From the NCBI GenBank assembly GCA_022827095.1, contig JAJDTP010000005.1, forward strand, positions 186,001 to 250,000: 64,000 nucleotides of DNA, written 5' to 3'. Each line of letters begins with the position of its first letter. Positions within the stretch are counted from its first letter, which is position 1. The notes beneath the pieces were generated by a model. It was not told the DNA's origin. It was given only the letters and a program-made list of their open reading frames with translations, and made no database searches. The stretch comes from Dehalococcoidia bacterium (GTDB lineage: Bacteria > Chloroflexota > Dehalococcoidia > Lucifugimonadales > UBA3495). Shown here piece by piece: positions 1-64,000 of this stretch. The translations under genes and the position numbers were made by a program.

Positions 1-727
1 CGTACCGGAAATCCTCCGGACCCAGGCGGCCGATGCCCTCGGTATGGATCGCCCCGTGGGGTATCGATTGGTGAAATGCCAGGCTCCCCAGCACGGACAG
101 CTTGTATGCAGCGTCAATGCCTTCGACATCGTTGGTGGGATCGGCCTCGGCATAGCCTCGGCTCTGAGCCTCGGCCAGGGCGTCGGTAAACGGGGTCTGG
201 CTGCGCGCCATCCGCGTGAGGATGTAGTTGGTAGTCCCGTTGATGATCGAACGAATCGAGCGGATGTCGTTGGCCAGCAGCTGTGACATCAAGCAGCCGA
301 CGATGGGTATTCCACCGCCGGCGGATGCCTCGAACAGCAGATTGACGCCTTGGGACTGCGCCAGCGCCAGGAGCGATGCGCCGCGTCTGGCCATCACCTC
401 CTTGTTGGCGGTGACCACGTGCTTGCCGCCGGCCAGGGCCCGCTCCAGGTAGTCACCCGCCGGCGTGTCGCCCCCCATCACCTCGACCACCACGTGGATG
501 TCGGGATCGGTGAGGATGTCTTCCGGATTGGTCGTCAGCACACCCGGCGGCGGAGAGGGCTCACGGGTCTTGGTCGCGTCGCGCACCAGGGCTCGCCGCA
601 GTCGCACCGTGCGACCCGTCTTGCGCCGGATTTCATCTGCGTTGCCCGACAGAGCCGCAGCGACACCGCCCCCGACGGTCCCAAGACCCATCAGGCCGAT
701 GTTGATTGCTTCATTTCTAGAGGGCAT
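1..727 (-). CDS. hom: Homoserine dehydrogenase, N-terminal part (cut by window edge)
   Basis: Reduces aspartate semialdehyde to homoserine in the threonine/methionine pathway, in the cytoplasm. About 242 codons are visible and the C-terminus lies outside the window. The N-terminus has the NAD(P)-binding glycine loop GLGTVGGG near residues 14-21, then VVEVMGG and the TANKEVMA segment that follows the nucleotide-binding fold. Further on, the GGGIP and NGTTNYILT motifs of the catalytic domain are present. The start is the ATG whose complement is at 725-727. An ACT domain, if there is one, would be off the window. Family assignment is firm. Confidence 0.93.
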   Translation of the reverse strand, partial: MPSRNEAINIGLMGLGTVGGGVAAALSGNADEIRRKTGRTVRLRRALVRDATKTREPSPPPGVLTTNPEDILTDPDIHVVVEVMGGDTPAGDYLERALAGGKHVVTANKEVMARRGASLLALAQSQGVNLLFEASAGGGIPIVGCLMSQLLANDIRSIRSIINGTTNYILTRMARSQTPFTDALAEAQSRGYAEADPTNDVEGIDAAYKLSVLGSLAFHQSIPHGAIHTEGIGRLGPEDFRY

Positions 728-820
728 CTGATAGCGCTGCGGTGGAGTTGATGCGAAGTTTCGCCGTCAGTCGTCAGGGTTTCGGAACGTGGCCGGAGTG
801 TCCTGTGTTGTTCGTGGACC

Positions 821-2026
821 TTACTGTTGGGGCTGCGGGGTGACCCGCGGGGCGGTGAGCCGGACCTGGTCGGTCACCCACGCGTAACGATTGCTGTCGA
901 AGTTGATCTTCACCCAGCCTTCCTCAGAGCCGCGAGCCAACTGGTCGTCTTTCCACTCTTCGACGCGCGCGCTGGCCATCTGGAAAAGCATCTGAGCTGC
1001 GACCTCGCGGGTCTCCGGGCCGGCAATTGCCTGGATGATGAAGATCGTTTCGTCATCGTATATCGGTGTCGATATCTCCCCGGGTTCCAAGGTGGGCGGT
1101 TTGCGCGTTTCGGTACCATCCTCGGCCACTTCGGTTTCGCCGAAAAGGTACCTGTCAAACTCGGGGAACGCTCCTTCAGGAACCCATCCGATGTATCCGT
1201 CGGAGCCGGAAATCTCGCGGGACACGGATCCGAAATCCTGGCCCAGGACCAGGCGTTCGCGTACCGCCTCCGGCGAGGCCGAGGAGTTCAGGCCCATCGC
1301 AATGGCCTGCAGTTCAATCTGCGGCGCCTCCTCCGGCAGGGAGCCCAGCATGATGGCGAACAGGGTGCTCTGATGCAGTCGCTCCTGCATGATCCGGCGG
1401 TAGGCGTCGTCGGTGAGGTTCACCTGGGTCAGGAAGTTCTTGTAGATGTTGTCGAACTCTGCGTCCAGTTGCGCTTCCAATTGCGGGTCGCCGGCTTCCT
1501 GGCCGGGTTCCGGCTCGGGACGGAACTGGTCCCGGATTGCCTCGTCAATCTGAGCATCGGTGACGTCGATGCCGAGCCCGGGCGCCGCCTGGCGCAGTAT
1601 CTCGGCGTGCAGCAGGTCGGTCAGCAACTGGAATGGGATCCGGCTGAAATCCACCTGCCCGCCCTGGTATCGGTTGATGCCCTGCAGCACACGGATGCGT
1701 TCCACCAGGTCGCCCATGGTGAAGCGAACCCCACGTACCTCACCGGCCATCACGCGCGGCGGCAGAATGAACTGTTGGTACACCCCGGCCAGCACCACGC
1801 CAACGATCACCAGGATCAGGGCGGCCCCAACTATAATCGCGATCCGTTGCCGGCGGGAATCCAAACGCCGGCGTGCGCGCGCAGCCTGGACGGCGTCCGC
1901 GCTGGTCGCGCCCAGCCGACGACTGCGGCCGGCGGCGCTTCTGGTGGGACGGCGCCTGGCCGGCTGCTCCGGGGCCTCCTCTGCCTCTGCGGCGCTGCGT
2001 TTCCAGGGCAGCGAAAGGTTCAGCAT
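821..2026 (-). CDS. Membrane-anchored SurA-N/PpiC-like peptidyl-prolyl isomerase
   Basis: A 401-residue protein with a basic cytoplasmic N-terminus (residues 1-60, rich in Arg) and one hydrophobic segment at about 62-85 (IAIIVGAALILVIVGVVLAG), followed by an extracytoplasmic part. Residues about 90-230 resemble SurA N-terminal chaperone helices. Residues about 240-350 look like a parvulin/PpiC rotamase domain (GYIGWVPEGAFP, LEPGEIS). The likely role is folding of exported proteins on the outer face of the membrane. It starts 14 bases after the rpsR stop, so it may be co-transcribed with the ribosomal operon. No clear ribosome binding site is seen. The family call is good, but catalytic competence is not shown. 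Confidence 0.75.
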   Translation of the reverse strand: MLNLSLPWKRSAAEAEEAPEQPARRRPTRSAAGRSRRLGATSADAVQAARARRRLDSRRQRIAIIVGAALILVIVGVVLAGVYQQFILPPRVMAGEVRGVRFTMGDLVERIRVLQGINRYQGGQVDFSRIPFQLLTDLLHAEILRQAAPGLGIDVTDAQIDEAIRDQFRPEPEPGQEAGDPQLEAQLDAEFDNIYKNFLTQVNLTDDAYRRIMQERLHQSTLFAIMLGSLPEEAPQIELQAIAMGLNSSASPEAVRERLVLGQDFGSVSREISGSDGYIGWVPEGAFPEFDRYLFGETEVAEDGTETRKPPTLEPGEISTPIYDDETIFIIQAIAGPETREVAAQMLFQMASARVEEWKDDQLARGSEEGWVKINFDSNRYAWVTDQVRLTAPRVTPQPQQ

Positions 2027-2040
2027 CTGGGGTGGGCCGG

Positions 2041-2514
2041 CTAGCGACCCGAACGCATACCGACGTTGATGCTGTGTTCGGGAGCGTAGGGCAGCAGTGC
2101 GAGGTAGCGAGCCCGCTTGATCGCCTGTGCCAGCAGCCTCTGGTTCTTTGCCGAGGTGCCGGTCTTGCGGGTGGGTTCGATTTTCCCCTGCTCGGAGATG
2201 TACCGCCGCAGGCGGTCCACGTCCTTGTAGTCGGGCGTGACCCCCTCAACCGTGAAGGCGCACACTCTCCGACGCGGTCCGTACCGTCGTCCCCCGCGAC
2301 CCCCGCCGCGTGGCCCGCCCCTTCCCGGCGGGCGTCCCCCCGGGCCGCCGGGCCGTCCGCCCGGACCGCCGCCCGGCCGTCCACCTGGTCCGCCGGGAGG
2401 GCCGCCACCCGGTCCGCCTGGGGGAGGACCACCAGCGGCTGGAGGCCCGCCGGCAGGAGCGGATGGCGCTGCGTTGGGAGGCGGAGTTGCAGGTGCGGGT
2501 TGTGGCGTAGTCAT
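2041..2514 (-). CDS. rpsR: 30S ribosomal protein S18 with Gly/Pro-rich N-terminal extension
   Basis: The last ~75 residues are a standard S18 ([37 protein letters not shown]), which packs beside S6 on the 30S platform. The chosen ATG at 2514 has GGAGG eight to nine bases upstream, giving 157 residues, about twice the usual S18 length. Residues 1 to about 75 are almost pure Pro, Gly, Ala and Arg, with repeated GGP/GGR units. A longer frame open upstream to 2805 overlaps ssb and is rejected because it lacks a ribosome binding site. The gene sits third in rpsF-ssb-rpsR, a common bacterial order. The extension may be disordered and surface exposed; its role is unknown. Confidence 0.93.
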
Positions 2515-2557
2515 TGCTGGAGGTTCCTCCGGATTGCTGAGGTTCAAGTCCTGTCGT

Positions 2558-3058
2558 TCAGAAGGGAAGGTCGTCGACGTCCATCGGGTCACCGGCCCCG
2601 CCGGCTCCGGAGCCAGCGCCCCGCCGGTCATCGTAGCCGCCGCGCTGGTCGCCGTACCCGCCGCTGTCGCCTCGATCGCCGTAACTGCGATCAGGTTGTC
2701 CGCCGTAGCCGCCATATCCTCCGTCGTCCATTTGGTCTCCGCGGCGTCCCAAGAATTGAACGTCGGTGACGAAAACGTCGAGAGAAAAGCCGGTGCCGCC
2801 ATCACGCCGTTCGTACTGTCGGGTGCTTAGTCGTCCTTCCACGTACACTTGCTGACCGCGGCCGAGATATTGGTTGCACGTATCAGCGAGCCGGCCGTAG
2901 GCAGTGCAATTGAACCATTCGGTCTGCTCCCGCTGTTCGCCGTTGACGGTGTACCGCCGGTTGGTCGCGACGCTGAACGACGTCATCGGGTTGCCGGATG
3001 TCGAGTACCGCATCTCCGGATCCCGACCAAGGTTGCCTATGATAATGATCTTGTTCAC
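2558..3058 (-). CDS. ssb: Single-stranded DNA-binding protein
   Basis: A 166-residue SSB. It has an N-terminal OB fold ([19 protein letters not shown], then [13 protein letters not shown] and [11 protein letters not shown]), a Gly/Tyr/Asp-rich linker ([11 protein letters not shown] region), and the acidic tip [10 protein letters not shown]. That tip matches the conserved C-terminal peptide used to recruit replication and repair partners. The protein coats ssDNA during replication, recombination and repair. It is placed between rpsF (6 bases upstream) and rpsR (43 bases downstream), so the three genes are probably transcribed together from the promoter upstream of rpsF. Confidence 0.97.
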
Positions 3059-3064
3059 GGCAAC

Positions 3065-3787
3065 TTACGCCTCGGCGTCGCCATCGGTTTCTGCCGGTGG
3101 CTCGGGTGCGGCTGCCGGCTCCGTGACCACCGGCTCGGCCGCGGCGGTCGGTTCGGGAGCCGAGACCGGCTCGGGAGCCGGCGCTGTGTCGGCGCTGTTC
3201 TCCATTGCCGGAGCCGGGGCAGGTTCAGCGGATTCGGGCGCGGCTGCTGGCGCGGTTGGCGCTTCCGCGCCGGGCGCTGTCGCCGCTGCTGGGGCGGTTG
3301 GCGGTTCCGTGCTGGGCGCTGCCGCGGCCGGCGCGCCGGCTCCCGGCGGAGGCCCGCCCTGCCGGCGGTCGCCGAAGCCGCCGGGCGCTTCCGGTATCGG
3401 ACCGCCGCCGTCCTGGCGTCGGGCTCGTCCCGGCGGGATGTACCGCGATGGAGCGGTAAGCGGCCCTGGCGGCGGCTTGTCGGGCAACGGCCCTTCGCAA
3501 TTGAGGATCAGCGATCGCAGCACCTGCTCGTCCAGCCGCAGGTAGTTTTCCAACTCCCGATTGAAGGAATTGTCCACCGTAAAGGTGCTCAAATAGTATG
3601 AGCCTTCCAGGAAATTGTAGTTCCCTTTGCGGATCGGGTAGGCCAACCGACGGGTGCCCCAGATCTGCTCGGCGGTGATTTCGCCTTCGCGGTTGACGAT
3701 GAACGACTTGATCTCGTCCCACTTGGCCGATGCTTCGTCCTGATTCAGCATCGGACTGAGAATTGTTACCAGTTCGTAATGACGCAA
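3065..3787 (-). CDS. rpsF: 30S ribosomal protein S6 with long Ala/Pro-rich C-terminal tail; TTG start
   Basis: Residues 1-95 form a normal S6 ferredoxin-like domain (RHYELVTILSPML, IWGTRRLAYPIRKGNYNFLE, YLRLDEQVLRSLI). The rest, about 145 residues, is low complexity and rich in Ala, Pro, Glu and Gly, making the protein 240 residues against roughly 95-130 for most S6. The start is a TTG at 3787, chosen because AGGAG lies seven bases upstream and the S6 homology begins there; the longer open frame to 3952 crosses the promoter. First gene of rpsF-ssb-rpsR. The tail is probably disordered. Together with the S18 extension it makes both partners of the S6-S18 pair unusual. Confidence 0.93.
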   Translation of the reverse strand: MRHYELVTILSPMLNQDEASAKWDEIKSFIVNREGEITAEQIWGTRRLAYPIRKGNYNFLEGSYYLSTFTVDNSFNRELENYLRLDEQVLRSLILNCEGPLPDKPPPGPLTAPSRYIPPGRARRQDGGGPIPEAPGGFGDRRQGGPPPGAGAPAAAAPSTEPPTAPAAATAPGAEAPTAPAAAPESAEPAPAPAMENSADTAPAPEPVSAPEPTAAAEPVVTEPAAAPEPPAETDGDAEA

Positions 3788-3823
3788 GTTCGAATCTCCT
3801 GAATTGGTGAAAGCGCGACCGCG

Positions 3824-3852
3824 ATTATAGCATTCGGCTCCCTGAGTGTCAG
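3824..3852 (-). promoter_or_regulatory. Sigma-70-type promoter of the rpsF-ssb-rpsR operon
   Basis: On the minus strand, CTGACA (3852-3847) is separated by 17 bases from a perfect TATAAT (3829-3824). The expected transcription start is near 3817, about 30 bases before the TTG start of rpsF, leaving room for its AGGAG site. The match is strong for a GC-rich genome. Confidence 0.8.
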
Positions 3853-3965
3853 CACGGACGCGGCGGCAAAACCCCGGAAACCCATCCGTGCCACATTTCG
3901 CCCGAGTCGGCGGGACCCACGCCGTTGCGCCGGCCCGCGGTTGCCGGGTCACGCCAAATGTCGGC

Positions 3966-4979
3966 TCAGTAGTCGAAGTACACCGCGTTGACCAGGCCGT
4001 GCAACTGCCAGCTCAGGTCCGCGATCAGGATCAGCAGTTTCGGTTTGTCGTCAGAATCCGGCCACTCGTACTGCACCAGCGACCGGAGCCGGCCGGCCAT
4101 CCGGTTCGCCGCTTCGGTGGATGCCCCGTCCGGCCCCGTGCCCACGGCGCCCAGTTCGCCCGACACGGTTGCAAGCGCGCGCCGCATCGAGTTGGGCAGC
4201 ATCGGGTCGGTGACCAACAGGTCGAGCACCTGCTCTGGCCGTATCTCCACGCCGCAGGTGCGCATGTACGCTTCCTGGGCATGGAATACTCGGAGCAGCG
4301 TGGTCCAGTCGGACTCGCTGTGTTCCCTGGATTGTTTGTCTTCTTCCAGTTGCGCCAACAGCAGTCCGCTGGCAAGTTGGGCGCGTTCGATGAACCTGCC
4401 CAACTGCATGAAATGCCACCCCTCGTCGCGGTACATCGTCGCCCCCGCCACCCCCATGAAGGTCTCGATGTCCTCCGCAGTTTCCGTGTAGAACCCCTCC
4501 GGCGATGCCAACCAGATATCCAGCATCCTGATCCGCTGCAGCTTCAGGTAGGTGAGGTTCAGCGACCGCCACATCTCCGCGCTGATGCAGTGTCGCATCT
4601 GTCGCGCGTTCTCCCGACCCCATGCGAAGCAACTCCACAACGAGTTTGGATTGGCGCGCTCGAAGGTGAGGTCGTCGGCCAGGGTGAACGAATCCGCCAA
4701 GGTGTACTCGTCGCTGATCCGCCGCTGCGCCTGCCCCGATGGCGTTTGGGTCTGCTGGAACTGTGGCGCGGCCCCCTGCTGCGACGGTTCCAGTTCCAGT
4801 CCGCCCCCCGGCGGTTCGCGGTCCAGGCTGCGGTAGATGCGACGCCAGCCCGAGTAGATTTCTCCGGTGGGGCGGTCGACCAGAGCCTCGGCCTGCAACC
4901 GCAGCATCCGGGTTAAATGGTCCGCCCGTTCCAGGTATCGGCCCATCCAATACAAGCCTTGCGCGCTTCGAGAAAGCAT
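3966..4979 (-). CDS. Alpha-E domain-containing protein (DUF403)
   Basis: A 337-residue, largely helical protein opening with MLSRSAQGLYWMGRYLERAD, the signature start of the alpha-E family. These proteins almost always accompany a circularly permuted ATP-grasp enzyme. They are thought to act with it in an uncharacterised peptide or amide-forming pathway. Here the ATP-grasp gene ends five bases upstream, so the two are translationally coupled. No ribosome binding site of its own is evident. Family membership is certain; the biochemical role is not known. Confidence 0.9.
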   Translation of the reverse strand: MLSRSAQGLYWMGRYLERADHLTRMLRLQAEALVDRPTGEIYSGWRRIYRSLDREPPGGGLELEPSQQGAAPQFQQTQTPSGQAQRRISDEYTLADSFTLADDLTFERANPNSLWSCFAWGRENARQMRHCISAEMWRSLNLTYLKLQRIRMLDIWLASPEGFYTETAEDIETFMGVAGATMYRDEGWHFMQLGRFIERAQLASGLLLAQLEEDKQSREHSESDWTTLLRVFHAQEAYMRTCGVEIRPEQVLDLLVTDPMLPNSMRRALATVSGELGAVGTGPDGASTEAANRMAGRLRSLVQYEWPDSDDKPKLLILIADLSWQLHGLVNAVYFDY

Positions 4980-4984
4980 CCCGG

Positions 4985-6430
4985 TTACTCTTCCAACACC
5001 CAGACGTCCTTGCCGCCCCCGCCCTGGCTGGAATTGACTACCAGGCTGCCCCGTTTCAGCGCGACACGGCAGAAGGCTCCCGGGACGATGCGGGTGGTCT
5101 TGCCATGCAGGATGAACGGCCGCAGGTCGACGTGGCGAGGCTCGAAGTTGCCGTCGATCAGGCAGGGTGAGCGCGACAGCGCCAGGGTGGGCTGGGCGAT
5201 GAAGTCCGCCGGGTTGGCTCGAACCTGCTCAGCGTATTCGGCGCGCTCTGCCGGTGTCGCATGCGGACCCACCAGCATCCCGTATCCGCCGGATTCGCCA
5301 ACTTTTTTCACCACCAGCCTGTCCAGGTTGTCCAACGTGTACTCCAATTCTTGCGGCCGGCGGCAGAGGTAAGTCTCCACGTTCTGCAACAGCGGTTCCT
5401 CGCCCAGGTAATACCGGATCAGGTCGGGTACGTACGCATAAACGCTCTTGTCGTCGGCGACCCCCGTTCCGGGCGCGTTGGCCAGCGCCACGTTGCCCCG
5501 AAGGTAAGCATCCATCAGACCCGGTACTCCCAGGACCGAGTCCGGCCGAAAGACCGTCGGGTCAATGAAATCGTCATCGACTCGCCGGTATATAACGTCG
5601 ACTCGCCGCAATCCCGTCGTCGTCCTCATGCAGACGAAGCCGTCGTCGACCACCAGGTCGCGCCCCTCGACCAGTTCCGCCCCCAGCTCACCGGCCAGGA
5701 ACATGTGCTCGTAGAACGCGGAGTTGTACACGCCCGGCGTCAGCAGGGCGATGGTCGGATTGGTTTGCCCGCCGGGCGCCAGTTCCCGCAGGGTGTCCAG
5801 CAGCAGCCGGCCGTAGTTCTCCACCTCCAGCACCCGAGACGCGCGATACAACCGGCGCAAACTTGCCTTAACCGCCTTGCGGTTGGCGATCATGTAGGAC
5901 ACTCCGGATGGCACCCTCAGGTTGTCCTCCAGCACCCGGAAGCCGTCGTTAGTGCGCACCACGTCGGTGCCGCAAATCGCTACCCATGTGCCCTGCGGTG
6001 GCGTGAAGCCCCGCATCTCCAGCCGGTATTGTGGGCATCCCCGGACCATGTCCTGGGGTATGACGCCGTCCTTGGTCACCCGCGACTCGCCGTACACGTC
6101 CTGCAAAAACAGGTTCAGCGCCTTCAGACGCTGGGTCAGGCCCGATTCCAGTTCGCGCCATTCCGCTTCAACCAGCAGCCGCGGCACACAGTCGATGGGA
6201 ATGATCCGCTCGTCGGCTTCATCGTCTCCATAGACCGTGAATGTGATACCTTCGTTGGAAAACGACCGCGTGACCCGTTCCTGGATGGCGTTTAACTCTT
6301 CGGTGGACAGGTCGGTGAGGGTTTGTTGCAATCCCTTCCAGTCGTCCCGCGTCGCGCCATCGGCGTGAAACATCTCGTCAAAGATGTCCGCGTCGATGCT
6401 GTAATTCCCGAACCGGTCTGCCGTAGTCAC
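4985..6430 (-). CDS. Circularly permuted type 2 ATP-grasp protein (DUF404/DUF407)
   Basis: A 481-residue member of the circularly permuted ATP-grasp family, expected to make an amide bond using ATP. Visible family motifs include CVPRLLVEAEWRELE, LNLFLQDVYG, GTWVAICGTDVVRTNDGFRV, LEDNLRVPSGVSYM and LVVKKVGESGGYGML (the ATP-binding lysine/glycine stretch) near residue 370-390, with VVNSSQGGGGKDVWVL at the C-terminus. It forms a two-gene unit with the downstream alpha-E gene. In other bacteria this pair often lies with a transglutaminase-like or proteasome-like peptidase gene; none is adjacent here. Confidence 0.9.
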   Translation of the reverse strand: MTTADRFGNYSIDADIFDEMFHADGATRDDWKGLQQTLTDLSTEELNAIQERVTRSFSNEGITFTVYGDDEADERIIPIDCVPRLLVEAEWRELESGLTQRLKALNLFLQDVYGESRVTKDGVIPQDMVRGCPQYRLEMRGFTPPQGTWVAICGTDVVRTNDGFRVLEDNLRVPSGVSYMIANRKAVKASLRRLYRASRVLEVENYGRLLLDTLRELAPGGQTNPTIALLTPGVYNSAFYEHMFLAGELGAELVEGRDLVVDDGFVCMRTTTGLRRVDVIYRRVDDDFIDPTVFRPDSVLGVPGLMDAYLRGNVALANAPGTGVADDKSVYAYVPDLIRYYLGEEPLLQNVETYLCRRPQELEYTLDNLDRLVVKKVGESGGYGMLVGPHATPAERAEYAEQVRANPADFIAQPTLALSRSPCLIDGNFEPRHVDLRPFILHGKTTRIVPGAFCRVALKRGSLVVNSSQGGGGKDVWVLEE

Positions 6431-6557
6431 GCACGCCTCTGGTCTGCCCGTGTGCTTATCCTTTGCCCGGAGGCCCGTTCCGTCCGGACCGCCCTCGGAT
6501 CAGCAGACTAGCAAATTGCCCCGCACCCGCACAACTCAATTGCGATCCCATGGATGT

Positions 6558-6705
6558 CCGGGGTTTGTGGTACGGACGCGTCAGGATCAGGATTTGCCGG
6601 ATTCTACGATTTGTCAGGATTGGGAGAGCCTCATCACGGAATAGTTCCAATCCTGGCAATCCCTAAATCTTGAAAATCCTGCTTCTGACGACTCCCGGCG
6701 TTTGT
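6558..6705. repeat. Dispersed palindromic intergenic element, copy A
   Basis: Copy A of a family seen five times in this window. Its right arm reads AATCTTGAAAATCCTGCTTC then TGACG, and its left arm carries the inverted match CGTCAGGATCAGGATTT. The centre is GGAATAGTTCC. The outer ends carry inverted GGTTTGTGG-like sequence. It fills the space between the ATP-grasp gene and the flavin monooxygenase gene, abutting the latter's stop codon. It is non-coding. Confidence 0.75.
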
Positions 6706-6706
6706 A

Positions 6707-7756
6707 TTACGCCGCGGCCAGCGCCGGTATCACGTGGTTTCCAAAGGCCCGCACTTCTGCTTCCGGCGGGGCGAAGGTCAGGCACGGCATCAGGTACAGC
6801 TGTTTAACCCCGTGTTTTGCCATCTCCTGGATTCGCGCCGTGCAGTATTCCGGAGTTCCGATCAAGCCCAAAGCGTCGCAAAGCTGGCCGTTGACCTCGT
6901 CGTCCACGAACCGGGTCAGCTCGATGGCTTCTTCCCAGTTTGGCGCATGGCCCAGGTCCGGATAAACGTCGCGCACCGCTTGCGGCACCTCGTAGTCCGG
7001 GATGTCCAGCCCGGAGTAGGGCAACCAGTTGGGCCCGCCCCACAGCAGCGCCCAATGCACCGCCACCGGGCGCGCCAGGCGACGGGCCTCTTCGGTGGAA
7101 CCGGACACGCACGTGCGCACTGCGAACATCACGTCCAGGTCGTCCAGAGTCCGGCCGCTGCGTTTCGCCCCGGTTTCCAGGTGCTCCAGCGCCTTGCCGA
7201 CGATGCCCGGGGTGTACCCCACCAGCACCAGCGCGCCGTCGGCCACCTCGCCCGCCAGCTCCAGAGAGCGCGGACCCGACGCTGCCATCAGTACCGGCAC
7301 CCCGTGGCCGCCGTCGCTACCCGCGAAGTCGAGGCGGTTGGTCATGCCGTCGTATTCGACCGACTCCCCGGCCAGCAGCGCCTTCACTTCCATGATGCAA
7401 CGGCGCATCTGACGCAGGGTCGCCGGCCGCCGGCCAATGGTGCTCGCCGAGGTGTACCCGGTCCCGATGATGAACTTGGTCCTGCCGGGTGCAATTTCCG
7501 CAACCGTCTGCGCCGCTCCCGCCAGCACCGACGGGATACGCCCAAATGGGTTCGTTACAGCCGGGAACAACCCCAGCTTGCTCGTGGCGTTGGCCGCCAT
7601 GCCCATGGTCACGAAGGTGTCGCGGCAAATCATCTGGCTGTCCAGGATCCCTGCTCCGTCAAAGCCGGCTTCCTCTATCTGCTGGATCATGCGTAGCAAT
7701 TCCGGCATCGGCGACGTGCCGGGCACGCGCATCGAAATCTTGATGGACTCGGCCAT
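6707..7756 (-). CDS. LLM class flavin-dependent oxidoreductase (luciferase-like)
   Basis: A 349-residue bacterial-luciferase-like TIM-barrel enzyme, of the type that uses reduced FMN or F420 for oxidation or monooxygenation. Recognisable stretches are the N-terminal strand with EEAGFDGAGILDSQM, TSKLGLFPAVTNPFGR and FIIGTGYTSASTIG. The start is the ATG at 7756, which has GGAGG six bases upstream; an upstream ATG at 7816 lacks one. The middle (GVPVLMAASGPRSLELAGEVADG) is typical of F420-linked members such as Mer. The substrate cannot be read from sequence. It is transcribed alone. Confidence 0.87.
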   Translation of the reverse strand: MAESIKISMRVPGTSPMPELLRMIQQIEEAGFDGAGILDSQMICRDTFVTMGMAANATSKLGLFPAVTNPFGRIPSVLAGAAQTVAEIAPGRTKFIIGTGYTSASTIGRRPATLRQMRRCIMEVKALLAGESVEYDGMTNRLDFAGSDGGHGVPVLMAASGPRSLELAGEVADGALVLVGYTPGIVGKALEHLETGAKRSGRTLDDLDVMFAVRTCVSGSTEEARRLARPVAVHWALLWGGPNWLPYSGLDIPDYEVPQAVRDVYPDLGHAPNWEEAIELTRFVDDEVNGQLCDALGLIGTPEYCTARIQEMAKHGVKQLYLMPCLTFAPPEAEVRAFGNHVIPALAAA

Positions 7757-7944
7757 ACGGGTTCCTCCGTACCAAATGGGATCGTTCAACTCGGTCGCGG
7801 TAGTATAGCAGCGCACTCACTCAAACCTGCTGAAACTTCAACGGCTCACCCGAAACCGCACGACGATTTCAGGCTCCGCGGCGCTGGGCTTCCGCCTGTG
7901 CGTTTTCGTAGATTGCCAGCGGTGCCATTTGTGGGATGGGATTT

Positions 7945-8058
7945 GGTGATCGGGCCGGATTAGGAGATCTTCATCACCGAACGGTCCCAATCCTGACAAT
8001 CCCGCAATTTTGAAAATCCTGATTCTGACGATCCTCCTCCGCCCAGCAGGTAGGCGTC
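7945..8058. repeat. Dispersed palindromic intergenic element, copy B
   Basis: Same family as copy A: ACGGTCCCAATCCTGACAAT, then TTTTGAAAATCCTGATTCTG and ACG, with an outer GGTAGGCG end. The left arm is more degenerate than in other copies. It lies in the 377-base divergent space between the flavin monooxygenase and the cupin gene. Apart from this element and the cupin ribosome binding site, nothing else is recognised there. Confidence 0.65.
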
Positions 8059-8133
8059 TTGGCGCCACTAATGTTGCCACCGCAAGCGCCACGCGGTTAA
8101 ACTGCCACCACCAGCTCAGTGGAGGAACTTTTC

Positions 8134-8721
8134 ATGGTCGCCGTCCGATACGCTTTGGAAGATTTTGTGAACGACATGGACGATCTTCTGGCTTCTCAGC
8201 CAACCAATGAGAAGATCTTCGACAAGGGCTCGGACTGCCTGTCGCGCCTCATCGCCAATCCCGACGCCATCCCCGAACGGTTCCGCCAGCCGGTTGGCGC
8301 GGGAAGCCGCTCCAATCACGGTTCGTGGCTGCTCCATCATAGCCCAGACAGCGGTCTACTGGTGACGGCCGTCGTGTGGGGCCCCGGCGACCACGCCGCT
8401 CCCCACGACCATCGCACCTGGGGCATGATCGGCGTGATGGACAACGCCCTCACCGAGACCCGATTCCGGCGCGTCGACGACCGCCAACGCGATGATTGGG
8501 CGCAGTTGGAACGGGACCGTTCCGCCGTGGTCAAGCCGGGGGAAATCAGCCTGCTGATCCCGGAGGTTGACGAAATCCACCAGATGGACAACTTCACCGA
8601 CCGGCCCACCGTCGAGATCCACGTCTATGGCCAGGACCTCCGCGGCTTGGAACGCGTCCGCTACAACCTGGAAACCGGCGCCATCCGGCAGATGATGACG
8701 GAAAAGTACGATAACTGCTGA
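8134..8721 (+). CDS. Cysteine-dioxygenase-like cupin protein
   Basis: A 195-residue double-stranded beta-helix protein of the cysteine dioxygenase/COG5553 group. The metal-binding motif HDHRTWGMIGV and a later EIHQM and VEIHVYG supply the histidines and acid expected of a non-heme iron cupin. The ATG at 8134 is preferred because GGAGG lies eight bases upstream; a GTG at 8119 sits inside that site. If it acts on cysteine or a related thiol, it would make a sulfinate. That fits the neighbouring rhodanese and sulfite oxidase genes. The exact substrate is uncertain. Confidence 0.8.
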   Translation: MVAVRYALEDFVNDMDDLLASQPTNEKIFDKGSDCLSRLIANPDAIPERFRQPVGAGSRSNHGSWLLHHSPDSGLLVTAVVWGPGDHAAPHDHRTWGMIGVMDNALTETRFRRVDDRQRDDWAQLERDRSAVVKPGEISLLIPEVDEIHQMDNFTDRPTVEIHVYGQDLRGLERVRYNLETGAIRQMMTEKYDNC

Positions 8722-8988
8722 TCGCGAATCGTTTAACGAAATCTGGCGCGCGGCGCAAGTGTGCGCCCTGCGTGTATAATTAGATCATAATATGTCGATA
8801 TCACCGGCCCGATAAACCGTTCGCCGGTTCCAGTCATAGCGATAAACCGCCGATTCCGGACTGCTTGCGGCGCATGGATAGAATGCGCGGGAGTCGAATC
8901 AAACCGTGTCCGGTGCCCTCGTTCTCGTGGTCGCCGATGGAAAAAACTTAATGTGAATTACATGGACCTCGATCACGGAGATGCGCTG

Positions 8989-10608
8989 ATGGCTAAGTCG
9001 TTTAACTCGCAGCAGCTCGCTGAGCTGTTCAACGACACTTCCCCCTTTGCCCTGATTGATGTACGCGAGCCCGGTGAGTTCAACTCCAGCCACATCCCGG
9101 GAAGCAGCCTGATCCCCCGGCGCCGGTTGGAGTTCGACCTCCACGACGCCGTACCCCACGCGGGCACGCTGATCGTGCTCTGTGACGATGACGGGCGCCG
9201 GGTCTCTCAGGCGGTGGCAACCGTCGAGGCCATGGGATTTTCCAACGTCGGCTGGCTGGACGGCGGGATCAATCGCTGGGTGAGTTTGGACTATCCAACT
9301 GAATGGGGCGTCAACGTCCCCAGCAAGGACTTCGGCGAAAAGGTCGAGGTCGTCCACCATGTGCCGGAAATCGATGCCATCGAACTGCGCTCTCGCATGG
9401 ATCGCGGCGAAAAAATGGTCATCCTCGACACGCGGACGCCCGAGGAATACCGCCGCTTCTGCATCCCCGGCGGGCGCAGCGTGCCCGGTGGCGAGTTAGC
9501 CCTCCGCATCACCGACATCACGGCGGACCTGGACCCGGATACCACCGTAGTGGTGAATTGCGCCGGGCGAACGCGCAGCATCATCGGCACCCGCGTGCTG
9601 CAACGCATGGGCCTGGACCGTGAGGTAGTCGGCCTCAAGAACGGCACTTCCGGCTGGGTGCTGGCCGGCTACGAGCTGGAGTCCGGCGCAGATAGGGACC
9701 GCCTCCCCAACGTATCCGAGGAAGGCCGGGCTGCGGCTGAAGCCTACGCCGATAGGTGCGCCGCCGAAGACGGTGTCCGCTTCCTGGACGTCGCCGGCCT
9801 CGACGCCATGGCCGACCGCAGCGTCTCCGAAAGCATCTACTTCATAGACGTTCGCACTTCCGAGGAATACGACCGCGGCCGTATCCCCGGGTTCCGCTGG
9901 TTCCCCGGAGGACAGTGCGTCCAGCGCAGCGACGACGTCGCGGTGGTGAAGAACGCTCCGATAGTGTTCTGTTGCGACGGCCGAGCGCGGGCCGCTCTAA
10001 CTGCCTCCTGGTATCGTCAGCTGGGACACGCAGAGGTCTACGCTGTTGATGGCGGTACCCAGGCATGGGTGGCGGACAACCGCCCCCTGGAGTCGGGCAT
10101 GAGCATCGCCGCCTTGAACGACGGTTCCATAGCCGGTGAAACGGAGTCCGAACTTCTGGTGGAGGCTCGGCGCGCCGTGCCCACCGTTTCCGCCCAGGCC
10201 CTCGACCAGAACCCGCCTGAAGTCGTCATCTTCGTCGACACCAGCCAGGAATTCGCCCGCGCTCACGTTCCCGGTTCCCGCTGGGTCCCGCGCGGGTGGC
10301 TCGAATGGCAGATCACGGACCACGTGAAATCCAACGACACCAGCATCGTCGTCACCTGCGTCGATGGGCGCCAGTCCCTGTTGGCGGCGGCGGCGCTCCG
10401 GCAGATCGGGTATTCCGACGTGACTGCTCTGGCCGGTGGCGTCACCTCGTGGCAGGCGGCCCGCCTGCCCGTTGAAGAGGGGCTGAGCGGGGTCACACGT
10501 ACGCCTTCGGACATCGTATTCAGCGGCCCGGATCGCACCTACGCCGATATGCAGAACTACCTGCGCTGGGAGACCGCGCTGGGCGAGAAATACGCGCCGG
10601 GCACATAA
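8989..10608 (+). CDS. Four-domain rhodanese-like sulfurtransferase
   Basis: A 539-residue protein of four consecutive rhodanese domains, each with a loop cysteine: Cys65 (CDDDGRR), Cys191 (CAGRTRS), Cys329 (CDGRARA) and Cys457 (CVDGRQS). Each domain also shows the upstream DxR/DT and the HIPGS/RIPGF/HVPGS loop. Rhodaneses transfer sulfane sulfur from thiosulfate or persulfides. All four cysteines are kept, so no domain looks plainly inactive. ATG 8989 has GGAG eight bases upstream and is preferred over 8953. The 267-base gap before it contains an unassigned TATAAT at 8775-8780. Context suggests thiol oxidation with the upstream cupin. Confidence 0.92.
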   Translation: MAKSFNSQQLAELFNDTSPFALIDVREPGEFNSSHIPGSSLIPRRRLEFDLHDAVPHAGTLIVLCDDDGRRVSQAVATVEAMGFSNVGWLDGGINRWVSLDYPTEWGVNVPSKDFGEKVEVVHHVPEIDAIELRSRMDRGEKMVILDTRTPEEYRRFCIPGGRSVPGGELALRITDITADLDPDTTVVVNCAGRTRSIIGTRVLQRMGLDREVVGLKNGTSGWVLAGYELESGADRDRLPNVSEEGRAAAEAYADRCAAEDGVRFLDVAGLDAMADRSVSESIYFIDVRTSEEYDRGRIPGFRWFPGGQCVQRSDDVAVVKNAPIVFCCDGRARAALTASWYRQLGHAEVYAVDGGTQAWVADNRPLESGMSIAALNDGSIAGETESELLVEARRAVPTVSAQALDQNPPEVVIFVDTSQEFARAHVPGSRWVPRGWLEWQITDHVKSNDTSIVVTCVDGRQSLLAAAALRQIGYSDVTALAGGVTSWQAARLPVEEGLSGVTRTPSDIVFSGPDRTYADMQNYLRWETALGEKYAPGT

Positions 10609-10637
10609 GGAGCGTTGCGTTCAACGGAGGCAGCGTC

Positions 10638-11316
10638 ATGGCCACGCAAGCGCCAAAACCAACCGTAGTTGGCCCGGCGACGGATAACGCGGACGACTTC
10701 CCCCGTTCCCTCTGGTTGGTCCGCTGCGTTTGAAGTTGGCCGCGCTGGGCGTTGACGGCAGCGGCCCGGATTTCGGCGAAAAGCTATGCCTGCTTTCACG
10801 GGACAATGAATGTTATGAGTTTGAATACTCGGCCAAAGGGGAGCTGATCATAATGCCCCCGGTTGGAGCCGAGGGCAGCCATGGTGAGCAGGGAATCAAT
10901 TACGCTCTGTTCGGCTGGGGATTGGATAATCCCGGACGCACCTACTCGCAGACTCGCTCTTCCGCCTACCCAGCGGAGCGCAGTACATGCCCGATGCCGC
11001 CTGGATCTCCCAGGAACGCTTTGAAAACCTCACTGCCCTGGAACATCGCGGATCCATCAACGGGGCGCCCGATTTCCTGATCGAGCTGCATTCACGCTTC
11101 GACAGCCTCAGGGCAGGCCTGGCCAAAATGCAGGAATGGATGGGCGCCGGCGCGAAGCTGGGCTGGTACATCCAGCCATACCGGCGTCGGGTCTATGTGT
11201 ACCGTGCCGGCCGGGACGTTGAAATACTGGAAAACCCGGAAACGCTGTCTAGTGAAGATGTGGCGCCCGGCTTTGTGCTGGAGGTGCGGCGGCTGATTTT
11301 TGACCGCTACGAGTAG
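10638..11316 (+). pseudogene. Frameshifted Uma2-family gene
   Basis: Remnant of a Uma2 (DUF820, PD-(D/E)XK nuclease-like) gene. It starts at ATG 10638 after GGAGG, and the frame is lost near 10728, where LWL should continue into PLRLKLAALG. A second frame change near 10970 restores LPSGAQYMPDAAWISQERF and continues to the stop at 11316 (EVRRLIFDRYE). It aligns end to end with the intact copies at 13107 and 13798. At least two frameshifts make a full product unlikely, though sequencing error cannot be excluded without reads. Confidence 0.8.
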
Positions 11317-11564
11317 CCGTCGCCGCCGGTTGCCACCAGGTCGCTTTCTTCCGGGTTCGGTTCTATCCTCAGCGTCTGTACGATCCGGTTGTACGTCGGT
11401 TCCGACTCGTGGGTTTGGGCCACGTGGCCGGTGGCCGCGTCCTCGGCGCGTCGCCGGTCGTCGAAGATGTCGTACCAGTCGCACTCCGCGCAGTCCACGC
11501 GCCACTCCGTTCGCCCGGTGGGCACCTGCTCAGTAATCTCGACGATGATATGCAGCGTGGTCAC
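11307..11564 (-). CDS. Small hypothetical protein with CxxC motif
   Basis: An 85-residue protein with GTG start at 11564 and an AGGAGG site seven bases upstream, which makes expression likely. It opens with a beta-strand-like MTTLHIIVEITEQV, has Cys25 and Cys28 in DCAECDWYD, and an acidic/basic helix DDRRRAEDAATGHVAQTHE. The His after the cysteines could complete a zinc site, but that is inference. It converges on the Uma2 pseudogene and overlaps it by ten bases. The family was not recognised. Confidence 0.65.
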   Translation of the reverse strand: MTTLHIIVEITEQVPTGRTEWRVDCAECDWYDIFDDRRRAEDAATGHVAQTHESEPTYNRIVQTLRIEPNPEESDLVATGGDGYS

Positions 11565-11642
11565 TGGAACCTCCTGGGTGTTCCTGCGGGGTGCGACTAC
11601 CCGCGATTGTTCATCCGGCCGCGCCGGGTGTCAAATCCTCTT

Positions 11643-11799
11643 GCGTACCCGGTTCCGTAAATCGTCAGCAGCAGGATCCACGAGATTTAATGATTGTGCA
11701 GGATGGGGAGAGCTCCAAAACGGAACGGTTCCAATCCTGATAATCCCCGCATCTTGAAAATCCTGCTTCTGATGTCCCCCCGTCGTAAACCGGGTACGC
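11643..11799. repeat. Dispersed palindromic intergenic element, copy C, with 12-bp terminal inverted repeats
   Basis: Best-preserved copy, 157 bases. The ends are GCGTACCCGGTT (11643-11654) and its exact inverse AACCGGGTACGC (11788-11799). Internal arms read CGTCAGCAGCAGGATCC and AAAATCCTGCTTCTGATG, around a centre of CGGAACGGTTCC. It occupies much of the 331-base gap before the sulfite oxidase gene. No transposase is encoded. Confidence 0.78.
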
Positions 11800-11895
11800 G
11801 TGAGCCCGTCCCACACTTGTCGCCGCGCCGCCGGCATGGGAAACTGGCACATCGCCGGCTTGGGCCCGGCCATCCAACCATGGAGACGCACACCA

Positions 11896-13101
11896 ATGAC
11901 TACCCAGCAGAACACCCCGGGGAACCAGGCCGATGACGCCGCCCGGCCCGACTTTTTGCAAATGGACGGCTCACAGCCCGCGGACGGCGACGACAAGACG
12001 GATTCCTGGTACGGCTGGCCCCACAAGAAGGTCGAACCCGTCACCCTGCTGCGTCCCGATGGCAAGACCGAGCGCGTCCGCACGCCGGTCATGGACCTTG
12101 AGGGTCTCATCACACCCACCGAATTGCACTATGTCGTCCAGCATTTCGGCGTACCCGACACGGTGGCCGTCCGCGACTGGTCGCTGTCCGTCGATGGAGA
12201 GGTCAAGAAACCCCTGCGGCTGACCTACGAAGACGTTCGCCGTTTCCCGTCCCGTTCGGTTCGAACCGTGATGGAATGCTCCGGCAGCGACGCCACCTAT
12301 TTCGAGTACTTCAAGGGCGAAGGACCGCGACCGTCCCGCACCCAGGAGCGGATGATCTTGTCCGGCAGCGAGTGGACCGGCGTGCCCCTGGCCGCCATCC
12401 TCAACGAGGCTGGCCTGACCGGCCGCGCCACCCACATCCGCGCCGAAGGTTGGGATGAAGGCGTGCCCGCCACCGCCGAAGAGGGCACCGAGCCGTTCTT
12501 CTACGACAAAGGCCTTCCCCTCCAGAAAGCCCTGCATCCCGACACCATTCTCGCCTACGCGCAAAACGGTCAGGTGCTCGAGCACTTGCACGGCGCACCC
12601 ATCCGCCTTCTTGTGCCCGGCTGGTCGGGCAACTGGTCGGTCAAGTGGCTGCGCCGGCTGGAAGTCCTGGATCACGAGCCGGACTGCTGGTACCACTACA
12701 ACTTCTACTACTACGGCGATTCTCCCGACGATCCCAACAAGGAATTGATTACCACCATCGGCGTCAAGTCCCTGGTTTCTCAGCCCAACGACGACACTTC
12801 GGTCCTGCCCGCGGGCCAGCACGTCGTGCGTGGTTACGCCTGGAGCGGCGGCGGCGCCATTACCCAGGTCGACGTCAGCGTCGACGGTGGGAAGTCCTGG
12901 CAGCCCGCGCGACTGGAGGAGCCGGCGGAGCGCTGGATGTGGAGGCGCTGGTCCTGGGCCTGGGACGCTGCTCCCGGTCAGTACACCGTGATGTCCCGAG
13001 CCACCGACAGCGTCGGCAACGTCCAGTCCCACGAACCGCGCTACAACAACATGCGCAAGAACTTCAGCGCCATCGTCGGGTACGACATCACCGTCGAGTA
13101 G
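11896..13101 (+). CDS. Sulfite oxidase-family molybdopterin enzyme
   Basis: A 401-residue enzyme of the sulfite oxidase fold. The N-terminal molybdopterin domain (residues ~70-265) contains the molybdenum-ligand cysteine Cys128 in TVMECSGSD, plus HGAPIRLLVPGWSGNWSVKW. The C-terminal Mo-co dimerisation domain (~290-395) includes GYAWSGGGAITQVDVSVDGG and RWSWAWDAAPG. It has no signal peptide and no heme domain, so it would act in the cytoplasm with a separate electron acceptor. The expected reaction is sulfite to sulfate. Uma2 genes follow five bases downstream. It needs molybdopterin, and moeA lies at 50185 in this window. Confidence 0.88.
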   Translation: MTTQQNTPGNQADDAARPDFLQMDGSQPADGDDKTDSWYGWPHKKVEPVTLLRPDGKTERVRTPVMDLEGLITPTELHYVVQHFGVPDTVAVRDWSLSVDGEVKKPLRLTYEDVRRFPSRSVRTVMECSGSDATYFEYFKGEGPRPSRTQERMILSGSEWTGVPLAAILNEAGLTGRATHIRAEGWDEGVPATAEEGTEPFFYDKGLPLQKALHPDTILAYAQNGQVLEHLHGAPIRLLVPGWSGNWSVKWLRRLEVLDHEPDCWYHYNFYYYGDSPDDPNKELITTIGVKSLVSQPNDDTSVLPAGQHVVRGYAWSGGGAITQVDVSVDGGKSWQPARLEEPAERWMWRRWSWAWDAAPGQYTVMSRATDSVGNVQSHEPRYNNMRKNFSAIVGYDITVE

Positions 13102-13106
13102 ACAGC

Positions 13107-13787
13107 ATGACCACGGCCGCCAAACCTGCTCGCCAAAGCGGCGCGACAGCTGAGACTGGATTGTCGCTGTGGCTTCCTTTGCGGGTCGATCTGTCCGCTC
13201 TGGGCATCGACCCGCGCGCGCCGGATTTCGCCGAGCGGTTCTTCCGCATGGCTTGCGACAACGAGCCCTACGAGTTTGAATACACTGCCCAGGGAGAATT
13301 GGTCGTTATGCCGCCAGCCGGTTGGGAGAGCAACATCGGAGAGAACGAGACCAACGTTACGTTGGCTTTTTGGCGACGAGAAAACGGTGGCTATGCGTCC
13401 TCTCAGAACGTGCTGTACCAGTTGCCCAGTGGGGCAATGTACATGCCCGATGCCGCTTGGATCACCCAGGAAAGATTCGACGCTCTCCGCTCCGGCGAAT
13501 ATCGGAGCACCATCCCCGGGGCGCCCGATTTCGTTGTCGAAGTCCGATCCCGAACCGACCGCGTCGAGGCCGGTCTGGCCAAAATGCAGGAATGGATGGA
13601 CGGCGGCGCCCGCCTGGGCTGGTACATCGACCCCTACGGGCGGCGCGTCTACGTCTACCGGACGGGTCGGGAGGTTGAGGTACTTGACGATCCCGACACC
13701 CTGTCCGGCGAGGATGTGCTGGCCGGTTTCGTTTTTGAAGTGAAACGGCTCGTGTTCGACCGGTACACCGAACTCGCGTGCCGCTGA
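13107..13787 (+). CDS. Uma2 family protein (DUF820), intact copy 1
   Basis: A 226-residue Uma2-family protein with the PD-(D/E)XK-like core: GELVVMPPAGWESN, YMPDAAWITQERF, then GAPDFVVEVRSRTD and KMQEWMDGGARLGWYIDP. Asp, Glu and Lys residues in PDFVVEV and the following helix correspond to nuclease metal ligands in related folds. The cellular role of Uma2 proteins is not established. It starts five bases after the sulfite oxidase stop and has no clear ribosome binding site, suggesting coupled translation. It is closely similar to the pseudogene upstream and the copy at 13798. Confidence 0.88.
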   Translation: MTTAAKPARQSGATAETGLSLWLPLRVDLSALGIDPRAPDFAERFFRMACDNEPYEFEYTAQGELVVMPPAGWESNIGENETNVTLAFWRRENGGYASSQNVLYQLPSGAMYMPDAAWITQERFDALRSGEYRSTIPGAPDFVVEVRSRTDRVEAGLAKMQEWMDGGARLGWYIDPYGRRVYVYRTGREVEVLDDPDTLSGEDVLAGFVFEVKRLVFDRYTELACR

Positions 13788-13797
13788 GAGCACCAGC

Positions 13798-14508
13798 ATG
13801 ACGACCATCACCTCCATTTCGGGACAAGTGCCCGTCGGAGCAGCGCGGCCGGCTCCTGTCAAGGGCGCGGCCGATCTCCCCTTGGCAGGGCAACTGCGCC
13901 TGAACCTGTCGGCCTTGGGTATCGACGCTAATGCGCCGGACTTCGCCGAGCGTCTGTGTCGCCTCTCTGCTGACAATGAACCCTATGACTTCGAAATTTC
14001 AGCGAAAGGAGAACTCATCGTAATGCCACCGTCCGGTTGGGAAAGCGGCGCCAACGAACAGGCGGCCAGCTCCAGAGTGGCTATTTGGCAGGATGACAAT
14101 GGCGGTCTTAGCTTCCCGCCCACGGTGATGTTTAACCTTCCCAATGGAGCGCGCTATATCCCGGATGCTTCCTGGATCTCCCAGGAGCGATACGAGCGCC
14201 TGCTCGCCCAAGAATATCAAAGCACCATTGACGGCGCGCCCGACTTCGTGGTTGAGATCCGCTCCCGCACCTACAACCTTGCTGAAGGCCTCGCCAAGAT
14301 GCAGGAGTGGATGGACGGCGGAGCACGTCTGGGCTGGTATATTGACCTTTACGAAACGCGGACGTACCTATTTCGCGCGGGCCAGCCCGTTGAAATCCTC
14401 GACAATCCTGAAACCCTTTCCGGTGAGGACGTGCTGCCCGGCTTCGTGTTCGAGGTGAGGCGGCTGACATTCGCCCGCCACGGCCGGCTGTCCGGCAACG
14501 GAGACTAA
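13798..14508 (+). CDS. Uma2 family protein (DUF820), intact copy 2
   Basis: A 236-residue paralogue of the preceding gene, with matching core GELIVMPPSGWESG, YIPDASWISQERY, APDFVVEIRSRTY and KMQEWMDGGARLGWYID. The N-terminal 35 residues differ from copy 1 and begin MTTITSISGQVPVGAA. That peptide resembles the start of the acyl-CoA dehydrogenase gene four bases downstream (MTTIASILEQAPVVAA), with 11 of 16 positions identical. Tandem duplication of Uma2 genes is common, but the shared leader with an unrelated gene is not. Confidence 0.88.
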   Translation: MTTITSISGQVPVGAARPAPVKGAADLPLAGQLRLNLSALGIDANAPDFAERLCRLSADNEPYDFEISAKGELIVMPPSGWESGANEQAASSRVAIWQDDNGGLSFPPTVMFNLPNGARYIPDASWISQERYERLLAQEYQSTIDGAPDFVVEIRSRTYNLAEGLAKMQEWMDGGARLGWYIDLYETRTYLFRAGQPVEILDNPETLSGEDVLPGFVFEVRRLTFARHGRLSGNGD

Positions 14509-14512
14509 AAGA

Positions 14513-15667
14513 ATGACGACCATTGCATCCATCTTGGAACAGGCCCCCGTCGTGGCGGCGGAGTGGGCCGAAGAGCGGGCCGACCGCCAGCAGCGCACCA
14601 AGGCCGACCCGGCCGATTACACGCGCCTTGCCGAGATCGGCGTGCCCCTGATGGCGGTGCCCACCGACTTGGGCGGCACCTGGGAGAGCATCGAGCAATC
14701 GGCCCGACCCATCTGCTCCATGCTCCGAAATCTGGCCGTCGGCGATCCGTCCATCACCCTGGCTAGTGCCATGCACCACTTGGTGCTGGCATCCTGGCGT
14801 CTGCCCACCGTCCCCGAACCCTTCACTGCAGGGTGGATCAAGCAGCGCAACGCGGTTTTCGACAGTGTCCACAGCGGTTGCTGGTGGGGCACCATCGTCA
14901 GCGAACCTGGTTCCGGCGGCGACACCTCCCGCACCGCCTCCGTGTGCGAACCCGATGGCAATGGCGACTTCGGCTATCGCATCTCCGGTCAGAAGCACTT
15001 TGGCAGTGGGTCGGGTCTCACGTCTTTCATGACCACCCGGGCCCTGGCCGCCGGCGAAACCGTTCCCGACCTCTTCTTCATGGAAGTCCGTAACCACCCG
15101 TGGGATGGCACCACCGGGCTCAAACTCACCGCCGAGTGGCGCGGCCACGGCATGAAGTCCACCAACAGCCACGCTTTCGAATTCGCGGATTTTCCGGCCA
15201 CTCGCGTAGCCTGGCCCAACCACCAGGCCGAGTTGATGGGCGCTAACGGCGGATTGGGCGCTGCGGCGTTTACCTCGGTGATCGTCGGCGTCGTCGATGC
15301 GGCGATGGATCACGTGCGTCCCCGCATCAAGAGCGGCATGGCGTCCGACCCCGGCCTGCGGGCGTTTCAGCAGGTCGAGTGGGCCCATGCCGAGCAGGAG
15401 GCCTGGCTCATCGGGCAGGCATGGGAAGGCGCCATCCGCTGCCTGGAGACCAACACCGGCCGCCGTGAGCTCCTCCTGGCGAAAGAGAGCGTGGCCCGCC
15501 TCGCCGAGGACTGCCTGGGGCGCCTCTGCAAGCTGTCCGGCGGCGGCGCCTATACCCGTTACTCCCCGCTTTCCGTCTGGTACGACGATGTGCGCGCCCT
15601 CGGCTACCTGCGCCCCCCGTGGGCGCTGGCCTGGGACCAGGTTTTCCAGCAGAGCCTCGCCGAATAG
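14513..15667 (+). CDS. Acyl-CoA dehydrogenase family protein
   Basis: A 384-residue flavoprotein of the acyl-CoA dehydrogenase fold: an N-terminal helical domain (DYTRLAEIGVPLMAVPTDLGG), the middle beta domain with the FAD/substrate loop GTIVSEPGSGGDTSRT, and a C-terminal helical bundle. It may oxidise an acyl-CoA or act as a flavin-dependent monooxygenase of the DszC/SfnB group, given the sulfur-related neighbours. The usual catalytic glutamate is not identifiable by eye. It starts four bases after the Uma2 stop, so it is in the same transcript as the sulfite oxidase. Confidence 0.82.
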   Translation: MTTIASILEQAPVVAAEWAEERADRQQRTKADPADYTRLAEIGVPLMAVPTDLGGTWESIEQSARPICSMLRNLAVGDPSITLASAMHHLVLASWRLPTVPEPFTAGWIKQRNAVFDSVHSGCWWGTIVSEPGSGGDTSRTASVCEPDGNGDFGYRISGQKHFGSGSGLTSFMTTRALAAGETVPDLFFMEVRNHPWDGTTGLKLTAEWRGHGMKSTNSHAFEFADFPATRVAWPNHQAELMGANGGLGAAAFTSVIVGVVDAAMDHVRPRIKSGMASDPGLRAFQQVEWAHAEQEAWLIGQAWEGAIRCLETNTGRRELLLAKESVARLAEDCLGRLCKLSGGGAYTRYSPLSVWYDDVRALGYLRPPWALAWDQVFQQSLAE

Positions 15668-15689
15668 CTCGGCAAACGGCCCCGTCGTT

Positions 15690-15838
15690 GTTCAGAGTTG
15701 CGGGGAAGGTGTCATTGCGAACGAAGCGCGGCAATCTCGTCGGCGCAGGGGAGTCTTCCCGGACCGGCGTTGCCATGGTGGCGTCGAGATTGCTGCGGAG
15801 CAAGTGCCTTGCAATGACAACCTCGTTCAACTCTGAAC
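15690..15838. repeat. MITE-like element of the CATTGCGA family with inverted ends
   Basis: The left end GTTCAGAGTTG (15690-15700) is exactly inverted at 15828-15838 (CAACTCTGAAC). The inner GTCATTGC (15711) is inverted as GCAATGAC, ending at 15818. The core carries GAACGAAGCGCGGCAATCTC, a motif also found at 42289, 51896, 62917 and 63605. It is non-coding and fills the gap between two genes. Confidence 0.75.
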
Positions 15839-15897
15839 TTTTACACGGCAACCCCGCGATTGGCGCGCGGGCGGTGGCGGGAGTACAATAGCCCCTT

Positions 15898-16185
15898 ATG
15901 GTCGGTTACGCCAGGCGCAACTTCGCCCTATTGACCTCCGTCGGCGCGATGGTGGTGACCATCATGCTGATCATCTTCTTCGGCGCGTGGGCGGTCGCGG
16001 CATCCGACGGCTCGGACTTCTCGAGCCTCGCCGACACTGCCACCGCTGGCTTTGCCGGTACCTCTTACCAATCTGCGTCGGTTACCGCCGCCGAACCCGA
16101 CACGGCTCCCCGTTTGGCCTCGGCCAGTCCTGCCTCCGAAACCTGGTGGGGCAAAGCCTTGCTCGGCGCCTGCCCCCTGCACTGA
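15898..16185 (+). CDS. Small single-pass membrane protein
   Basis: A 95-residue protein with a basic N-terminus (MVGYARRNF) and one hydrophobic segment (LLTSVGAMVVTIMLIIFFGAW, split around residues 11-33), then a Ser/Ala/Thr-rich tail. No ribosome binding site is seen. A TACAAT hexamer at 15884-15889 sits eight bases before the ATG, which would make a leaderless message. The MFS gene follows 33 bases later with its own AGGAG, so the two may be co-transcribed. The family was not recognised, and coding status rests on the membrane segment and base composition. Confidence 0.5.
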   Translation: MVGYARRNFALLTSVGAMVVTIMLIIFFGAWAVAASDGSDFSSLADTATAGFAGTSYQSASVTAAEPDTAPRLASASPASETWWGKALLGACPLH

Positions 16186-16218
16186 TCCTCTCATTCCTCG
16201 TTCAGGAGATCACTCCGA

Positions 16219-17670
16219 ATGGCTTCCCTTCACGGACTCCGCCGACCCGAGGGCCGGTTTCACTACGCTTGGGTGATTCTGGGCATCCTGGCCGTCGTGC
16301 AGATCTTCGGCCAGTCGATTTCCATGTCGGCCGGCATCATGATCCCGGAACTCCGGGAACCTCTGGCCGACGGCGGCAAGTTCGGCTGGCCGGTTGGACT
16401 GATCGGGGCCGCGCTGGCCGGATACTACCTCGTGGGCTCCCTCACCTCGCCCTACAGCGGACGCCTCGGCGACATCCTCGGCGCGCGCAAACTGCTGGTG
16501 GCCGGAGGTGTCCTGTTCGGCGCCAGCATGATCCTGATCGGGTTCATCACGCAAATTTGGCAGTTCTTCATCGTCTATTCCGTGATGCTCGCTCTCACGT
16601 CGTCCATCACCATTGTTCCCCTGATGGCCGCCGTAAACCCCTGGTTCAAGCGCCGGCTGGGCTTGGGGATTGGTCTGATGTGGGCCGCCGGCGGGTTGGG
16701 CGCTGCGTTGTTGGCGCCCGTCTACTCGGTCCTGCTGGAACAGTTCGGGTGGACCACTACGTTCGTGTCCATCGGCGCCGCCGGCGGTGGCATTACGCTC
16801 CTACTGGTGCCTTTCTTCCGCAACCAGCCGTCGGAAAAAGGTCTCCTCGCCTACGGCGCCAGCCCACACGATAAGCCGGCCAGGGTCTTCAGCCCTGAAG
16901 CGGCCAAAATCAGGCTTCAGGTTTTCCAGAAGCAGATGCGCCACACCCGGGCTTTCTGGAACCTTCCGGTGATCCACGGGTTGGGTTGTGCCGGTCACGG
17001 CATCGTTCTGATCTACGTGATCGACTACGCTGTCAAAGAGGGTGTGCTGTTTACTACGGCCGCTATCATCCTCACCTTGATCCAGATCTTCAGCATCGCC
17101 GGCCGGTTCGCCGTGCCCATCATCACCGAGCGCATCGGCGGCAAACCGATAATGGCAACTGCGCTGGCGATCCAGGCCCTCTCGGTTGGATTGCTTTTGC
17201 TCCCTTCGGGCGTCTTGGGATACACCGCAAATATTCCCCTGCCCTTCATGGGATCATTTGACGTTCCGCTGGCATTTTTCCTCTTTGGTATCGTTTTCGG
17301 ACTCGGATTCGGTGGCGAGATGTCCGCGTACCCGGTGGTCAACCGGCAGTATTACGGGACCGGCCCCGTCGGCTCCGTGTACGGCATGCAGATTTCCGGG
17401 GCCATGATGGGCCATTGCATATCCACGGTGGCGGCCGGCGTTATCATCCAGTTCTTGAGTTTTGGCCACGCCTTCCTCCTGTCCATGGCGTTCAGCGGTC
17501 TGGGCGTAATCATCATCATGACGTTGGAAACCACCAAGCGCGAACTGATCCCCAACTGGGAGGATCAACTTCCGGTCGAGGCCCGGACCGCTCCGCCTCC
17601 GGCCATGGTGCCCCCGGCCGCCGCCGCCACCGGTGTGGCCTTCGGCAGCGCCGGCGGCGACGGCAACTAG
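16219..17670 (+). CDS. Major facilitator superfamily transporter
   Basis: A 483-residue integral membrane transporter with about twelve hydrophobic segments. The cytoplasmic loop between helices 2 and 3 carries SGRLGDILGARK, the MFS signature, and there is a central loop around residues 205-250. The order of segments and the NPWFKRRLGLGIGLMWA stretch resemble the oxalate/formate antiporter and monocarboxylate branches. The likely substrate is therefore an organic acid, but this is inference. The start has AGGAG ten bases upstream. The C-terminal 40 residues are Pro/Ala-rich. Confidence 0.88.
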   Translation: MASLHGLRRPEGRFHYAWVILGILAVVQIFGQSISMSAGIMIPELREPLADGGKFGWPVGLIGAALAGYYLVGSLTSPYSGRLGDILGARKLLVAGGVLFGASMILIGFITQIWQFFIVYSVMLALTSSITIVPLMAAVNPWFKRRLGLGIGLMWAAGGLGAALLAPVYSVLLEQFGWTTTFVSIGAAGGGITLLLVPFFRNQPSEKGLLAYGASPHDKPARVFSPEAAKIRLQVFQKQMRHTRAFWNLPVIHGLGCAGHGIVLIYVIDYAVKEGVLFTTAAIILTLIQIFSIAGRFAVPIITERIGGKPIMATALAIQALSVGLLLLPSGVLGYTANIPLPFMGSFDVPLAFFLFGIVFGLGFGGEMSAYPVVNRQYYGTGPVGSVYGMQISGAMMGHCISTVAAGVIIQFLSFGHAFLLSMAFSGLGVIIIMTLETTKRELIPNWEDQLPVEARTAPPPAMVPPAAAATGVAFGSAGGDGN

Positions 17671-17687
17671 GGCACGTTGGCTATAGC

Positions 17688-17740
17688 GTCATTCCAGCGA
17701 AAGAACGTGACCCCGCACTCGATACGGGGCCGGAATCCAG
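17688..17740. repeat. GTCATTCC-family intergenic repeat
   Basis: Starts GTCATTCCAGCGAAAG and ends GGGGCCGGAATCCAG, the same framework as the elements at 51716 and 58661. It ends six bases before the DUF6941 ATG, so it supplies that gene's leader. Confidence 0.6.
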
Positions 17741-17746
17741 TTTCGT

Positions 17747-18145
17747 ATGACTACAGACTTGGCGTTCCTGTGTGACTCCGCTCTGGAAGACCGGGGCAAG
17801 CTACACGCTTTGGGCGTCGGCATCGACGGAGTGTCTGGCGCTGCCCTGCCCATGACCCACCCCCGTTTCGTGGTGGTCTGCGTCATGCGTTACTCCGTCG
17901 TGGAAGCCGGGGACAAACGCATGGCGATCCGCCTGCTCACTCCGGACGCCCGCGACGCCATCCCGCCCATCGAGCAGGACATCACACTCCCGCTTCGCGA
18001 CGGAGTTGTGGACTCCACCGCCCGGATCATTGCCGAGGTCAACGGGGTCACCTTCAACCACTCCGGCCCCCATGCGTTCCACGTCGCTATCGACGGCGCG
18101 GAAGTCGCCCGCCTGCCCATCAACGTCAGCGTGCGCGGCTCCTGA
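17747..18145 (+). CDS. DUF6941 family protein
   Basis: A 132-residue protein matching the DUF6941 pattern: an opening FLCDSALEDRGKLHALGVG strand pair, the central VVVCVMRYSVVEAG, and a C-terminal FHVAIDGAEVARLPINV beta hairpin. Members look like small beta-sandwich proteins of unknown role. No ribosome binding site is seen, because the leader is formed by an intergenic repeat. The Ham1-like gene follows 27 bases later. Confidence 0.72.
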   Translation: MTTDLAFLCDSALEDRGKLHALGVGIDGVSGAALPMTHPRFVVVCVMRYSVVEAGDKRMAIRLLTPDARDAIPPIEQDITLPLRDGVVDSTARIIAEVNGVTFNHSGPHAFHVAIDGAEVARLPINVSVRGS

Positions 18146-18172
18146 TCTTGGCTTCCCCTCGGCGGTTCCCCG

Positions 18173-18832
18173 GTGTCCGTTCCCCAAATATTGCTCGCCA
18201 CGGGCAACGCCGATAAGCGGCGGATGCTCGCGTGGCTCCTGGCCGATATCCCGGTTCGTACCGTCGCCCCCGCCGATGTGGGCGTGACCGCCGAACCCGA
18301 TGAGAGCGGCGACACCCACGAAGCCATCGCCCGCGCCAAGGCCGAGGAATGGTCACGGGCTGCCGGCATTCCCGCCATCGCCAGCGATGGCGGCCTCGTG
18401 GTTCCGGTCCTGGGCGCGAACTGGGAGAGCCGGTACACCCATCGCTTCGCCGGCCCGGCTGCCAACGACGCCGAGCGGCAACGCCGTCTCCTCCAAATGA
18501 TGGAACCGTTCTCCGGCAACCAGCGCTGCGCTGCCTTCGTCGAGGCCCTCGCCATTGCCGACGCCGGCGAGACCATCGCGTCCTGGGAGGTGTCCGGCGC
18601 CACCGGCCACATAGTGGACTCGTTAGAGCAGCGAGGCGGCGATACTGACGGTGACGGTTTCTGGGTCTTTCCCCTCTGGTACTTCCCCGAGTTTGGCCGT
18701 ACCTACGACCGCCTGACGCAATCCGAACGCGCCGGCCTGGGCGATCACTGGCAAACGCTCCGTGCACGGGTCCGCGAATTCATCCTAGGATGGTTGGACA
18801 GCCTCGCCGCCCCGACAAATCGGCTACAATAA
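18173..18832 (+). CDS. Ham1/RdgB-like nucleoside triphosphate pyrophosphatase, divergent
   Basis: A 219-residue protein with the Ham1 opening ILLATGNADKRRML (compare T/S-x-N-x-x-K) and the later IASDGGLVVPVLG, which corresponds to the DSGL segment. It also has FVEALAIADAGE and GDGFWVFPLWYFPEFGRTY. RdgB enzymes remove dITP/XTP from the nucleotide pool. The canonical DSGLxVxAL is altered to SDGGLVVPV, so specificity or activity may differ. GTG start at 18173 without a clear binding site. MoxR follows in the same direction. Confidence 0.72.
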   Translation: MSVPQILLATGNADKRRMLAWLLADIPVRTVAPADVGVTAEPDESGDTHEAIARAKAEEWSRAAGIPAIASDGGLVVPVLGANWESRYTHRFAGPAANDAERQRRLLQMMEPFSGNQRCAAFVEALAIADAGETIASWEVSGATGHIVDSLEQRGGDTDGDGFWVFPLWYFPEFGRTYDRLTQSERAGLGDHWQTLRARVREFILGWLDSLAAPTNRLQ

Positions 18833-18865
18833 TCCGGCCACAGTTCATCGCCTACGGAGCCGCTC

Positions 18866-19816
18866 TTGACTGCCCTGCACGCCGAGCACGAATCACCCTC
18901 GCCCGCCTCAGTGGAAGACGTCCAGGGCCTGCTGCGGGACCAGGCCTACGTTACCGACCGGGGCTTGGCCATCGCCATCTTCCTGGCGCTGAAATTGCGC
19001 CGTCCGCTGTTCCTGGAGGGCGAAGCCGGCGTCGGCAAGACCGAAATCGCCCGTGCTCTGGCCGCAGGCCTGAGCACCGACCTGATCCGGTTGCAGTGCT
19101 ACGAGGGCCTCGACATCAACCACGCAGTCTACGAGTGGAACCACACCCGCCAACTGCTGGAGATCCGTTTGATGGAAGCCAGGCGCGAGGCCGGCAGTGG
19201 TGACGCCGCCGTCGACCTGTTCAGTCCGCAATTCCTGATCAAGCGACCGCTTTTGGAGGCCATCGACGAGAGCCGGGATCGCGCCCCGGTGCTGCTCATT
19301 GACGAGCTCGACCGGGCCGACGAGGAGTTTGAAGGGTTCCTCCTGGAGCTCCTCGCCGACTACCAGATCACGATACCGGAACTGGGCACCTTTCACGCTG
19401 CTTACCCGCCCGTCGTCGTCATCACCTCCAACCGCACCCGCGAGGTCCACGACGCCCTGAAGCGTCGCTGCCTCTACTACTGGGTCGACTATCCCGACTA
19501 CCAGAAGGAACTCCAGATTGTCACCGCGCGCCTGCCGGACGCTCCCCGCCAGCTGGCCCAGCAGGTTACCGGGTTCATTCAGGAGTTGCGGGAAACCGAG
19601 CTCTACAAGATCCCCGGCGTCTCCGAGACTCTGGACTGGACATCCGCGCTGATGGCGTTGAACATGCGTGAGCTGGAACCGGAGGTCATCGACGACACCT
19701 TGGGCATCATGCTCAAGTACCAGGACGACATCGAAGCCGTGCGGGGCGAGCCGGCCCGCGCCCTCCTGGAACGCTCACGAAACCGTGGCCCCCGCCGCGG
19801 CGGCCGGAGGGGCTGA
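18866..19816 (+). CDS. MoxR-family AAA+ ATPase
   Basis: A 316-residue AAA+ protein with Walker A GEAGVGKT (residues 52-59), Walker B VLLIDELDRAD (142-149 region) and sensor ITSNRTREVHDALKRR. MoxR ATPases act as chaperones that insert cofactors or activate metalloenzymes, often with a von Willebrand A-domain partner. No such partner is adjacent. The similar CoxD proteins serve molybdenum hydroxylases. TTG start at 18866 is supported by GGAG six bases upstream. The flavin oxidoreductase gene begins one base after its stop, so the two are coupled. Confidence 0.88.
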   Translation: MTALHAEHESPSPASVEDVQGLLRDQAYVTDRGLAIAIFLALKLRRPLFLEGEAGVGKTEIARALAAGLSTDLIRLQCYEGLDINHAVYEWNHTRQLLEIRLMEARREAGSGDAAVDLFSPQFLIKRPLLEAIDESRDRAPVLLIDELDRADEEFEGFLLELLADYQITIPELGTFHAAYPPVVVITSNRTREVHDALKRRCLYYWVDYPDYQKELQIVTARLPDAPRQLAQQVTGFIQELRETELYKIPGVSETLDWTSALMALNMRELEPEVIDDTLGIMLKYQDDIEAVRGEPARALLERSRNRGPRRGGRRG

Positions 19817-19817
19817 C

Positions 19818-20990
19818 ATGGACGCACAGCATATCGTGGTAATCGGAGCGGGCATCGTTGGCGCTTCCATTGCTTTCCGGGTCGCTTCTCGCGGCGCTCG
19901 CGTCACCGTGATCGATAAGGATCAGCCGGGGTTCGGCGCATCCAGCCACAGCTTCGCCTGGATCAACGCCGGCGCCAAGGAGCCCGTCGGCTACCACAAC
20001 CTGAACCGCCGCTCGCTGGAAATGTGGCCCCGGTTCGCCGATGCCCTGGCCGAGGACGTCGGTCTCCGCTGGGGCGGCAAGGTCGCGTGGGAAGCCGAAC
20101 CCGAGGCCGCCAAAGCCCTGGTCGCCCGCGTGGAGCAACTCCAGTCCTGGGGATATCCCAGCCGCCTGGTCTCCCGCGAGGAATTGCAGGATCTCGAACC
20201 TGCCCTGAACATCGGCGTCGTCGCCGCGGCGGACTATAACGAGAACGAGGGACAGGTCGAACCCCAATTGGTCGTGGATGCCTGTGTCAACCGCCTGCGG
20301 GAGTTGGAAGCCTCGGTCATGTCGGGTGTGCAAGTCCTTGGGCTCCGCCAGGACACTCACAACCGCATAACCTCGGTCCAGACCACCGCCGGCGACATCG
20401 ACGCCGACATTGTGGTCGTCGCTGCCGGCACCGCCACCACCGCCGTGGCCGGTATGGCCGGCGTGTACGTGCCGCAAGCCGAGAGCCCGGGTGTCGTCAT
20501 CCGCACCACCCCCATGCCGTCGCTGTTGCGCAACGTGCCCGTGGTGTACGCGCCGCCGTTGGAAGATGGCCGCCGCGAGATCCATCTGCGCCATTGCCCG
20601 GACGGCCGCCTCATGATCGGCGAGGGCGACCAGGAAAGTCTTGCCGAGGACGACACCCAGGCCCACGCCGACGATCTGTTGGCCCGCGCCTGCCAGCATC
20701 TGCCCGGGTTGAAAGGCGCTTCAGCCGTTCCCGTGCCCGTCGGCTGGCGTCCCATGCCGCTGGACGGCTATCCGGTCATGGGGTTCGCTCCTGAGGCTCC
20801 CAACCTCTACGTTGCTCTCACCCACAGCGGGGTCACGCTGGCCCCGGCCCTGAGCCAACTCGCCGCGCTCGAGATCTGCGACGGCGCCCGCGCCGACGCG
20901 GTGCTCGGCCCCTACCGCCCCGAGCGGTTCGCCGGTATGACGCCGGAAGCCGCGTCGCAGATGGAACACCCGCGCGCCCGGCACCGCTAG
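19818..20990 (+). CDS. FAD-dependent oxidoreductase (D-amino-acid-oxidase family)
   Basis: A 390-residue DAO-family flavoenzyme. It has the dinucleotide fold HIVVIGAGIVGASIAFRVA at the N-terminus, FGASSHSFAWINAG, and a C-terminal GWRPMPLDGYPVMGFAPEAP with YVALTHSGVTLAP, which close the FAD site. Such enzymes oxidise amino acids or secondary amines such as sarcosine or glycine. The substrate is not readable. It is coupled to the MoxR gene by a one-base gap. The gene-poor region begins after it. Confidence 0.88.
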   Translation: MDAQHIVVIGAGIVGASIAFRVASRGARVTVIDKDQPGFGASSHSFAWINAGAKEPVGYHNLNRRSLEMWPRFADALAEDVGLRWGGKVAWEAEPEAAKALVARVEQLQSWGYPSRLVSREELQDLEPALNIGVVAAADYNENEGQVEPQLVVDACVNRLRELEASVMSGVQVLGLRQDTHNRITSVQTTAGDIDADIVVVAAGTATTAVAGMAGVYVPQAESPGVVIRTTPMPSLLRNVPVVYAPPLEDGRREIHLRHCPDGRLMIGEGDQESLAEDDTQAHADDLLARACQHLPGLKGASAVPVPVGWRPMPLDGYPVMGFAPEAPNLYVALTHSGVTLAPALSQLAALEICDGARADAVLGPYRPERFAGMTPEAASQMEHPRARHR

Positions 20991-21117
20991 TCCGTTTTCC
21001 GTCCCAATTCTCGACGGCTCGCTTGACACGGACCTCTTCCCAGTTGTTCCGATCGGTCTGAGCCCGAGAGGGTTGTTTCCGGCCGCACTGTGTCGGCCTC
21101 GACGCCGGTCAAACTAT

Positions 21118-21149
21118 GGGGCCAACGAACGCGGTTGTTCGCTGGCCCC
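21118..21149 (-). terminator. Large hairpin ending PHO-box module 1
   Basis: GGGGCCAACGAAC (21118-21130) pairs with GTTCGCTGGCCCC (21137-21149), twelve pairs with one mismatch around a six-base loop. It resembles the hairpin at 22563. Both share AACCGGGGCCAGC on the minus strand and lie at the far end of leftward PHO-box modules. There is no T-run, so the terminator role is inferred. The 299 bases between it and 21449 hold nothing else recognised. Confidence 0.45.
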
Positions 21150-21448
21150 GGTTTCGGCTTATGCGCCGATCGTTGTGGTTATTCCTGGTGGCGTCCTGAG
21201 ACGCCACGGACCTCAGGCGAGGTTCGGAGTTATTGCCTCCGTCGATATGGCCGCGCCGTCGGTCCGCTCGTACCCTCGCCGCCAATCCGGCTGCGGTAGC
21301 CTGCCCCGATCTGGCATCGGCCCTATCGGGCCACGGCCAAACGCAGGTATGGGAATGGTGGCGTGGGTTGCTGTGAGTGGCGAGGGATGAATTCCACGGG
21401 CTGATTTCACAAGTCTGTCGGTTGGCAGTATGCCCCGATTGAGAATCT

Positions 21449-21745
21449 TCACCGCGCTCCCACCTGGATGAGCGTGGCCGCCGGCAGGCTCCCCGTGTCC
21501 TGGCCATAAACGTTCCCGCCGATGACGCGGCTCCCGATCACGGAGGCGGATGTCGTGTATGAGCCGCCCTCGGTTTCCGCCGACCAGACCTGCGTCGCGC
21601 CGTAAGGCGTCTGGTCCGCTGAGGCCATCATCAGGGCCATTACGACAGCCAGCGTAACGCCGATCAACGCCAATGCCCACAAATCCTTCCGTCCTCTGCT
21701 CCCGTGTGTCCTCGGTCTGCTTTTGTACATGTTCGCCGCAATCAT
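21449..21745 (-). CDS. Small single-pass membrane protein of PHO-box module 1
   Basis: A 98-residue protein. The N-terminus is basic (MYKSRPRTHGSRGRKD), followed by a hydrophobic segment around residues 22-42 (WALALIGVTLAVVMALMMA) and a Ser/Thr/Gly-rich outer part. ATG 21745 has GAGG eight bases upstream; the GTG one codon earlier is spaced too closely. It lies about 320 bases downstream of the leftward PHO-box-like promoter at 22073-22137, and that leader shows no other supported gene. Family unknown; it could be a pilin-like or small stress membrane protein. Confidence 0.55.
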   Translation of the reverse strand: MIAANMYKSRPRTHGSRGRKDLWALALIGVTLAVVMALMMASADQTPYGATQVWSAETEGGSYTTSASVIGSRVIGGNVYGQDTGSLPAATLIQVGAR

Positions 21746-22072
21746 CACTACTTCCTCGCTCAGTTATGTCGCCAGTTCGGTTTGCTTCTCCAAATATTGA
21801 AACGATGAGTATGTTTCCGCCGTGGCGATAATGCCGATGGGTTCCGCAGTAGTTACCCGTCGAGACTACGGGACAATAAGCACCGATGTCCAACGGTGTC
21901 ATGTCTTCGGTAGTCGATATACGATTTGAACTATGATTTGGTTCCTGATGGGATCGGCCGACGCAATCTTTTGTGGTCTCTGATCTCATGGGTTCGAAAA
22001 AGTGGACGGGGCCAGGCGATACCGCACTCCCCCGCTTGATTAGACCCCAGCCCTATCCCCGTCCATGCATGC

Positions 22073-22137
22073 ATACTACCGGCCAATTGTGAAAACTAAG
22101 TGAAAATCAAGCACAAATATATGAACATAACGTGAAT
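22073..22137 (-). promoter_or_regulatory. PHO-box-like promoter 1 (four half-sites plus -10)
   Basis: Read on the minus strand, TTTTCAC half-sites occur twice at an 11-base period (complement GTGAAAA at 22089 and 22100). A second pair of TTCA half-sites (complement TGAA at 22122 and 22133) also has an 11-base period. Ten bases downstream of the first pair is TAGTAT (22078-22073), the expected -10. Direct repeats of 11 bases replacing the -35 are the layout of PhoB/PhoP operators. The same geometry recurs at 23065. Confidence 0.6.
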
Positions 22138-22338
22138 GTTTGCCGCGGAGGCGGTCACATGTGCCCTCGACGGGCTATTTCCATGCACAACTCTCTCGAT
22201 GAATGTGGAGATGTCAGCTGTGTCGGGCGTGTTGTAGACATTCCTCCGACGGAGTCTGTTTCCAAAAACCCGTATTGGTCGGCGACCGTCTTGCCCGTCT
22301 GCCGTGCGGTTGTGAACAGGTTTGGTTTGGCCGCCACC

Positions 22339-22505
22339 CTCACGCCTACCCAGTTTGTGAAGAGGAAACGTGAGGATCAGGATTTTCAAAATTCAGGGAT
22401 CAGCGGGATTGGAATCGTTCCGCGATGGAGACTTTGCAATCCTGCTAAATCATAAACTCCCGTGAATCCTGATACTGACAATTCACGCCAGTGAGTACGT
22501 ATGAG
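22339..22505. repeat. Dispersed palindromic intergenic element, copy D (inverted)
   Basis: Inverted relative to copies A-C and E: GTGAGGATCAGGATTTTCAA at the left and GAATCCTGATACTGAC at the right, with GGAATCGTTCC in the middle. The outer ends are CTCACGCCTACCCAG and GTGAGTACGTATGAG. It lies upstream of module 1's promoter within the gene-poor region. Confidence 0.7.
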
Positions 22506-22562
22506 GGCCAACACCCGATTCGCCCGCCACGGCGCAGCCAATGGCCCCGCTGAACATAAGAC

Positions 22563-22592
22563 GGGCCAGCGGGTGTTATCACCTGCTGGCCC
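22563..22592 (-). terminator. Large hairpin ending PHO-box module 2
   Basis: GGGCCAGCGGGTG (22563-22575) pairs with CACCTGCTGGCCC (22580-22592) through thirteen pairs including one G-U, closing on TTAT. It is the counterpart of the hairpin at 21118. The following minus-strand bases are GTCTTATGTT, weakly T-rich. The 247 bases between it and the 40-residue gene contain no supported gene. Confidence 0.5.
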
Positions 22593-22839
22593 CGGTTGCG
22601 GCGCGCCTATGCGTTTGTTTGGTTATACCGGCCCCTTAGTTATGTGCTTCGGAGCCCTGGGGTAGTTTTGAGGCTATGGCGCTTATTCACGCCCTTCGCT
22701 GCTGGTTCGGCAGGCCCTGGTTCCGGCATATTATGTAGCCGCCAGAACCGCCGGTTGGATTTGATGGTTTGGCCCTATTCGGACCATGGTCACCGCCATG
22801 GTGCGGTGTTCCCCTCCTGAGTGGCGCGCCGCCGTACTG

Positions 22840-22962
22840 TTATCCCTGTGGGATGATCGACAGCGCCGACCCCGGGATGGTCACCGACAGCGCGCCCACC
22901 ACCGAGACCGGCGCGAGTTTCCTCCAGGCGATGCTGCCGTTTCCGTTCTTTGTAGCGATCAT
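22840..22962 (-). CDS. 40-residue hydrophobic peptide of PHO-box module 2
   Basis: A very short frame encoding a basic/polar start (MIATKNGNGSIAWRK) followed by a hydrophobic stretch (LAPVSVVGALSVTI and ALSII), like a single membrane helix. The start has GGGGAG ten bases upstream and lies about 95 bases after the predicted transcription start of PHO-box promoter 2. It is the only frame I found in the unit with this arrangement. No family is recognised. Coding status depends on promoter position and the ribosome binding site. Confidence 0.4.
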   Translation of the reverse strand: MIATKNGNGSIAWRKLAPVSVVGALSVTIPGSALSIIPQG

Positions 22963-23064
22963 TTTCGGTCTTCTCCCCTTTGCTGGTTTGTCTGCGGACG
23001 ATCGGGGAGCGATTACCTTTCGCCGTCGCTAACCCCGTGTGGCCTCGTTCGCATCTGTGCATCC

Positions 23065-23128
23065 AGAATAGCAACCGAGTGTGAAAACCAAGTGAAAAGC
23101 GCCCCCGTAATCGTGAGCGAATTGTGAG
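23065..23128 (-). promoter_or_regulatory. PHO-box-like promoter 2 (four half-sites plus -10)
   Basis: On the minus strand, TTTTCAC half-sites (complement GTGAAAA at 23081 and GTGAAAA at 23092) have an 11-base period, and TCTCAC/GCTCAC half-sites (complement 23113 and 23124) also have an 11-base period. A -10 TATTCT (23070-23065) lies ten bases downstream of the first pair. Distances between half-sites (11, 21, 11) equal those of promoter 1. It faces the 40-residue gene. Confidence 0.6.
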
Positions 23129-23281
23129 AATGTTTCAAATTTGTTACACACACGAATGGCGCTTGCCCTACCTCCGACCCAATCGGGCGACCTCCCTTGC
23201 GCCCCGCGATTCCCACGACATAGCGCGCTGTCACGCAGCCCCGGACGGCCCCTGCTGCCACGCCGTTGGAGACTGGTTCCC

Positions 23282-23310
23282 TTGCCCAATGGAGTCTCCC
23301 GGCGTAGAAT
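23282..23310 (+). promoter_or_regulatory. Promoter of the CaiB/BaiF gene
   Basis: TTGCCC (23282-23287), a 17-base spacer and TAGAAT (23305-23310). The expected start near 23317 gives a leader of about 48 bases that includes the GGAG site before ATG 23365. Confidence 0.55.
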
Positions 23311-23364
23311 GGCGCAACTTCATTCGTGTACCCGAACTACGCATTCGATTGAGGAGAATCTGTC

Positions 23365-24579
23365 ATGCCGGAAGCTAAAGGCCCCCTGGACGGAATACGC
23401 GTCATCGACCTCGGTCGGCACCAGGCCGGCCCCCGCTGCGCCCAAGTGTTGGCCCGTTTGGGCGCCGAAGTCATCAAGGTGGAACGTCTGGGAGGCGAAG
23501 AGACCCGCTACCACGCCCCGTGGGTTCGCAAGCAATCCGCCTACTGGGTGCAGTACAACAGCGGCAAGAAGAGCCTCAGCATCGACCTCCGCAAGGAGGA
23601 GGGCAAGGAGGTCCTTCGCAAGCTGGTCAAGGTTTCCGATGTCCTCCTGCAGAACTTCCGCCCCGGCACCATCGACGTGATGGGCTTCGGCTACGACGTG
23701 CTCTATGAGCTGAACCCGCGCATCATCATGGTCAACGTCTCGGCATACGGCCAGTTCGGACCCTACCGCGAGCAGATTGGCTACGACCCCATCGGCCAGA
23801 CCATGTCCGGCATCGCCATGGTCACCGGCGAAGAGGGCATGCCTCCCATCCGCGCCGGCGTGCCCATCATCGACCGCACCACCGCGCTCCATGCCGCCAT
23901 CGGCACCCTTGCCGCCCTGCACGAGCGCGAGTCTTCCGGCGTTGGACAGACCATCGACGCCTGCCTCGCCGACACCGGCTACAGCTACACTGAAATCCCC
24001 ATCACGGCCTACCACGGCGCCGGCATCGAGCCCCGCCGCGGCGAATCCGCGGCCCCGCCGTCCGGCACCTACCCCTGCGCGGACGGTTGGGTGCTGATCT
24101 CCGCCGGCGACCAGCACCACTGGCACCGCGTCTGTAACGCCCTCGGCAAGCCCGAGTGGCTGGAGGACCCCCGGTTCACCACCCGCCATGAGCGCGGCCG
24201 GAACGGCGAGTTGGTCAACCAGGCCATGCGCGACCTGATGGCCAACATGACCATGCAGGAAGCCATTGCCCACTTCACCCACCACGACGTGGTTGCGGCT
24301 CCCGTCAACACCATCGCCCAGGCCGCCGCCGACCCCCATCCTTGGGAGCGCCGCGCCATGGTCGAGGTCGACGACTTCCTCGCCGGTACCATCGCCGTGT
24401 CCGGCGACTTTTGGCACTTCAGCCGCACCCCCGCCGTGGTCGGCACCACTCCCCAGGTGGGCGAGCACAACGAGGACGTCCTCACCGGCATCCTCGACTA
24501 CACCGAGGATCAGGTTCAGGCCATGTACGAGGCCAACGTCATCGGCACCTTCCACCACTACGACGAAGTCCCCGGGTAA
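23365..24579 (+). CDS. CaiB/BaiF family CoA-transferase
   Basis: A 404-residue class III CoA-transferase: N-terminal GIRVIDLGRHQAGPRCAQVLARLGAEVIKVE, then KKSLSIDLRKEEGKE, LLQNFRPG and SAYGQFGPYREQIGYDPIGQ. These enzymes move CoA between organic acids through an aspartyl-CoA intermediate. The acceptor aspartate expected in the middle region is plausible but not proven by eye. It has its own promoter at 23282 and a perfect palindromic terminator at 24604, so it is a single-gene unit. Chloroflexota of the SAR202 type often carry many such genes. Confidence 0.9.
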   Translation: MPEAKGPLDGIRVIDLGRHQAGPRCAQVLARLGAEVIKVERLGGEETRYHAPWVRKQSAYWVQYNSGKKSLSIDLRKEEGKEVLRKLVKVSDVLLQNFRPGTIDVMGFGYDVLYELNPRIIMVNVSAYGQFGPYREQIGYDPIGQTMSGIAMVTGEEGMPPIRAGVPIIDRTTALHAAIGTLAALHERESSGVGQTIDACLADTGYSYTEIPITAYHGAGIEPRRGESAAPPSGTYPCADGWVLISAGDQHHWHRVCNALGKPEWLEDPRFTTRHERGRNGELVNQAMRDLMANMTMQEAIAHFTHHDVVAAPVNTIAQAAADPHPWERRAMVEVDDFLAGTIAVSGDFWHFSRTPAVVGTTPQVGEHNEDVLTGILDYTEDQVQAMYEANVIGTFHHYDEVPG

Positions 24580-24603
24580 CCGACCGCCAAACCGCACTCA
24601 CCG

Positions 24604-24629
24604 CAGGGGCGAAGGATCCTTCGCCCCTG
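24604..24629 (+). terminator. Perfect 26-base palindrome terminating the CaiB gene
   Basis: CAGGGGCGAAGGA followed directly by its exact inverse TCCTTCGCCCCTG, then TTCTGTTG. It begins 24 bases after the CaiB stop. The 13-pair arm forms a strong stem, and the following bases are modestly T-rich. A rho-independent terminator is the simplest reading. Confidence 0.65.
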
Positions 24630-24656
24630 TTCTGTTGCTGGCGAGATGGCGGTAGC

Positions 24657-24917
24657 ATGAATACTGGTTATGAATGGGACGAAGCGAAGCGCCAGATCAA
24701 CTTGGATCAACACCGGTTGGACTTTGAAGACGTGCGTCGGTTCGGATGGGATGATGCAATTACCAGGTCAAGCGATCGTGGTGGCGAATCCCGCTGGATA
24801 GCCTACGGTTATTTTGAAGATCGCCTGCCCGCAGTGGTGTATACGTGGGGCGGGGACGTGAAACGTATCATCAGTTTTCGTCCCGCTAGGATCAGCGAGG
24901 TACAGCGACATGGCTGA
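24657..24917 (+). CDS. brnT: BrnT family toxin (type II toxin-antitoxin)
   Basis: An 86-residue BrnT-like protein: YEWDEAKRQINLDQHRLDFEDV matches the family's opening helix and strand (shown only in part here), and RIISFRPARISEVQ matches the C-terminal catalytic region. BrnT is a RelE-fold ribonuclease that cleaves RNA to halt growth. The gene for its antitoxin overlaps its end by eight bases. ATG 24657 is used; a longer open frame upstream runs through the terminator of the preceding gene. Toxin-first order is normal for BrnTA. Confidence 0.82.
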   Translation: MNTGYEWDEAKRQINLDQHRLDFEDVRRFGWDDAITRSSDRGGESRWIAYGYFEDRLPAVVYTWGGDVKRIISFRPARISEVQRHG

Positions 24918-25320
24918 TGGATACTTGGAAAACGGGCTCACGCCGGAAGAACTTGCCGCTTTGCCGCCTTATGAAGAGGTCGCCAAACTGACCTTTGTCG
25001 AAGTTGCGGCCCTTTACGGTGAAGAAACAGCAATCTGCGTTGGTATTGCAAAGGACCCTGATACTTGGGTGCCCACCGATGAGGAATTCGCCCAGATGCG
25101 CCCGGCAATCGAAGTCGAACCCCAATGGGTCGAGGCCCACCGCGCCGGCCAAATCAAGATGCCCCCGCGCCCGCTCGTAACCAAGGTACAGGAAGAAGTC
25201 GTCCTGGACAGCGATATCGTGGACTTCTTCAAGCACCTCGATCCCCATTGGCAGAAAAACCGCATCAACGACTTCCTCCGCATCGTCATATTCAAACGAC
25301 GCCCCGACGAAAGTGCGTAG
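24910..25320 (+). CDS. BrnA-like antitoxin
   Basis: A 136-residue protein overlapping BrnT by eight bases. Its C-terminal part, DIVDFFKHLDPHWQKNRIN then DFLRIVIF, matches the BrnA ribbon-helix-helix DNA-binding region that neutralises BrnT and represses the operon. The N-terminal ~95 residues are longer than in typical BrnA and include two short repeats of acidic segments (LPPYEEVAKLTFVEVAALYG), so this is an extended version. The antitoxin assignment rests on position and the C-terminal motif. Confidence 0.75.
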   Translation: MADGYLENGLTPEELAALPPYEEVAKLTFVEVAALYGEETAICVGIAKDPDTWVPTDEEFAQMRPAIEVEPQWVEAHRAGQIKMPPRPLVTKVQEEVVLDSDIVDFFKHLDPHWQKNRINDFLRIVIFKRRPDESA

Positions 25321-25406
25321 CGTCGTCACGCCCTTAACGACCCTCCCTATCCCTTATGGCATAATACCCCGCACCCATCCCATCCCCCAACGGAGGTACC
25401 TCCCCC

Positions 25407-26588
25407 ATGGTTGACCTCAGGCGCGCTGCCGCCATCGTGGGCATCCACGAGCACGTCACCCGCTATGCTCCCGACAAGAGCGAACTCCAGATCCAGGGCG
25501 AGAGCGTCATCAATGCCCTCGCGGACGCCGGCCTCACCAAGGACGACGTTGACGGCCTGTTCACCGCTTCCAGCAGTGCCCGCAACAGCGGCATGAACCT
25601 GGCCGACTACCTCAACCTGTACCCCAGCTACGTCGACAACACCACCGTCGGCGGCGGGTCCTTCGAGTTCCACCTCTCCCACGCCCTCACCGCCATCGCG
25701 GCCGGCCGCATCAACGTGGCCGTCATCACCTACAGCAGCTTGGCCCGTTCCGGCGGCGTGTCGGTCGGTACCGGCGGCGTCGGACGCTTCGGCCATCCCA
25801 TCCTTGAGCCGTCCCCTGACAGCTTCGAGGAACTCTACGGCATGACCACCGTGGGCCTCTACGCCATGATCGCCCGCCGCCACATGCACCTCTACGGCAC
25901 CACCTCTGAGCAGTTGGCTGAGGTTTCAGTGGCGATGCGGCATCACGCTTCCATGAACCCCGAGGCGTTGTTCCGCGATCCTATCACCGTTGAAGACGTG
26001 GTCGGCTCCCGCGTCATCTCTGACCCGCTGCATCTGATGGACTGCTGCGTCATCACCGACGGCGGCGGCGCGGTGGTGGTCGCGTCCCCCGAAGTCGCCC
26101 GCAACTGTCGACATACTCCGGTCTGGGTCCTCGGAACCGGCGAGGCCATCGCCCACCAGGGCGCCGGCAAGCGCGACCTCATCTATATCGCCGCGCACCA
26201 GAGCTCGCCTCGCGCCTTCGAGATGGCCGGCGTCACCCACGACGATATCGACATGGCCATGGTCTACGACTCCTTCACCATCACCGTGGTTGAGACCCTC
26301 GAGGACCTGGGCTTCTGCAAGAAGGGCGAGGGCGGAGAATTTGTCAGCAACGGCCGGCTCAAAGTCGGCGGGGCCTTGCCCATCAACACCGACGGCGGCG
26401 GCCTGTCGTCCAACCACCCGGGGATGCGCGGCCTCTTCCTCCTCCTCGAAGCCACCCGCCAGCTTCGCCACCAGTTCGACGGCACCGGACGCCAGGTTCC
26501 GAACTGCCAGATCGCCCTGGCCCACGGCACCGGCGGCGCCCTGGGTTCCCGCCACAGCGGCGGCACCGTCATCCTGGCCCGCGACTAA
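25407..26588 (+). CDS. Thiolase-like protein (SCP-x/acetyl-CoA acetyltransferase group), probably without catalytic Cys
   Basis: A 393-residue thiolase-fold protein. The start has GGAGG upstream. Where thiolases carry the nucleophilic cysteine (CASG-like), this has Ser85 in GGGSFEFHLSHALTAIAAG. The C-terminal HGTGGALGSRHSGGTVIL keeps the glycine-rich site. This subgroup pairs with a DUF35 zinc-ribbon/OB protein, the next gene, and the two form a complex in sterol and acyl-CoA degradation in other bacteria, acting as a retro-aldolase partner or acyl-CoA binder. The role here is inferred from that pairing. Confidence 0.83.
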   Translation: MVDLRRAAAIVGIHEHVTRYAPDKSELQIQGESVINALADAGLTKDDVDGLFTASSSARNSGMNLADYLNLYPSYVDNTTVGGGSFEFHLSHALTAIAAGRINVAVITYSSLARSGGVSVGTGGVGRFGHPILEPSPDSFEELYGMTTVGLYAMIARRHMHLYGTTSEQLAEVSVAMRHHASMNPEALFRDPITVEDVVGSRVISDPLHLMDCCVITDGGGAVVVASPEVARNCRHTPVWVLGTGEAIAHQGAGKRDLIYIAAHQSSPRAFEMAGVTHDDIDMAMVYDSFTITVVETLEDLGFCKKGEGGEFVSNGRLKVGGALPINTDGGGLSSNHPGMRGLFLLLEATRQLRHQFDGTGRQVPNCQIALAHGTGGALGSRHSGGTVILARD

Positions 26589-26640
26589 CCAAAGACAAAA
26601 ATCCTGTCCATCCTGTTTATCGATGTGAAAAGGAACCACC

Positions 26641-27054
26641 ATGACCACACAATGGAACAAACCCCTGCCCACCGTCTCCGGGGAGACCAAGCCCTTCTGG
26701 GACTCCTGTCGCCGCGGGCAACTCGTCATCCAGTACTGCGAGGGCTGCGATGATTATCAGTGGTACCCCCGCGGCATCTGCGCCGACTGCTGGGGCGAGA
26801 GCGTCCGTTGGGTCCAGGCCAGCGGTCGCGGTACCGTCTGGACCTACACCGTGACCTATCAGAACCGCACTCCCGGATTCGCCGAGATGGTCCCTTACGT
26901 CCTCGCCCTCGTTGAGCTGGAAGAGGGCGTTCGGATGTTCACCAACATCATCGACTGCAACCCTCGGGACGTGCATATCGGGATGCCGGTGGAAGTGACC
27001 TTCCAGACCGCGACGCCACAGCTGAGCATTCCCTACTTCAAACCGGCCGGGTAA
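26641..27054 (+). CDS. Zn-ribbon OB-fold protein (DUF35)
   Basis: A 137-residue partner of thiolase-like proteins. The N-terminal rubredoxin-like zinc ribbon has QYCEGCDDYQWYPR and ICADCWG, giving two CxxC pairs. An OB fold follows (GRGTVWTYTVTYQNRTPGF, then YVLALVELEEGVRMFTNI). Members bind acyl-CoA and form heteromers with the thiolase. It follows the thiolase-like gene after 52 bases that contain the repeat-like string AAAATCCTGTCCATCCTG. GGAA lies upstream of the ATG. Confidence 0.88.
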   Translation: MTTQWNKPLPTVSGETKPFWDSCRRGQLVIQYCEGCDDYQWYPRGICADCWGESVRWVQASGRGTVWTYTVTYQNRTPGFAEMVPYVLALVELEEGVRMFTNIIDCNPRDVHIGMPVEVTFQTATPQLSIPYFKPAG

Positions 27055-27068
27055 GCAAAACCGCCGGA

Positions 27069-27284
27069 ATGCCAACGATGAACAGCAACGTGTACCACGT
27101 CCATTTCCTTGACCACCAGTTGCCCGAAGGTGACCAGGACAAGATGCAGTTCGCCAGGGAGTATGCTGCTGAGCTTACCGGCGCCAGCCTGGATGACATC
27201 ACCTGCTTTTTACAGAAACACACCGGCGACCCCAGCTACCGCCTGACCATCAGCGTTCCCCAACGACTCACTGACGCGCCTTAA
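27069..27284 (+). CDS. Small hypothetical protein, possibly the front half of an interrupted gene
   Basis: 71 residues in this frame (an alternative ATG at 27078 removes three). The sequence HFLDHQLPEGDQDKMQFARE and EYAAELTGASLDDITCFLQK has the look of a folded protein, but no family was recognised. It ends in TAA inside a 14-base-stem hairpin. The same reading frame stays open and protein-like for 101 more codons after that stop, so this may be a broken or read-through gene. Confidence 0.45.
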   Translation: MPTMNSNVYHVHFLDHQLPEGDQDKMQFAREYAAELTGASLDDITCFLQKHTGDPSYRLTISVPQRLTDAP

Positions 27285-27298
27285 CGCGTCAGTGAGTC
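27265..27298 (+). terminator. Perfect 14-bp hairpin overlapping a stop codon
   Basis: GACTCACTGACGCG (27265-27278), loop CCTTAA, then the exact inverse CGCGTCAGTGAGTC (27285-27298). The TAA at 27282-27284 lies in the loop. Only TGGTCTTG follows, so it is not a classical T-rich terminator. It could be a terminator, an inserted palindrome or an attenuator. Confidence 0.45.
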
Positions 27299-27590
27299 TG
27301 GTCTTGAACCCGTCTTTGAAGAACCGGAAAAGCCCTACGTGGACGGAGATTCCTGCATCGTCCCGGGTTCGTTCCAAATCAGGCATTTCGGCGTTGCCAT
27401 TGACCCACGCGCCGTTTCCAATCACCCGGAAAGACAAAGCATCATGGCACAAGTCCTTGTTGAACACGTGCCGGATCTGCCCGATGTCGCCGGAAACTTC
27501 CTCAACTGGCATTATATTGAGGCGGATGATGAAACGGGATTGATCGCCATCTTCTGGAGTGACGGCGAAGCCGATCGCCAATCGGCTTGA
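27285..27590 (+). other. Open frame continuing after the TAA of the 27069 gene
   Basis: In the frame of the preceding gene, the codons after TAA read through ESGLEPVFEEPEKPYVDGDS to FGVAIDPRAVSNHPERQS, then VEHVPDLPDVAGNFLNWHY and a stop at 27588. The composition is protein-like. There is no start codon with a ribosome binding site (only GTG at 27339). It is either a separate small gene with weak initiation or the second half of one interrupted gene. Confidence 0.35.
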
Positions 27591-27755
27591 TTACTTCGGA
27601 AAAGCCCTGCCGGGTGGGTGCGCAGGCGGGGTTTATCCATGCTCTTGCCGCCTCGAACGTGGCCTGTTATGCCACGGCCGTTACTACAATTCGCCCCCCA
27701 ACCCTGCTAGACTGGCGGCGTGAAATCCGGATTTTATGGAGTTCGTGAGCACGCA

Positions 27756-28460
27756 ATGACTACTACGCCGCAGCAGTTATATCAGCTGCAGGAACTGGAC
27801 CATCGTATCGACGGTATCGACGCCGAGCGCAGGCGTATCGAAAAGCGACTGGCGGCCGGCGTCAATCGCCCCGACCTGACCAGCGAAGCCGAGCACCATT
27901 CCGCCCGGGCCACCGCCGTTGGCGCCAATATGCAGTCCCGCCGCGAAGAGATGGAGCGGATACGCGAGCGCCTGACCGGTCTGGAATCGCGCCTGTACGG
28001 CGGCAATGCCTCCCGTCGTGACCTGTCCGCCATCCAACGTGAGGTCGACTCATCGAAATACCAGATCGACCAGCTGGACGAGTTGCTGCTCGAATTGGAA
28101 GAAGAGCAGCGCACCCACGAGGCCGCCGCCGTCGCCGCCCTTGACGAGATGGAGGCCGCCGAGGTCGAGTGGCAGACCGTCACCGAGACTCTTGGCAATC
28201 GGCTGACCGAGCTGGAGGGCGACCGCGAAACCGCGACGGTCGAACGGCAGGATATGGCCGTCACCTTTCCCCAGGCTGACCTTCAGCGCTACGAGCGGCT
28301 GCGACGCAACAAGGCTGGCACCGCTATCGCGCTGGTGGACAACGGCCGCGTGTGCCTGGCTTGCCGGATGACCCTCACCAGCAACGTCATTCGCCAGTTG
28401 CGGGACAAGTCGAAGCAGGTTCTGTGCAGCACCTGCGGCCGCATATTGTTCCAGCAGTAG
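27756..28460 (+). CDS. Coiled-coil protein with C4-type zinc ribbon (COG1579)
   Basis: A 234-residue protein: a long coiled coil (residues ~5-170, heptads of Leu/Ile/Glu such as LQELDHRIDGIDAERRRIE) then a C4 zinc ribbon, CLACRMTL and CSTCGRI, near the end. It matches COG1579, whose function is unsettled (nucleic-acid binding or FlhA/replication links have been suggested). The start is uncertain. ATG 27756 fits homologues. A GTG at 27720 lies six bases after a TAGACT -10-like hexamer, which would mean a leaderless start. Confidence 0.83.
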   Translation: MTTTPQQLYQLQELDHRIDGIDAERRRIEKRLAAGVNRPDLTSEAEHHSARATAVGANMQSRREEMERIRERLTGLESRLYGGNASRRDLSAIQREVDSSKYQIDQLDELLLELEEEQRTHEAAAVAALDEMEAAEVEWQTVTETLGNRLTELEGDRETATVERQDMAVTFPQADLQRYERLRRNKAGTAIALVDNGRVCLACRMTLTSNVIRQLRDKSKQVLCSTCGRILFQQ

Positions 28461-28520
28461 CGGAGTTAACCGCCGCCGGGCGCACCCGGACTTGACCTAC
28501 CAGGCATGGAGAAGTGACCG

Positions 28521-29297
28521 ATGAAACCGTTGCGCGTTGCCATGCTTCACTTGGCCCCCGAACTGGCCGACGTCGCCCACAATCGAGCGTTGGCCGAGCA
28601 GGGTTTGGCCCGCGCCGCCGCCATGGGCGCACAGTGGGTTATAACTCCGGAGCTGTTCATCACCGGCTACAAGTTCGCCGAGATGATCGGCACCGACTGG
28701 ATCCTTCCCCAGCCTGACGAGTGGATGCAAACCTTCTGCGGTCAGGTCCGCGAGCTCGGCCTGACCGTGTTCCTCTCCCACCCCGAGCGCGATCCCGACG
28801 GCGATTTGATGTACAACACCGTCTTCGTCATCGGCCCCGACGGCTCCATCATCGGGCGCCACCGCAAGGTTAAGGCCCTGCGCGGGCCGGAGGCTTGGTC
28901 GTCTCCCGGCGATGACATCGTCCCCATTGACTGTAGCGGCACCGCCGTCGGCGTGGTGATCTGCGCCGACGCTTATCGCAACGACGTTGCCGGCATTCTC
29001 AAAGACCGCGGCGCCGAGATCCTGGTCTCCCCGGCGTCCTGGGGGCCCGGAGACTGCGGTCCCGTGGGTGAGTGGGAGCAGCGAACTCTGGACACCGGCC
29101 TGCCCATCATGGTGTGCAACCGCTCCGGCTGGGAGGCCGACGACCTGGATTTCAACGAGGCGGTCAGCGTCGTAGCGGTGAACGGCAAGCGTGTCCTCCA
29201 GGCCTTCTGTGGCGAGGAATCCGCCGTGCTGTTGTTTGACTGGGATCTCGACGCTATGGCTCCCGTCTCCGCCGATTACGAAATCGCCTGGCTGTGA
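28521..29297 (+). CDS. Nitrilase/carbon-nitrogen hydrolase family enzyme
   Basis: A 258-residue nitrilase-superfamily protein with the full Glu-Lys-Cys triad: Glu44 in [10 protein letters not shown], Lys116 in GRHRKVKAL and Cys148 in VVICADAY. These enzymes hydrolyse non-peptide C-N bonds in amides, ureas or nitriles. The sequence resembles aliphatic amidase/N-carbamoyl hydrolase branches, but the substrate cannot be fixed. GGAG precedes ATG 28521. The DUF1538 gene starts 73 bases after its stop; a shared transcript is possible. Confidence 0.88.
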
Positions 29298-29370
29298 GTT
29301 CCCCTGCCGGCGATCAACCCGAAAGGCGTCGTTGGGGATTCAGCGTCGCTTCACGGGCCGCAGGACTGGA

Positions 29371-30117
29371 ATGAAACATCGTGCCCGGCCCCTACTCATG
29401 GTGTTGTGGGGGGCGGTTGGGCCGTTGCGCGATCTGGCGCCCATCGTCATAGTCATCGCGTTTTTCCAGATCGTCGTCCTGCGCCAGCCGTTTCCTGATT
29501 TGGGAAACGTTGTCGTGGGGCTGGTTTGTGTGTACCTGGGACTGACGCTCTTCATTCGGGGTCTCGAAACCGGCCTGTTTCCCTTGGGCGATGCGTTGGC
29601 CCAGGGATTTGCGAACCGGGGCAGCCTCTCGGCTTTGCTGGCTTTCGCCTTTTGCCTCGGCTTCGCCACCACCGTGGCCGAACCGGCCCTGATCGCCATC
29701 GCCGGTGAGGCTGCTGAGGTTGCGGCTGAAGCCGGCGCCATCGCCGAAACTGACCGGGCCCGCTCTTCCTACGCTTTGACCCTGCGCCTGGTGGTGGCGA
29801 TGTCGGTAGGCGCGGCCATCGTGTTGGGCGTGCTTCGCATCCTGAAAGGCTGGCCCATCCATTACCTGATTATCGGCGGTTACGTTCTGGTCACCGCGCT
29901 CACCGTCTTCGCCCCCCAGGAGATCATCGGAGTGGCTTACGATTCCGGTGGCGTGACCACCAGCACCATTACCGTGCCCCTGGTTACCGCCTTGGGAGTG
30001 GGGCTCGCCACCTCGATTCGGGGCCGCAACCCCATGGTGGATGGCTTCGGGCTCATCGCCTTCGCCAGCCTGACTCCGATGATCTGCGTCCTGGCCTACG
30101 GCTTGGTGACCCGATGA
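29371..30117 (+). CDS. DUF1538 family membrane protein, first copy
   Basis: A 248-residue integral membrane protein with six to seven hydrophobic segments. The DUF1538 hallmarks are [33 protein letters not shown] and [16 protein letters not shown]1538 proteins are predicted transporters; the repeated AEPAL and DSGGVTTS motifs sit in or near helices and probably line the path. The gene overlaps the second DUF1538 by four bases. The two copies likely form a heteromer regulated by the PII-like and CBS proteins downstream. Confidence 0.85.
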
Positions 30118-30935
30118 CCGAACTACTGGGTGTCCTGGTCGCCACGGTCCGGTCAACCATATTCGACGTGGCGCCCATCGTGGTCGTGCTGGTCTTGTTT
30201 CAGGTGGTCGTGCTGCGCCGTCGCCTGCCCAATCTCCGCCGCATGGCCGTCGGTCTGGTGTACGTTCTAATTGGGCTGGCCCTCTTTCTGGTGGGACTGG
30301 AGCAGGCGCTATTCCCCATCGGCGAGACCATGGCGCGGCAACTCACGGACCCGGAGACCATCGGTGCGTCCAATCTGGCCGGTGCGGTGGACTGGCGCGA
30401 TTATCTGTTGGTGTACGCCTTTGGCGGGGCCATCGGCTTTGCCACCACGGTGGCCGAACCCTCGCTGATCGCCGTGGCCATCAAGGCTCAGGAGGTTTCC
30501 GGAGGGACGGTTCGCGCCTGGGGTTTGCGGATTGCCGTGGCCGTAGGTGTCGCAATCGGCGTGGCCCTGGGCTGTTTCCGAATCGTAACCGGCACGCCTC
30601 TCCCCTGGTATATCATCGCCGCCTACGTGGTCGTCATCGTCCAGACATTCCGCGCCGGTCGAACCATAATCCCCCTGGCCTACGACAGCGGAGGCGTTAC
30701 CACGTCAACCGTCACGGTTCCCGTGGTCGCCGCCTTGGGATTGGGCCTGGCCGCCAGCATCCCGGGCCGCAGTCCCCTGATCGATGGTTTCGGTCTGATT
30801 GCGTTCGCCAGTGTTTTTCCTATAATGACCGTGCTCGGATATGCTATGGTAGCTTCATGGTGGAGTCGTCGCGGCGGCGCTGTGGATGCCCAGGAGACCG
30901 GTCATGAGAATGAAGCTGATCGTCGCCCTCGTTAA
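30114..30935 (+). CDS. DUF1538 family membrane protein, second copy
   Basis: 273 residues, paralogous to the gene before it: [38 protein letters not shown] and [14 protein letters not shown]. The motifs are kept, while the overall sequence has diverged, with a longer inter-motif loop and a charged C-terminal tail. It overlaps the first copy by four bases (ATGA) and the PII-like gene by 32. Such overlap implies coupled translation and a fixed stoichiometry. Confidence 0.85.
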
Positions 30936-31254
30936 CAACGACACCACTGACCTCGTGGTCGACGCCGCTCGCGCCGGCGGCGCCACCGGAGCAACCGTCA
31001 TCACCAGCGCTCGTGGCGAAGGACTGCACCGGGAGAAGACCTTTTTCGGACTCGGCCTGGAGTCCCGGCGTGATCTCGCCATGTTCCTGGTGGTGGAAAC
31101 TCGTGCCCGCGACATCCTGGAACGTATCAGCGATGCGGGCCGATTCGAAACCCGCCACGGCGCCGGCATCGCGTTCCAGTTGGATATCGAAGACACCGTC
31201 GGGCTGGTCAGCCAATTGCCCGCCATACGCGAAGAGCTGGAATCCGACCTGTGA
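30904..31254 (+). CDS. PII-like signal protein
   Basis: A 116-residue protein with the PII (GlnB-like) ferredoxin fold: [26 protein letters not shown], then GATVITSARGEG and GLGLESRRDLAMFLVVE. The GEGLHREKTF segment stands where the T-loop would be. PII-like proteins bind nucleotides and gate membrane transporters. The start (ATG 30904) has AGGAG eight bases upstream. It lies inside the end of the second DUF1538 and overlaps the CBS gene by four bases, so a regulatory role on the DUF1538 pair is the likely reading. Confidence 0.82.
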   Translation: MRMKLIVALVNNDTTDLVVDAARAGGATGATVITSARGEGLHREKTFFGLGLESRRDLAMFLVVETRARDILERISDAGRFETRHGAGIAFQLDIEDTVGLVSQLPAIREELESDL

Positions 31255-31655
31255 GCACGCGAGGGCTGGTCAGGGTCGCCGACGTGATGGCCACCCGGAT
31301 CCACAGCATTGATGGGCTGGCCACCGTGGCTGAAGCCATTGCGATGATGCGTGAGCACGGCGTCAACGCTTTGCTCGTCAATCGCCGCGACGCTACTGAC
31401 GAGACCGGCCTGGCACTGATCTCCGACATCGCCCGCGAAGTGATGGCCCCTGGCCGCTCGCCCGATCGGGTTCACGTGTACGAGATCATGACCAAACCCG
31501 CGTTGTCGCTGCATCCGGATATGCTGACCAGGTACGCCGTCCGGTTGCTGATGCGGTTCAACGCTTCACACGCCGTTGTCGCCGACGCCGATCGCAACGC
31601 CGTTGGCTTGGTCACCGTGCGCGACCTCGTACTTGGACAACAGGCGGAAACGTAG
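31251..31655 (+). CDS. CBS-domain protein
   Basis: A 134-residue tandem CBS pair: VADVMATRIHSIDGLATVAEAIAMM with a GVNALLV strand, and VYEIMTKPALSLHPDMLTRYAVRLLMRF with GLVTVRDLV. CBS pairs bind AMP, ATP or related ligands. The GTG start at 31251 is inside the PII-like gene's stop (GTGA overlap). It is the fourth member of the DUF1538-DUF1538-PII-CBS operon. A second ligand-sensing arm for the transporter is inferred. Confidence 0.87.
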   Translation: MSTRGLVRVADVMATRIHSIDGLATVAEAIAMMREHGVNALLVNRRDATDETGLALISDIAREVMAPGRSPDRVHVYEIMTKPALSLHPDMLTRYAVRLLMRFNASHAVVADADRNAVGLVTVRDLVLGQQAET

Positions 31656-31704
31656 TCGGCAGTAAGCGCCGGCGCAATCTGGCAAATCACCGGAGCACAT
31701 CAGA

Positions 31705-33342
31705 ATGGATCCCATCAACCTCGTGGCAGAACGCCTGGGTATAGACCAGCAGCACCTGATCCCCTTTGGCAACACCAAGGCCAAGGTCAGCCTGGACGCC
31801 ATACGGGAAAATGGCCCGCGCGGCAAGCTGGTGGTCGTAACCGGCATCACGCCCACCCCGGCCGGCGAAGGCAAGACCACCACCTCCATCGGCTTGACCG
31901 ACGGACTGGGCCGACTGGGACACAAGGCTGTGGTCAACCTGCGAGAGCCCGCCCTGGGCCCCATCTTCGGCATCAAAGGCGGCGGAACCGGCGGCGGCAA
32001 GGCCCGCGTCGTTCCCGAGGACGAGATCAACATCCACTTCACCGGCGACGCTCACGCCGTCGGCTCCACCCATAACCTCCTCGCCGCCCTGGTGGAGAAC
32101 GCCGTCTACCGCAACCAGGCTTGCGACATGGCCCCCGAGGGCGTCACCTGGTCCCGCGTCACTGACGCCTCCGACCGCGCTCTGCGGCAGATAACCAGCG
32201 GCCTGGGCGGCAACGCCAACAGTCCTCTGCGCGAGACCCGGTTCGACTTCATAACCGCTTCGGAGATCATGGCCATACTCGCCCTGGCCACCGATCTCGA
32301 AGACCTCCGCGCCCGCTTGTCCCGCATGGTGGTGGGAACCAGCCGCAGCGGCGATCCGGTCTCCGTCGACGACTTGGGCCTGACCGGCCCGCTCATGGCC
32401 GTCATGCGCCACACCGTGATGCCCAACCTGGTTCAGACCATGGAAGGACAACCTGCCATCGTCCATTCCGGCCCCTTTGGCAATATCGCTCACGGGTGCA
32501 GCTCAATCATCGCCGACCGCCTGGCCCTCGGCTACGCCGACATCATTATCACCGAGGCCGGTTTTGCCTCGGACCTGGGGTTTGAAAAGTTCATGCACAT
32601 CAAGACCCGCGATCGCGGGCTGCCCATTGCCGCCGCCGTCCTGGTGTCGTCGGTCCGCGCCATGCGTTGGCACGGCGGCGCGCTGCGTCGCAACCTGTCC
32701 CAGCCCGACCTCGATGCCATGAAGGTCGGCGCCGCCAACATGGTGCACCATATCAATATCGTCCGCAGCTTTGGCCTGCCCGTGGTGGTCGCCCTGAACC
32801 GCTTCGACGGCGATAGCGCCGTGGAGTTGCAGACCGCCGCTGAGATCGCCGAGCAGGCCGGGGCCTACGCCACCGCCGAATACTCCGGCTTCACCGATGG
32901 CGGCGAGGGCGGCATGGCTTTGGCCGAAGCGGTCGCCCGCGCCGCCAACGACCCCGCAGCGGCTCCCGATAGCATCGACTACGCCTACGACCTCGACGCA
33001 TCCATCGAGGACAAGGTGCTGGCCCTGGCTCAACGGGTGTACGGAGCCGACCGGGTAACCTGGACTCCGGACGCCCGCCGTCGCGCCCGTTTCTTCGCCT
33101 CCCAGGGATGGGACAATCTGCCCATCTGCATGGCCAAGACCCACCTCTCCATCTCCCACGACCCCACGCTCAAAGGCAGCCCATCGGGTTACGTTTTCCC
33201 CGTGTCCGATATCCGTGCCTCCGTAGGTGCCGGCTTCCTCTACACCCTGGCCGGCCGCATCGAAACCCTGCCCGGCCTGCCCACGCGCCCCCGGGCGGTG
33301 GACATGGACGTCTCCCCTGATGGCGAGATCGTGAACCTTTAG
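31705..33342 (+). CDS. fhs: Formate-tetrahydrofolate ligase
   Basis: A 545-residue FTHFS: ATP-binding PTPAGEGKTTTSIGL, then EPALGPIFGIKGGGTGGGKARVVP, INIHFTGDAHAVGSTHN, and GPFGNIAHGCSSIIAD. It joins formate to tetrahydrofolate using ATP, feeding purine and C1 metabolism. The length agrees with the family (about 550-560). It starts 50 bases after the CBS gene and may share the transcript. Nothing unusual in the active-site blocks. Confidence 0.97.
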   Translation: MDPINLVAERLGIDQQHLIPFGNTKAKVSLDAIRENGPRGKLVVVTGITPTPAGEGKTTTSIGLTDGLGRLGHKAVVNLREPALGPIFGIKGGGTGGGKARVVPEDEINIHFTGDAHAVGSTHNLLAALVENAVYRNQACDMAPEGVTWSRVTDASDRALRQITSGLGGNANSPLRETRFDFITASEIMAILALATDLEDLRARLSRMVVGTSRSGDPVSVDDLGLTGPLMAVMRHTVMPNLVQTMEGQPAIVHSGPFGNIAHGCSSIIADRLALGYADIIITEAGFASDLGFEKFMHIKTRDRGLPIAAAVLVSSVRAMRWHGGALRRNLSQPDLDAMKVGAANMVHHINIVRSFGLPVVVALNRFDGDSAVELQTAAEIAEQAGAYATAEYSGFTDGGEGGMALAEAVARAANDPAAAPDSIDYAYDLDASIEDKVLALAQRVYGADRVTWTPDARRRARFFASQGWDNLPICMAKTHLSISHDPTLKGSPSGYVFPVSDIRASVGAGFLYTLAGRIETLPGLPTRPRAVDMDVSPDGEIVNL

Positions 33343-33456
33343 CAACGGAAGTCCGCTGGCGTCGCGTGTACGGTCCAAAAACCCACGTATCCCGTCCATC
33401 CGGTGCATCCATGCGAATTGCCCTGCCCTGGACCTGCGTCGCCGTGTTTCGTTGCC

Positions 33457-33486
33457 TTTACACCCCCAAAACCACCGGAATATAAT
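33457..33486 (+). promoter_or_regulatory. Promoter of def-cca
   Basis: TTTACA (33457-33462), an 18-base spacer and perfect TATAAT (33481-33486). The start is expected near 33493, about 60 bases before the GTG of def. Confidence 0.8.
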
Positions 33487-33553
33487 CGTCGTCAAGATTA
33501 CGAATTTCGCAATACCCAGCGCGACAATATTCTTCTAACCCAGGGGTGCTACC

Positions 33554-34189
33554 GTGGCCGTGCTCCAGATGCGCGTTTTTCCCGATCCCATCCTGCGTCA
33601 GCGGGCCCGCAAGGTCACGCAGTTCGACGCCAAACTGGCGCAACTCGCCGCCGACATGGCAGAGACCATGAACGCCCACCACGGCGTCGGTCTGGCCGCC
33701 AACCAGGTCGGCGTGTTGCAGCGGATGTTTGTGGTGAAAATGGAAGATTGGGAGGAAGCCCTGGTGCTGGTCAACCCGGAGATCATGCGTCGGGAGGGTC
33801 TCCGCGATGTCGAGGAAGGATGTCTCAGCCTGCCCGGATACCGCGGCATGGTGAGCCGCTCCGAGCGCATCCGGGTCCGCTACCAGGACCTCACCGGCAA
33901 GCAGCAGCGCCTCCGCGCCGAGTGCATGCTGGCCCAGGCCATCGAGCACGAGACCGATCACCTCAACGGCATTCTCTACATTGACCACCTCGTCGCCCAC
34001 GACCAGTTATTCCGCATCCACGTCAACGAAGATGGCGACGTCGAGTACCTTCCCACCGGCGAACCGGACGCAGCCGAACTGGAGTCCGCCGCCCAGCGCA
34101 TGAACAGCCGCAACGTCCTTCCCCAGTTCGACCCCAGCAGCGGCCGGACGGCCACTCGCCAGACCGACGACGCGACCGTCGCCGACTAG
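33554..34189 (+). CDS. def: Peptide deformylase
   Basis: A 211-residue deformylase with the three motifs: GVGLAANQVG (44-53), EEGCLSLPG with metal-ligand Cys90, and HETDHLNG with ligands His132 and His136 and catalytic Glu133. It removes the N-formyl group from nascent proteins. GTG start with AGGGG seven bases upstream. The C-terminal ~45 residues (after DGDVEYLPTG) exceed the usual length and look disordered. It is followed one base later by the CCA transferase gene. Confidence 0.97.
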   Translation: MAVLQMRVFPDPILRQRARKVTQFDAKLAQLAADMAETMNAHHGVGLAANQVGVLQRMFVVKMEDWEEALVLVNPEIMRREGLRDVEEGCLSLPGYRGMVSRSERIRVRYQDLTGKQQRLRAECMLAQAIEHETDHLNGILYIDHLVAHDQLFRIHVNEDGDVEYLPTGEPDAAELESAAQRMNSRNVLPQFDPSSGRTATRQTDDATVAD

Positions 34190-34190
34190 C

Positions 34191-35660
34191 ATGGACTCCG
34201 CCAGCCTGATCACCCGGCTGGCCGGGTTCTTCGATGCCGAGATCAACACCCCGGCCTGGCTGGTGGGCGGCGTCGTCCGCGACGGACTTCTCGGCCGAGA
34301 AGTCCAGGACATCGACATTGCGGTTGCCGGCGATGCCCACCCGATAGGCCACGCCGTCGCCGAGCATCTCGGCGCAACCGCCGTGCCGCTGCCCGAGTGG
34401 AATATCGTTCGCGTCGCGTTTCCTGGCTGCGCTGAAAATGGCCGTCCTTTCCTGATAGACATCTCCGGTAATGCCGGTTCCATCGAGGACGATCTCCGAT
34501 CCCGGGATTTCACCGTCGACGCAATGGCAATCCCCATCGGCTGCTGGGACTCTGACCAGCGGTTCGACGCTATCATCGATCCCCTGAACGGCAAGGCCGA
34601 TCTCGCTCGCCGCGTCCTGCGCGCCGGCAGCGATGGCGTGTTCACCTCCGATCCCGGCCGGATGCTCCGCGCCGTTCGACTCTCCCAGCAGGTCGGGCTC
34701 CGAATGGAGCCGAACACCGCGCGACTCATTCGACACGACGCTCATTTCCTGCACCGTGTGTCCCCCGAGCGCGTCCGTGATGAGTTCATGGCCATCCTCG
34801 CCGCCCCCGGCGCCCGGCCCCAGCTCGAAGTGCTGGACCGCCTGGACCTGCTCTGCCGCGTGATCCCGGAGCTAGAGGCCGCCAAGAACTGCCAGCAGCC
34901 CCGTTCGCACCACTACTGGGACGTGTGGGGCCATCTGATCCACTGCGTCGAGTACGCCGAGGAAGTGACCGCCGGCCACCGCAACAATGCCATCTACACT
35001 ATGGCGCCGTGGACCGCGAAAGAGGACGCCTATTTCGCCGAGGTCATCGGAGACGGCCACACCCGCCGCACGGTGCTCAAGCTGGCGGCCCTGCTGCATG
35101 ACATCGCCAAGCCCCAGACCCGGGCCGCCGACGCCGACGGCCGGATCCGTTTCCTCGGCCACAGCGAGGAAGGAGCGGAGATCGTACAGCTTCGGCTGGC
35201 CTCGCTTCGCATGTCTCGCCGGATCACCGACCTGGTTGCCGAAATGGTGCTGCACCACCTGCGCCCCAGCCAGCTCCGCCACGGATCCGCCATGCCCTCT
35301 CCACGGGCGATCTTCAGGTACTACCGCGATGTCGGAGATGCCGCGGTGGATACGCTCTACTTGGCTATGGCCGACGTGCTGGCCGCGCGCGGCCCCGATC
35401 TTTCCCCGGAACGTTGGGCTAACTATGCTAGAATGGTTGCCGCCGTTCTCGAATCCGGGACCGAACAACCCGGAAATCGTAACGGAACCCCACCCTTGAT
35501 CAATGGCCACGACCTGATGGACGCTCTCGACCTCCCTCCCGGACCGCGCATCGGCTCTCTGCTCGAGCGTCTCCGCGAGGCCGAAGCGGTCGGCGAAATC
35601 TCCAGTCGGGAAGACGCCATGAAACTGGCCGCCAGGTTGGCTGAACTGGGTGACAATTAG
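34191..35660 (+). CDS. cca: CCA tRNA nucleotidyltransferase / poly(A) polymerase family with HD domain
   Basis: A 489-residue nucleotidyltransferase. The N-terminal palm has LVGGVVRDGLLG and DIDIAVAG (the two metal-binding aspartates), followed by DFTVDAMAIP and RVLRAGSDGVFTSDPGRMLRAVRL. A central helical region and an HD phosphohydrolase domain, ALLHDIAKPQTRA, follow. It adds or repairs the CCA end of tRNAs; whether it adds CCA, CC or A alone is not resolvable here. It starts one base after def, so both are in one transcript. Confidence 0.9.
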   Translation: MDSASLITRLAGFFDAEINTPAWLVGGVVRDGLLGREVQDIDIAVAGDAHPIGHAVAEHLGATAVPLPEWNIVRVAFPGCAENGRPFLIDISGNAGSIEDDLRSRDFTVDAMAIPIGCWDSDQRFDAIIDPLNGKADLARRVLRAGSDGVFTSDPGRMLRAVRLSQQVGLRMEPNTARLIRHDAHFLHRVSPERVRDEFMAILAAPGARPQLEVLDRLDLLCRVIPELEAAKNCQQPRSHHYWDVWGHLIHCVEYAEEVTAGHRNNAIYTMAPWTAKEDAYFAEVIGDGHTRRTVLKLAALLHDIAKPQTRAADADGRIRFLGHSEEGAEIVQLRLASLRMSRRITDLVAEMVLHHLRPSQLRHGSAMPSPRAIFRYYRDVGDAAVDTLYLAMADVLAARGPDLSPERWANYARMVAAVLESGTEQPGNRNGTPPLINGHDLMDALDLPPGPRIGSLLERLREAEAVGEISSREDAMKLAARLAELGDN

Positions 35661-35838
35661 CAATACACTGTGACCGTCGCCCGGGTGGGATCAACGTACA
35701 TAAATCCATTTCTGTTCTTGATTTGCTCGACGCGCGGGTCTAAATCCTCGCGACAATAGCGCTCGTATAATCGGGTCGAACGCCAACGGCGCAGGCTTGC
35801 GCCGGCCAATACCAGCATAGGGGTCCGGAATAGATAGC

Positions 35839-37674
35839 ATGCGACGACGCACCGTTTTGCTGACGATTTTCATTCTGGCGGTGTTGGCGGTTTCAGCCGT
35901 CTCGCTCGCGCTACCGGAAATCCACGTTGGAATACCAGGCGTCCCCCGCCTCGACCGAGCCTCAACCGGCCCGCTGGGTCTCAAATTGGGCCTGGACCTA
36001 CAGGGTGGAGCGCACCTGGTTTACCAGGCCGATACCGGAACCGTCCTGACGATCACCTTCCCTGGCGATGCGGCGGCGGACACGCCCGCCGTGGAGGAAG
36101 CCCTCGCCGCCGTCGACTACCAGGGTGAGGTGAGCCAGTCCGAAGATGGCCTGACGTTCCGGATCTCCGGCGAGTTCCTCGGCCCCGAACGCCGCGACGC
36201 GGTGCTCCAGGCGCTGACCGACGCCATCGCCGAACCCGTCGAGATCATCACCGACGACACGCCTCCTCCCACCAACGAGCAGATGGACGGCGTGCTCGGC
36301 ATCATCAGCAATCGCGTCAACCTCTACGGCACCGAGGAGCCGATCGTCCAACGCTTCGGCGACGACCGCATCATCGTCCAGCTTCCCGGCGCCACCGGCT
36401 CCGTTATTTCCGTCAAGTTCACCGAAGACGCCGACGTGGCGAAGCTGGGCAGCGTCATCGCCGAGCAGGGTTACGGCAACGACGTGGAGAGCCGGGGATC
36501 AAATGAGTTCCGCATCACCACCGCGGCCACCCTCGGCGAGTCAGAACGCCCGGCCCTCCGGACCATCCTCGAATCCGAAGTTGGCGCCATCGTCAACTAT
36601 CAGGTGACGAGCAGCATCGATGACGCCAAGCGGCTCATCGGCGAGACGGCTCAGCTCGAATTTCTCCGCCGCAAATGCGGAGCTCCCATCGCGGCAGCCG
36701 GGGGGCAGTGCGTGGCCCCGTTCACCGACAGCAGCGTCGGCCTCACCGGCGACGACCTTGTGGATGCCTACGTCGGCACCGAGCAGGCGACCGGCGCGTG
36801 GGTCGTCAATATCCAGTTCGACGATCGCGGCGCCGAGATTTTCGGCCAGATGACCGGCGAAATCAACACCCAGACCAACCCCCAGACTGACGAGGTCATC
36901 GCCGTGTTCCTCGACCAGCAGCTGCTGATCGCCCCCGTCGCCCGTGCCCACATCCGCGACGGTCGTAGCCAGATCTCCGGCGGCTTCAACCGCGAATCCG
37001 CCCGCAGGCTGGCGATCCAGCTCAAATCCGGCCGTCTCCCCGTGCCCTTGAGCCTCATCCAGGAATCCGGCGTGGACTCGATACTCGGCAAGGAGTCCCT
37101 GGAACGCAGTCTTCAGGCCGGTCTGGTCGGCCTGGGCCTGGTGCTGGTATTCATCATTGCCTACTACCGCGCCGCCGGTGTGGTCGCCGCCGTCGCCCTG
37201 GTCTGCTACGCCATCGTGACCCTGGCCATCTTCAAGTTGGTGCCCATCACCCTCACTCTGCCTCACATTGGCGGTTTCATCCTGTCCATTGGTCTCGCCG
37301 TCGACGCCAACATCCTGATCTTCGAGCGCATCAAGGAGGAGATCCGGCTGGGCCGCTCGTTGGGTTCGGCGATGGATGTGGGGTTCAACCGCGCCTGGCC
37401 GGCCATTCGCGACGGCAACGTCAGCACGCTGATCACCTGCGTGGTGCTGCTTTGGTTCGGCAATCGCCTTGGTGGCGGCTTGGTGAACGGCTTTGCCCTG
37501 ACCCTGCTGGTCGGCGTGCTCGTCAGCATGTTCACCGCGGTGCTGGTCAGCCGCAACCTGCTCCAGGCCCTGCAAGCAACCGGACTTGGTCGCGCCGCTA
37601 ACCTGTTCACGCCCGAGAAGATCCAGTCCCGGTCCACGGGGCAGCGTCCTCAGTCGGCCCAGGGGGGCCAATAG
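35839..37674 (+). CDS. secD: Protein translocase subunit SecD
   Basis: A 611-residue SecD: an N-terminal membrane segment (residues 5-26), a large periplasmic domain with GLKLGLDLQGGAHLVYQ and NRVNLYGTEEPIVQRFG, then membrane segments 2-6 with the family's GLGLVLVFIIAYYR and GLAVDANILIFERIKEEI. It couples the proton-motive force to late steps of Sec export. The 178-base gap after cca contains a TATAAT at 35766-35771 without a clear -35. It is followed by secF after three bases. Confidence 0.97.
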   Translation: MRRRTVLLTIFILAVLAVSAVSLALPEIHVGIPGVPRLDRASTGPLGLKLGLDLQGGAHLVYQADTGTVLTITFPGDAAADTPAVEEALAAVDYQGEVSQSEDGLTFRISGEFLGPERRDAVLQALTDAIAEPVEIITDDTPPPTNEQMDGVLGIISNRVNLYGTEEPIVQRFGDDRIIVQLPGATGSVISVKFTEDADVAKLGSVIAEQGYGNDVESRGSNEFRITTAATLGESERPALRTILESEVGAIVNYQVTSSIDDAKRLIGETAQLEFLRRKCGAPIAAAGGQCVAPFTDSSVGLTGDDLVDAYVGTEQATGAWVVNIQFDDRGAEIFGQMTGEINTQTNPQTDEVIAVFLDQQLLIAPVARAHIRDGRSQISGGFNRESARRLAIQLKSGRLPVPLSLIQESGVDSILGKESLERSLQAGLVGLGLVLVFIIAYYRAAGVVAAVALVCYAIVTLAIFKLVPITLTLPHIGGFILSIGLAVDANILIFERIKEEIRLGRSLGSAMDVGFNRAWPAIRDGNVSTLITCVVLLWFGNRLGGGLVNGFALTLLVGVLVSMFTAVLVSRNLLQALQATGLGRAANLFTPEKIQSRSTGQRPQSAQGGQ

Positions 37675-37677
37675 CGA

Positions 37678-38634
37678 ATGTTCAATATCGTTGGCAAGCG
37701 CGGCTGGTACTTCGTCATCTCGGCCCTGGTGATCATACCCGGCCTGCTGTCCATGATTGCCCCGCCGGGCTGGATGTCCGGCGGTTCCGGTCTCCGGCCC
37801 GGCATCGACTTCTCCAGCGGTTCCGTGCTCACCGTGGCGTTCGAGGAACCGGCCAACCCCGACGCAGTTCGCAATGTCCTGTCCGCCGTCGGCCATCCCC
37901 AAGCGTTGGTCCAGTCCGTGGGTGAAAACTCTGTCCTGATCCGCACCCGCGTGCTGGAAGAGGCGTCGGGCAACGTGGAATCCGAGCGCCAGCGTATCGA
38001 GGACGCGCTGGAGGCGCAGGTCGGTCTAATCGATGCCTCCGGCGTAGACACCGTGTCTCCGATCATCGCCCAGGAGACCGTGCGCAACACCTTCCTGGCC
38101 CTGTTGGTCGCATCCGTCTTTATCCTGATCTACATTTGGTACGCCTTCCGACGGGTTCCCCGGGCCTACCGCTACGGGGTGGCCGCGGTCGTCACCCTTG
38201 TTCACGACACCTTGATCGTCCTCGGCGTCTTCTCCATCCTCGGCCGCGTTCTGGGCATGGAAGTTAACGCCATGTTCATTGTCGGCATCCTCACCGTGGC
38301 CGGCTACTCCGTCAACGACACCATCGTGGTGTTCGACCGCATCCGTGAGAACACCATCCGGGTGCCCGACCGCAGCCTTGAGGACACGGTGAACCTCAGC
38401 ATCATTGAGAGTGTGGGCCGGTCGGTGAACACCAGCTTCACCACGTTGATGGTGCTGCTGGCCATGCTGCTCATCGGCGGCGAATCGATCCGCGAATTGC
38501 TGCTGGTGGTAGCCATCGGCGTGGTGGTCGGAACGTACAGCTCCATCTTCATCGCAGCCCAGTTCCTCGTGATCTGGGAGCGCCGCGAGTTCGGACGAGT
38601 CTTTACGCTGGGACGAAGGCAAGCGACGGCGTAG
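37678..38634 (+). CDS. secF: Protein translocase subunit SecF
   Basis: A 318-residue SecF: a first membrane segment (YFVISALVIIPGLLSMI), a periplasmic part with GIDFSSGSVLTVAF, then the cluster of helices with AVVTLVHDTLIVLGVFSI and VAGYSVNDTIVVFDRIRENT. It pairs with SecD three bases upstream. The HicBA pair follows 21 bases later but is unlikely to be functionally linked. Confidence 0.97.
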   Translation: MFNIVGKRGWYFVISALVIIPGLLSMIAPPGWMSGGSGLRPGIDFSSGSVLTVAFEEPANPDAVRNVLSAVGHPQALVQSVGENSVLIRTRVLEEASGNVESERQRIEDALEAQVGLIDASGVDTVSPIIAQETVRNTFLALLVASVFILIYIWYAFRRVPRAYRYGVAAVVTLVHDTLIVLGVFSILGRVLGMEVNAMFIVGILTVAGYSVNDTIVVFDRIRENTIRVPDRSLEDTVNLSIIESVGRSVNTSFTTLMVLLAMLLIGGESIRELLLVVAIGVVVGTYSSIFIAAQFLVIWERREFGRVFTLGRRQATA

Positions 38635-38655
38635 GCCAAAGGAGCAAGGGCTGTC

Positions 38656-39003
38656 ATGGCACAGTACGAGGTCATACTGCTCCATTACCCTCCGGACGAC
38701 GATATGCCCAATGGCTATTGGGTGGCCGATTGTCCGTCACTGGCCGGCTGCGTCACCGATGGCGAGACTCGCGAGGAAGCGCTGGCGATGGCCGCCGACG
38801 TGATTGACTTCTGCCTTGAAGATGAAGAGCCTCTGGATGCTACCGCGGCAGAGCGCGAGAAAACCGCTACGTTGCGGCAGGTGCAAGAGGAAGGCGTAGT
38901 CATTGCCGTTGAGACCCACCTGGTGGAACCCAGAGCGATGACTGACGAGGAACTGGCGTCCTGGCCGACTACCGCCCATCTGGTTCCCGGTACAGCAGGC
39001 TAA
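38656..39003 (+). CDS. hicB: HicB-like antitoxin
   Basis: A 115-residue protein with the HicB RNase-H-like fold: YEVILLHYPPDDDMPNGYWV, ADCPSLAGCVTDGETREEAL, then MAADVIDFCLEDEE. It neutralises HicA and regulates the pair. AGGAG-like AAAGGAGCAAGG precedes ATG 38656. The gene order (antitoxin first) is a known HicBA variant. The C-terminus shows no obvious DNA-binding motif, so autoregulation may need the toxin. Confidence 0.8.
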   Translation: MAQYEVILLHYPPDDDMPNGYWVADCPSLAGCVTDGETREEALAMAADVIDFCLEDEEPLDATAAEREKTATLRQVQEEGVVIAVETHLVEPRAMTDEELASWPTTAHLVPGTAG

Positions 39004-39009
39004 AGGGCT

Positions 39010-39267
39010 GTGCCGAGTTATTTTCGCAATCTCAAAACGGCCGACGTGCTTTCAGCGTACTTTCGGATGGGATTTGTCCGCGTAAATAACCGAGGGCGAC
39101 ATCATAAGCTCCGTCACCGCCCTCTGAACTTGACGATGATTATCCACCGGCATCGGGGCGAGATCCCGGAAGGTACTTTAGCCCGTGCCGTTCGTCGGTC
39201 CGGCGTAACCGACGAGGAGTTCCTGGCCGCATTGGCTGGGGAAATGCCGGAGCGGTTCCGCCACTAG
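39010..39267 (+). CDS. hicA: HicA-like toxin
   Basis: An 85-residue HicA-type mRNA interferase: VLSAYFRMGFVRVNNRGRHH has the double-stranded RNA-binding-like fold, with the His pair in GRHHKLRH corresponding to the catalytic region, and MIIHRHRGEIPEGTLARAV following. The GTG start at 39010 lies six bases after the HicB stop. It cleaves mRNA when free of antitoxin. The residue after the first helix is Phe-Val-Arg instead of the usual Phe-x-Gly, but the core is retained. Confidence 0.78.
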   Translation: MPSYFRNLKTADVLSAYFRMGFVRVNNRGRHHKLRHRPLNLTMIIHRHRGEIPEGTLARAVRRSGVTDEEFLAALAGEMPERFRH

Positions 39268-39276
39268 CAAAACTGA

Positions 39277-40350
39277 TTAATTGGGGATCAAAACCACCCG
39301 CCCCAACGGACTCCGTTCCCGCACCATCCGCACCGTCTCCTCCGCGCCCTCTGCGTTAAGGGGCAGTACGTCGGCGACTACCGGCTCCAATCCGCCGGCC
39401 GCCGCCATCTCGACGCACCGCTCCAGCGTCCGCCGCGATACCCCGGACACCCCCGTCAGTCGCAGATCGCGGAATATCACTTCGGCCAGCCGCACGGACG
39501 CCGGCTCCCCGGTCACATCGCCGAGCAGCGCGATGCGCCCAAACTGCCCCAGGCACCACAAGCTATCGGACCACAGCGGAGGCCCCACCGTATCGATCAC
39601 CACGTCCGCACCCTCGTCCTCCGTGAATGCCAGCACGATCTCAGCCAGATCCGGTCCGTCTCCAACCTCAACCACCACCGACGCCGCCAGTTGTTCCAGG
39701 CCGGCCGCCTTGTCCGGTGACGATGTCACGGCGATGACCTGCGCTCCTCTGCCCGCCGCCAGTTGCACCGCGTGGCTGCCCAGCCCGCCCCCGGCTCCCG
39801 TGACTACTACCGTTTCCCCTTCCGCGACCTCAGCAGTGTCGATGCCCGACAGCGCGACTCCAGCCGGACACGCCAGCAGCGCCGCTCGCTCCGGTGGAAT
39901 GCTGTTGGGGACGGCCACTAACGAGGTTTCCGGAAGGGCAACGTACTCCGCGAATCCGCCGTCCCGTCCGTGCCCGATCCCGGCCCCGTTCACGCATCGG
40001 TGTTCCCGTCCAGCCAGACACCGCGGGCAGGTACCGCACGCCGCAGTCAGCAGGCTTACCACCCGCTCTCCCTCCCGGAACATCATGGCGCCCTGCCCCA
40101 GCGCGACGACCGTCCCTGCTATCTCGTGCCCCAGCACAACGCCCGGCGCGACGCCCCGCCGCAGCGTTCCCGTCATCACCAGGTAGTCGTGATGGCAAAA
40201 TCCGCAGGCATCCACCCGCAGCAGAACCTCGCCGGGCCTCGGTGTCGGAACGTCGCGTTCCACCACCGCCAGTGTGGGGGGATTGCCGGCTTCCACCAGC
40301 AACAGCGCAGACATGGTTTTAGGAACGGACAAATGCGTCATAGCCGTCAT
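39277..40350 (-). CDS. Zinc-dependent alcohol dehydrogenase (MDR superfamily)
   Basis: About 357 residues of a medium-chain dehydrogenase/reductase: catalytic zinc region ACGFCHHDYLVMTG and GHEIAGTVVALG, structural zinc loop CGTCPRCLAGREHRC, and nucleotide-binding GAGGGLGSHAVQLAAGRG. It oxidises an alcohol or reduces a carbonyl/enoyl group with NAD(P). The start is uncertain (ATG at 40350, 40341 or 40314) because no ribosome binding site stands out. It is convergent with HicA and divergent from nfo. Substrate unknown. Confidence 0.87.
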   Translation of the reverse strand: MTAMTHLSVPKTMSALLLVEAGNPPTLAVVERDVPTPRPGEVLLRVDACGFCHHDYLVMTGTLRRGVAPGVVLGHEIAGTVVALGQGAMMFREGERVVSLLTAACGTCPRCLAGREHRCVNGAGIGHGRDGGFAEYVALPETSLVAVPNSIPPERAALLACPAGVALSGIDTAEVAEGETVVVTGAGGGLGSHAVQLAAGRGAQVIAVTSSPDKAAGLEQLAASVVVEVGDGPDLAEIVLAFTEDEGADVVIDTVGPPLWSDSLWCLGQFGRIALLGDVTGEPASVRLAEVIFRDLRLTGVSGVSRRTLERCVEMAAAGGLEPVVADVLPLNAEGAEETVRMVRERSPLGRVVLIPN

Positions 40351-40433
40351 GGTAAACCACAGCCCGTTTCTGCGATACTGTGGCAACTTCCGCCTAGCCG
40401 GAGATCCGACGGGCTGGTATCGAGGCGATCAAG

Positions 40434-41294
40434 ATGATTATTGGCGCTCACGTTTCCGCCGCCGGCGGCATCGTCAATGCCGTGGACCGCGCCGTTGATA
40501 TCGGAGCCGAAGCCGTTCAGATTTTTGGATCTTCCACTCGCTCCTGGCGCTTCAAACCTCTCACCGACGCCCAGGCGGACGCATTCCGCGAGAAGAACGC
40601 CGATGCCGGCTTGGCGCCGCCCTTTCTGCACGCCATCTATCTGATCAACCTGGGCAACTCCAACCCGGAAAACGTCGATAAGTCCGTAACCTCATTGGTC
40701 CAGTACATGCAACTGGCCGACCAGATCGGCGCCGGAGGCGTTATTTTCCATCCGGGGAGTCATGGCGGCGCCGGATACGAAGGCGTCTTCCAGCAGGTCG
40801 TCGACAGCGTCAACCGGGTGCTGGATCAAACCCCCGAGGGCCCGTTGCTTTGTCTCGAGAACATGGCCGGCATGGGGCAGCACATCGGCGCCAGGTTCAG
40901 CGAGCTGGGCGACGTGCTGCGCGCCGTCGACAGCCCGCGCCTGGGCATCTGCCTGGATACACAGCATGCCTTTGCGGCTGGTTATGACCTCACCAACCCG
41001 GAGGGCGTCGCCGGGATGATCGAAGAGTTTGACCGGGACATCGGCCTCGACCGGCTCAGCGCCGTGCACGCCAACGACTCCAAGCGCCCCTGCGGTTCCG
41101 GGGTGGACCGCCACGACAACATCGGCGAGGGCTTGATCGGCGAGGCGGGCTTCGAAAACATAATGTCCCATCCCGCTTTTGCCGACCTCCCTTTCTTCCT
41201 CGAGGTGCCGGGCTACGATAAAGACTATCGGGGTCCCGACAAACCCAACGTGGACATCCTCAAGGAAATCCGTGCCCGCGTGTCCGCCGCCTGA
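40434..41294 (+). CDS. nfo: Deoxyribonuclease IV (endonuclease IV)
   Basis: A 286-residue AP endonuclease of the EndoIV TIM-barrel family: MIIGAHVSAAGGIVNAVDRA, IFGSSTRSW, HAIYLINLGN, ENMAGMG, GICLDTQHAFAAGYDL, HANDSKRPCGSGVDRHDNI. The three zinc ions are held by the His, Glu and Asp residues in those blocks. It cleaves 5' to abasic sites for base-excision repair. Followed 13 bases later by a small metalloprotease-like gene. Confidence 0.96.
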   Translation: MIIGAHVSAAGGIVNAVDRAVDIGAEAVQIFGSSTRSWRFKPLTDAQADAFREKNADAGLAPPFLHAIYLINLGNSNPENVDKSVTSLVQYMQLADQIGAGGVIFHPGSHGGAGYEGVFQQVVDSVNRVLDQTPEGPLLCLENMAGMGQHIGARFSELGDVLRAVDSPRLGICLDTQHAFAAGYDLTNPEGVAGMIEEFDRDIGLDRLSAVHANDSKRPCGSGVDRHDNIGEGLIGEAGFENIMSHPAFADLPFFLEVPGYDKDYRGPDKPNVDILKEIRARVSAA

Positions 41295-41307
41295 ACGCTT
41301 TGCTTCC

Positions 41308-41682
41308 ATGAGTCCCGACGAGTTTGAAGGTCTGGTCCAGCAGGCCTACTGGGATCTGCCGGAAAACTTCCGCGCATCCCTGGAGAACATCGACATTCTC
41401 GTCGAGGACTTCCCGGGGCCAGAGGCCGCGGATGCCGACGATCCCCACGACCATGATCACGGCGACCATATTCTGGGCCTCTACGTCGGCGTCCCTCTCA
41501 TCGACCGCTACGCCGCCGATCCCATGATGCCTGACCGCATCTACATCTATCGGCTGCCCATCCTCGATATCTGCGACACCCACGCGGATGTGGTCCGCGA
41601 AGTGCGCACCACGCTGCTGCACGAAATCGGCCACTACCTGGGCCTCAGCGAGCATGATCTGGACCGGCTGGGCTACGCCTGA
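41308..41682 (+). CDS. Zincin-like metallopeptidase family protein
   Basis: A 124-residue metallopeptidase-like protein with HEIGHYLGLSEHD (HExxH plus downstream EHD ligands), preceded by VVREVRTTLL. The family (formerly DUF1025/minimal gluzincin) has unknown substrates. The loop DDPHDHDHGDH is a second histidine/aspartate-rich cluster that could bind zinc. The stop is ten bases before pgpA, so they are coupled. Confidence 0.82.
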   Translation: MSPDEFEGLVQQAYWDLPENFRASLENIDILVEDFPGPEAADADDPHDHDHGDHILGLYVGVPLIDRYAADPMMPDRIYIYRLPILDICDTHADVVREVRTTLLHEIGHYLGLSEHDLDRLGYA

Positions 41683-41692
41683 CCTCCGGCAA

Positions 41693-42253
41693 ATGTCCTG
41701 GGCGGACCGCCTGGCCTGGTTCATCGGCAGCGGATTCGGCAGCGGCCTGTCCCCTCTTGCTCCGGGCACCGCCGGCGCGGCCGCGGCTGTTGGGATCTAT
41801 TGTGTCCTCATGGTCCTGCTGAATCTGGCGTGGCCCCACTCCGTCGCCCCCCGGCTGATCGCCTTGGCAGTCATGATCATCGGCGGCGCGGTTGTCGGTA
41901 TTTGGGCCACCGGCCGCATGTCCACGGCGGAAAACCCGGACCCTGGCTCCGCAGTGTGGGACGAGTTTGTCGGCATGTGGATTTCCCTGATCCAAACCGC
42001 CTGGGCCACTTGGCATCTGCCCCTAATCATCGTTCCGCCCTGGTGGCCCATCTGGTGGGTCGCGGTGTGCTTTTTCGCCTTCCGCGCTTTTGACACGCTG
42101 AAGCCCTGGCCCTGCCGGCGACTTGAAGACCTCCACGGCGGCTGGGGTATCATGCTGGACGACATCGCCGCTGGCTTGTGGGCTCTCGTCGTCACCTCCC
42201 TGGCATTTTTCGCCGTTCAGGCGGGGATGCTCTATTTCGCGCCGCCCACCTGA
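41693..42253 (+). CDS. pgpA: Phosphatidylglycerophosphatase A
   Basis: A 186-residue membrane protein of the PgpA family: the N-terminal GSGFGSGLSPLAPGTAG loop, WDEFVGMWISL and the C-terminal PCRRLEDLHGGWGIMLDDIAAG carry the acidic/arginine residues of the phosphatase site. Three to four hydrophobic segments lie between. It dephosphorylates PGP to phosphatidylglycerol in the membrane. The short 10-base gap to the preceding gene suggests one transcript from nfo. Confidence 0.9.
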   Translation: MSWADRLAWFIGSGFGSGLSPLAPGTAGAAAAVGIYCVLMVLLNLAWPHSVAPRLIALAVMIIGGAVVGIWATGRMSTAENPDPGSAVWDEFVGMWISLIQTAWATWHLPLIIVPPWWPIWWVAVCFFAFRAFDTLKPWPCRRLEDLHGGWGIMLDDIAAGLWALVVTSLAFFAVQAGMLYFAPPT

Positions 42254-42288
42254 CTCTGCCACGCCGGCTACCCGGCCGTGCCGCAACT

Positions 42289-42323
42289 GTGATTGCGAGA
42301 GGAGCGTGGCAATCTCGTTGCCC
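42289..42323. repeat. CATTGCGA-family intergenic repeat, short copy
   Basis: GTGATTGCGAGAGGAGCGTG followed by GCAATCTCGTTGCCC, a short member of the element at 15690. It lies in the 148-base gap between pgpA and ybeY. The element's terminal inverted repeat is not complete here. Confidence 0.55.
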
Positions 42324-42401
42324 GTGTATTGGCCGTTGTTGCAACGAGAGCTCCAAACCGCTGCGCTCCTCGCGGTGGCACACCGGGTGCGCGTGAGAAC
42401 T

Positions 42402-42941
42402 CTACCCCTCTCCGAACAGCGCGGCCATGGCGACCCGCTCCAGCGCCTGCATCGTTTCCCGCTCCCCGTCGTCATAGTGGTCGTGGCCGAGCAGATGCAG
42501 CGCTCCGTGCACTATCAGCAGCGCCAACTCTCGCTGCAGCGGAACCCCCAGGCCTTTCGCCTGTCGCGCGGCCTGCGGAACCGAAACGATGATCTCCCCC
42601 AGCGGCGGAGGCTCATCATCCGGCAATGGCCAACCCGGTGTCGCGTCGTCACCCGACCTCGGCGCGTCGTCCTCTCCTTCCCAGTGACCCCAGTGCTCGA
42701 ATGAAAACGAGAGCACGTCCGTGGTTCGGTCCACACCTCGGTGCTCCCGGTTCAACTCCCGAACGGTCGCATCGTCAGTCAGCAGCAGGCCGATTTGCCC
42801 GTAGGTATCCGCCGGCAGCGATCCGACCAGCCCTTGCCGAACCGCCGCCTCCAACCACCTGTCATCGCCAACGGCCGGGCATTCTTCCGGAAGGTCGATT
42901 TGCACGCTTACAATGATATTGGGGAGCAACGTGTCCATCAT
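42402..42941 (-). CDS. ybeY: Endoribonuclease YbeY
   Basis: A 179-residue YbeY (UPF0054): HGALHLLGHDHYDDGE carries the three zinc-binding histidines (HxxxHxxxxxH), and TDDATVRELNREHRGVDRTTDVLSFS is the preceding conserved block. It is a metal-dependent RNase important for rRNA maturation and quality control. A central insertion after SFSFEHWGHWEGED, rich in Pro/Asp/Glu, makes it longer than most. The start is uncertain; 42941 fits the domain start, although an ATG at 42986 is open. Divergent from the 43010 gene. Confidence 0.92.
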   Translation of the reverse strand: MMDTLLPNIIVSVQIDLPEECPAVGDDRWLEAAVRQGLVGSLPADTYGQIGLLLTDDATVRELNREHRGVDRTTDVLSFSFEHWGHWEGEDDAPRSGDDATPGWPLPDDEPPPLGEIIVSVPQAARQAKGLGVPLQRELALLIVHGALHLLGHDHYDDGERETMQALERVAMAALFGEG

Positions 42942-43009
42942 CCTGAAATTATCGTCCCGGTGGCCCCGTGATACAATTGCTGGCATAGCTTCGGACGCAG
43001 GACGATGCC

Positions 43010-43483
43010 ATGAGCGATGAGCAGTTTACCCCCAACTCAGATTCCGGCGACGATCGTTGGGCCGACTACGCCCTGCCGGAAGAAGGCGTCGCCGACCTTG
43101 CCGATCGGTTGGTGGAGTTCCTCCCGGAACACGACGAAAACGACCCTCCGCTCATCATCGGGCAGGTCCTGGACGACTTCATCGACCAGTCCGGCGCCAT
43201 GCCCGAGAACCTGCGCGATGAGGACGCTCACGCCGTGATCTGCCAGATGCAGATGGCGGTCACCTTGGCTTACCAACTGGGCCGGCTCGAGTCCCGCTCC
43301 CCGGAAATGGTGCGCCGGTTCATAACGGAGGCCATCGAAAAGTGGGAGGCGAAGCCCCTCTCCGACTCCCTGGACTTCGTTGAAGCGGATTTCCGCAAAC
43401 CCAAGGAATTGGTCCTGCCGCGCCTCCGCCGTTGGTGGCAGGAAAACCTCTCGGCCGAGGACTATTACTGGGACGAAGACTAA
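43010..43483 (+). CDS. Conserved-looking hypothetical protein, unrecognised
   Basis: A 157-residue acidic protein. The first 20 residues are polar and probably disordered. After them come a helix-rich core (VADLADRLVEFLPEH, GQVLDDFIDQSGAMPENLRD) and a C-terminal part with Trp-rich LRRWWQENLSAEDYYW. No motif identifies it. GATACAAT lies 34-41 bases before the ATG and could be a -10 (TACAAT), with a weak TTATCG 17 bases further up. Confidence 0.6.
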   Translation: MSDEQFTPNSDSGDDRWADYALPEEGVADLADRLVEFLPEHDENDPPLIIGQVLDDFIDQSGAMPENLRDEDAHAVICQMQMAVTLAYQLGRLESRSPEMVRRFITEAIEKWEAKPLSDSLDFVEADFRKPKELVLPRLRRWWQENLSAEDYYWDED

Positions 43484-43549
43484 CCCAATTCGCCAGTTTC
43501 GGCAGTGCGATGCAGTGACCGCCGGCGTTGATTGGAGGGAACCTATCCG

Positions 43550-44728
43550 ATGACCACTGCCACTTATGATCTGGTGCTGTCGGGCGGCAACCTGCTAGAC
43601 CCGGCTCAAGGTATCAACGACGAGCCCCGCGATATCGCCTTCAAGGACGGCAAGGTCGCCGCGGTCGCCGATCATATCGACCCGGCCGCCGCCGCTCAGG
43701 CGATCGACGCCAGCGGCAAGCTGATCACCCCCGGCCTCATTGACCTCCACGGCCATTTCTATCACGGTGGCAGCGGCACCGCCGTGCACGCCGACCAGAC
43801 TTGTCTCGGCAGCGGCGTGACCACCGGCGTCGATGCCGGCAGCGCCGGTTTCCTCAACTACGGCGCCATGCGCGACTACGTCTTCCCGGCGCACCGCACG
43901 AGGCTGCTCGCCTTCCTCCACATTGGCGCCGTTGGTTTAGCCGCAAACCGCGTCCTCGGCGGCGGGCTCCACGACATGCGCATCATCGATGTGGAGCAGA
44001 CCGTCCAAGCAATCAAGGAGAACCCCGGTTTTATCTTTGGCGTCAAGGTACGGATGCACCACGACGCCGTGGCCCGCTGGAACGCCCACGAAGCCATGGC
44101 CCGCGCCCGCGAAGCCGCAACCGAGGCCGGCGTCAGCCTCATGGTCCATGTCAGTGGTACGCCTATCCCCCTGCCCGACGTACTCGAGCATCTCGGTCCC
44201 GGCGACATTTCCACCCATGCCTTCAACGGTTTGCCTGAAAACATGCTCGACAGTGCCGGCAAGGTCCGCTCCGAAGTCCGCGCTGCCGCCGACCGTGGCG
44301 TCATCATGGACGTCGCCCACGCCGGCGTCCATTGTGACGTGGAGGTGGTGAAGGCCGCCATGGATCAGGGAATCGTCCCCGATACCATCAGCACCGACGT
44401 GCACATCGCTCCGCCCGGCCGCGTCGTCTACCTCATGAACGACCTAGTCAGTAAATTCCATGCTCTGGGCATGCCTCTGGCCGACGCTGTTGCCGCCAGC
44501 ACCAGCCGCCCCGCGCAGATCCTGGGCCTGCAGAACAGCATCGGATCCCTGGCCGTGGGCATGAAAGGCGACGCCGCGATCTGGGACAAGCGCGAAGGGC
44601 GGTTCGTGTGGCACGACATGGCCGGCCACAACGTCGATGGCAAACTCCGCCTTGACACCTTCGCCACCATCAAGGGCGGTTTCACCGCCTGGCGAGAGGG
44701 CCAACTCGTGCAGATGGGTGAATGCTAG
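43550..44728 (+). CDS. Amidohydrolase/deacetylase family metal-dependent hydrolase
   Basis: A 392-residue amidohydrolase-superfamily TIM barrel: GLIDLHGHFYHGG supplies the first metal-binding histidines, FGVKVRMHHD the carbamylated lysine region, LMVHVSGTP and STHAFNGLP further histidines, and TISTDVHIAP the final aspartate. It resembles the amidohydrolase/deacetylase branch near dihydroorotase. The start ATG 43550 has GGAGG eleven bases upstream and fits the homology; a longer TTG frame is less likely. Substrate unknown. Confidence 0.85.
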   Translation: MTTATYDLVLSGGNLLDPAQGINDEPRDIAFKDGKVAAVADHIDPAAAAQAIDASGKLITPGLIDLHGHFYHGGSGTAVHADQTCLGSGVTTGVDAGSAGFLNYGAMRDYVFPAHRTRLLAFLHIGAVGLAANRVLGGGLHDMRIIDVEQTVQAIKENPGFIFGVKVRMHHDAVARWNAHEAMARAREAATEAGVSLMVHVSGTPIPLPDVLEHLGPGDISTHAFNGLPENMLDSAGKVRSEVRAAADRGVIMDVAHAGVHCDVEVVKAAMDQGIVPDTISTDVHIAPPGRVVYLMNDLVSKFHALGMPLADAVAASTSRPAQILGLQNSIGSLAVGMKGDAAIWDKREGRFVWHDMAGHNVDGKLRLDTFATIKGGFTAWREGQLVQMGEC

Positions 44729-44900
44729 ACTTGCCCTGCCGACTTTGCCGGGTAAGTCCGCTCAGGGTCTCCGGTGGGTTGGTATACGGGCGAGAACAGA
44801 CCGAACAACGGTAGCTAGGAAGGATGGAGCGCCGTATAGGACCGCCGGTTCCTGTATTTTCATCAACGCCCTGCTTGTATCAGATCAATTCAATACCAAC

Positions 44901-44922
44901 AGAGACCCAAGTGAGGGTCTCT
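44901..44922 (+). terminator. Hairpin in the gap after the amidohydrolase gene
   Basis: AGAGACCC (44901-44908), loop AAGTGA, exact inverse GGGTCTCT (44915-44922), then TTGC. It lies 32 bases before the PAC2 gene and could terminate the amidohydrolase message or sit in the PAC2 leader. Confidence 0.45.
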
Positions 44923-44953
44923 TTGCAAGCCGGCGTTGCGGTGAGGACACGTT

Positions 44954-45847
44954 ATGCGTATTGGTGAATTTGACATAGCCGAACCCGTGCCGGAGCTCCA
45001 CGAGCCGCACCTTCTAGCCGTGCTCCGGCCGTGGATCGACGTCGGAAACGTGGGCAGCCTGTCCCTGGGCAGAATCGAGCGCCACCTCCGCAGCCAGGAA
45101 CTCGGCCGCCTCTATCGCCCTGGCCGCTACTACGATTTCACTCGCTATCGCCCGCGATCCTATCTGGTCAACGGCCGCCGCGAGGTCACCATTCCCAATA
45201 CCATCATCCGTTACGCCAACCCGGAAGATGGCCCGCACCTGCTGACCGCCCACCTCCTGGAACCTCACCTCTACGGCGAAGACTACTCCGACGCGCTGCT
45301 CGACATCATCAACCGTTTCGGTGTGAAGCAGTACGCTCTCATCGGCGGCATGTACGACATGGTCCCCCACACCCGGCCACTGGTGGTGTCCGGTTTGGGC
45401 ACCGGCGAAAACGTCGAACGCGACTACCGCATCGCCAACGCCCGTGCCAGCAGCTATGAAGGCCCGACGACCATCACCTACACCGTCAGCCAGACCGCGG
45501 CGCAAAACGGCGTGGAGACGCGCGCCTTCGTCGTGCACCTGCCCCAGTACCTCAACCTGGACGATGATCACCAGGGCGCGGCCCGCATGATGGACCTGCT
45601 GTGCCGTATGTACAACCTGCCCGACTTCATCGCGCAGGCAGAGCGCGGCCAGAAGCAGTACGACGAGCTCACCCCCAACGACGGCCAGATCCCCAGCGGC
45701 GACACGCTCACTCGCATCGAAGAGATGTACGACAACGAGTACGGCGGCGCCGAGCAGACCGAGCCCACCACTCCTCTCCCGTCCAGCATCGAGGAATTCC
45801 TCCAGGGGTTAGGCGCGGACCTCGGCGACGACGAGGAATCTCGCTAG
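44954..45847 (+). CDS. PAC2 family protein
   Basis: A 297-residue protein of the PAC2 (proteasome-assembly-chaperone-like) family: LLAVLRPWIDVGNVGSLSL, YDFTRYRPRS, YALIGGMYDMVPHTRP and VSGLGTGE. The fold is a purine-phosphorylase-like sandwich, and its role in bacteria is unclear. The C-terminal ~60 residues (after EELTPNDGQ region) are acidic and low in complexity. The leader has GAGGACACGTT just before ATG 44954. It ends 31 bases before the M20 peptidase. Confidence 0.82.
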   Translation: MRIGEFDIAEPVPELHEPHLLAVLRPWIDVGNVGSLSLGRIERHLRSQELGRLYRPGRYYDFTRYRPRSYLVNGRREVTIPNTIIRYANPEDGPHLLTAHLLEPHLYGEDYSDALLDIINRFGVKQYALIGGMYDMVPHTRPLVVSGLGTGENVERDYRIANARASSYEGPTTITYTVSQTAAQNGVETRAFVVHLPQYLNLDDDHQGAARMMDLLCRMYNLPDFIAQAERGQKQYDELTPNDGQIPSGDTLTRIEEMYDNEYGGAEQTEPTTPLPSSIEEFLQGLGADLGDDEESR

Positions 45848-45878
45848 AATCCGCGTGTCCAGCGGGGTTTGTGATCCG

Positions 45879-47210
45879 ATGGTCTCCGCGTCACGCCCTG
45901 CGGATATCCGCCCTTCTGTACCTGAGCTCCTCCAGAAGCTCATCCGCTTCGACACCACCAACCCACCCGGAAACGAGACCGACTGCGCCGCCTATTGCCG
46001 GGATGTCCTCGCCGGCGCCGGTGTTCCATCTGAGCTCATCGGCGACGATTCCGGCCGCCTCAACGTAGTAAGCCGCTTGCCCGGCCGTGGCGATGCTCCC
46101 CCGCTCCTTCTCTACGGCCACATCGACGTGGTGCCCACCGCCGCGCAGCCCTGGGACGTCCCACCCTTCGAGGGCCGCCTCCAGGATGACTACGTCTGGG
46201 GCCGCGGCGCGCTGGATATGAAGGGCGGCGTCGCCATGATGATGGACGCCTTCATTCGTGCTCACCAGGAAGGGGCCAGTCTCCCCGGCGACGTGATCCT
46301 GGCCTTGGTCAGCGACGAGGAGGCCGGCGGCAACACCGGCGCTGCCTGGCTGGCGCACACCCACCCTGAGCTTTTTGAAGGCGTCCGCTACGCCGTCGGC
46401 GAGTTCGGCGGCTTCAGCAAGACCTACCGGGGCCGCAAGTTCTACATGGTCCAGGTGGCCGAAAAGCAGGGTTGCCAGGTTCAGGCCGTGGCTCGAGGCC
46501 CCGGCGGACATGGTTCCCTGGTGCACCGCGACACCGCCCCCACTCGCATGGCCCAGTTCTTGGTCAAGCTCGACCGCACCCCGCTGCCATTCCACGTCCA
46601 TCCGGTCACCCGCATGATGATCGAGGCGATGGCGGGGCGGTTGCCCCTGGCCGACGGCGCGTTCTTGCGGCTGCTCCTGAACCCCGCCTTCACCGGCCGG
46701 ATGCTGCGTCGCATGGGAACCGTGGGCCGCGAAATGGAACCGCTGTTCCGGCACACCGCCAACGCCACGGTCATCGCCGGCGGCGAAAAGACCAATGTCA
46801 TCCCCAGCGAGGTCACGGTCACACTGGATTGCCGGATGCTCCCCGGCTACGACGCCGAGGACCTGCTAGGCGAACTGCAACACATGGCCGGCCCCAACAT
46901 CGAACTCCAGGCCATCCCCTTCGAGCCCAAGCCGTGGGCGCTCAACATGGGGCTGTTCGACACCCTGTCCGACATCATCCGCGAACAGGATCCCGAGGGC
47001 GTCTCCGTGCCCATGCTCATGCCGGCCGCAACCGACGGGCGCCATTTCGCCACCCTCGGCATCCAGACCTACGGCTGGATGCCCATGAACCTGCCCGCCG
47101 ATTTTGACTTTCTCAGGACCATCCACGCCGCCAACGAGCGTGTGCCCATCTCCGCGCTGCACTTCGGTTCCGAAGCACTATTCCAGTTGCTCCAGCGTTT
47201 CCACGATTGA
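45879..47210 (+). CDS. M20 family metallopeptidase (ArgE/DapE-like)
   Basis: A 443-residue dizinc amidohydrolase: YGHIDVVP, GRGALDMKGG and SDEEAGGN carry the metal ligands and catalytic Glu, and ARGPGGHGSLVHRDTAPTRM is in the lid/dimer domain. It cleaves an amino-acid amide or N-acyl amino acid. ATG 45879 is preferred. A GTG at 45855 is open but lies too close to a TAGAAT -10-like hexamer (45845-45850) for the usual start distance. The lipoprotein gene overlaps its end by four bases. Confidence 0.88.
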   Translation: MVSASRPADIRPSVPELLQKLIRFDTTNPPGNETDCAAYCRDVLAGAGVPSELIGDDSGRLNVVSRLPGRGDAPPLLLYGHIDVVPTAAQPWDVPPFEGRLQDDYVWGRGALDMKGGVAMMMDAFIRAHQEGASLPGDVILALVSDEEAGGNTGAAWLAHTHPELFEGVRYAVGEFGGFSKTYRGRKFYMVQVAEKQGCQVQAVARGPGGHGSLVHRDTAPTRMAQFLVKLDRTPLPFHVHPVTRMMIEAMAGRLPLADGAFLRLLLNPAFTGRMLRRMGTVGREMEPLFRHTANATVIAGGEKTNVIPSEVTVTLDCRMLPGYDAEDLLGELQHMAGPNIELQAIPFEPKPWALNMGLFDTLSDIIREQDPEGVSVPMLMPAATDGRHFATLGIQTYGWMPMNLPADFDFLRTIHAANERVPISALHFGSEALFQLLQRFHD

Positions 47211-47989
47211 TCGTGCATTCCGCGTGGCTGCTCCGGGGCTTTCTCGTCATCGCCTTTTCGGCAATCGTCGCGTGCGCTACTGACCCACCGATTCCTGAGC
47301 CGACCGTGCGCGTGACCTCAACTGGCGCTCCTTCATCCGGTGTCACCCCTACCGAGACTATCCGGTCCACGCCCGCCATCACCATCCCACCAACCCCCGT
47401 GGTCACTGTGGCCACGCAGGTGCCGACGGCGCCCGGTACCGCCACGCCTCGCCTGCCGACGTCTACACCCGAATTCCAGGCAACCACCGCTGCGCCGGAC
47501 ACTTCGGCGCCAATTCCATTCCTGATCCGCTTGAGGGACAACCTCGACGATCCCTTGGGCTACTGTATCGATGTCCGTGGTTTCGGTGCCGGGATTCGGC
47601 TGGACGCCGACCTGCAAGCCCACAGCTGCAAGTCCAACTCTCCCGACGATCAGTCCTTCGCCATGATGGATGACCGGTTGGTTGGAACCATTGTGCTTGT
47701 CGAATACGAGGTCTGTCTCGCCGCCGCTGATCCAAAACCAGGCGCATCCATTTTGCTGCATCCGTGCGACGACCGATCAGTTTCCCAGGGTTTCGAGTTG
47801 CTTGCCGATGGCCGTCTGCGCCTGCATGTGGAGTCCAACGATTCGCAACCGGAGTTGTGCATTGGTGTCTCCGACGGTGCCGGCGAACCTGCGGGAGGCC
47901 GCAATCACTTGCGCCGGGACCTCATGCTGCTGAAATGCGACGATACCGATCCGATCTTGATCGCATGGGAGGCGACCCCAACAAAATAG
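47207..47989 (+). CDS. Lipoprotein with Pro/Thr-rich stalk and ricin-like domain
   Basis: A 260-residue secreted protein. The signal peptide (LLRGFLVIAFSAIVAC) ends in a lipobox cysteine at about residue 23. A stalk rich in Pro and Thr (residues ~25-100) is followed by a beta-trefoil-like segment with YCIDVRGFG, LQAHSCK, CLAAADPKPGASI and ELCIGVSDG. Repeated Cys plus Q-x-F/W blocks resemble ricin-type lectins that bind sugars. Start TTG 47207 or GTG 47213; the overlap with the peptidase stop favours coupled translation. A bidirectional hairpin follows. Confidence 0.72.
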   Translation: MIVHSAWLLRGFLVIAFSAIVACATDPPIPEPTVRVTSTGAPSSGVTPTETIRSTPAITIPPTPVVTVATQVPTAPGTATPRLPTSTPEFQATTAAPDTSAPIPFLIRLRDNLDDPLGYCIDVRGFGAGIRLDADLQAHSCKSNSPDDQSFAMMDDRLVGTIVLVEYEVCLAAADPKPGASILLHPCDDRSVSQGFELLADGRLRLHVESNDSQPELCIGVSDGAGEPAGGRNHLRRDLMLLKCDDTDPILIAWEATPTK

Positions 47990-48011
47990 GGGCGAATGTT
48001 CATTCGCCCCT
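47988..48011 (-). terminator. Terminator of rplT operon (convergent side)
   Basis: On the minus strand, AGGGGCGAAT, loop GAAC, ATTCGCCCCT, then ATTTTGTT: a ten-pair stem plus a T-rich tail. It ends infC-rpmI-rplT and could also stop the lipoprotein message from the other side, though that side lacks T-run strength. Confidence 0.75.
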
Positions 48012-48040
48012 CGCTCGTGAAGAATGTGAATCGGAGTCGA

Positions 48041-48406
48041 CTATGCGGTGGCGGCCGTCGCTCCCTTGGCCACTTCAATAAGCCGCTCGAAGGCATCCGG
48101 GTCCCGCACCGCCATATCCGCCAGCATTTTGCGGTCGATCTCTATGCCGGCGACATTCAACCCGTGCATGAACTGGCTGTAGGTCATGTCGTGCTGGCGG
48201 GTCGCCGCACCGATGCGGATGATCCACAGGCGCCGGAAATCGCCCTTGCGTTGCCGGCGGTGGCGGTACGCGTGGCTCCACGCGTGCATCACTGCCTCTT
48301 TCGCCCACTTGTAGTTGCGCCCCGACGATGCCTGGTACCCCTTGGCGGCTTTGATGATCTTCTTGTGTCGGGCGCGCTTGGTGACGCCCCTTTTGACTCT
48401 TGGCAC
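48041..48406 (-). CDS. rplT: 50S ribosomal protein L20
   Basis: A 121-residue L20 ([39 protein letters not shown], and [18 protein letters not shown]), of standard length. It binds 23S rRNA early in 50S assembly and in many bacteria represses its own operon by binding the mRNA. Last gene in infC-rpmI-rplT, followed by the terminator at 47988. Confidence 0.98.
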
Positions 48407-48424
48407 GGTTACGGATTCTCCAGT

Positions 48425-48625
48425 CTAGACGTCATAGGGAACCAGCCGGCTCAGACGCTTCACGTCCGCGTCGGCGAAGCCGATCTTCTGCGCGAATTTC
48501 CGCGTGACCTTCTTCGGCTTCTTGCGCCGGAGGTGACTGCTCATCCGCTTGCGGCGGAGCAGCTTGCCGGAGCCCGTCACGTGTATTCGGGCCTTGGCCC
48601 CTTTGTGGGTTTTCAGTTTGGGCAT
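48425..48625 (-). CDS. rpmI: 50S ribosomal protein L35
   Basis: A 66-residue L35: MPKLKTHKGAKARIHVTG and LLRRKRMSSHLRRKKPKK. Basic, standard length for the family. It sits 18 bases before rplT and six bases after infC, the common order. Confidence 0.97.
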   Translation of the reverse strand: MPKLKTHKGAKARIHVTGSGKLLRRKRMSSHLRRKKPKKVTRKFAQKIGFADADVKRLSRLVPYDV

Positions 48626-48631
48626 GTGCGA

Positions 48632-49186
48632 TTATTCCGTAGCTACTGCTTCCTTTCGTTCGTTGCGGGCCGCGACCGTCGGGTTGGGTATCAGGACCAT
48701 GGACATGGCCCGCCCTTCCATTGAAGGCTGCTGCTCCAGTCGGATGTCGTCTTTCAGTTCCTCGGCTACGCGCTTCAGCAGCGACAGGCCGTTTTGCTGG
48801 TGCACCGCCTCACGTCCGCGGAATCTTACCGTCAGCTTGACCTTGTCACCGTTCCCGATGAACTGGCGCACCTTGCGGAGCTTGGCGTCGAAGTCGTGGG
48901 TGCCGATGTTGGGACGGAACCGGACTTCCTTCAGCTCGTTGCTTTTCTGGGATTTGCGGGTCTCGCGCTCTTTCTTGGACGAGAGATACCGGAGTTTGCC
49001 GTAGTCAAGCAGCCGCGCGACCGGCGGGTCGGCGTTGGGCGCCACTTCCACCAGGTCAAGGTCATTCATCCGCGCCCTGGAGAGAGCGTCGGACACTGTC
49101 ATTACGCCAAGCTGCTCGCCATCTTCTCCGATTACCCGTACCCGGGGAACGCGTATCTGTTCGTTGACCCTGTATTGCCTGGCTAT
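48632..49186 (-). CDS. infC: Translation initiation factor IF-3, AUA start codon
   Basis: A 184-residue IF-3: YRVNEQIRVPRVRVIGEDGE opens the N-domain and LTVRFRGREAVHQQNG the C-domain. IF-3 stops subunit joining and checks start codons on the 30S. The start is read as ATA at 49186-49184, because AGGAGG lies exactly seven bases before it and the homology begins there. No ATG, GTG or TTG fits. Rare start codons (AUU/AUA) in infC are a known self-control device, because IF-3 rejects them. A strong promoter lies at 49261. Confidence 0.93.
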   Translation of the reverse strand: MARQYRVNEQIRVPRVRVIGEDGEQLGVMTVSDALSRARMNDLDLVEVAPNADPPVARLLDYGKLRYLSSKKERETRKSQKSNELKEVRFRPNIGTHDFDAKLRKVRQFIGNGDKVKLTVRFRGREAVHQQNGLSLLKRVAEELKDDIRLEQQPSMEGRAMSMVLIPNPTVAARNERKEAVATE

Positions 49187-49260
49187 GGCGACACCTCCTA
49201 ATGGGTACGTGACGTATAAGGCTGGAACCGAACACAGTCCCAACCGCTCATCGTTGCACT

Positions 49261-49289
49261 ATTCTAGCGGCGCCCCACCGGGCAGTCAA
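49261..49289 (-). promoter_or_regulatory. Promoter of infC-rpmI-rplT
   Basis: On the minus strand TTGACT (49289-49284), 17-base spacer, TAGAAT (49266-49261). The expected start near 49254 leaves a 68-base leader before the AUA start. Confidence 0.8.
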
Positions 49290-49389
49290 CGACTTGAGCA
49301 GTGGCAGGACTGTGCCAAACTCGTTGGCCATTAGCCGACGTTCCTGCGAAATCGGGAACAACGGCCCCAACTGCATAGCCCCTAACAGG

Positions 49390-49509
49390 GTTTGCCGGAC
49401 CTTATGATTGACACGCACTGGGGAACTTCTATCGTGGAACAGTTCCAATCCTAATAGTCCGCAAATCTTGAAAATCCTGCTTCTGACGTTTCTCCGCCAC
49501 AAACCGGGA
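49390..49509. repeat. Dispersed palindromic intergenic element, copy E
   Basis: GGAACAGTTCCAATCCTAAT then CAAATCTTGAAAATCCTGCT and TCTGACG, ending in an ACAAACCGGGA-like outer end; the left arm is degenerate. It lies in the 390-base gap between infC and the 49577 gene, whose remainder contains the infC promoter and no other recognised feature. Confidence 0.65.
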
Positions 49510-49576
49510 GGGATAGATTTGAAAGGCGGTACAGGCCATCGCGCGTCTTGGCCCCTGCGACAAGCCAGGCTGGGTT

Positions 49577-50188
49577 TCAGTCCAGGTCGTCGCCGTCGTC
49601 TTCAAACAGGTCGTCATCATCGTCGAGGTCGTCTTCACCAAACAGGTCTTCATCCTCGTCATCGTCTGCGGCGAGAGCCTCTATGATCCTACTCAACTGC
49701 TCGTCTTCGTCCGTTCCTGGGGCCGACAGCATCAGGACAGTGTCGGGAACCTCCTCGGGTTCCGGCTCCTCCACCGGAATCGCCGCAAACCCGTAGAACA
49801 CGTCGTTGTCCAGCACCCTCGCCAGTCCGCCCACGGTCAGCGTGATCGGTCGTATCGGTGTCGACCATTTGTCGGTAAGTTCAGCGTGCAACTCCGACAG
49901 CGGCATCGGCTCCTCTCCCCGCAGCAGCAAAGTGCGGAACACTATCTCTTGTAGGGGCATTGCCGACTGTATGAATTCGGTGTCTCCGGCGCAATGGGAC
50001 CGGATTTCCTTTACCAAATCGGACGGATCCGCGATTTGGGACGGCGTCCTTCCAAAAGACGGGCACGCGGTGTTCAATCGAGCCAGGAGCAATGGGATCG
50101 GGGACCGGTTCAACTCTTCCAACCGTTCCAGGCTGAACCGGTATTCAGTCCCCGCCGATCTGCTATTTCCGGTGACGGTCGTCGTCAT
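49577..50188 (-). CDS. Hypothetical protein with very acidic C-terminal tail
   Basis: A 203-residue protein. Residues ~5-145 have a helical look with a possible winged-helix segment (LLLRGEEPMPLSELHAEL, then LTVGGLARVLDNDVFYGF). Residues ~165-203 are almost all Asp and Glu (DDDEDEDLFGEDDL and similar). It starts by overlapping the moeA stop by four bases (ATGA), so translation is coupled to moeA. An acidic tail of this kind resembles the delta subunit of RNA polymerase, but the rest does not clearly match it. Not recognised with confidence. Confidence 0.5.
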   Translation of the reverse strand: MTTTVTGNSRSAGTEYRFSLERLEELNRSPIPLLLARLNTACPSFGRTPSQIADPSDLVKEIRSHCAGDTEFIQSAMPLQEIVFRTLLLRGEEPMPLSELHAELTDKWSTPIRPITLTVGGLARVLDNDVFYGFAAIPVEEPEPEEVPDTVLMLSAPGTDEDEQLSRIIEALAADDDEDEDLFGEDDLDDDDDLFEDDGDDLD

Positions 50189-51606
50189 ACGTTAACCTCT
50201 TCATTCCAGTCCAGCATTATGATCTTTACGGCTTGACCGGCGTCCTTGCGCGGCAGATCTGCCGGGCAGATCGCCAGTCCGTTCGCTTTGGACAGCGATG
50301 TCAGGATGTTTGATCCCTGCGGTCCGGTTGGCGTGGCGTACCATGTTCCGTCCCGCCTCTCGACCTCGACCCGCGCGTAGACCCGCCGGCCGTCGTTGTT
50401 GAAAATCGGCCCAGTGAGCACGCCTTCCACCGCCGGGCGCTCCAGCAGGTCACGCCCCAACATGCGGCGCACCGCCGCCCGACCGAACATTTCGAACGCC
50501 AGCAGCGCGCTCACGGGGTTCCCGGGCAGACCCAGCAACGGCAGTGGTCCTAGACCGTTCCGCCGGATCAACCCGAACGCCAGCGGTTTGGCCGGCCGCA
50601 TCCGCACCGACCAGAAGTTCATGTCCCCCCGCTGCTCCAGCACGTCCTTCACCATGTCGTAGTCGCCCTTGGACACGCCGGCCGACGTAACCAGCAGGTC
50701 AGCGTCCGAGGCGTCGTCGATGCAACGGTGCAGGTCGTCCAGGTTGTCCCGCGCGATGCCGATCATCTTCGCCTCTCCGCCCGCCGCTCGGACGGCTGCG
50801 GCCACGCTGCTGCTGTTGCTGTCGTAGATGTGACCCGGGGCCAGTTCTTCGCCCACCGTGGTCAACTCGTCCCCGGTGGAAAGCACAGCCACCACCGGTC
50901 GCCGGATCACCTTTGCCGTGACCAGTCCCAGAGATGCGAGCACGCCGGCTTCCGCGGGCCGTATCACAGTGCCTGCTGTCAACACCAACTCGCCGGCCAG
51001 CACGTCTTCACCAGCCGGTCTGACGTTGCTGCCCAGCGGCAGGGCCTTGCGGATTTCAATCTTGTCCAATGGTATGCCGGCCCGCCGGCGATCAATTTCG
51101 TCTGTCTCCTCAAAGGGGACCACCGTGTCCGCCCCGTCGGGTACGGGAGCCCCGGTCATGATCCGGATCACGTTTCCCTTGGTCACCGTTTGGTCCGAAA
51201 CCTGTCCGGCCGCAACTGCGGAGATCACCGCGAGCGTCGGCGGCGCGTCGTTGGCGCCTGCGATGTCAGCGTGCAGCACGGCGTAGCCGTCCATCGCCGA
51301 GTTGGCCAGCGGCGGGAGATTCAACGGCGAGCTGACGTCCTCCGCCAGCGCCAACCCCAGGCACTCCAGTACCGGCAATTCCACCGCGTCCAGCGGGCTG
51401 AAGTGGGCAAGGATGCGCTCGAACGCCTGCTCCACCTCCAGCATGTCCTCGTGCCCGTGGCCGTCGACGTGGCCGCGATGGTGTCCGCCGTGCCCGTGTT
51501 CCCCGTGGCTTTGGTCGCGATGCCCGTGGTCATGGATGCTTTCGTGGTCGCCGTCACCGTGGGCGTCATGGGTGTGCAGGTGACGGGGGTGGGCGTGAGT
51601 AGTCAT
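50185..51606 (-). CDS. moeA: Molybdopterin molybdenumtransferase MoeA with His-rich N-terminus
   Basis: A 473-residue MoeA. The core (residues ~55-470) has LPPLANSAMDGYAV, IRIMTGAPVPDGADTVVPFE, VAVLSTGDELTTVGEELAPG and LLGLPGNPVSALLAFEMF. MoeA inserts molybdate into adenylated molybdopterin. Residues 1-52 are an unusual extension with 18 histidines (HDAHGDGDHESIHDHGHRD is part of it). That is far more than normal MoeA and could be a metal store or metal sensor. Downstream is the acidic-tail gene (overlap four bases). The sulfite oxidase at 11896 is one consumer of its product. Confidence 0.95.
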   Translation of the reverse strand: MTTHAHPRHLHTHDAHGDGDHESIHDHGHRDQSHGEHGHGGHHRGHVDGHGHEDMLEVEQAFERILAHFSPLDAVELPVLECLGLALAEDVSSPLNLPPLANSAMDGYAVLHADIAGANDAPPTLAVISAVAAGQVSDQTVTKGNVIRIMTGAPVPDGADTVVPFEETDEIDRRRAGIPLDKIEIRKALPLGSNVRPAGEDVLAGELVLTAGTVIRPAEAGVLASLGLVTAKVIRRPVVAVLSTGDELTTVGEELAPGHIYDSNSSSVAAAVRAAGGEAKMIGIARDNLDDLHRCIDDASDADLLVTSAGVSKGDYDMVKDVLEQRGDMNFWSVRMRPAKPLAFGLIRRNGLGPLPLLGLPGNPVSALLAFEMFGRAAVRRMLGRDLLERPAVEGVLTGPIFNNDGRRVYARVEVERRDGTWYATPTGPQGSNILTSLSKANGLAICPADLPRKDAGQAVKIIMLDWNEEVNV

Positions 51607-51715
51607 GGTAATCGCGTCCGTAGCAGGCGTGAAAGGCGGAATGCAACAAACAATCGTACCACACTCCCAAATGCCCCGAGCCCGCGGCGTTTGGCCTGGA
51701 GCTTTCGATTGTTGC

Positions 51716-51812
51716 CGTCATTCCGGACTTGATCCGGAATCCAAAGCTTTACGAATGTGGCGACGTCGCTGGTCGCTAGCCGTTGCTGGATTCTGGCTTC
51801 CCCGGAATGACG
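51716..51812. repeat. GTCATTCC-family element
   Basis: CGTCATTCCGGACTTGATCC at the left and CCCCGGAATGACGG at the right, with GGATTCTGG inside: inverted ends around a variable centre. It lies in the 421-base gap between moeA and pheT. Beyond it and the next repeat no gene is seen. Confidence 0.65.
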
Positions 51813-51895
51813 GATACTGGTGGTCGCAGAGCAATTATCGAAAGGCCCTGGGCATGTGACCGCAAGTGTTGAGAATCCAGGAGGTGGTGATTCCG

Positions 51896-52005
51896 AGATG
51901 CCTGCGACACAGCAACCTCGCCGCCGTAACAGCAACGTCCACACCGAAGGGTTCCCCCACACCAAGGAGATTGCCCCGCAGCGTCCGCAATGACACGTTT
52001 CCCGC
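51896..52005. repeat. CATTGCGA-family repeat, inverted copy
   Basis: Reads in inverse: the right side has AAGGAGATTGCC then GCAGCGTCCGCAATGACAC, matching the reverse of GTCATTGCGA...GCAATCTC. The left part (CAGCAACCTC) is degenerate. It is in the same gap as the previous element. Confidence 0.5.
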
Positions 52006-52027
52006 AAGTTTGAATCTTTGCCCGTGG

Positions 52028-54448
52028 TCAGGTGCGGACGGTCGCCCCGGCTTCCCGTTCCAGCGCGCGCGTCAGTCCGTTCACCGCCCGGTTCACGTCT
52101 TCGGCGGTCAGGGTCCTGTCCGCGGCTCGGAACCGGATGCGGAAGGCCAGCGACCGCGTACCCTCCGGCAGACTCTCGCCGGCGTACACGTCAAAAAGCT
52201 CCGCCCGTTCCACCAGCCGCACTCTCTCGATCAGGCCCTGCACCCGGGCCGCCGGCACGTCCGCCGGCACCACCAGCGCCAGATCCCGGTTGGCCGCCGG
52301 GAACCGCGACAACGACTCGAACCGGCCGCCGTTCGTGCCAGCTTCCAGCAGGTCGTCCAGCCTCACCTCGAAGTAGACCACCGCGTCCGATCCCAGGTCG
52401 AACGCCTCCCTGATGTCCGGGTGCAGTTCCCCGATCAAACCCACGCCATCCGCGCTGCCCGCATCCACTACCACGCGGGCGCACCGTCCCGGATGGAACA
52501 TCTCGTGGTCGTGCGACTCCAGCGACACGGCGATCCCTACGCGCCCCAGCGCGGTCGCCAGTGTCCCCGATAGGTCAAAAAAGTCCAGGGACTCGCCCGC
52601 GCTCAGCCAGTTGGCGTCGTAGCGTGGCCCCGACATGACGCCGGCCACCATCTCGCGCTCTACCGGGAGCCCCGTGCTCTGCGGGATGAAGGCTCTCCCC
52701 ATCTCGAACAGCCGGAATCCCCCATCGTTATGCCCGCGGTTGTAGGCCAGCGTGTTCAGGATGCTGGCCGCCAGCGTCGGACGCATGATGTCCTGTTCGA
52801 CGGACATCGGGTTGGCCACCCGCAGCAAAGCCAGGCCGCCGCCCGACTCGCCGTTCACGCTCAGTCGGTTCAGGTCGTCAATGCTGACCAGCGGATAGCT
52901 GATCGTCTCCTGCATCCCCGCCGCCGAGAGCGCGTCGCGCAGCCCATCCTTCAGCGCCGTCATCGGGTTGGCCTGGTGGTACGGTATCGGCGACGACAGC
53001 ATCGTGGTGGGCACTTCGTCATACCCGATTATGCGGATGACCTCTTCGATCAGGTCTTCCTCAATGGCGATGTCGCTCCGCCAGTAGGGCGGATCCGCCT
53101 CCAGGCTGTCCGGACCCGTGCGCCGCGTCGTGATGCCCAGGCTCGCCAGCACCGTCTCGGCGCGCGCGATGTCCAGGTCCATGCCCAGTACCTGCCTCAA
53201 TCTTGCCACCGTCAGCGGAACCGCCGGCGTCTCCGTGTCACCGCCCGGGAACACGTCAATGATCCCGCCCGCCGCTTGTCCGCCGGCCGTCTCCAGGATC
53301 AGTTGTGTTGCCCGCCGCAGCGCGATTGGGGCCAGCTCGGGCCGCAGTCCCTTTTCGAACCGCAGGCTTGCTTCAGTCCGCAGGTTCAGGTCCGTTGACG
53401 TGCGCCGGTTGTTCAGCGGGTGGAACGTCGCCGATTCCAGCAGCATGTTGGTCGTGCTTGCCGTGATCTCGCTGTTGGCCCCGCCCATGACGCCGCCGAT
53501 GCCGATCGCCTGCGCCGGGTCCGCGATCAGCAGGTTCTCGGTCGAAAGCTTCCGTTTCACGCCGTCCAGGGTCGTGAACTCCTCGCCCTCGGACGCCCTC
53601 CTTACTACCACGTGGCGGTCGGTAACCGTGTCCAGGTCAAACGCGTGCAGCGGTTGGTTGAATTCCAACATCACGTAGTTGGTCACGTCCACCACGTTGT
53701 TGATGGGGCGCAACCCCGCCCGGTTCAGCCGTTCCTGCAGCCACTGCGGCGAGGGCCCGATGCTGATGCCGGCGATCACCGACGCCGTGTAGCGCGGGCA
53801 CAGATCCGGGTCTTCAATAGTCACGCTGGCCAGTGTCTCTGCCGACGCATCCGACTCCGCGTATCCGATCTCCGGCACCCGGACCGGCTGCCCGGTTATC
53901 GCCCCGATCTCCCGGGCCACGCCCAGCATGGACAGGCAGTCGCCCCGATTCGGCGTCAGCTCCAGCTCCAGGAACGTGTCGCCCAATACGTCGTCCAGCG
54001 GAGTTCCAACCTTCGCATCGTCGGGCAACACGATGATCCCCTCGTGCTCGTCGCTGATCTCCAGCTCCGCTTCCGAGCAGATCATTCCCTCGGAAACGAT
54101 CCCCCGTATCGTCGCCGGCTTGAGCTCCTCCCGGCGCCCGTTGTGCATGTTCATCAGCATGACGCCGGGTCGCGCGAAGCAGATCTTCTGGCCCGCCGCC
54201 ACGTTCGGTGCACCGCAAACCACCTCCAGAGGCGGACCGTCTCCCGGATCAACCTCGCAAAGCGTCAAGGTATCGGCGTTGGGATGCGGCCGCGTCGCCC
54301 GCACGTATCCAACCACGCAGCCTTCCCAACCGCCGCGCGTGAACACGTCGCCCACCTCGATGCCGCTCATGGTCAGCCGGTGCGCCAACTCATCGGGCGC
54401 CAGCGTGATGTCAACGTACTGTGAAAGCCAGGAGAAAGGTATTAGCAT
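52028..54448 (-). CDS. pheT: Phenylalanine-tRNA ligase beta subunit
   Basis: An 806-residue PheT with the full domain set: N-terminal MLIPFSWLSQYVDITLAPDE, tRNA-binding EMAP-like domain (GWEGCVVGYVRATRPHPNAD, then LEVVCGAPNVAAGQKI), B3/B4 editing region, B5, and a C-terminal FDX-ACB domain (SLSRFPAANRDLALVVPADV, then SLAFRIRFRAADRTLT). It forms the alpha2-beta2 synthetase with PheS and carries editing. Length is standard. It begins 33 bases after the pheS stop. Confidence 0.97.
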   Translation of the reverse strand: MLIPFSWLSQYVDITLAPDELAHRLTMSGIEVGDVFTRGGWEGCVVGYVRATRPHPNADTLTLCEVDPGDGPPLEVVCGAPNVAAGQKICFARPGVMLMNMHNGRREELKPATIRGIVSEGMICSEAELEISDEHEGIIVLPDDAKVGTPLDDVLGDTFLELELTPNRGDCLSMLGVAREIGAITGQPVRVPEIGYAESDASAETLASVTIEDPDLCPRYTASVIAGISIGPSPQWLQERLNRAGLRPINNVVDVTNYVMLEFNQPLHAFDLDTVTDRHVVVRRASEGEEFTTLDGVKRKLSTENLLIADPAQAIGIGGVMGGANSEITASTTNMLLESATFHPLNNRRTSTDLNLRTEASLRFEKGLRPELAPIALRRATQLILETAGGQAAGGIIDVFPGGDTETPAVPLTVARLRQVLGMDLDIARAETVLASLGITTRRTGPDSLEADPPYWRSDIAIEEDLIEEVIRIIGYDEVPTTMLSSPIPYHQANPMTALKDGLRDALSAAGMQETISYPLVSIDDLNRLSVNGESGGGLALLRVANPMSVEQDIMRPTLAASILNTLAYNRGHNDGGFRLFEMGRAFIPQSTGLPVEREMVAGVMSGPRYDANWLSAGESLDFFDLSGTLATALGRVGIAVSLESHDHEMFHPGRCARVVVDAGSADGVGLIGELHPDIREAFDLGSDAVVYFEVRLDDLLEAGTNGGRFESLSRFPAANRDLALVVPADVPAARVQGLIERVRLVERAELFDVYAGESLPEGTRSLAFRIRFRAADRTLTAEDVNRAVNGLTRALEREAGATVRT

Positions 54449-54481
54449 CGGAATGGAAACCTGCGAATGACCACTGGGGGA

Positions 54482-55531
54482 TCAAAACTGCCGCAAAAAC
54501 CTCACATCGTTCCGGTAGAAATGCCGGATGTCGTCAATCCCGTACTTCAGCATCCCGATCCGCTCCGGCCCCATGCCGAACGCGAACCCGGTGTAGCGCT
54601 GCGGATCGTATCCGACCCCTTCCAGCACCCGGGGATGCACCATCCCTGCTCCCATAATCTCGATCCAGTCCTCGTCCCGGTTGATGGGTCGCCGGCCCGT
54701 CTCCGGATCAACGAAGTTGGAGATGGACATGTCCACCCCCGGCTCGACAAACGGGAAGTAGTCGCACCGGAACCGAATCTGCCGGTCCTCGCCGAAGACC
54801 CGCCGAGCGAATTCATACAGCGTGCCCTTGAGGTCGGCGAAGGTGATCCCCTCTGCCACAGCCAAACCCTCGATTTGGTAGAAGTGCCATTCGTGGGTAG
54901 CGTCAGTGGCCTCGTACCGATAGCACTTGCCCGGTACAACCACCCGCACCGGAGGGTCCTGCGCCTCCATAACCCGCGCCTGCATCGGCGACGTATGAGT
55001 CCGCAGCAACATCGGCTGCTGCCCCTCTTCGTTCGCGTAGTCGATCCACAGCGAATTCCACATGTCCCGCGCCGGATGCCCGGCCGGAATGTTGAGCATC
55101 TCGAAATTGTAGTGATCCAGTTCGACCTCTGGCCCCTCCACCACGCTGAACCCCATCGCCATGAACGCGGCGCATATTTCGCGCACGATCTGCGTCGTCG
55201 GATGTAAACGACCGGTCACCACCGGCCGTCCCGGAAGTGAGACGTCCAAAGCGTCCTGCGACGCCAGCGCGGCCTGGGCAATCTCCCGGGTGCGACGTGC
55301 CAGCGCCTCTTCCAGCGCATTTTTGGCCTGGTTGGCCCGAGAACCGACTTCCCTTCTCTGGTCTGGCTCCAACTTCGGAAGCGCGCGCAGCAACCCCGTC
55401 AGCTTGCCCCGTCGCCCTAAGTATGCAACCCGCCATTGCTCGACCCCGTCCGCCTCGCCGATGCGGTTCAGCTCGTCGAGCGCGTCGCGGGTCAATTGGT
55501 CGATGGATTGTACGGAAAGCGCGTTTGTCAT
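54482..55531 (-). CDS. pheS: Phenylalanine-tRNA ligase alpha subunit
   Basis: A 349-residue class II synthetase alpha subunit: an N-terminal coiled coil, then GRLHPTTQIVREICAAFMAM, DYANEEGQQPMLLRTHTSPM, HEWHFYQIEGLAV, and FAFGMGPERIGMLKYGIDDI. ATG 55531 is chosen because the longer frame to 55591 runs through the promoter at 55575-55604. It pairs with pheT, 33 bases downstream. Confidence 0.97.
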   Translation of the reverse strand: MTNALSVQSIDQLTRDALDELNRIGEADGVEQWRVAYLGRRGKLTGLLRALPKLEPDQRREVGSRANQAKNALEEALARRTREIAQAALASQDALDVSLPGRPVVTGRLHPTTQIVREICAAFMAMGFSVVEGPEVELDHYNFEMLNIPAGHPARDMWNSLWIDYANEEGQQPMLLRTHTSPMQARVMEAQDPPVRVVVPGKCYRYEATDATHEWHFYQIEGLAVAEGITFADLKGTLYEFARRVFGEDRQIRFRCDYFPFVEPGVDMSISNFVDPETGRRPINRDEDWIEIMGAGMVHPRVLEGVGYDPQRYTGFAFGMGPERIGMLKYGIDDIRHFYRNDVRFLRQF

Positions 55532-55574
55532 GAGAGCGGATACAAGCGATTGTCGAATACAGATGGGCCGAAAA

Positions 55575-55604
55575 ATTATAGGCAGCGCCACGCCTAAGGG
55601 TCAA
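55575..55604 (-). promoter_or_regulatory. Promoter of pheST
   Basis: On the minus strand TTGACC (55604-55599), 18-base spacer, TATAAT (55580-55575). It overlaps the last codons of the esterase-like gene ending at 55601. The expected start is near 55568. Confidence 0.78.
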
Positions 55605-56497
55605 GAAATCTCCACGCCCAAACGCGCTGCCAGCCACTCCCCGCGCACCTGCCCGTGAATGTGTCCACCTCCCTCCGCGGCTCCGTCGTACACCCTGAAA
55701 TCGCACTCCGGTAGCGCCGCCGCCAACTCCTCGGCAAACGCCAGCAGACACAGGCTTCGGTCGAAACTCCCCGCGCTCATGAGGACCGGACGTTGCACCG
55801 CGCGCGCGGTGGTCACCGGGTTGACTACCGATAACAGCGACTCTACGGTGCCTTCGCTCCTTGGATTAGCCCGCAGGTAGTCGCCCAATTCCGCCAGGGG
55901 ATAGCCGAGACCGGGCTCCAGCGCGGCCGGATGACCCAGCGCCAGCGGCGTATCCGCCGCCACCGCCGATACTGTCGGCCTGCGGGCCGCCGTCGCCAGC
56001 GCCAGGCTTGCCCCCAGGCCCGCTCCTGTCAGCGCTACGGCGCCGGATAACTCCGCGATGCCCTGCCCGCCCAGCACGTCCACCGCCCGCAGCGCGTCGG
56101 CGTACGCCCCGAACAGCGTGTACTCAGCGGCGATTTCGATGCCATCCGTGAGCAGACCCGGGTAACTGGCCTGCACCGACCCGTCGCTGTTCCTCTGCCC
56201 CCGGTGGGTCGCGTTCATCACCACCGCCCGGTGCCGCAGCGGAGTGTAGATGATGTCGTGCACGCTGGCGTAGTCCGGCATCCGAACCAGTGCCGGAAAC
56301 GGGCCGTCACCGTGCGGGACCGACAGCCACGCGAAAAGCCGGTGTCCGCCGGCGCTCGTGTATCGTACCCGGTATACGTCCCACTCCGGCTGCGAGTAGA
56401 ACCCATCCCGCTCAATCGCGATGTCGGCGTCGGTTTCGGCCAGTTGCGCCTCGATCCGTTCCCAGAATGCGTCGGAGCGTTGTTGCGCGGACGTCAT
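55601..56497 (-). CDS. CE7/acetylxylan-esterase-like hydrolase, probably inactive
   Basis: A 298-residue alpha/beta-hydrolase, paralogous to the next gene on the minus strand. It keeps the overall CE7 pattern (AWLSVPHGDGPFPALVRMPDY, then HRGQ and SYPGLLTDGI). Where the nucleophile elbow G-x-S-x-G belongs, it has GAGLG (158-162), with no serine. The later Asp and His blocks (AGSFDRSLCLL, GGGHIH) are partly kept. It overlaps the intact paralogue by four bases, so the two are made together. Possibly a binding or regulatory partner. Confidence 0.75.
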   Translation of the reverse strand: MTSAQQRSDAFWERIEAQLAETDADIAIERDGFYSQPEWDVYRVRYTSAGGHRLFAWLSVPHGDGPFPALVRMPDYASVHDIIYTPLRHRAVVMNATHRGQRNSDGSVQASYPGLLTDGIEIAAEYTLFGAYADALRAVDVLGGQGIAELSGAVALTGAGLGASLALATAARRPTVSAVAADTPLALGHPAALEPGLGYPLAELGDYLRANPRSEGTVESLLSVVNPVTTARAVQRPVLMSAGSFDRSLCLLAFAEELAAALPECDFRVYDGAAEGGGHIHGQVRGEWLAARLGVEIS

Positions 56498-57435
56498 GAC
56501 GCGACCACCTGGGCGACGCCGATGCGCTCCTCAAGCCAGGCCCGCTCCCGCGCCGGATACTCATGCGCGTTGCCGTGGCCCGTCTCCGGGAAGAGCCACA
56601 ACTCCCGCTCGCCGCCCAGCAGCCGGTACGCCGCGTAGCTGGTTTCCGGCGGGCACACCTCGTCCTCCATGGCGATGCCCACCACCATGGGACACTTGAT
56701 GCGCGGGGTAAAGTTCACCGCGTCGAAATACCGCAGCGTGCCCAGCATTTGCTCCGCCCGGTCCGGATACGCCCGCTGGTAGCACGAAAGCTCGTCATAC
56801 GGGTAACTGCGCAGCATCCGCATCGACTCCGGGAAGCAGCACAGGAACGGATACCCAGCGACCCCCGCCTTGATCTCCGGCCGCAGCGCCGACGTAATCA
56901 GCGTCAGCCCGCCGCCTTGGCTACTCCCGCAGCAGTAGACCCGCTCCGCGTCGATCTCCGGCCGCGACAGTAAAAAATCGACCCCGCGCACGCAGTCCGA
57001 GATCACGCCCTTGTAGCCGTACGTATCCCGATCCTCCACCCCGCTGGTCAACAGCCCCGGATACCCGGGATTGAACTCCCCGCTGCTGGGCAGCTTGCCC
57101 CTGACGGCCACCGACAGCACCGCGACGCCTTTCGCGCCCCAATCCCGCCGCAACGCCGGCTCTGACTTGTACCCCGGCAGATGCAGTATCGCCGGAAACG
57201 GCCCGTCGCCCACCGCCGGCAGCGCGTACCACGCGAATATCTCCAGCCCACCCAGGCTACGGTACGTCGCCTGATAAACCTTCACTACCTCCGTGCTGCG
57301 CAGCGGGTCCGGTTCCGTTCGCGCCTCTAGCGGTATACCGTCAAGCTCGGAACGGACTCCCTGCCAAAAACGATCGAAATCGTCGGGACAGGTTACTTCG
57401 GTAACGAATGACTTCAGGTCCGCTTTTGTGGCCAT
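56494..57435 (-). CDS. Acetylxylan esterase/CE7-like hydrolase
   Basis: A 313-residue alpha/beta-hydrolase with an intact triad: Ser172 in CGSSQGG, Asp258 in AMEDEVCPP and His287 in ETGHGN, plus the RG-containing VRGKLPSSGEFNPGYPG oxyanion region. CE7 enzymes deacetylate xylooligosaccharides and cephalosporins; a different ester is possible here. It is first in a two-gene unit with the degenerate paralogue. A minus-strand TATAAT at 57474-57469, just outside the gene, may be its -10. Confidence 0.82.
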   Translation of the reverse strand: MATKADLKSFVTEVTCPDDFDRFWQGVRSELDGIPLEARTEPDPLRSTEVVKVYQATYRSLGGLEIFAWYALPAVGDGPFPAILHLPGYKSEPALRRDWGAKGVAVLSVAVRGKLPSSGEFNPGYPGLLTSGVEDRDTYGYKGVISDCVRGVDFLLSRPEIDAERVYCCGSSQGGGLTLITSALRPEIKAGVAGYPFLCCFPESMRMLRSYPYDELSCYQRAYPDRAEQMLGTLRYFDAVNFTPRIKCPMVVGIAMEDEVCPPETSYAAYRLLGGERELWLFPETGHGNAHEYPARERAWLEERIGVAQVVAS

Positions 57436-57666
57436 GTTCAGGCTCCTTACATCGCGCGCGACGGCCCCATTATAGCCTCACGCCAATCCCGACGAATACG
57501 GCTGTTGCCCGTGCTGACCGCCCGCTGCTCGGCTGGGATCCCGAATTGTGAGGCCCGATTCAACAGGCATACGGACGACCCCATCCCCAGTCATCAAGAT
57601 CATCCCAGTCAATCCTGTGCATCTACGCACAACCGTGGCTCCCCAACCGTCCGCCCGGGTGCCCGG

Positions 57667-57675
57667 TGTTATAAT
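57667..57675 (+). promoter_or_regulatory. Extended -10 promoter of the hydroxyisobutyrate-dehydrogenase-like gene
   Basis: TGTTATAAT, an extended -10 (TGnTATAAT), with no -35 match upstream. The start is expected near 57682, 45 bases before ATG 57727. Confidence 0.55.
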
Positions 57676-57726
57676 TCGGCCACTTGCCGCCGGTCGAACG
57701 TCGGCGCGTTTCAGGAGCGAAAAGGT

Positions 57727-58623
57727 ATGAAAGCTGGGTTTATCGGGGTGGGCAACATGGGCAACCCCATGGCCGCCAACATGATCAAGGCTGGGCATCA
57801 GCTCACCGTCCACGACCTGCGCCGCGAGTCCGCCATCAACCTGCTGGAAATGGGCGCCGAGTGGTCCGACAGCCCCGCCGGCTGCGTCGCCGGCAACGAT
57901 GCCGTGTTCACCTCGCTGCCGGTGCCCCGGGACGTCGAGGCCGTCGTCATGGGCGAGAACGGCATCATGTCCGCCGCCGGCTCCGGCGATGTTTACGTCG
58001 ACTTGTCCACCAATTCCCCCACCGTCATCCGCCGCATTCACGACGAGTGCGCCGCCCGTGGCGTGACCGTGCTGGACGCTCCGGTCAGCGGCGGCGTGTA
58101 CGGCGCGGCCGCCGGCACCCTCGCCGTCATGGTCGGCGGCGACGAGGATACCTACAACAGCGTCAAACCCATGCTCGACGCGATCGGGGCGCACGTCGTC
58201 TATTGCGGCGAAATCGGCAACGGCATGGTCACCAAAATCTGCAACAATCTCCTCTCCATGGGCATCGGGGTCCTCATGTCTGAGGCGCTCACCCTCGGCG
58301 TCAAGGCCGGCGTTTCTCTGGAAACCCTCGCCGACGTCATCGCCAACAGCAGCGGAGGCAATCGGCGCCTCGTCGAGAAGTTCCCGCGCTATCTTTTCGC
58401 GGATAACTTCGAGCCTGGCTTCGCCACGGCGCTGGCCGCCAAGGACGTCCGTCTCGCCACCGACCTCGGCCGCGAGTACGGCATCCCAATGGAGCTATCC
58501 AACCTCGTCGACCAGCGCCACGTCGAGGCCCTCTTCCGCGGCTGGGGCCCCGAAGACTCCGACGCCGTAGCCAAGCTCCAGGAGGAAAAATCCGGCGTCC
58601 AACTCCGCTTCGGCGGCTTGTGA
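57727..58623 (+). CDS. NAD(P)-dependent 3-hydroxyisobutyrate dehydrogenase-like oxidoreductase
   Basis: A 298-residue beta-hydroxyacid dehydrogenase: GFIGVGNMGNPMAANM, then DAPVSGGVYGAAAGTLAVMVGG (substrate loop), GNGMVTKICNNLL with the catalytic lysine, and a helical C-terminus. It oxidises a 3-hydroxyacid with NAD(P). The ATG is preceded by AGGAG about ten bases upstream. Substrate not resolved: valine pathway, tartronate or glyoxylate type are all possible. Confidence 0.88.
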   Translation: MKAGFIGVGNMGNPMAANMIKAGHQLTVHDLRRESAINLLEMGAEWSDSPAGCVAGNDAVFTSLPVPRDVEAVVMGENGIMSAAGSGDVYVDLSTNSPTVIRRIHDECAARGVTVLDAPVSGGVYGAAAGTLAVMVGGDEDTYNSVKPMLDAIGAHVVYCGEIGNGMVTKICNNLLSMGIGVLMSEALTLGVKAGVSLETLADVIANSSGGNRRLVEKFPRYLFADNFEPGFATALAAKDVRLATDLGREYGIPMELSNLVDQRHVEALFRGWGPEDSDAVAKLQEEKSGVQLRFGGL

Positions 58624-58660
58624 CCCTTCTGTTCGTCATAGGACTTACGCAGTTGGGACC

Positions 58661-58762
58661 GTCATTCCGGCGAAAGCCGGAATCCAGTGACTGAAATCGT
58701 TAAACAATGTTCTGTTGTCGTCGCCATACCATCGCTGGACTCCTGCGAAAGCAGGAGTGACG
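58661..58762. repeat. GTCATTCC-family element with hairpin ends
   Basis: GTCATTCCGGCGAAAGCCGG starts the left half, which continues AATCCAG. The right half reads CTGGACTCCTGCGAAAGCAG then GAGTGACGG. Each half has an internal GCGAAAGC hairpin, and the two are inverted to each other. It ends two bases before the start of the 58764 gene. Confidence 0.72.
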
Positions 58763-58763
58763 G

Positions 58764-59165
58764 GTGTGTGGCTTCAAGTTCGTAACTCCTACTTCATTCG
58801 AAACGGCTCGTCCAACGAGGCCAAACTTGTTCCGTTCGGCCTACCCCGCCAAAGACCGGCCCGCGTACATCACCCGCTACGTGTACGCCGACACCACGCT
58901 GTCCACCCACGGCGGGACTGCGGGCAAGGTCAGCGTCACCAGCGAGGAGCACACCCGCCTCCAGCAGATGGCCGAGTACCTCGAACGCTGCTGCAACGAC
59001 CTTGACGCCGCCGGCTACGACGTCATCTCCATCACCCCCGTCATCAGCGGCCGCACCGCCTACACCCACACCGAGACCACCGACATCTACCCCGGCCACG
59101 GCTACAGCGTCACCGACGGCCTGGTCGTTACCGGCCGCCTCAAATCGCTAAAACCCAACCCATGA
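58764..59165 (+). CDS. Hypothetical protein coupled to the PaREP1-like genes
   Basis: 133 residues from GTG 58764. The first ~25 residues may not be translated, because the preceding repeat has moved close to the start. The rest (YITRYVYADTTLSTHGG, HTRLQQMAEYLERCCNDLDA, and AGYDVISITPVISGR) is protein-like, with a helix and strands. It overlaps the next gene by four bases (ATGA). Family unrecognised. Coupling suggests a shared function with the PaREP1-like pair. Confidence 0.55.
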   Translation: MCGFKFVTPTSFETARPTRPNLFRSAYPAKDRPAYITRYVYADTTLSTHGGTAGKVSVTSEEHTRLQQMAEYLERCCNDLDAAGYDVISITPVISGRTAYTHTETTDIYPGHGYSVTDGLVVTGRLKSLKPNP

Positions 59166-59590
59166 CCCAATCCTCTCCCATAGAACCCTTCAACGAACCG
59201 GCCGCAGCCATCGCCGACTACCGCCGTCAGGCCCGCGAGTTCCTGGCAAAAAGCCGTCAGTACCTCGCCGAGGACGACCTGCACCAGGCATCCGAAAAAG
59301 GCTGGGGCGCCGCCGCCTGGATGGCCAAAGCCGTGGCCGATGCACAGGGCTGGAAGTACGAAAGACACGCTCAGTTTAACGTCGTAATGTACCAGGCGCA
59401 GGACCTGTCCGGAGATGACAGATTGGACGACCTGCGGGGTAACGCCAACGAACTGCACGGGTTTTTTTACACGCGAAAGCTATTCCTGCGCGCGGATGTT
59501 ATCAGCCGCGGGCTTGAACGTATGGCTGCCCTCCTCGACATCCTCGAACCCCTCACCGAAACCAGCCAACAAGCTGAGGGCAATCCATGA
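59162..59590 (+). CDS. PaREP1/HEPN-like protein, copy 1
   Basis: A 142-residue helical protein of the PaREP1/HEPN group: ADYRRQAREFLAKSRQYLAE then DDLHQASEKGWGAAAWMAKA. That is the family's repeat helix pair, where the Asp/Glu-Lys-x-W-Gly motif is diagnostic. HEPN folds often act as RNases or as nucleotidyltransferase partners; PaREP1 function is unknown. It overlaps both its neighbours by four bases. Confidence 0.75.
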   Translation: MTQSSPIEPFNEPAAAIADYRRQAREFLAKSRQYLAEDDLHQASEKGWGAAAWMAKAVADAQGWKYERHAQFNVVMYQAQDLSGDDRLDDLRGNANELHGFFYTRKLFLRADVISRGLERMAALLDILEPLTETSQQAEGNP

Positions 59591-60000
59591 CCGGATCCTC
59601 TCCCATGGAACCTTCGGACGGTCCCGCGGCAGAAATCGCCGACTACCGCCGTCAGGCTCGCGAATTTTTGCTGAAAAGCCGCCAATACCTCGCCGAGGAT
59701 GACCTGCACCAGGCATCCGAAAAAGGCTGGGGCGCCGCCGCCTGGATGGCCAAGGCGGCTGCCGAGGCACAAGGTTGGCAGTACAAAAAGCACGATCAGT
59801 TCAGTACCGTGATGAATAGTGCACGCCTCCTGACCGGAGACAGCCGATTACCTGGACTGCGCAGCATCGCCAACGAACTTCATAGCAACTTTTATAAGCG
59901 CAGGCTATTGCTGAACGCCGACGCCATTGCTGTAGACTTGGACCACATCTCAACCCTCCTGGACATCCTCGAACCCCTCACCGAAACCCGCACAACCTAG
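59587..60000 (+). CDS. PaREP1/HEPN-like protein, copy 2
   Basis: 137 residues. The first ~65 residues are nearly identical to copy 1 (ADYRRQAREFLLKSRQYLAE, DDLHQASEKGWGAAAWMAKA). After LWQYKKHDQFST the C-termini diverge strongly. ATGA overlap with copy 1. This is a recent tandem duplication with conserved N-termini, ahead of the UGSC neighbourhood. Confidence 0.75.
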   Translation: MTGSSPMEPSDGPAAEIADYRRQAREFLLKSRQYLAEDDLHQASEKGWGAAAWMAKAAAEAQGWQYKKHDQFSTVMNSARLLTGDSRLPGLRSIANELHSNFYKRRLLLNADAIAVDLDHISTLLDILEPLTETRTT

Positions 60001-60009
60001 GAGTCCCCC

Positions 60010-61038
60010 ATGACCAGCAGCGCAGAACGTCACGTCGAAACCGCCGACACCATCGAGGCTATCGAGGAATGCTTCCGCCTCGGCTGGACCGACGGCCTCC
60101 CAGTTGTCCCTCCCGCCGATTACAAGGTCCGCGAGATGCTTTCCACCGCCGGCCTCACCGGCGAGGAAGAACTGCTCAACCTCGACATGCGCAGCCGTGT
60201 CATCACCTCCGAAAACGCCGCCGCCAACGCGGTCATGGCCGGCTGTGAGGCCGAGTACTTCCCCGTCCTTGTCACCGCCCTGCGCACCCTGGAAGAGGAG
60301 CGCAACTTCGTCAACATGGCGGCGTCTTCCACCAGTTCGCCCAGCATCTTGATGGTCCTCAACGGACCCATCCGGGAGGCGTTGGGCATCAACAGCCGCG
60401 ACGGCCTCTTCGGCCCTGGCTTCCGCGCCAATGCCAGCATCGGCCGCGCCGTCCGCCTCTGCTTCATGAACGGCTTCGACGCCTGGCCCGGCCAGCTTGA
60501 CCGCGGAACCCTGGGCACTCCGGCCAAGTACACCTTCTGCGTCGCCGAAAACGAGGAGACCTCCCCCTGGGAGCCCCTGCACGTCAGCCGCGGCTTCGAT
60601 GCCTCCGACAGCGTCGTCACCGTGGCCGTCGCCTACAACCCGGTCAGCGTCCCCAACAGCTACGCCCACACTGGTCAGGCCATCCTCCTCTCCATCTGCG
60701 ACGCCCTGCGGTCCGCCGCCCTGGCCCATCGCTACCCCGCCCAGTGGGTCATCGTCATCGGACCCGAACACGCCCTGACCCTCCAGGGCGACGGCTGGAC
60801 CCGCCGCGACATCCAGGACTTCCTCATCGAGAACAGCGGCCGCTCCCGCGCCGAGCTCGTGCGTCTCGGTTCCAAGCAGGGCCCGGAGCAACCCGGCGAC
60901 GAGGAACTCATCATGCGCTGCGCCATCGACCCGAACGACATCCTCATTATGCACGGCGGCGGCACCGGCGGTCGCTACAGCGCCATCATCGACACCACCG
61001 GCTACCGCATCCGCACGCGCAAGATCGGCGGGGATTAG
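60010..61038 (+). CDS. Hypothetical protein in the UGSC neighbourhood (GWTDGLPVVPP motif)
   Basis: 342 residues, starting MTSSAERHVETADTIE, with an early GWTDGLPVVPPADYKVREML. That string is typical of proteins found near UGSC-family genes in Chloroflexota, a recollection not checked by search. Later blocks include SSTSSPSILMVLNGPIREAL and PAQWVIVIGPEHALTLQGDG, and HGGGTGGRYS ends the protein. No catalytic motif is recognised. The DUF4058 gene starts one base after its stop. Confidence 0.6.
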   Translation: MTSSAERHVETADTIEAIEECFRLGWTDGLPVVPPADYKVREMLSTAGLTGEEELLNLDMRSRVITSENAAANAVMAGCEAEYFPVLVTALRTLEEERNFVNMAASSTSSPSILMVLNGPIREALGINSRDGLFGPGFRANASIGRAVRLCFMNGFDAWPGQLDRGTLGTPAKYTFCVAENEETSPWEPLHVSRGFDASDSVVTVAVAYNPVSVPNSYAHTGQAILLSICDALRSAALAHRYPAQWVIVIGPEHALTLQGDGWTRRDIQDFLIENSGRSRAELVRLGSKQGPEQPGDEELIMRCAIDPNDILIMHGGGTGGRYSAIIDTTGYRIRTRKIGGD

Positions 61039-61039
61039 C

Positions 61040-61861
61040 ATGACGACGTCAGCCTTTCCAACAAGCCCATTTCCAGGAATGAATCCTTACCTGGAAGACC
61101 CTGATCTTTGGCCGGGCATACACAAGACCTTTATCGCCGGTTTGCAGCGGCTCCTCAGTCCCCAATTGCGCCCCGATTACATGGTTCGGATTGAGGAACG
61201 GGTGTATGTATCCGACGAACCCAACGTCAGCGGGCAACGGCCCTTCCGCATACCCGACGTTCTGATTGTTGACGAGGGTGGAGCCGCCGCCCGCGCCACC
61301 GCAATAGCGACGGAACCCCAACAAAACGAGGACGCCATCAACGTGGAGCTCCCTTCAGTGGAGCTGGAAAAAGACCGTTACCTGAAGATCATCAAGGTCA
61401 GCAATCGTGAGGTCGTTGCTGTGATCGAACTGCTGTCGCCCTCCAATAAGACTGGCGATGGCCGCCAGGAATATCTGTCCAAGCGTGCCGAAGTGCAGTA
61501 CAGCCTTTCCCATTTGGTGGAAATCGACCTGCTGCGCTCCGGGTCGCCCATGCCGGTCGTTGGGGACGTCCCCGGTGGCGACTACCGAATTCTGATTAGC
61601 AATGCGCGACTCGCGCCTGATGCGTCGCTGTACGTCTTCAGCCTGCGCCAGCCGATACCCATCTTCGTCATGCCCCTGGCCGAAGGCTCCGAAGGCATCG
61701 CAATAGACCTGAAACCCGTCATCGACGAGGTATACGTCCTCGGCTCCTACGACCGGGACATCGACTACGGGCAGGACCCGGAACCGCCTCTCTCCGACCC
61801 CGACCGCGCCTGGATCGACCAACTCCTTCGCAATCAGGGGTTACGCAAACCCGCCCTTTGA
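61040..61861 (+). CDS. DUF4058 family protein
   Basis: A 273-residue protein with the DUF4058 opening FPGMNPYLEDPDLWPGIH and the later RIPDVLIVDEG, VVAVIELLSPSNKTGDGRQE and YLSKRAEVQYS. The IELLSPSNK strand with a following Lys looks like a PD-(D/E)XK nuclease core. DUF4058 genes often lie near Uma2 genes in Chloroflexota and cyanobacteria; here it is downstream of the 60010 gene. Function unknown. Confidence 0.85.
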   Translation: MTTSAFPTSPFPGMNPYLEDPDLWPGIHKTFIAGLQRLLSPQLRPDYMVRIEERVYVSDEPNVSGQRPFRIPDVLIVDEGGAAARATAIATEPQQNEDAINVELPSVELEKDRYLKIIKVSNREVVAVIELLSPSNKTGDGRQEYLSKRAEVQYSLSHLVEIDLLRSGSPMPVVGDVPGGDYRILISNARLAPDASLYVFSLRQPIPIFVMPLAEGSEGIAIDLKPVIDEVYVLGSYDRDIDYGQDPEPPLSDPDRAWIDQLLRNQGLRKPAL

Positions 61862-61919
61862 CGGTACAATCCCACCATCAATCGTCATCCGATAAACGAC
61901 CAGTCAACGGAGGTATCCC

Positions 61920-62480
61920 ATGACCACGGCCGAATCGAGCCGCCTCCGGCTCGTCAACCCTAAGGGCACCGAGCTGCCCCAGTCCGAGTTCCGCATGAAC
62001 GACCGCTCCGGCGGCTTGGCCGGCAAGCGCCTCGGCCTCATGGAGAACTCCAAAGCCAACGCGGACAAGCTCCTGATCGAGCTCGGCAACATCCTCAACG
62101 AGCGCCACGGTTTCTCCGAGATCAAGTTCTACGACAAGGGCCACGCCAGCCTGCCCGCCAAGCAGGAGATGATCGACGAGATCTTGAGCGAGGTCGATTA
62201 CCTCATCACCGGGGTCGGGGATTGAGGGTCCTGCAGCTCGTGCAGTGTGCACGACGGAATCGACATGGAAAAGCGCGGCGTCCCCACCGCTGCCATCATC
62301 ACTCACGTCTTTCTCAACACGGCGCAGGCCATGACCCGCATGATGGGCGTACCCGACTACCGCTACGTAGTCGCCCAGCATCCCCTGTCCAGCCTCACCG
62401 ATGACGAGGTCAAGCAGCGCGCCGCCGACTTGGCTGACGAGGTGGAGTCCATCCTGACCGGCCAGCCTGTCGCCGCCTAG
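61920..62480 (+). CDS. UGSC family selenoprotein (in-frame TGA, Sec102)
   Basis: Read through the TGA at 62223-62225, this is a 186-residue protein. Sec102 is followed by Gly-Ser-Cys, the U-G-S-C motif that names the family, then SSCSVHDGIDMEKRGVP. Upstream of the Sec, MNDRSGGLAGKRLGLMENSK and YDKGHASLPAKQEM are protein-like; downstream DYRYVVAQHPLSSLTDDEV continues to the stop. Terminating at TGA would leave 101 residues and lose the conserved C-terminus. A hairpin follows the TGA (62238-62254). The start has GGAGG seven bases upstream. UGSC proteins have unknown redox roles. Confidence 0.85.
62223..62254 (+). promoter_or_regulatory. Probable bacterial SECIS element of the UGSC gene
   Basis: TCGTGCA (62238-62244) pairs perfectly with TGCACGA (62248-62254), with loop GTG. 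The loop starts 19 bases after the TGA. Bacterial SECIS elements sit in this range and need a G-U at the loop start. A second, shorter stem (CTGCA/TGCAG, 62231-62245) overlaps it, so only one can form. Confidence 0.6.
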
Positions 62481-62503
62481 CAACCCGCGCGTCGGAGTCG
62501 CCC

Positions 62504-62890
62504 GTGGCGTCTCCCGGCACGTCCCAGCCGTCTCGCCTGCCCATCGACCCGGCCATCCGGCCCGGTCTGGCAGGCGAAACTCATTTGACCGTCGCCGCCG
62601 AACACCTCGCCCCGCATACGCCCAAGTTCAGCACCCCGGCCATGGTCATGCTCATGGAGCAGGCGTCTTACCAGGCGGTCCTGTCCCTGCTCCACCCTGC
62701 CCAGACCGTTGTCGGCTACGAGGTCAACGTCAAGCACCTCGCCCCGGCTGACGAGGGTTCAATCGTCACCGCCCGTTCCATCCTTACCGACGTGTCCGGC
62801 AACAAGCTCCGCTTCGAAGTCGAAGCCCGCCACGGCGACCTGCTCCTCGGCACAGCTGAACATAAAATGGCAATCGTCACGCAAACTTGA
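62504..62890 (+). CDS. Thioesterase family protein (hotdog fold, FlK-like)
   Basis: A 128-residue hotdog-fold protein: HTPKFSTPAMVMLMEQASYQ places the Glu and Thr expected of fluoroacetyl-CoA-thioesterase-like members (E-x-A near the helix), and VVGYEVNVKHLAPADEGS follows. It hydrolyses acyl-CoA esters. GTG start at 62504 with no clear binding site. It lies between the two selenoprotein genes. Confidence 0.75.
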   Translation: MASPGTSQPSRLPIDPAIRPGLAGETHLTVAAEHLAPHTPKFSTPAMVMLMEQASYQAVLSLLHPAQTVVGYEVNVKHLAPADEGSIVTARSILTDVSGNKLRFEVEARHGDLLLGTAEHKMAIVTQT

Positions 62891-62916
62891 ACCTGACGAA
62901 TTCAGTCCCATAACGC

Positions 62917-62947
62917 TGTCATTGCGAGCGAAGCGCGGCAATCTCGT
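62917..62947. repeat. CATTGCGA-family intergenic repeat
   Basis: TGTCATTGCGAGCGAAGCGC, then GGCAATCTCGT; the flanks carry CAAACTTGAACC at 62883, reminiscent of the terminal inverted repeat of the 15690 element. It lies in the 125-base gap before the AhpD-like gene. Confidence 0.6.
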
Positions 62948-63015
62948 CCCCCTGGTGACGCCCTCACCCATGCCTCCGCGCTCGATAACCTCGGAAAACT
63001 GGGAGGTTACCCCTC

Positions 63016-63582
63016 ATGTCCTGGATCCGCGAAACCGACGTCGCCGTCCCCTCGGTGATCAGTTGCATGTCCATCAACCCCGACCTCATGGCGGCGGTCC
63101 AGAACCTCAACGCCAAGGCTACCTTCGGCTCGTCCGCCCTAACCCGCACCCAGGAGGAAGCAATCGCCACCGTGGTCTCCCTGGTCAACCGCTGCCGGTA
63201 TTGAGCCGTCGCCCACGGAGGGTTCCTCCGTCAACACTCCGGCGACCCCGAATACTCCAGCCACATCATCCACGACTACACCCAGGCAGACCTGGACCCG
63301 CAGACTCGCGCCATCCTCGACTACGCCGTCAAGCTCACCCTGACCCCGGCAGCGATGACGGAAGCCGACATCAATGCCCTCCGCACTGTCGGCCTCACCG
63401 ACGAGCAAATCCTGTCCACTGTCGCCATCACCTGCGTCTTCAACTTCATGAACCGCTTGGCCGATGGCCTCGGCGTCGAAATTCCAGAGGGTCGAGAGGC
63501 CATCATGGGCCAATGGCTCTCCGACGCTGCGAAGCAAGCCCAAGACTGGCTCTTCTCCCCGGACGCAGTTGCTGTCTCCTGA
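63016..63582 (+). CDS. AhpD-like peroxidase-related selenoprotein (CxxU, in-frame TGA, Sec63)
   Basis: Reading through TGA at 63202-63204 gives 188 residues, the usual length of the AhpD/carboxymuconolactone-decarboxylase-like peroxidase-related family. The active-site C-x-x-C-x-x-x-H appears as Cys60-Arg-Tyr-Sec63-Ala-Val-Ala-His67, so Sec replaces the second cysteine. Downstream DYTQADLDPQTRAILDYAVK and GLTDEQILSTVAITCVFNFM are the family's following helices. The ATG has GGGAGG ten bases upstream. A hairpin lies after the TGA (63215-63231). Likely thiol-dependent peroxidase or reductase activity. Confidence 0.87.
63202..63231 (+). promoter_or_regulatory. Probable bacterial SECIS element of the AhpD-like gene
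   Basis: ACGGAGG (63215-63221) pairs perfectly with CCTCCGT (63225-63231), loop GTT, whose first base is 18 bases after the TGA. Same design as the hairpin at 62238: seven pairs and a three-base loop starting G-U. Confidence 0.65.
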
Positions 63583-63604
63583 GCCGCGAGTACTACGCCG
63601 ACTG

Positions 63605-63638
63605 TTGTTGCGGGGCGCAAAGCGTCGTGGCAATCTCG
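63605..63638. repeat. CATTGCGA-family repeat, degenerate copy
   Basis: GTTGCGGGGCGCAAAGCGTC, then GTGGCAATCTCGCC. Same GCAATCTCG core as the other members, with a degraded left side. It sits between the AhpD-like and SDR genes. Confidence 0.5.
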
Positions 63639-63691
63639 CCAGCCGAGCCACCGCCGACAATTCCAGCCAACCCAACCACCCGGAGGTTCCC

Positions 63692-64000
63692 ATGACACTC
63701 CTACCATCCGGCCGTCCCCGTCTCCAGGACAAGGTCGCTATCGTCACCGGCTCCGGCTCCAGCGGCCCCGGCGTCGGCACGGGCAAGGCCACGTCGATCC
63801 TCTTCGCCCGCGAAGGCGCTCGTGTCCTACTCGTCGACCGCAACCTCCAGGCCGCCGAGGAAACCCTCGCCGTCATCCACGAGGAGGGCGGCGAGGCCTC
63901 GGTAATCGCCGCCGACGTCACCTCCGCCGCCGACTGCGCGGCCATCGTCGACGCCGCTGTGGAACGCTACGGCGCCCTGCACGTGCTGTTCAACAACGTC
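63692..64000 (+). CDS. Short-chain dehydrogenase/reductase, N-terminal part (cut by window edge)
   Basis: The first 103 residues of an SDR: KVAIVTGSGSSGPGVGTGKA is the NAD(P)-binding TGxxxGxG loop (with an insert), ARVLLVDRN marks the strand after it with an Asp suggesting NAD preference, and the last codons read HVLFNNV, the NNAG region. The catalytic YxxxK is beyond the edge. The start ATG 63692 has GGAGG nearby (CGGAGGTTCCC). Confidence 0.9.
   Translation, partial: MTLLPSGRPRLQDKVAIVTGSGSSGPGVGTGKATSILFAREGARVLLVDRNLQAAEETLAVIHEEGGEASVIAADVTSAADCAAIVDAAVERYGALHVLFNNV

Follow-up and report, generated by a model that had tools for sequence, protein, structure and literature searches.

Twin two-pair operators of the OmpR/PhoB type and a candidate degenerate fused regulator in SAR202-related Dehalococcoidia

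Two minus-strand sites, at 22073-22138 and 23065-23130 of the window (the whole stretch of 64,000 nucleotides of a Dehalococcoidia genome that was analyzed), have a geometry that firmly marks them as members of a real promoter class, one whose operators are predicted to accommodate two tandem dimers of an OmpR/PhoB-type winged-helix protein. Our most far-reaching interpretation, which we offer tentatively and hold at somewhat less than an even chance, is that a fused sensor/winged-helix protein with a dead kinase and a degenerate receiver serves as a one-component activator that possibly senses gas or redox state; that through strictly spaced double-dimer operators it would run a regulon of surface and small membrane proteins in sponge-symbiont-related SAR202; and that the resulting transcripts may share an RNA-level control based on AUAAC loops. 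SAR202 Chloroflexota are abundant; to our knowledge, they remain essentially uncultured and their gene regulation is poorly known.

Each site carries two TTTTCAC repeats together with two further half-sites, at offsets of 11, 21 and 11 bases, just as the preliminary description had recorded. Fourteen bases separate the outer pair from TTTTCAC-N4-TTTTCAC, and ten more bases lead from the last half-site to a TA...T hexamer at the -10 position. At site 1, the distal pair is CATTCAC-GTTA-TGTTCAT (CATTCAC at 22132-22138, TGTTCAT at 22121-22127), the promoter-proximal pair is TTTTCAC-TTAG-TTTTCAC (22089-22095 and 22100-22106), and the hexamer is TAGTAT (22073-22078). At site 2, the corresponding elements are TTCTCAC-AATT-CGCTCAC (TTCTCAC at 23124-23130, CGCTCAC at 23113-23119), TTTTCAC-TTGG-TTTTCAC (23081-23087 and 23092-23098) and TATTCT (23065-23070). 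In both, the outer half-sites are looser than the inner pair, retaining the core TTCAC. The exact inner pair, TTTTCAC-N4-TTTTCAC, has only two matches in the 3.79-Mb genome, namely the twin sites themselves, when about 0.008 would be expected from dinucleotide frequencies; its reversed control has no match in the whole genome, and matches with up to two mismatches occur at control level in the same genome.

The same twin sites occur at the same locus, 995-1107 bp apart, in three genomes of the same genus (G001, G011 and G013), of which G001 is bin87 of the sponge Aplysina aerophoba (PMC5649159). When these are aligned with the window's genome (G000), the half-sites, their spacing and the -10 element are retained and the flanks have diverged, which bears out the earlier suggestion that the spacing is the conserved feature: the TTTTCAC units of both inner pairs are invariant in all four genomes, as is TTCACGTTATGTTCATA in the distal pair of site 1; the distal pair of site 2 reads TYTCACAATTTGTTCAC in the three relatives; the TA...T of promoter 1 is conserved in all three; and the hexamer of promoter 2 is likewise conserved in the alignment. 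The two sites share 78% of their bases over 41 nt, as might be expected of a chance resemblance or of a decayed, functionless tandem duplication, but conservation amid diverged flanks excludes chance, and matches across the genus, many of them at unrelated loci, leave such an explanation with a negligible probability.

Those matches come from scans of 14 genomes of the genus. The four-half-site plan, searched without a -10 element, gave 27 matches against none for the control, all in seven genomes; the inner pair followed by N10 and TANNNT gave 20 against none, in the same seven genomes, and all 20 coincide with four-half-site matches. TANNNT lies exactly 10 nt on in every one of the 20, such that the operator sits at the -35 position at a fixed distance from the -10. 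The consensus of 23 sites is TTCAC-n6-TTCAC-n16-TTCAC-n6-TTCAC-A-n9-TAnnnT, with TA.ccT as the -10 consensus of the class. In the order as a whole, matches occur in 27 of 250 genomes, and control matches are confined to a single genome, G057, where the reversed control pattern matches about 20 times, suggesting an unrelated repeat family. Exact matches among named records fall mainly in Dehalococcoidia/SAR202; the two others are from Actinomyces, where the match may be an actinobacterial PHO-like site, and from Armatimonadetes. On the Armatimonadetes contig (L234), the full pattern matches exactly at two places separated by 476 bp, and the gene downstream looks by its sequence like an amino-acid permease.

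In the window's genome, the known sites consist of the twin sites and one at the candidate regulator's own gene, amounting to a very small regulon. Elsewhere in the genus, the downstream genes include those for an exported protein of 440 residues and a membrane protein of 140 residues, along with others of unknown family; a search of the window's genome found no copy of the 440-residue protein. In the wider order, the genes that follow some of the sites encode universal stress proteins, a cation-efflux-like protein or large secreted repeat proteins (all named by sequence inspection). Divergent, back-to-back sites stand beside a universal-stress-protein-like gene in G069 and G070 (L240, L241 and L270), where four sites are found on one 13.6-kb contig, and in SAR202 bin22 (G212, L281/L231) about 7 kb contain three sites, each of which precedes a gene for a large secreted repeat protein by 60-66 nt.

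The preliminary description had seen in the twin sites the operator plan of PhoB/PhoP, and this holds in so far as the plan is that of the OmpR/PhoB family: direct repeats of about 7-nt half-sites recur every 10-11 nt (every 11 nt at the twin sites) and end 10 nt before the -10. That geometry is common to the whole family (PMC4415409, PMC3264566, PMC4832192). Because published PHO boxes are built of 11-nt direct-repeat units and the Streptomyces coelicolor core, GTTCACC, contains TTCAC (PMC4415409), the resemblance to a PHO box is fair; however, the TTTATA-N5-TTTACA bound by KdpE also repeats every 11 bp (PMC3264566), and geometry by itself is therefore unable to single out PhoB. If the twin promoters belonged to the PHO regulon and PhoB/PhoP bound them when phosphate is limiting, similar sites would have been anticipated near phosphate genes. 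The genome does have phoU, beside a pstC-like gene, but no site lies near pst or phoU, and the 19 kb around them hold 9 TTCAC pairs where shuffled sequences lead one to expect 8.5. Neither the scan of this region nor those of the whole genome found a PHO-regulon site or any other strong site, and phoA was not located. In addition, the targets known from relatives encode exported or small membrane proteins, with no phosphate genes among them; the receiver-winged-helix part of the candidate regulator scores 123.6 bits on the PhoB model, below the cut-off of 296; and the distribution of the motif tracks that of a KdpE-like fused regulator, whereas stand-alone response regulators are found equally in motif-negative genomes. 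The PHO assignment was thus rejected after the scan of the phoU/pst region, and we consider it very improbable despite the shared repeat unit and -10 distance.

To find a regulator whose distribution matches that of the motif, all OmpR-type DNA-binding domains in the 14 genomes of the genus were collected and clustered. Four clusters of stand-alone OmpR-type response regulators are present in all or in 13 of the 14 genomes, and being nearly universal they cannot explain the split into motif-positive and motif-negative genomes; as lineage-specific binders they were rejected, since motif-negative genomes have them too. In a tree of 57 large fused proteins (a quick tree, with some inner forks open), a clade of ten rows plus a fragment from G013 is represented in seven of seven motif-positive and in none of seven motif-negative genomes. 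Such a distribution would arise by chance once in 3432 for one clade, a figure to be read with the fact that this clade was chosen after seeing the data and that the metagenome-assembled genomes are 85-100% complete. At eight of nine clade loci, that of the window's genome included, an operator pair lies near the regulator's own gene, 245-550 bp upstream of it (for the G013 fragment, the distance is about 1.6 kb); the chance of this proximity is about 0.0013 per gene, and the roughly 47 other fused regulators are essentially without nearby operator pairs. The regulator-linked site of the window's genome (C15, L147) has one more base between its pairs, for which reason the rigid four-half-site pattern missed it and the pair search found it; its -10, TAAGTG, is poor, and it is oriented away from the regulator gene. 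Of about 36 sites outside the genus, five are situated 27-279 bp from where a similar winged-helix gene ends. These comparisons make a strong case, and we think it probable, that the activator is the fused protein encoded at about 221296-223569 of contig C15.

An alternative is that the promoter class is as described and that something else binds it, either a sister clade of fused proteins (the G000:C15:163493 group) or a stand-alone response regulator. The DNA-binding domains of the sister clade are nearly identical to those of the candidate and occur in most motif-positive genomes, so that with almost the same distribution (plus G006) its members may be what actually binds the sites, or may bind them alongside the candidate; moreover, the G009_C16 member has an operator-like pair upstream, and the winged-helix proteins adjoining sites outside the genus have an intact kinase. 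But that member is the only one of the sister clade with an upstream operator, the clade was not seen in G005 and does occur in motif-negative G006, and the stand-alone regulators do not co-occur with the motif. On balance, we regard a different binder as unlikely.

The favored regulators, those of the ten-row clade, are proteins of about 750 residues with the order GAF-PAS-HisKA-HATPase_c-REC-Trans_reg_C (the winged helix) in one chain; in the window's genome, the histidine kinase, ATPase, receiver and DNA-binding domains lie in a single open reading frame (L147:2897-5170), with the PAS domain recognized by alignment only. Among solved structures, the receiver-winged-helix part is closest to KdpE, and on the NCBIfam equivalog model for KdpE it scores 135.1 bits, below the cut-off of 325. 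Alignment reveals that the phospho-accepting histidine has been lost in ten of ten clade proteins (VSHELRTP having become VSEELRTP, VSAELRTP or close variants), that the D-x-G-x-G box of the ATPase is absent from them, and that the acidic pocket of the receiver is altered, its aspartate being retained; in the protein of the window's genome, the receiver lysine is lost as well. Given these losses, phosphorelay by the clade proteins is unlikely, and the signal would probably be a ligand or redox change sensed through GAF/PAS. The GAF part resembles the heme GAF of DevS, whose heme-ligand histidine (H149, which we take to be the proximal ligand) aligns with His 65 of the candidate, and a histidine occupies this place or the one next to it in five to six of the seven clade members shown.

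Under the mechanism that we propose, the twin sites would function as parallel, activator-dependent promoters directed along the minus strand. Two OmpR/PhoB-family winged-helix dimers, most likely of the C15 protein, would bind head to tail on the four half-sites with TTCAC cores, with a step of 32 bp, or about three helical turns, between the two pairs. With the inner dimer in the place of a -35 element, RNA polymerase would probably be brought to the weak -10, as in PhoB-type activation.

Promoter 1, with a predicted start near 22066, would yield a hairpin leader, a gene for a small membrane protein and a 3' hairpin. The leader hairpin (22003-22065, minus strand), identified in a repeat search, consists of GGACGGGG...CCCCGTCC followed by a T run, resembles a terminator, and is conserved in the four genomes; it folds to -28.7 to -30.6 kcal/mol in G000 and G001, with z-scores against shuffles of only -0.8 and -2.0, and may be a leader attenuator or a short RNA. 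Downstream, a gene of 98 codons (21449-21745, minus strand; MIAANMYKSRPRTHG...) encodes a protein with one predicted membrane stretch, which has no match in Pfam or NCBIfam and is confined to G000, G001, G011 and G013, apart from a weak match containing a stop in G005. Its dN/dS is 0.17-0.41, silent exceeding replacement changes in all six pairwise comparisons of the four genomes, as under purifying selection. Because the gene begins about 320 nt beyond the predicted start, behind the terminator-like hairpin, it may be read only conditionally. The transcript would end at a hairpin conserved in the four genomes, GGGGCCAGCG...CGTTGGCCCC (21118-21149, minus strand), likely a terminator or a 3' processing hairpin, and a related GGGGCCAGCG hairpin ends transcript 2 also.

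Promoter 2, with a start expected near 23058, would produce a transcript of about 500 nt. Its gene is a small membrane-protein ORF of 40 codons (22840-22962, minus strand; MIATKNGNGSIAWRKLAPVSVVGALSVTIPGSALSIIPQG), which in the four genomes starts at the same place and stops at nearly the same one, and which has a dN/dS of 0.18-0.48 among the relatives vs. 0.42-0.96 against G000, implying weaker constraint on the window's own copy. The conserved 3' part (22545-22839, minus strand) contains several hairpins with AUAA/AUAG loops and ends in the hairpin at 22563-22593; six of its 65 predicted pairs show changes on both sides, a covariation signal that is weak with four sequences. Between the twin sites, about 170 nt (22336-22509) belong to a family of dispersed repeats, of which genomes of the genus contain many copies. 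The divergent CoA-transferase gene (23365-24579, plus strand) may conceivably be a target, but the -10 and the conserved downstream genes point to the minus strand; in G009 (L054/L291), a single such site likewise stands divergent to the CoA-transferase.

The main products of the twin promoters could also be regulatory RNAs: site 1 would give a hairpin RNA of 70 nt and site 2 a sponge-like RNA whose loops carry AUAAC, an arrangement compatible with either regulator. The terminator-like hairpin directly after the predicted start of transcript 1 and the structured 3' part of transcript 2 would both fit, as would the sequence word ATAACT: in an unbiased count of words over 12 regulon leaders and transcripts it ranks first, with 14 occurrences where 0.4 are expected (about 160 times the background rate), frequently placed in the loop of a hairpin or just ahead of the Shine-Dalgarno sequence. 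In the DNA examined, about half of the clusters of at least three ATAAC follow operators. At the twin locus, ATAAC words lie at minus-strand positions 21178, 21229, 21763, 22575, 22622, 22639 and 22839, several of them in hairpin loops. Against this stand the two ORFs, which keep their frames under an excess of silent change, the weak structural z-scores and thin covariation, the lack of any family in an Rfam search, and the occurrence of ATAACT before a doxX-like gene without an operator. A tRNA search of the sequence also found none. We therefore view RNAs as the main products as doubtful, if conceivable. In the conserved leader of that doxX-like membrane-protein gene (L311, G000:C26:52513; orthologs L307, L310 and L313), AAUAACU closely precedes the Shine-Dalgarno sequence. 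As a genus-wide element, AUAAC clusters were rejected: triple ATAAC has 27 matches, fewer than the control, and hence no general enrichment.

What emerges is a precise, testable operator code with a named candidate regulator for a lineage that includes sponge symbionts, as well as a natural system for testing how signals pass from dead kinases and pseudo-receivers to DNA-binding domains, a question that a recent review calls unresolved (PMC12632262).

Among known systems, the PHO box of PhoB/PhoP in E. coli and S. coelicolor is similar in its 11-nt direct-repeat units, the last of which lies about ten bases before the -10 and replaces the -35, and in the likeness of GTTCACC to TTTTCAC; the twin sites differ in their strict two-pair layout with a 32-bp step, in targets that include no phosphate genes, and in a candidate regulator that is not PhoB. 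The KdpE site of kdpFABC has the same period (PMC3264566), and KdpE is the nearest solved relative of the candidate's receiver-winged-helix half, but in the candidate this half is fused behind a GAF-PAS-kinase part, and its operators have two pairs of sites and other half-site letters. Like the hybrid two-component systems of Bacteroides, the candidate is a single chain that includes a kinase, a receiver and a DNA-binding domain (PMC11253607); unlike them, it has a winged helix of OmpR/KdpE type in place of an AraC-type domain, GAF/PAS sensors, and kinase and receiver residues that have been lost. It also resembles the atypical OmpR/PhoB regulators such as ChxR and the pseudo-receivers, winged-helix regulators that work without receiver phosphorylation (PMC3960148, PMC12632262), from which it differs in that its fused kinase is degenerate as well.
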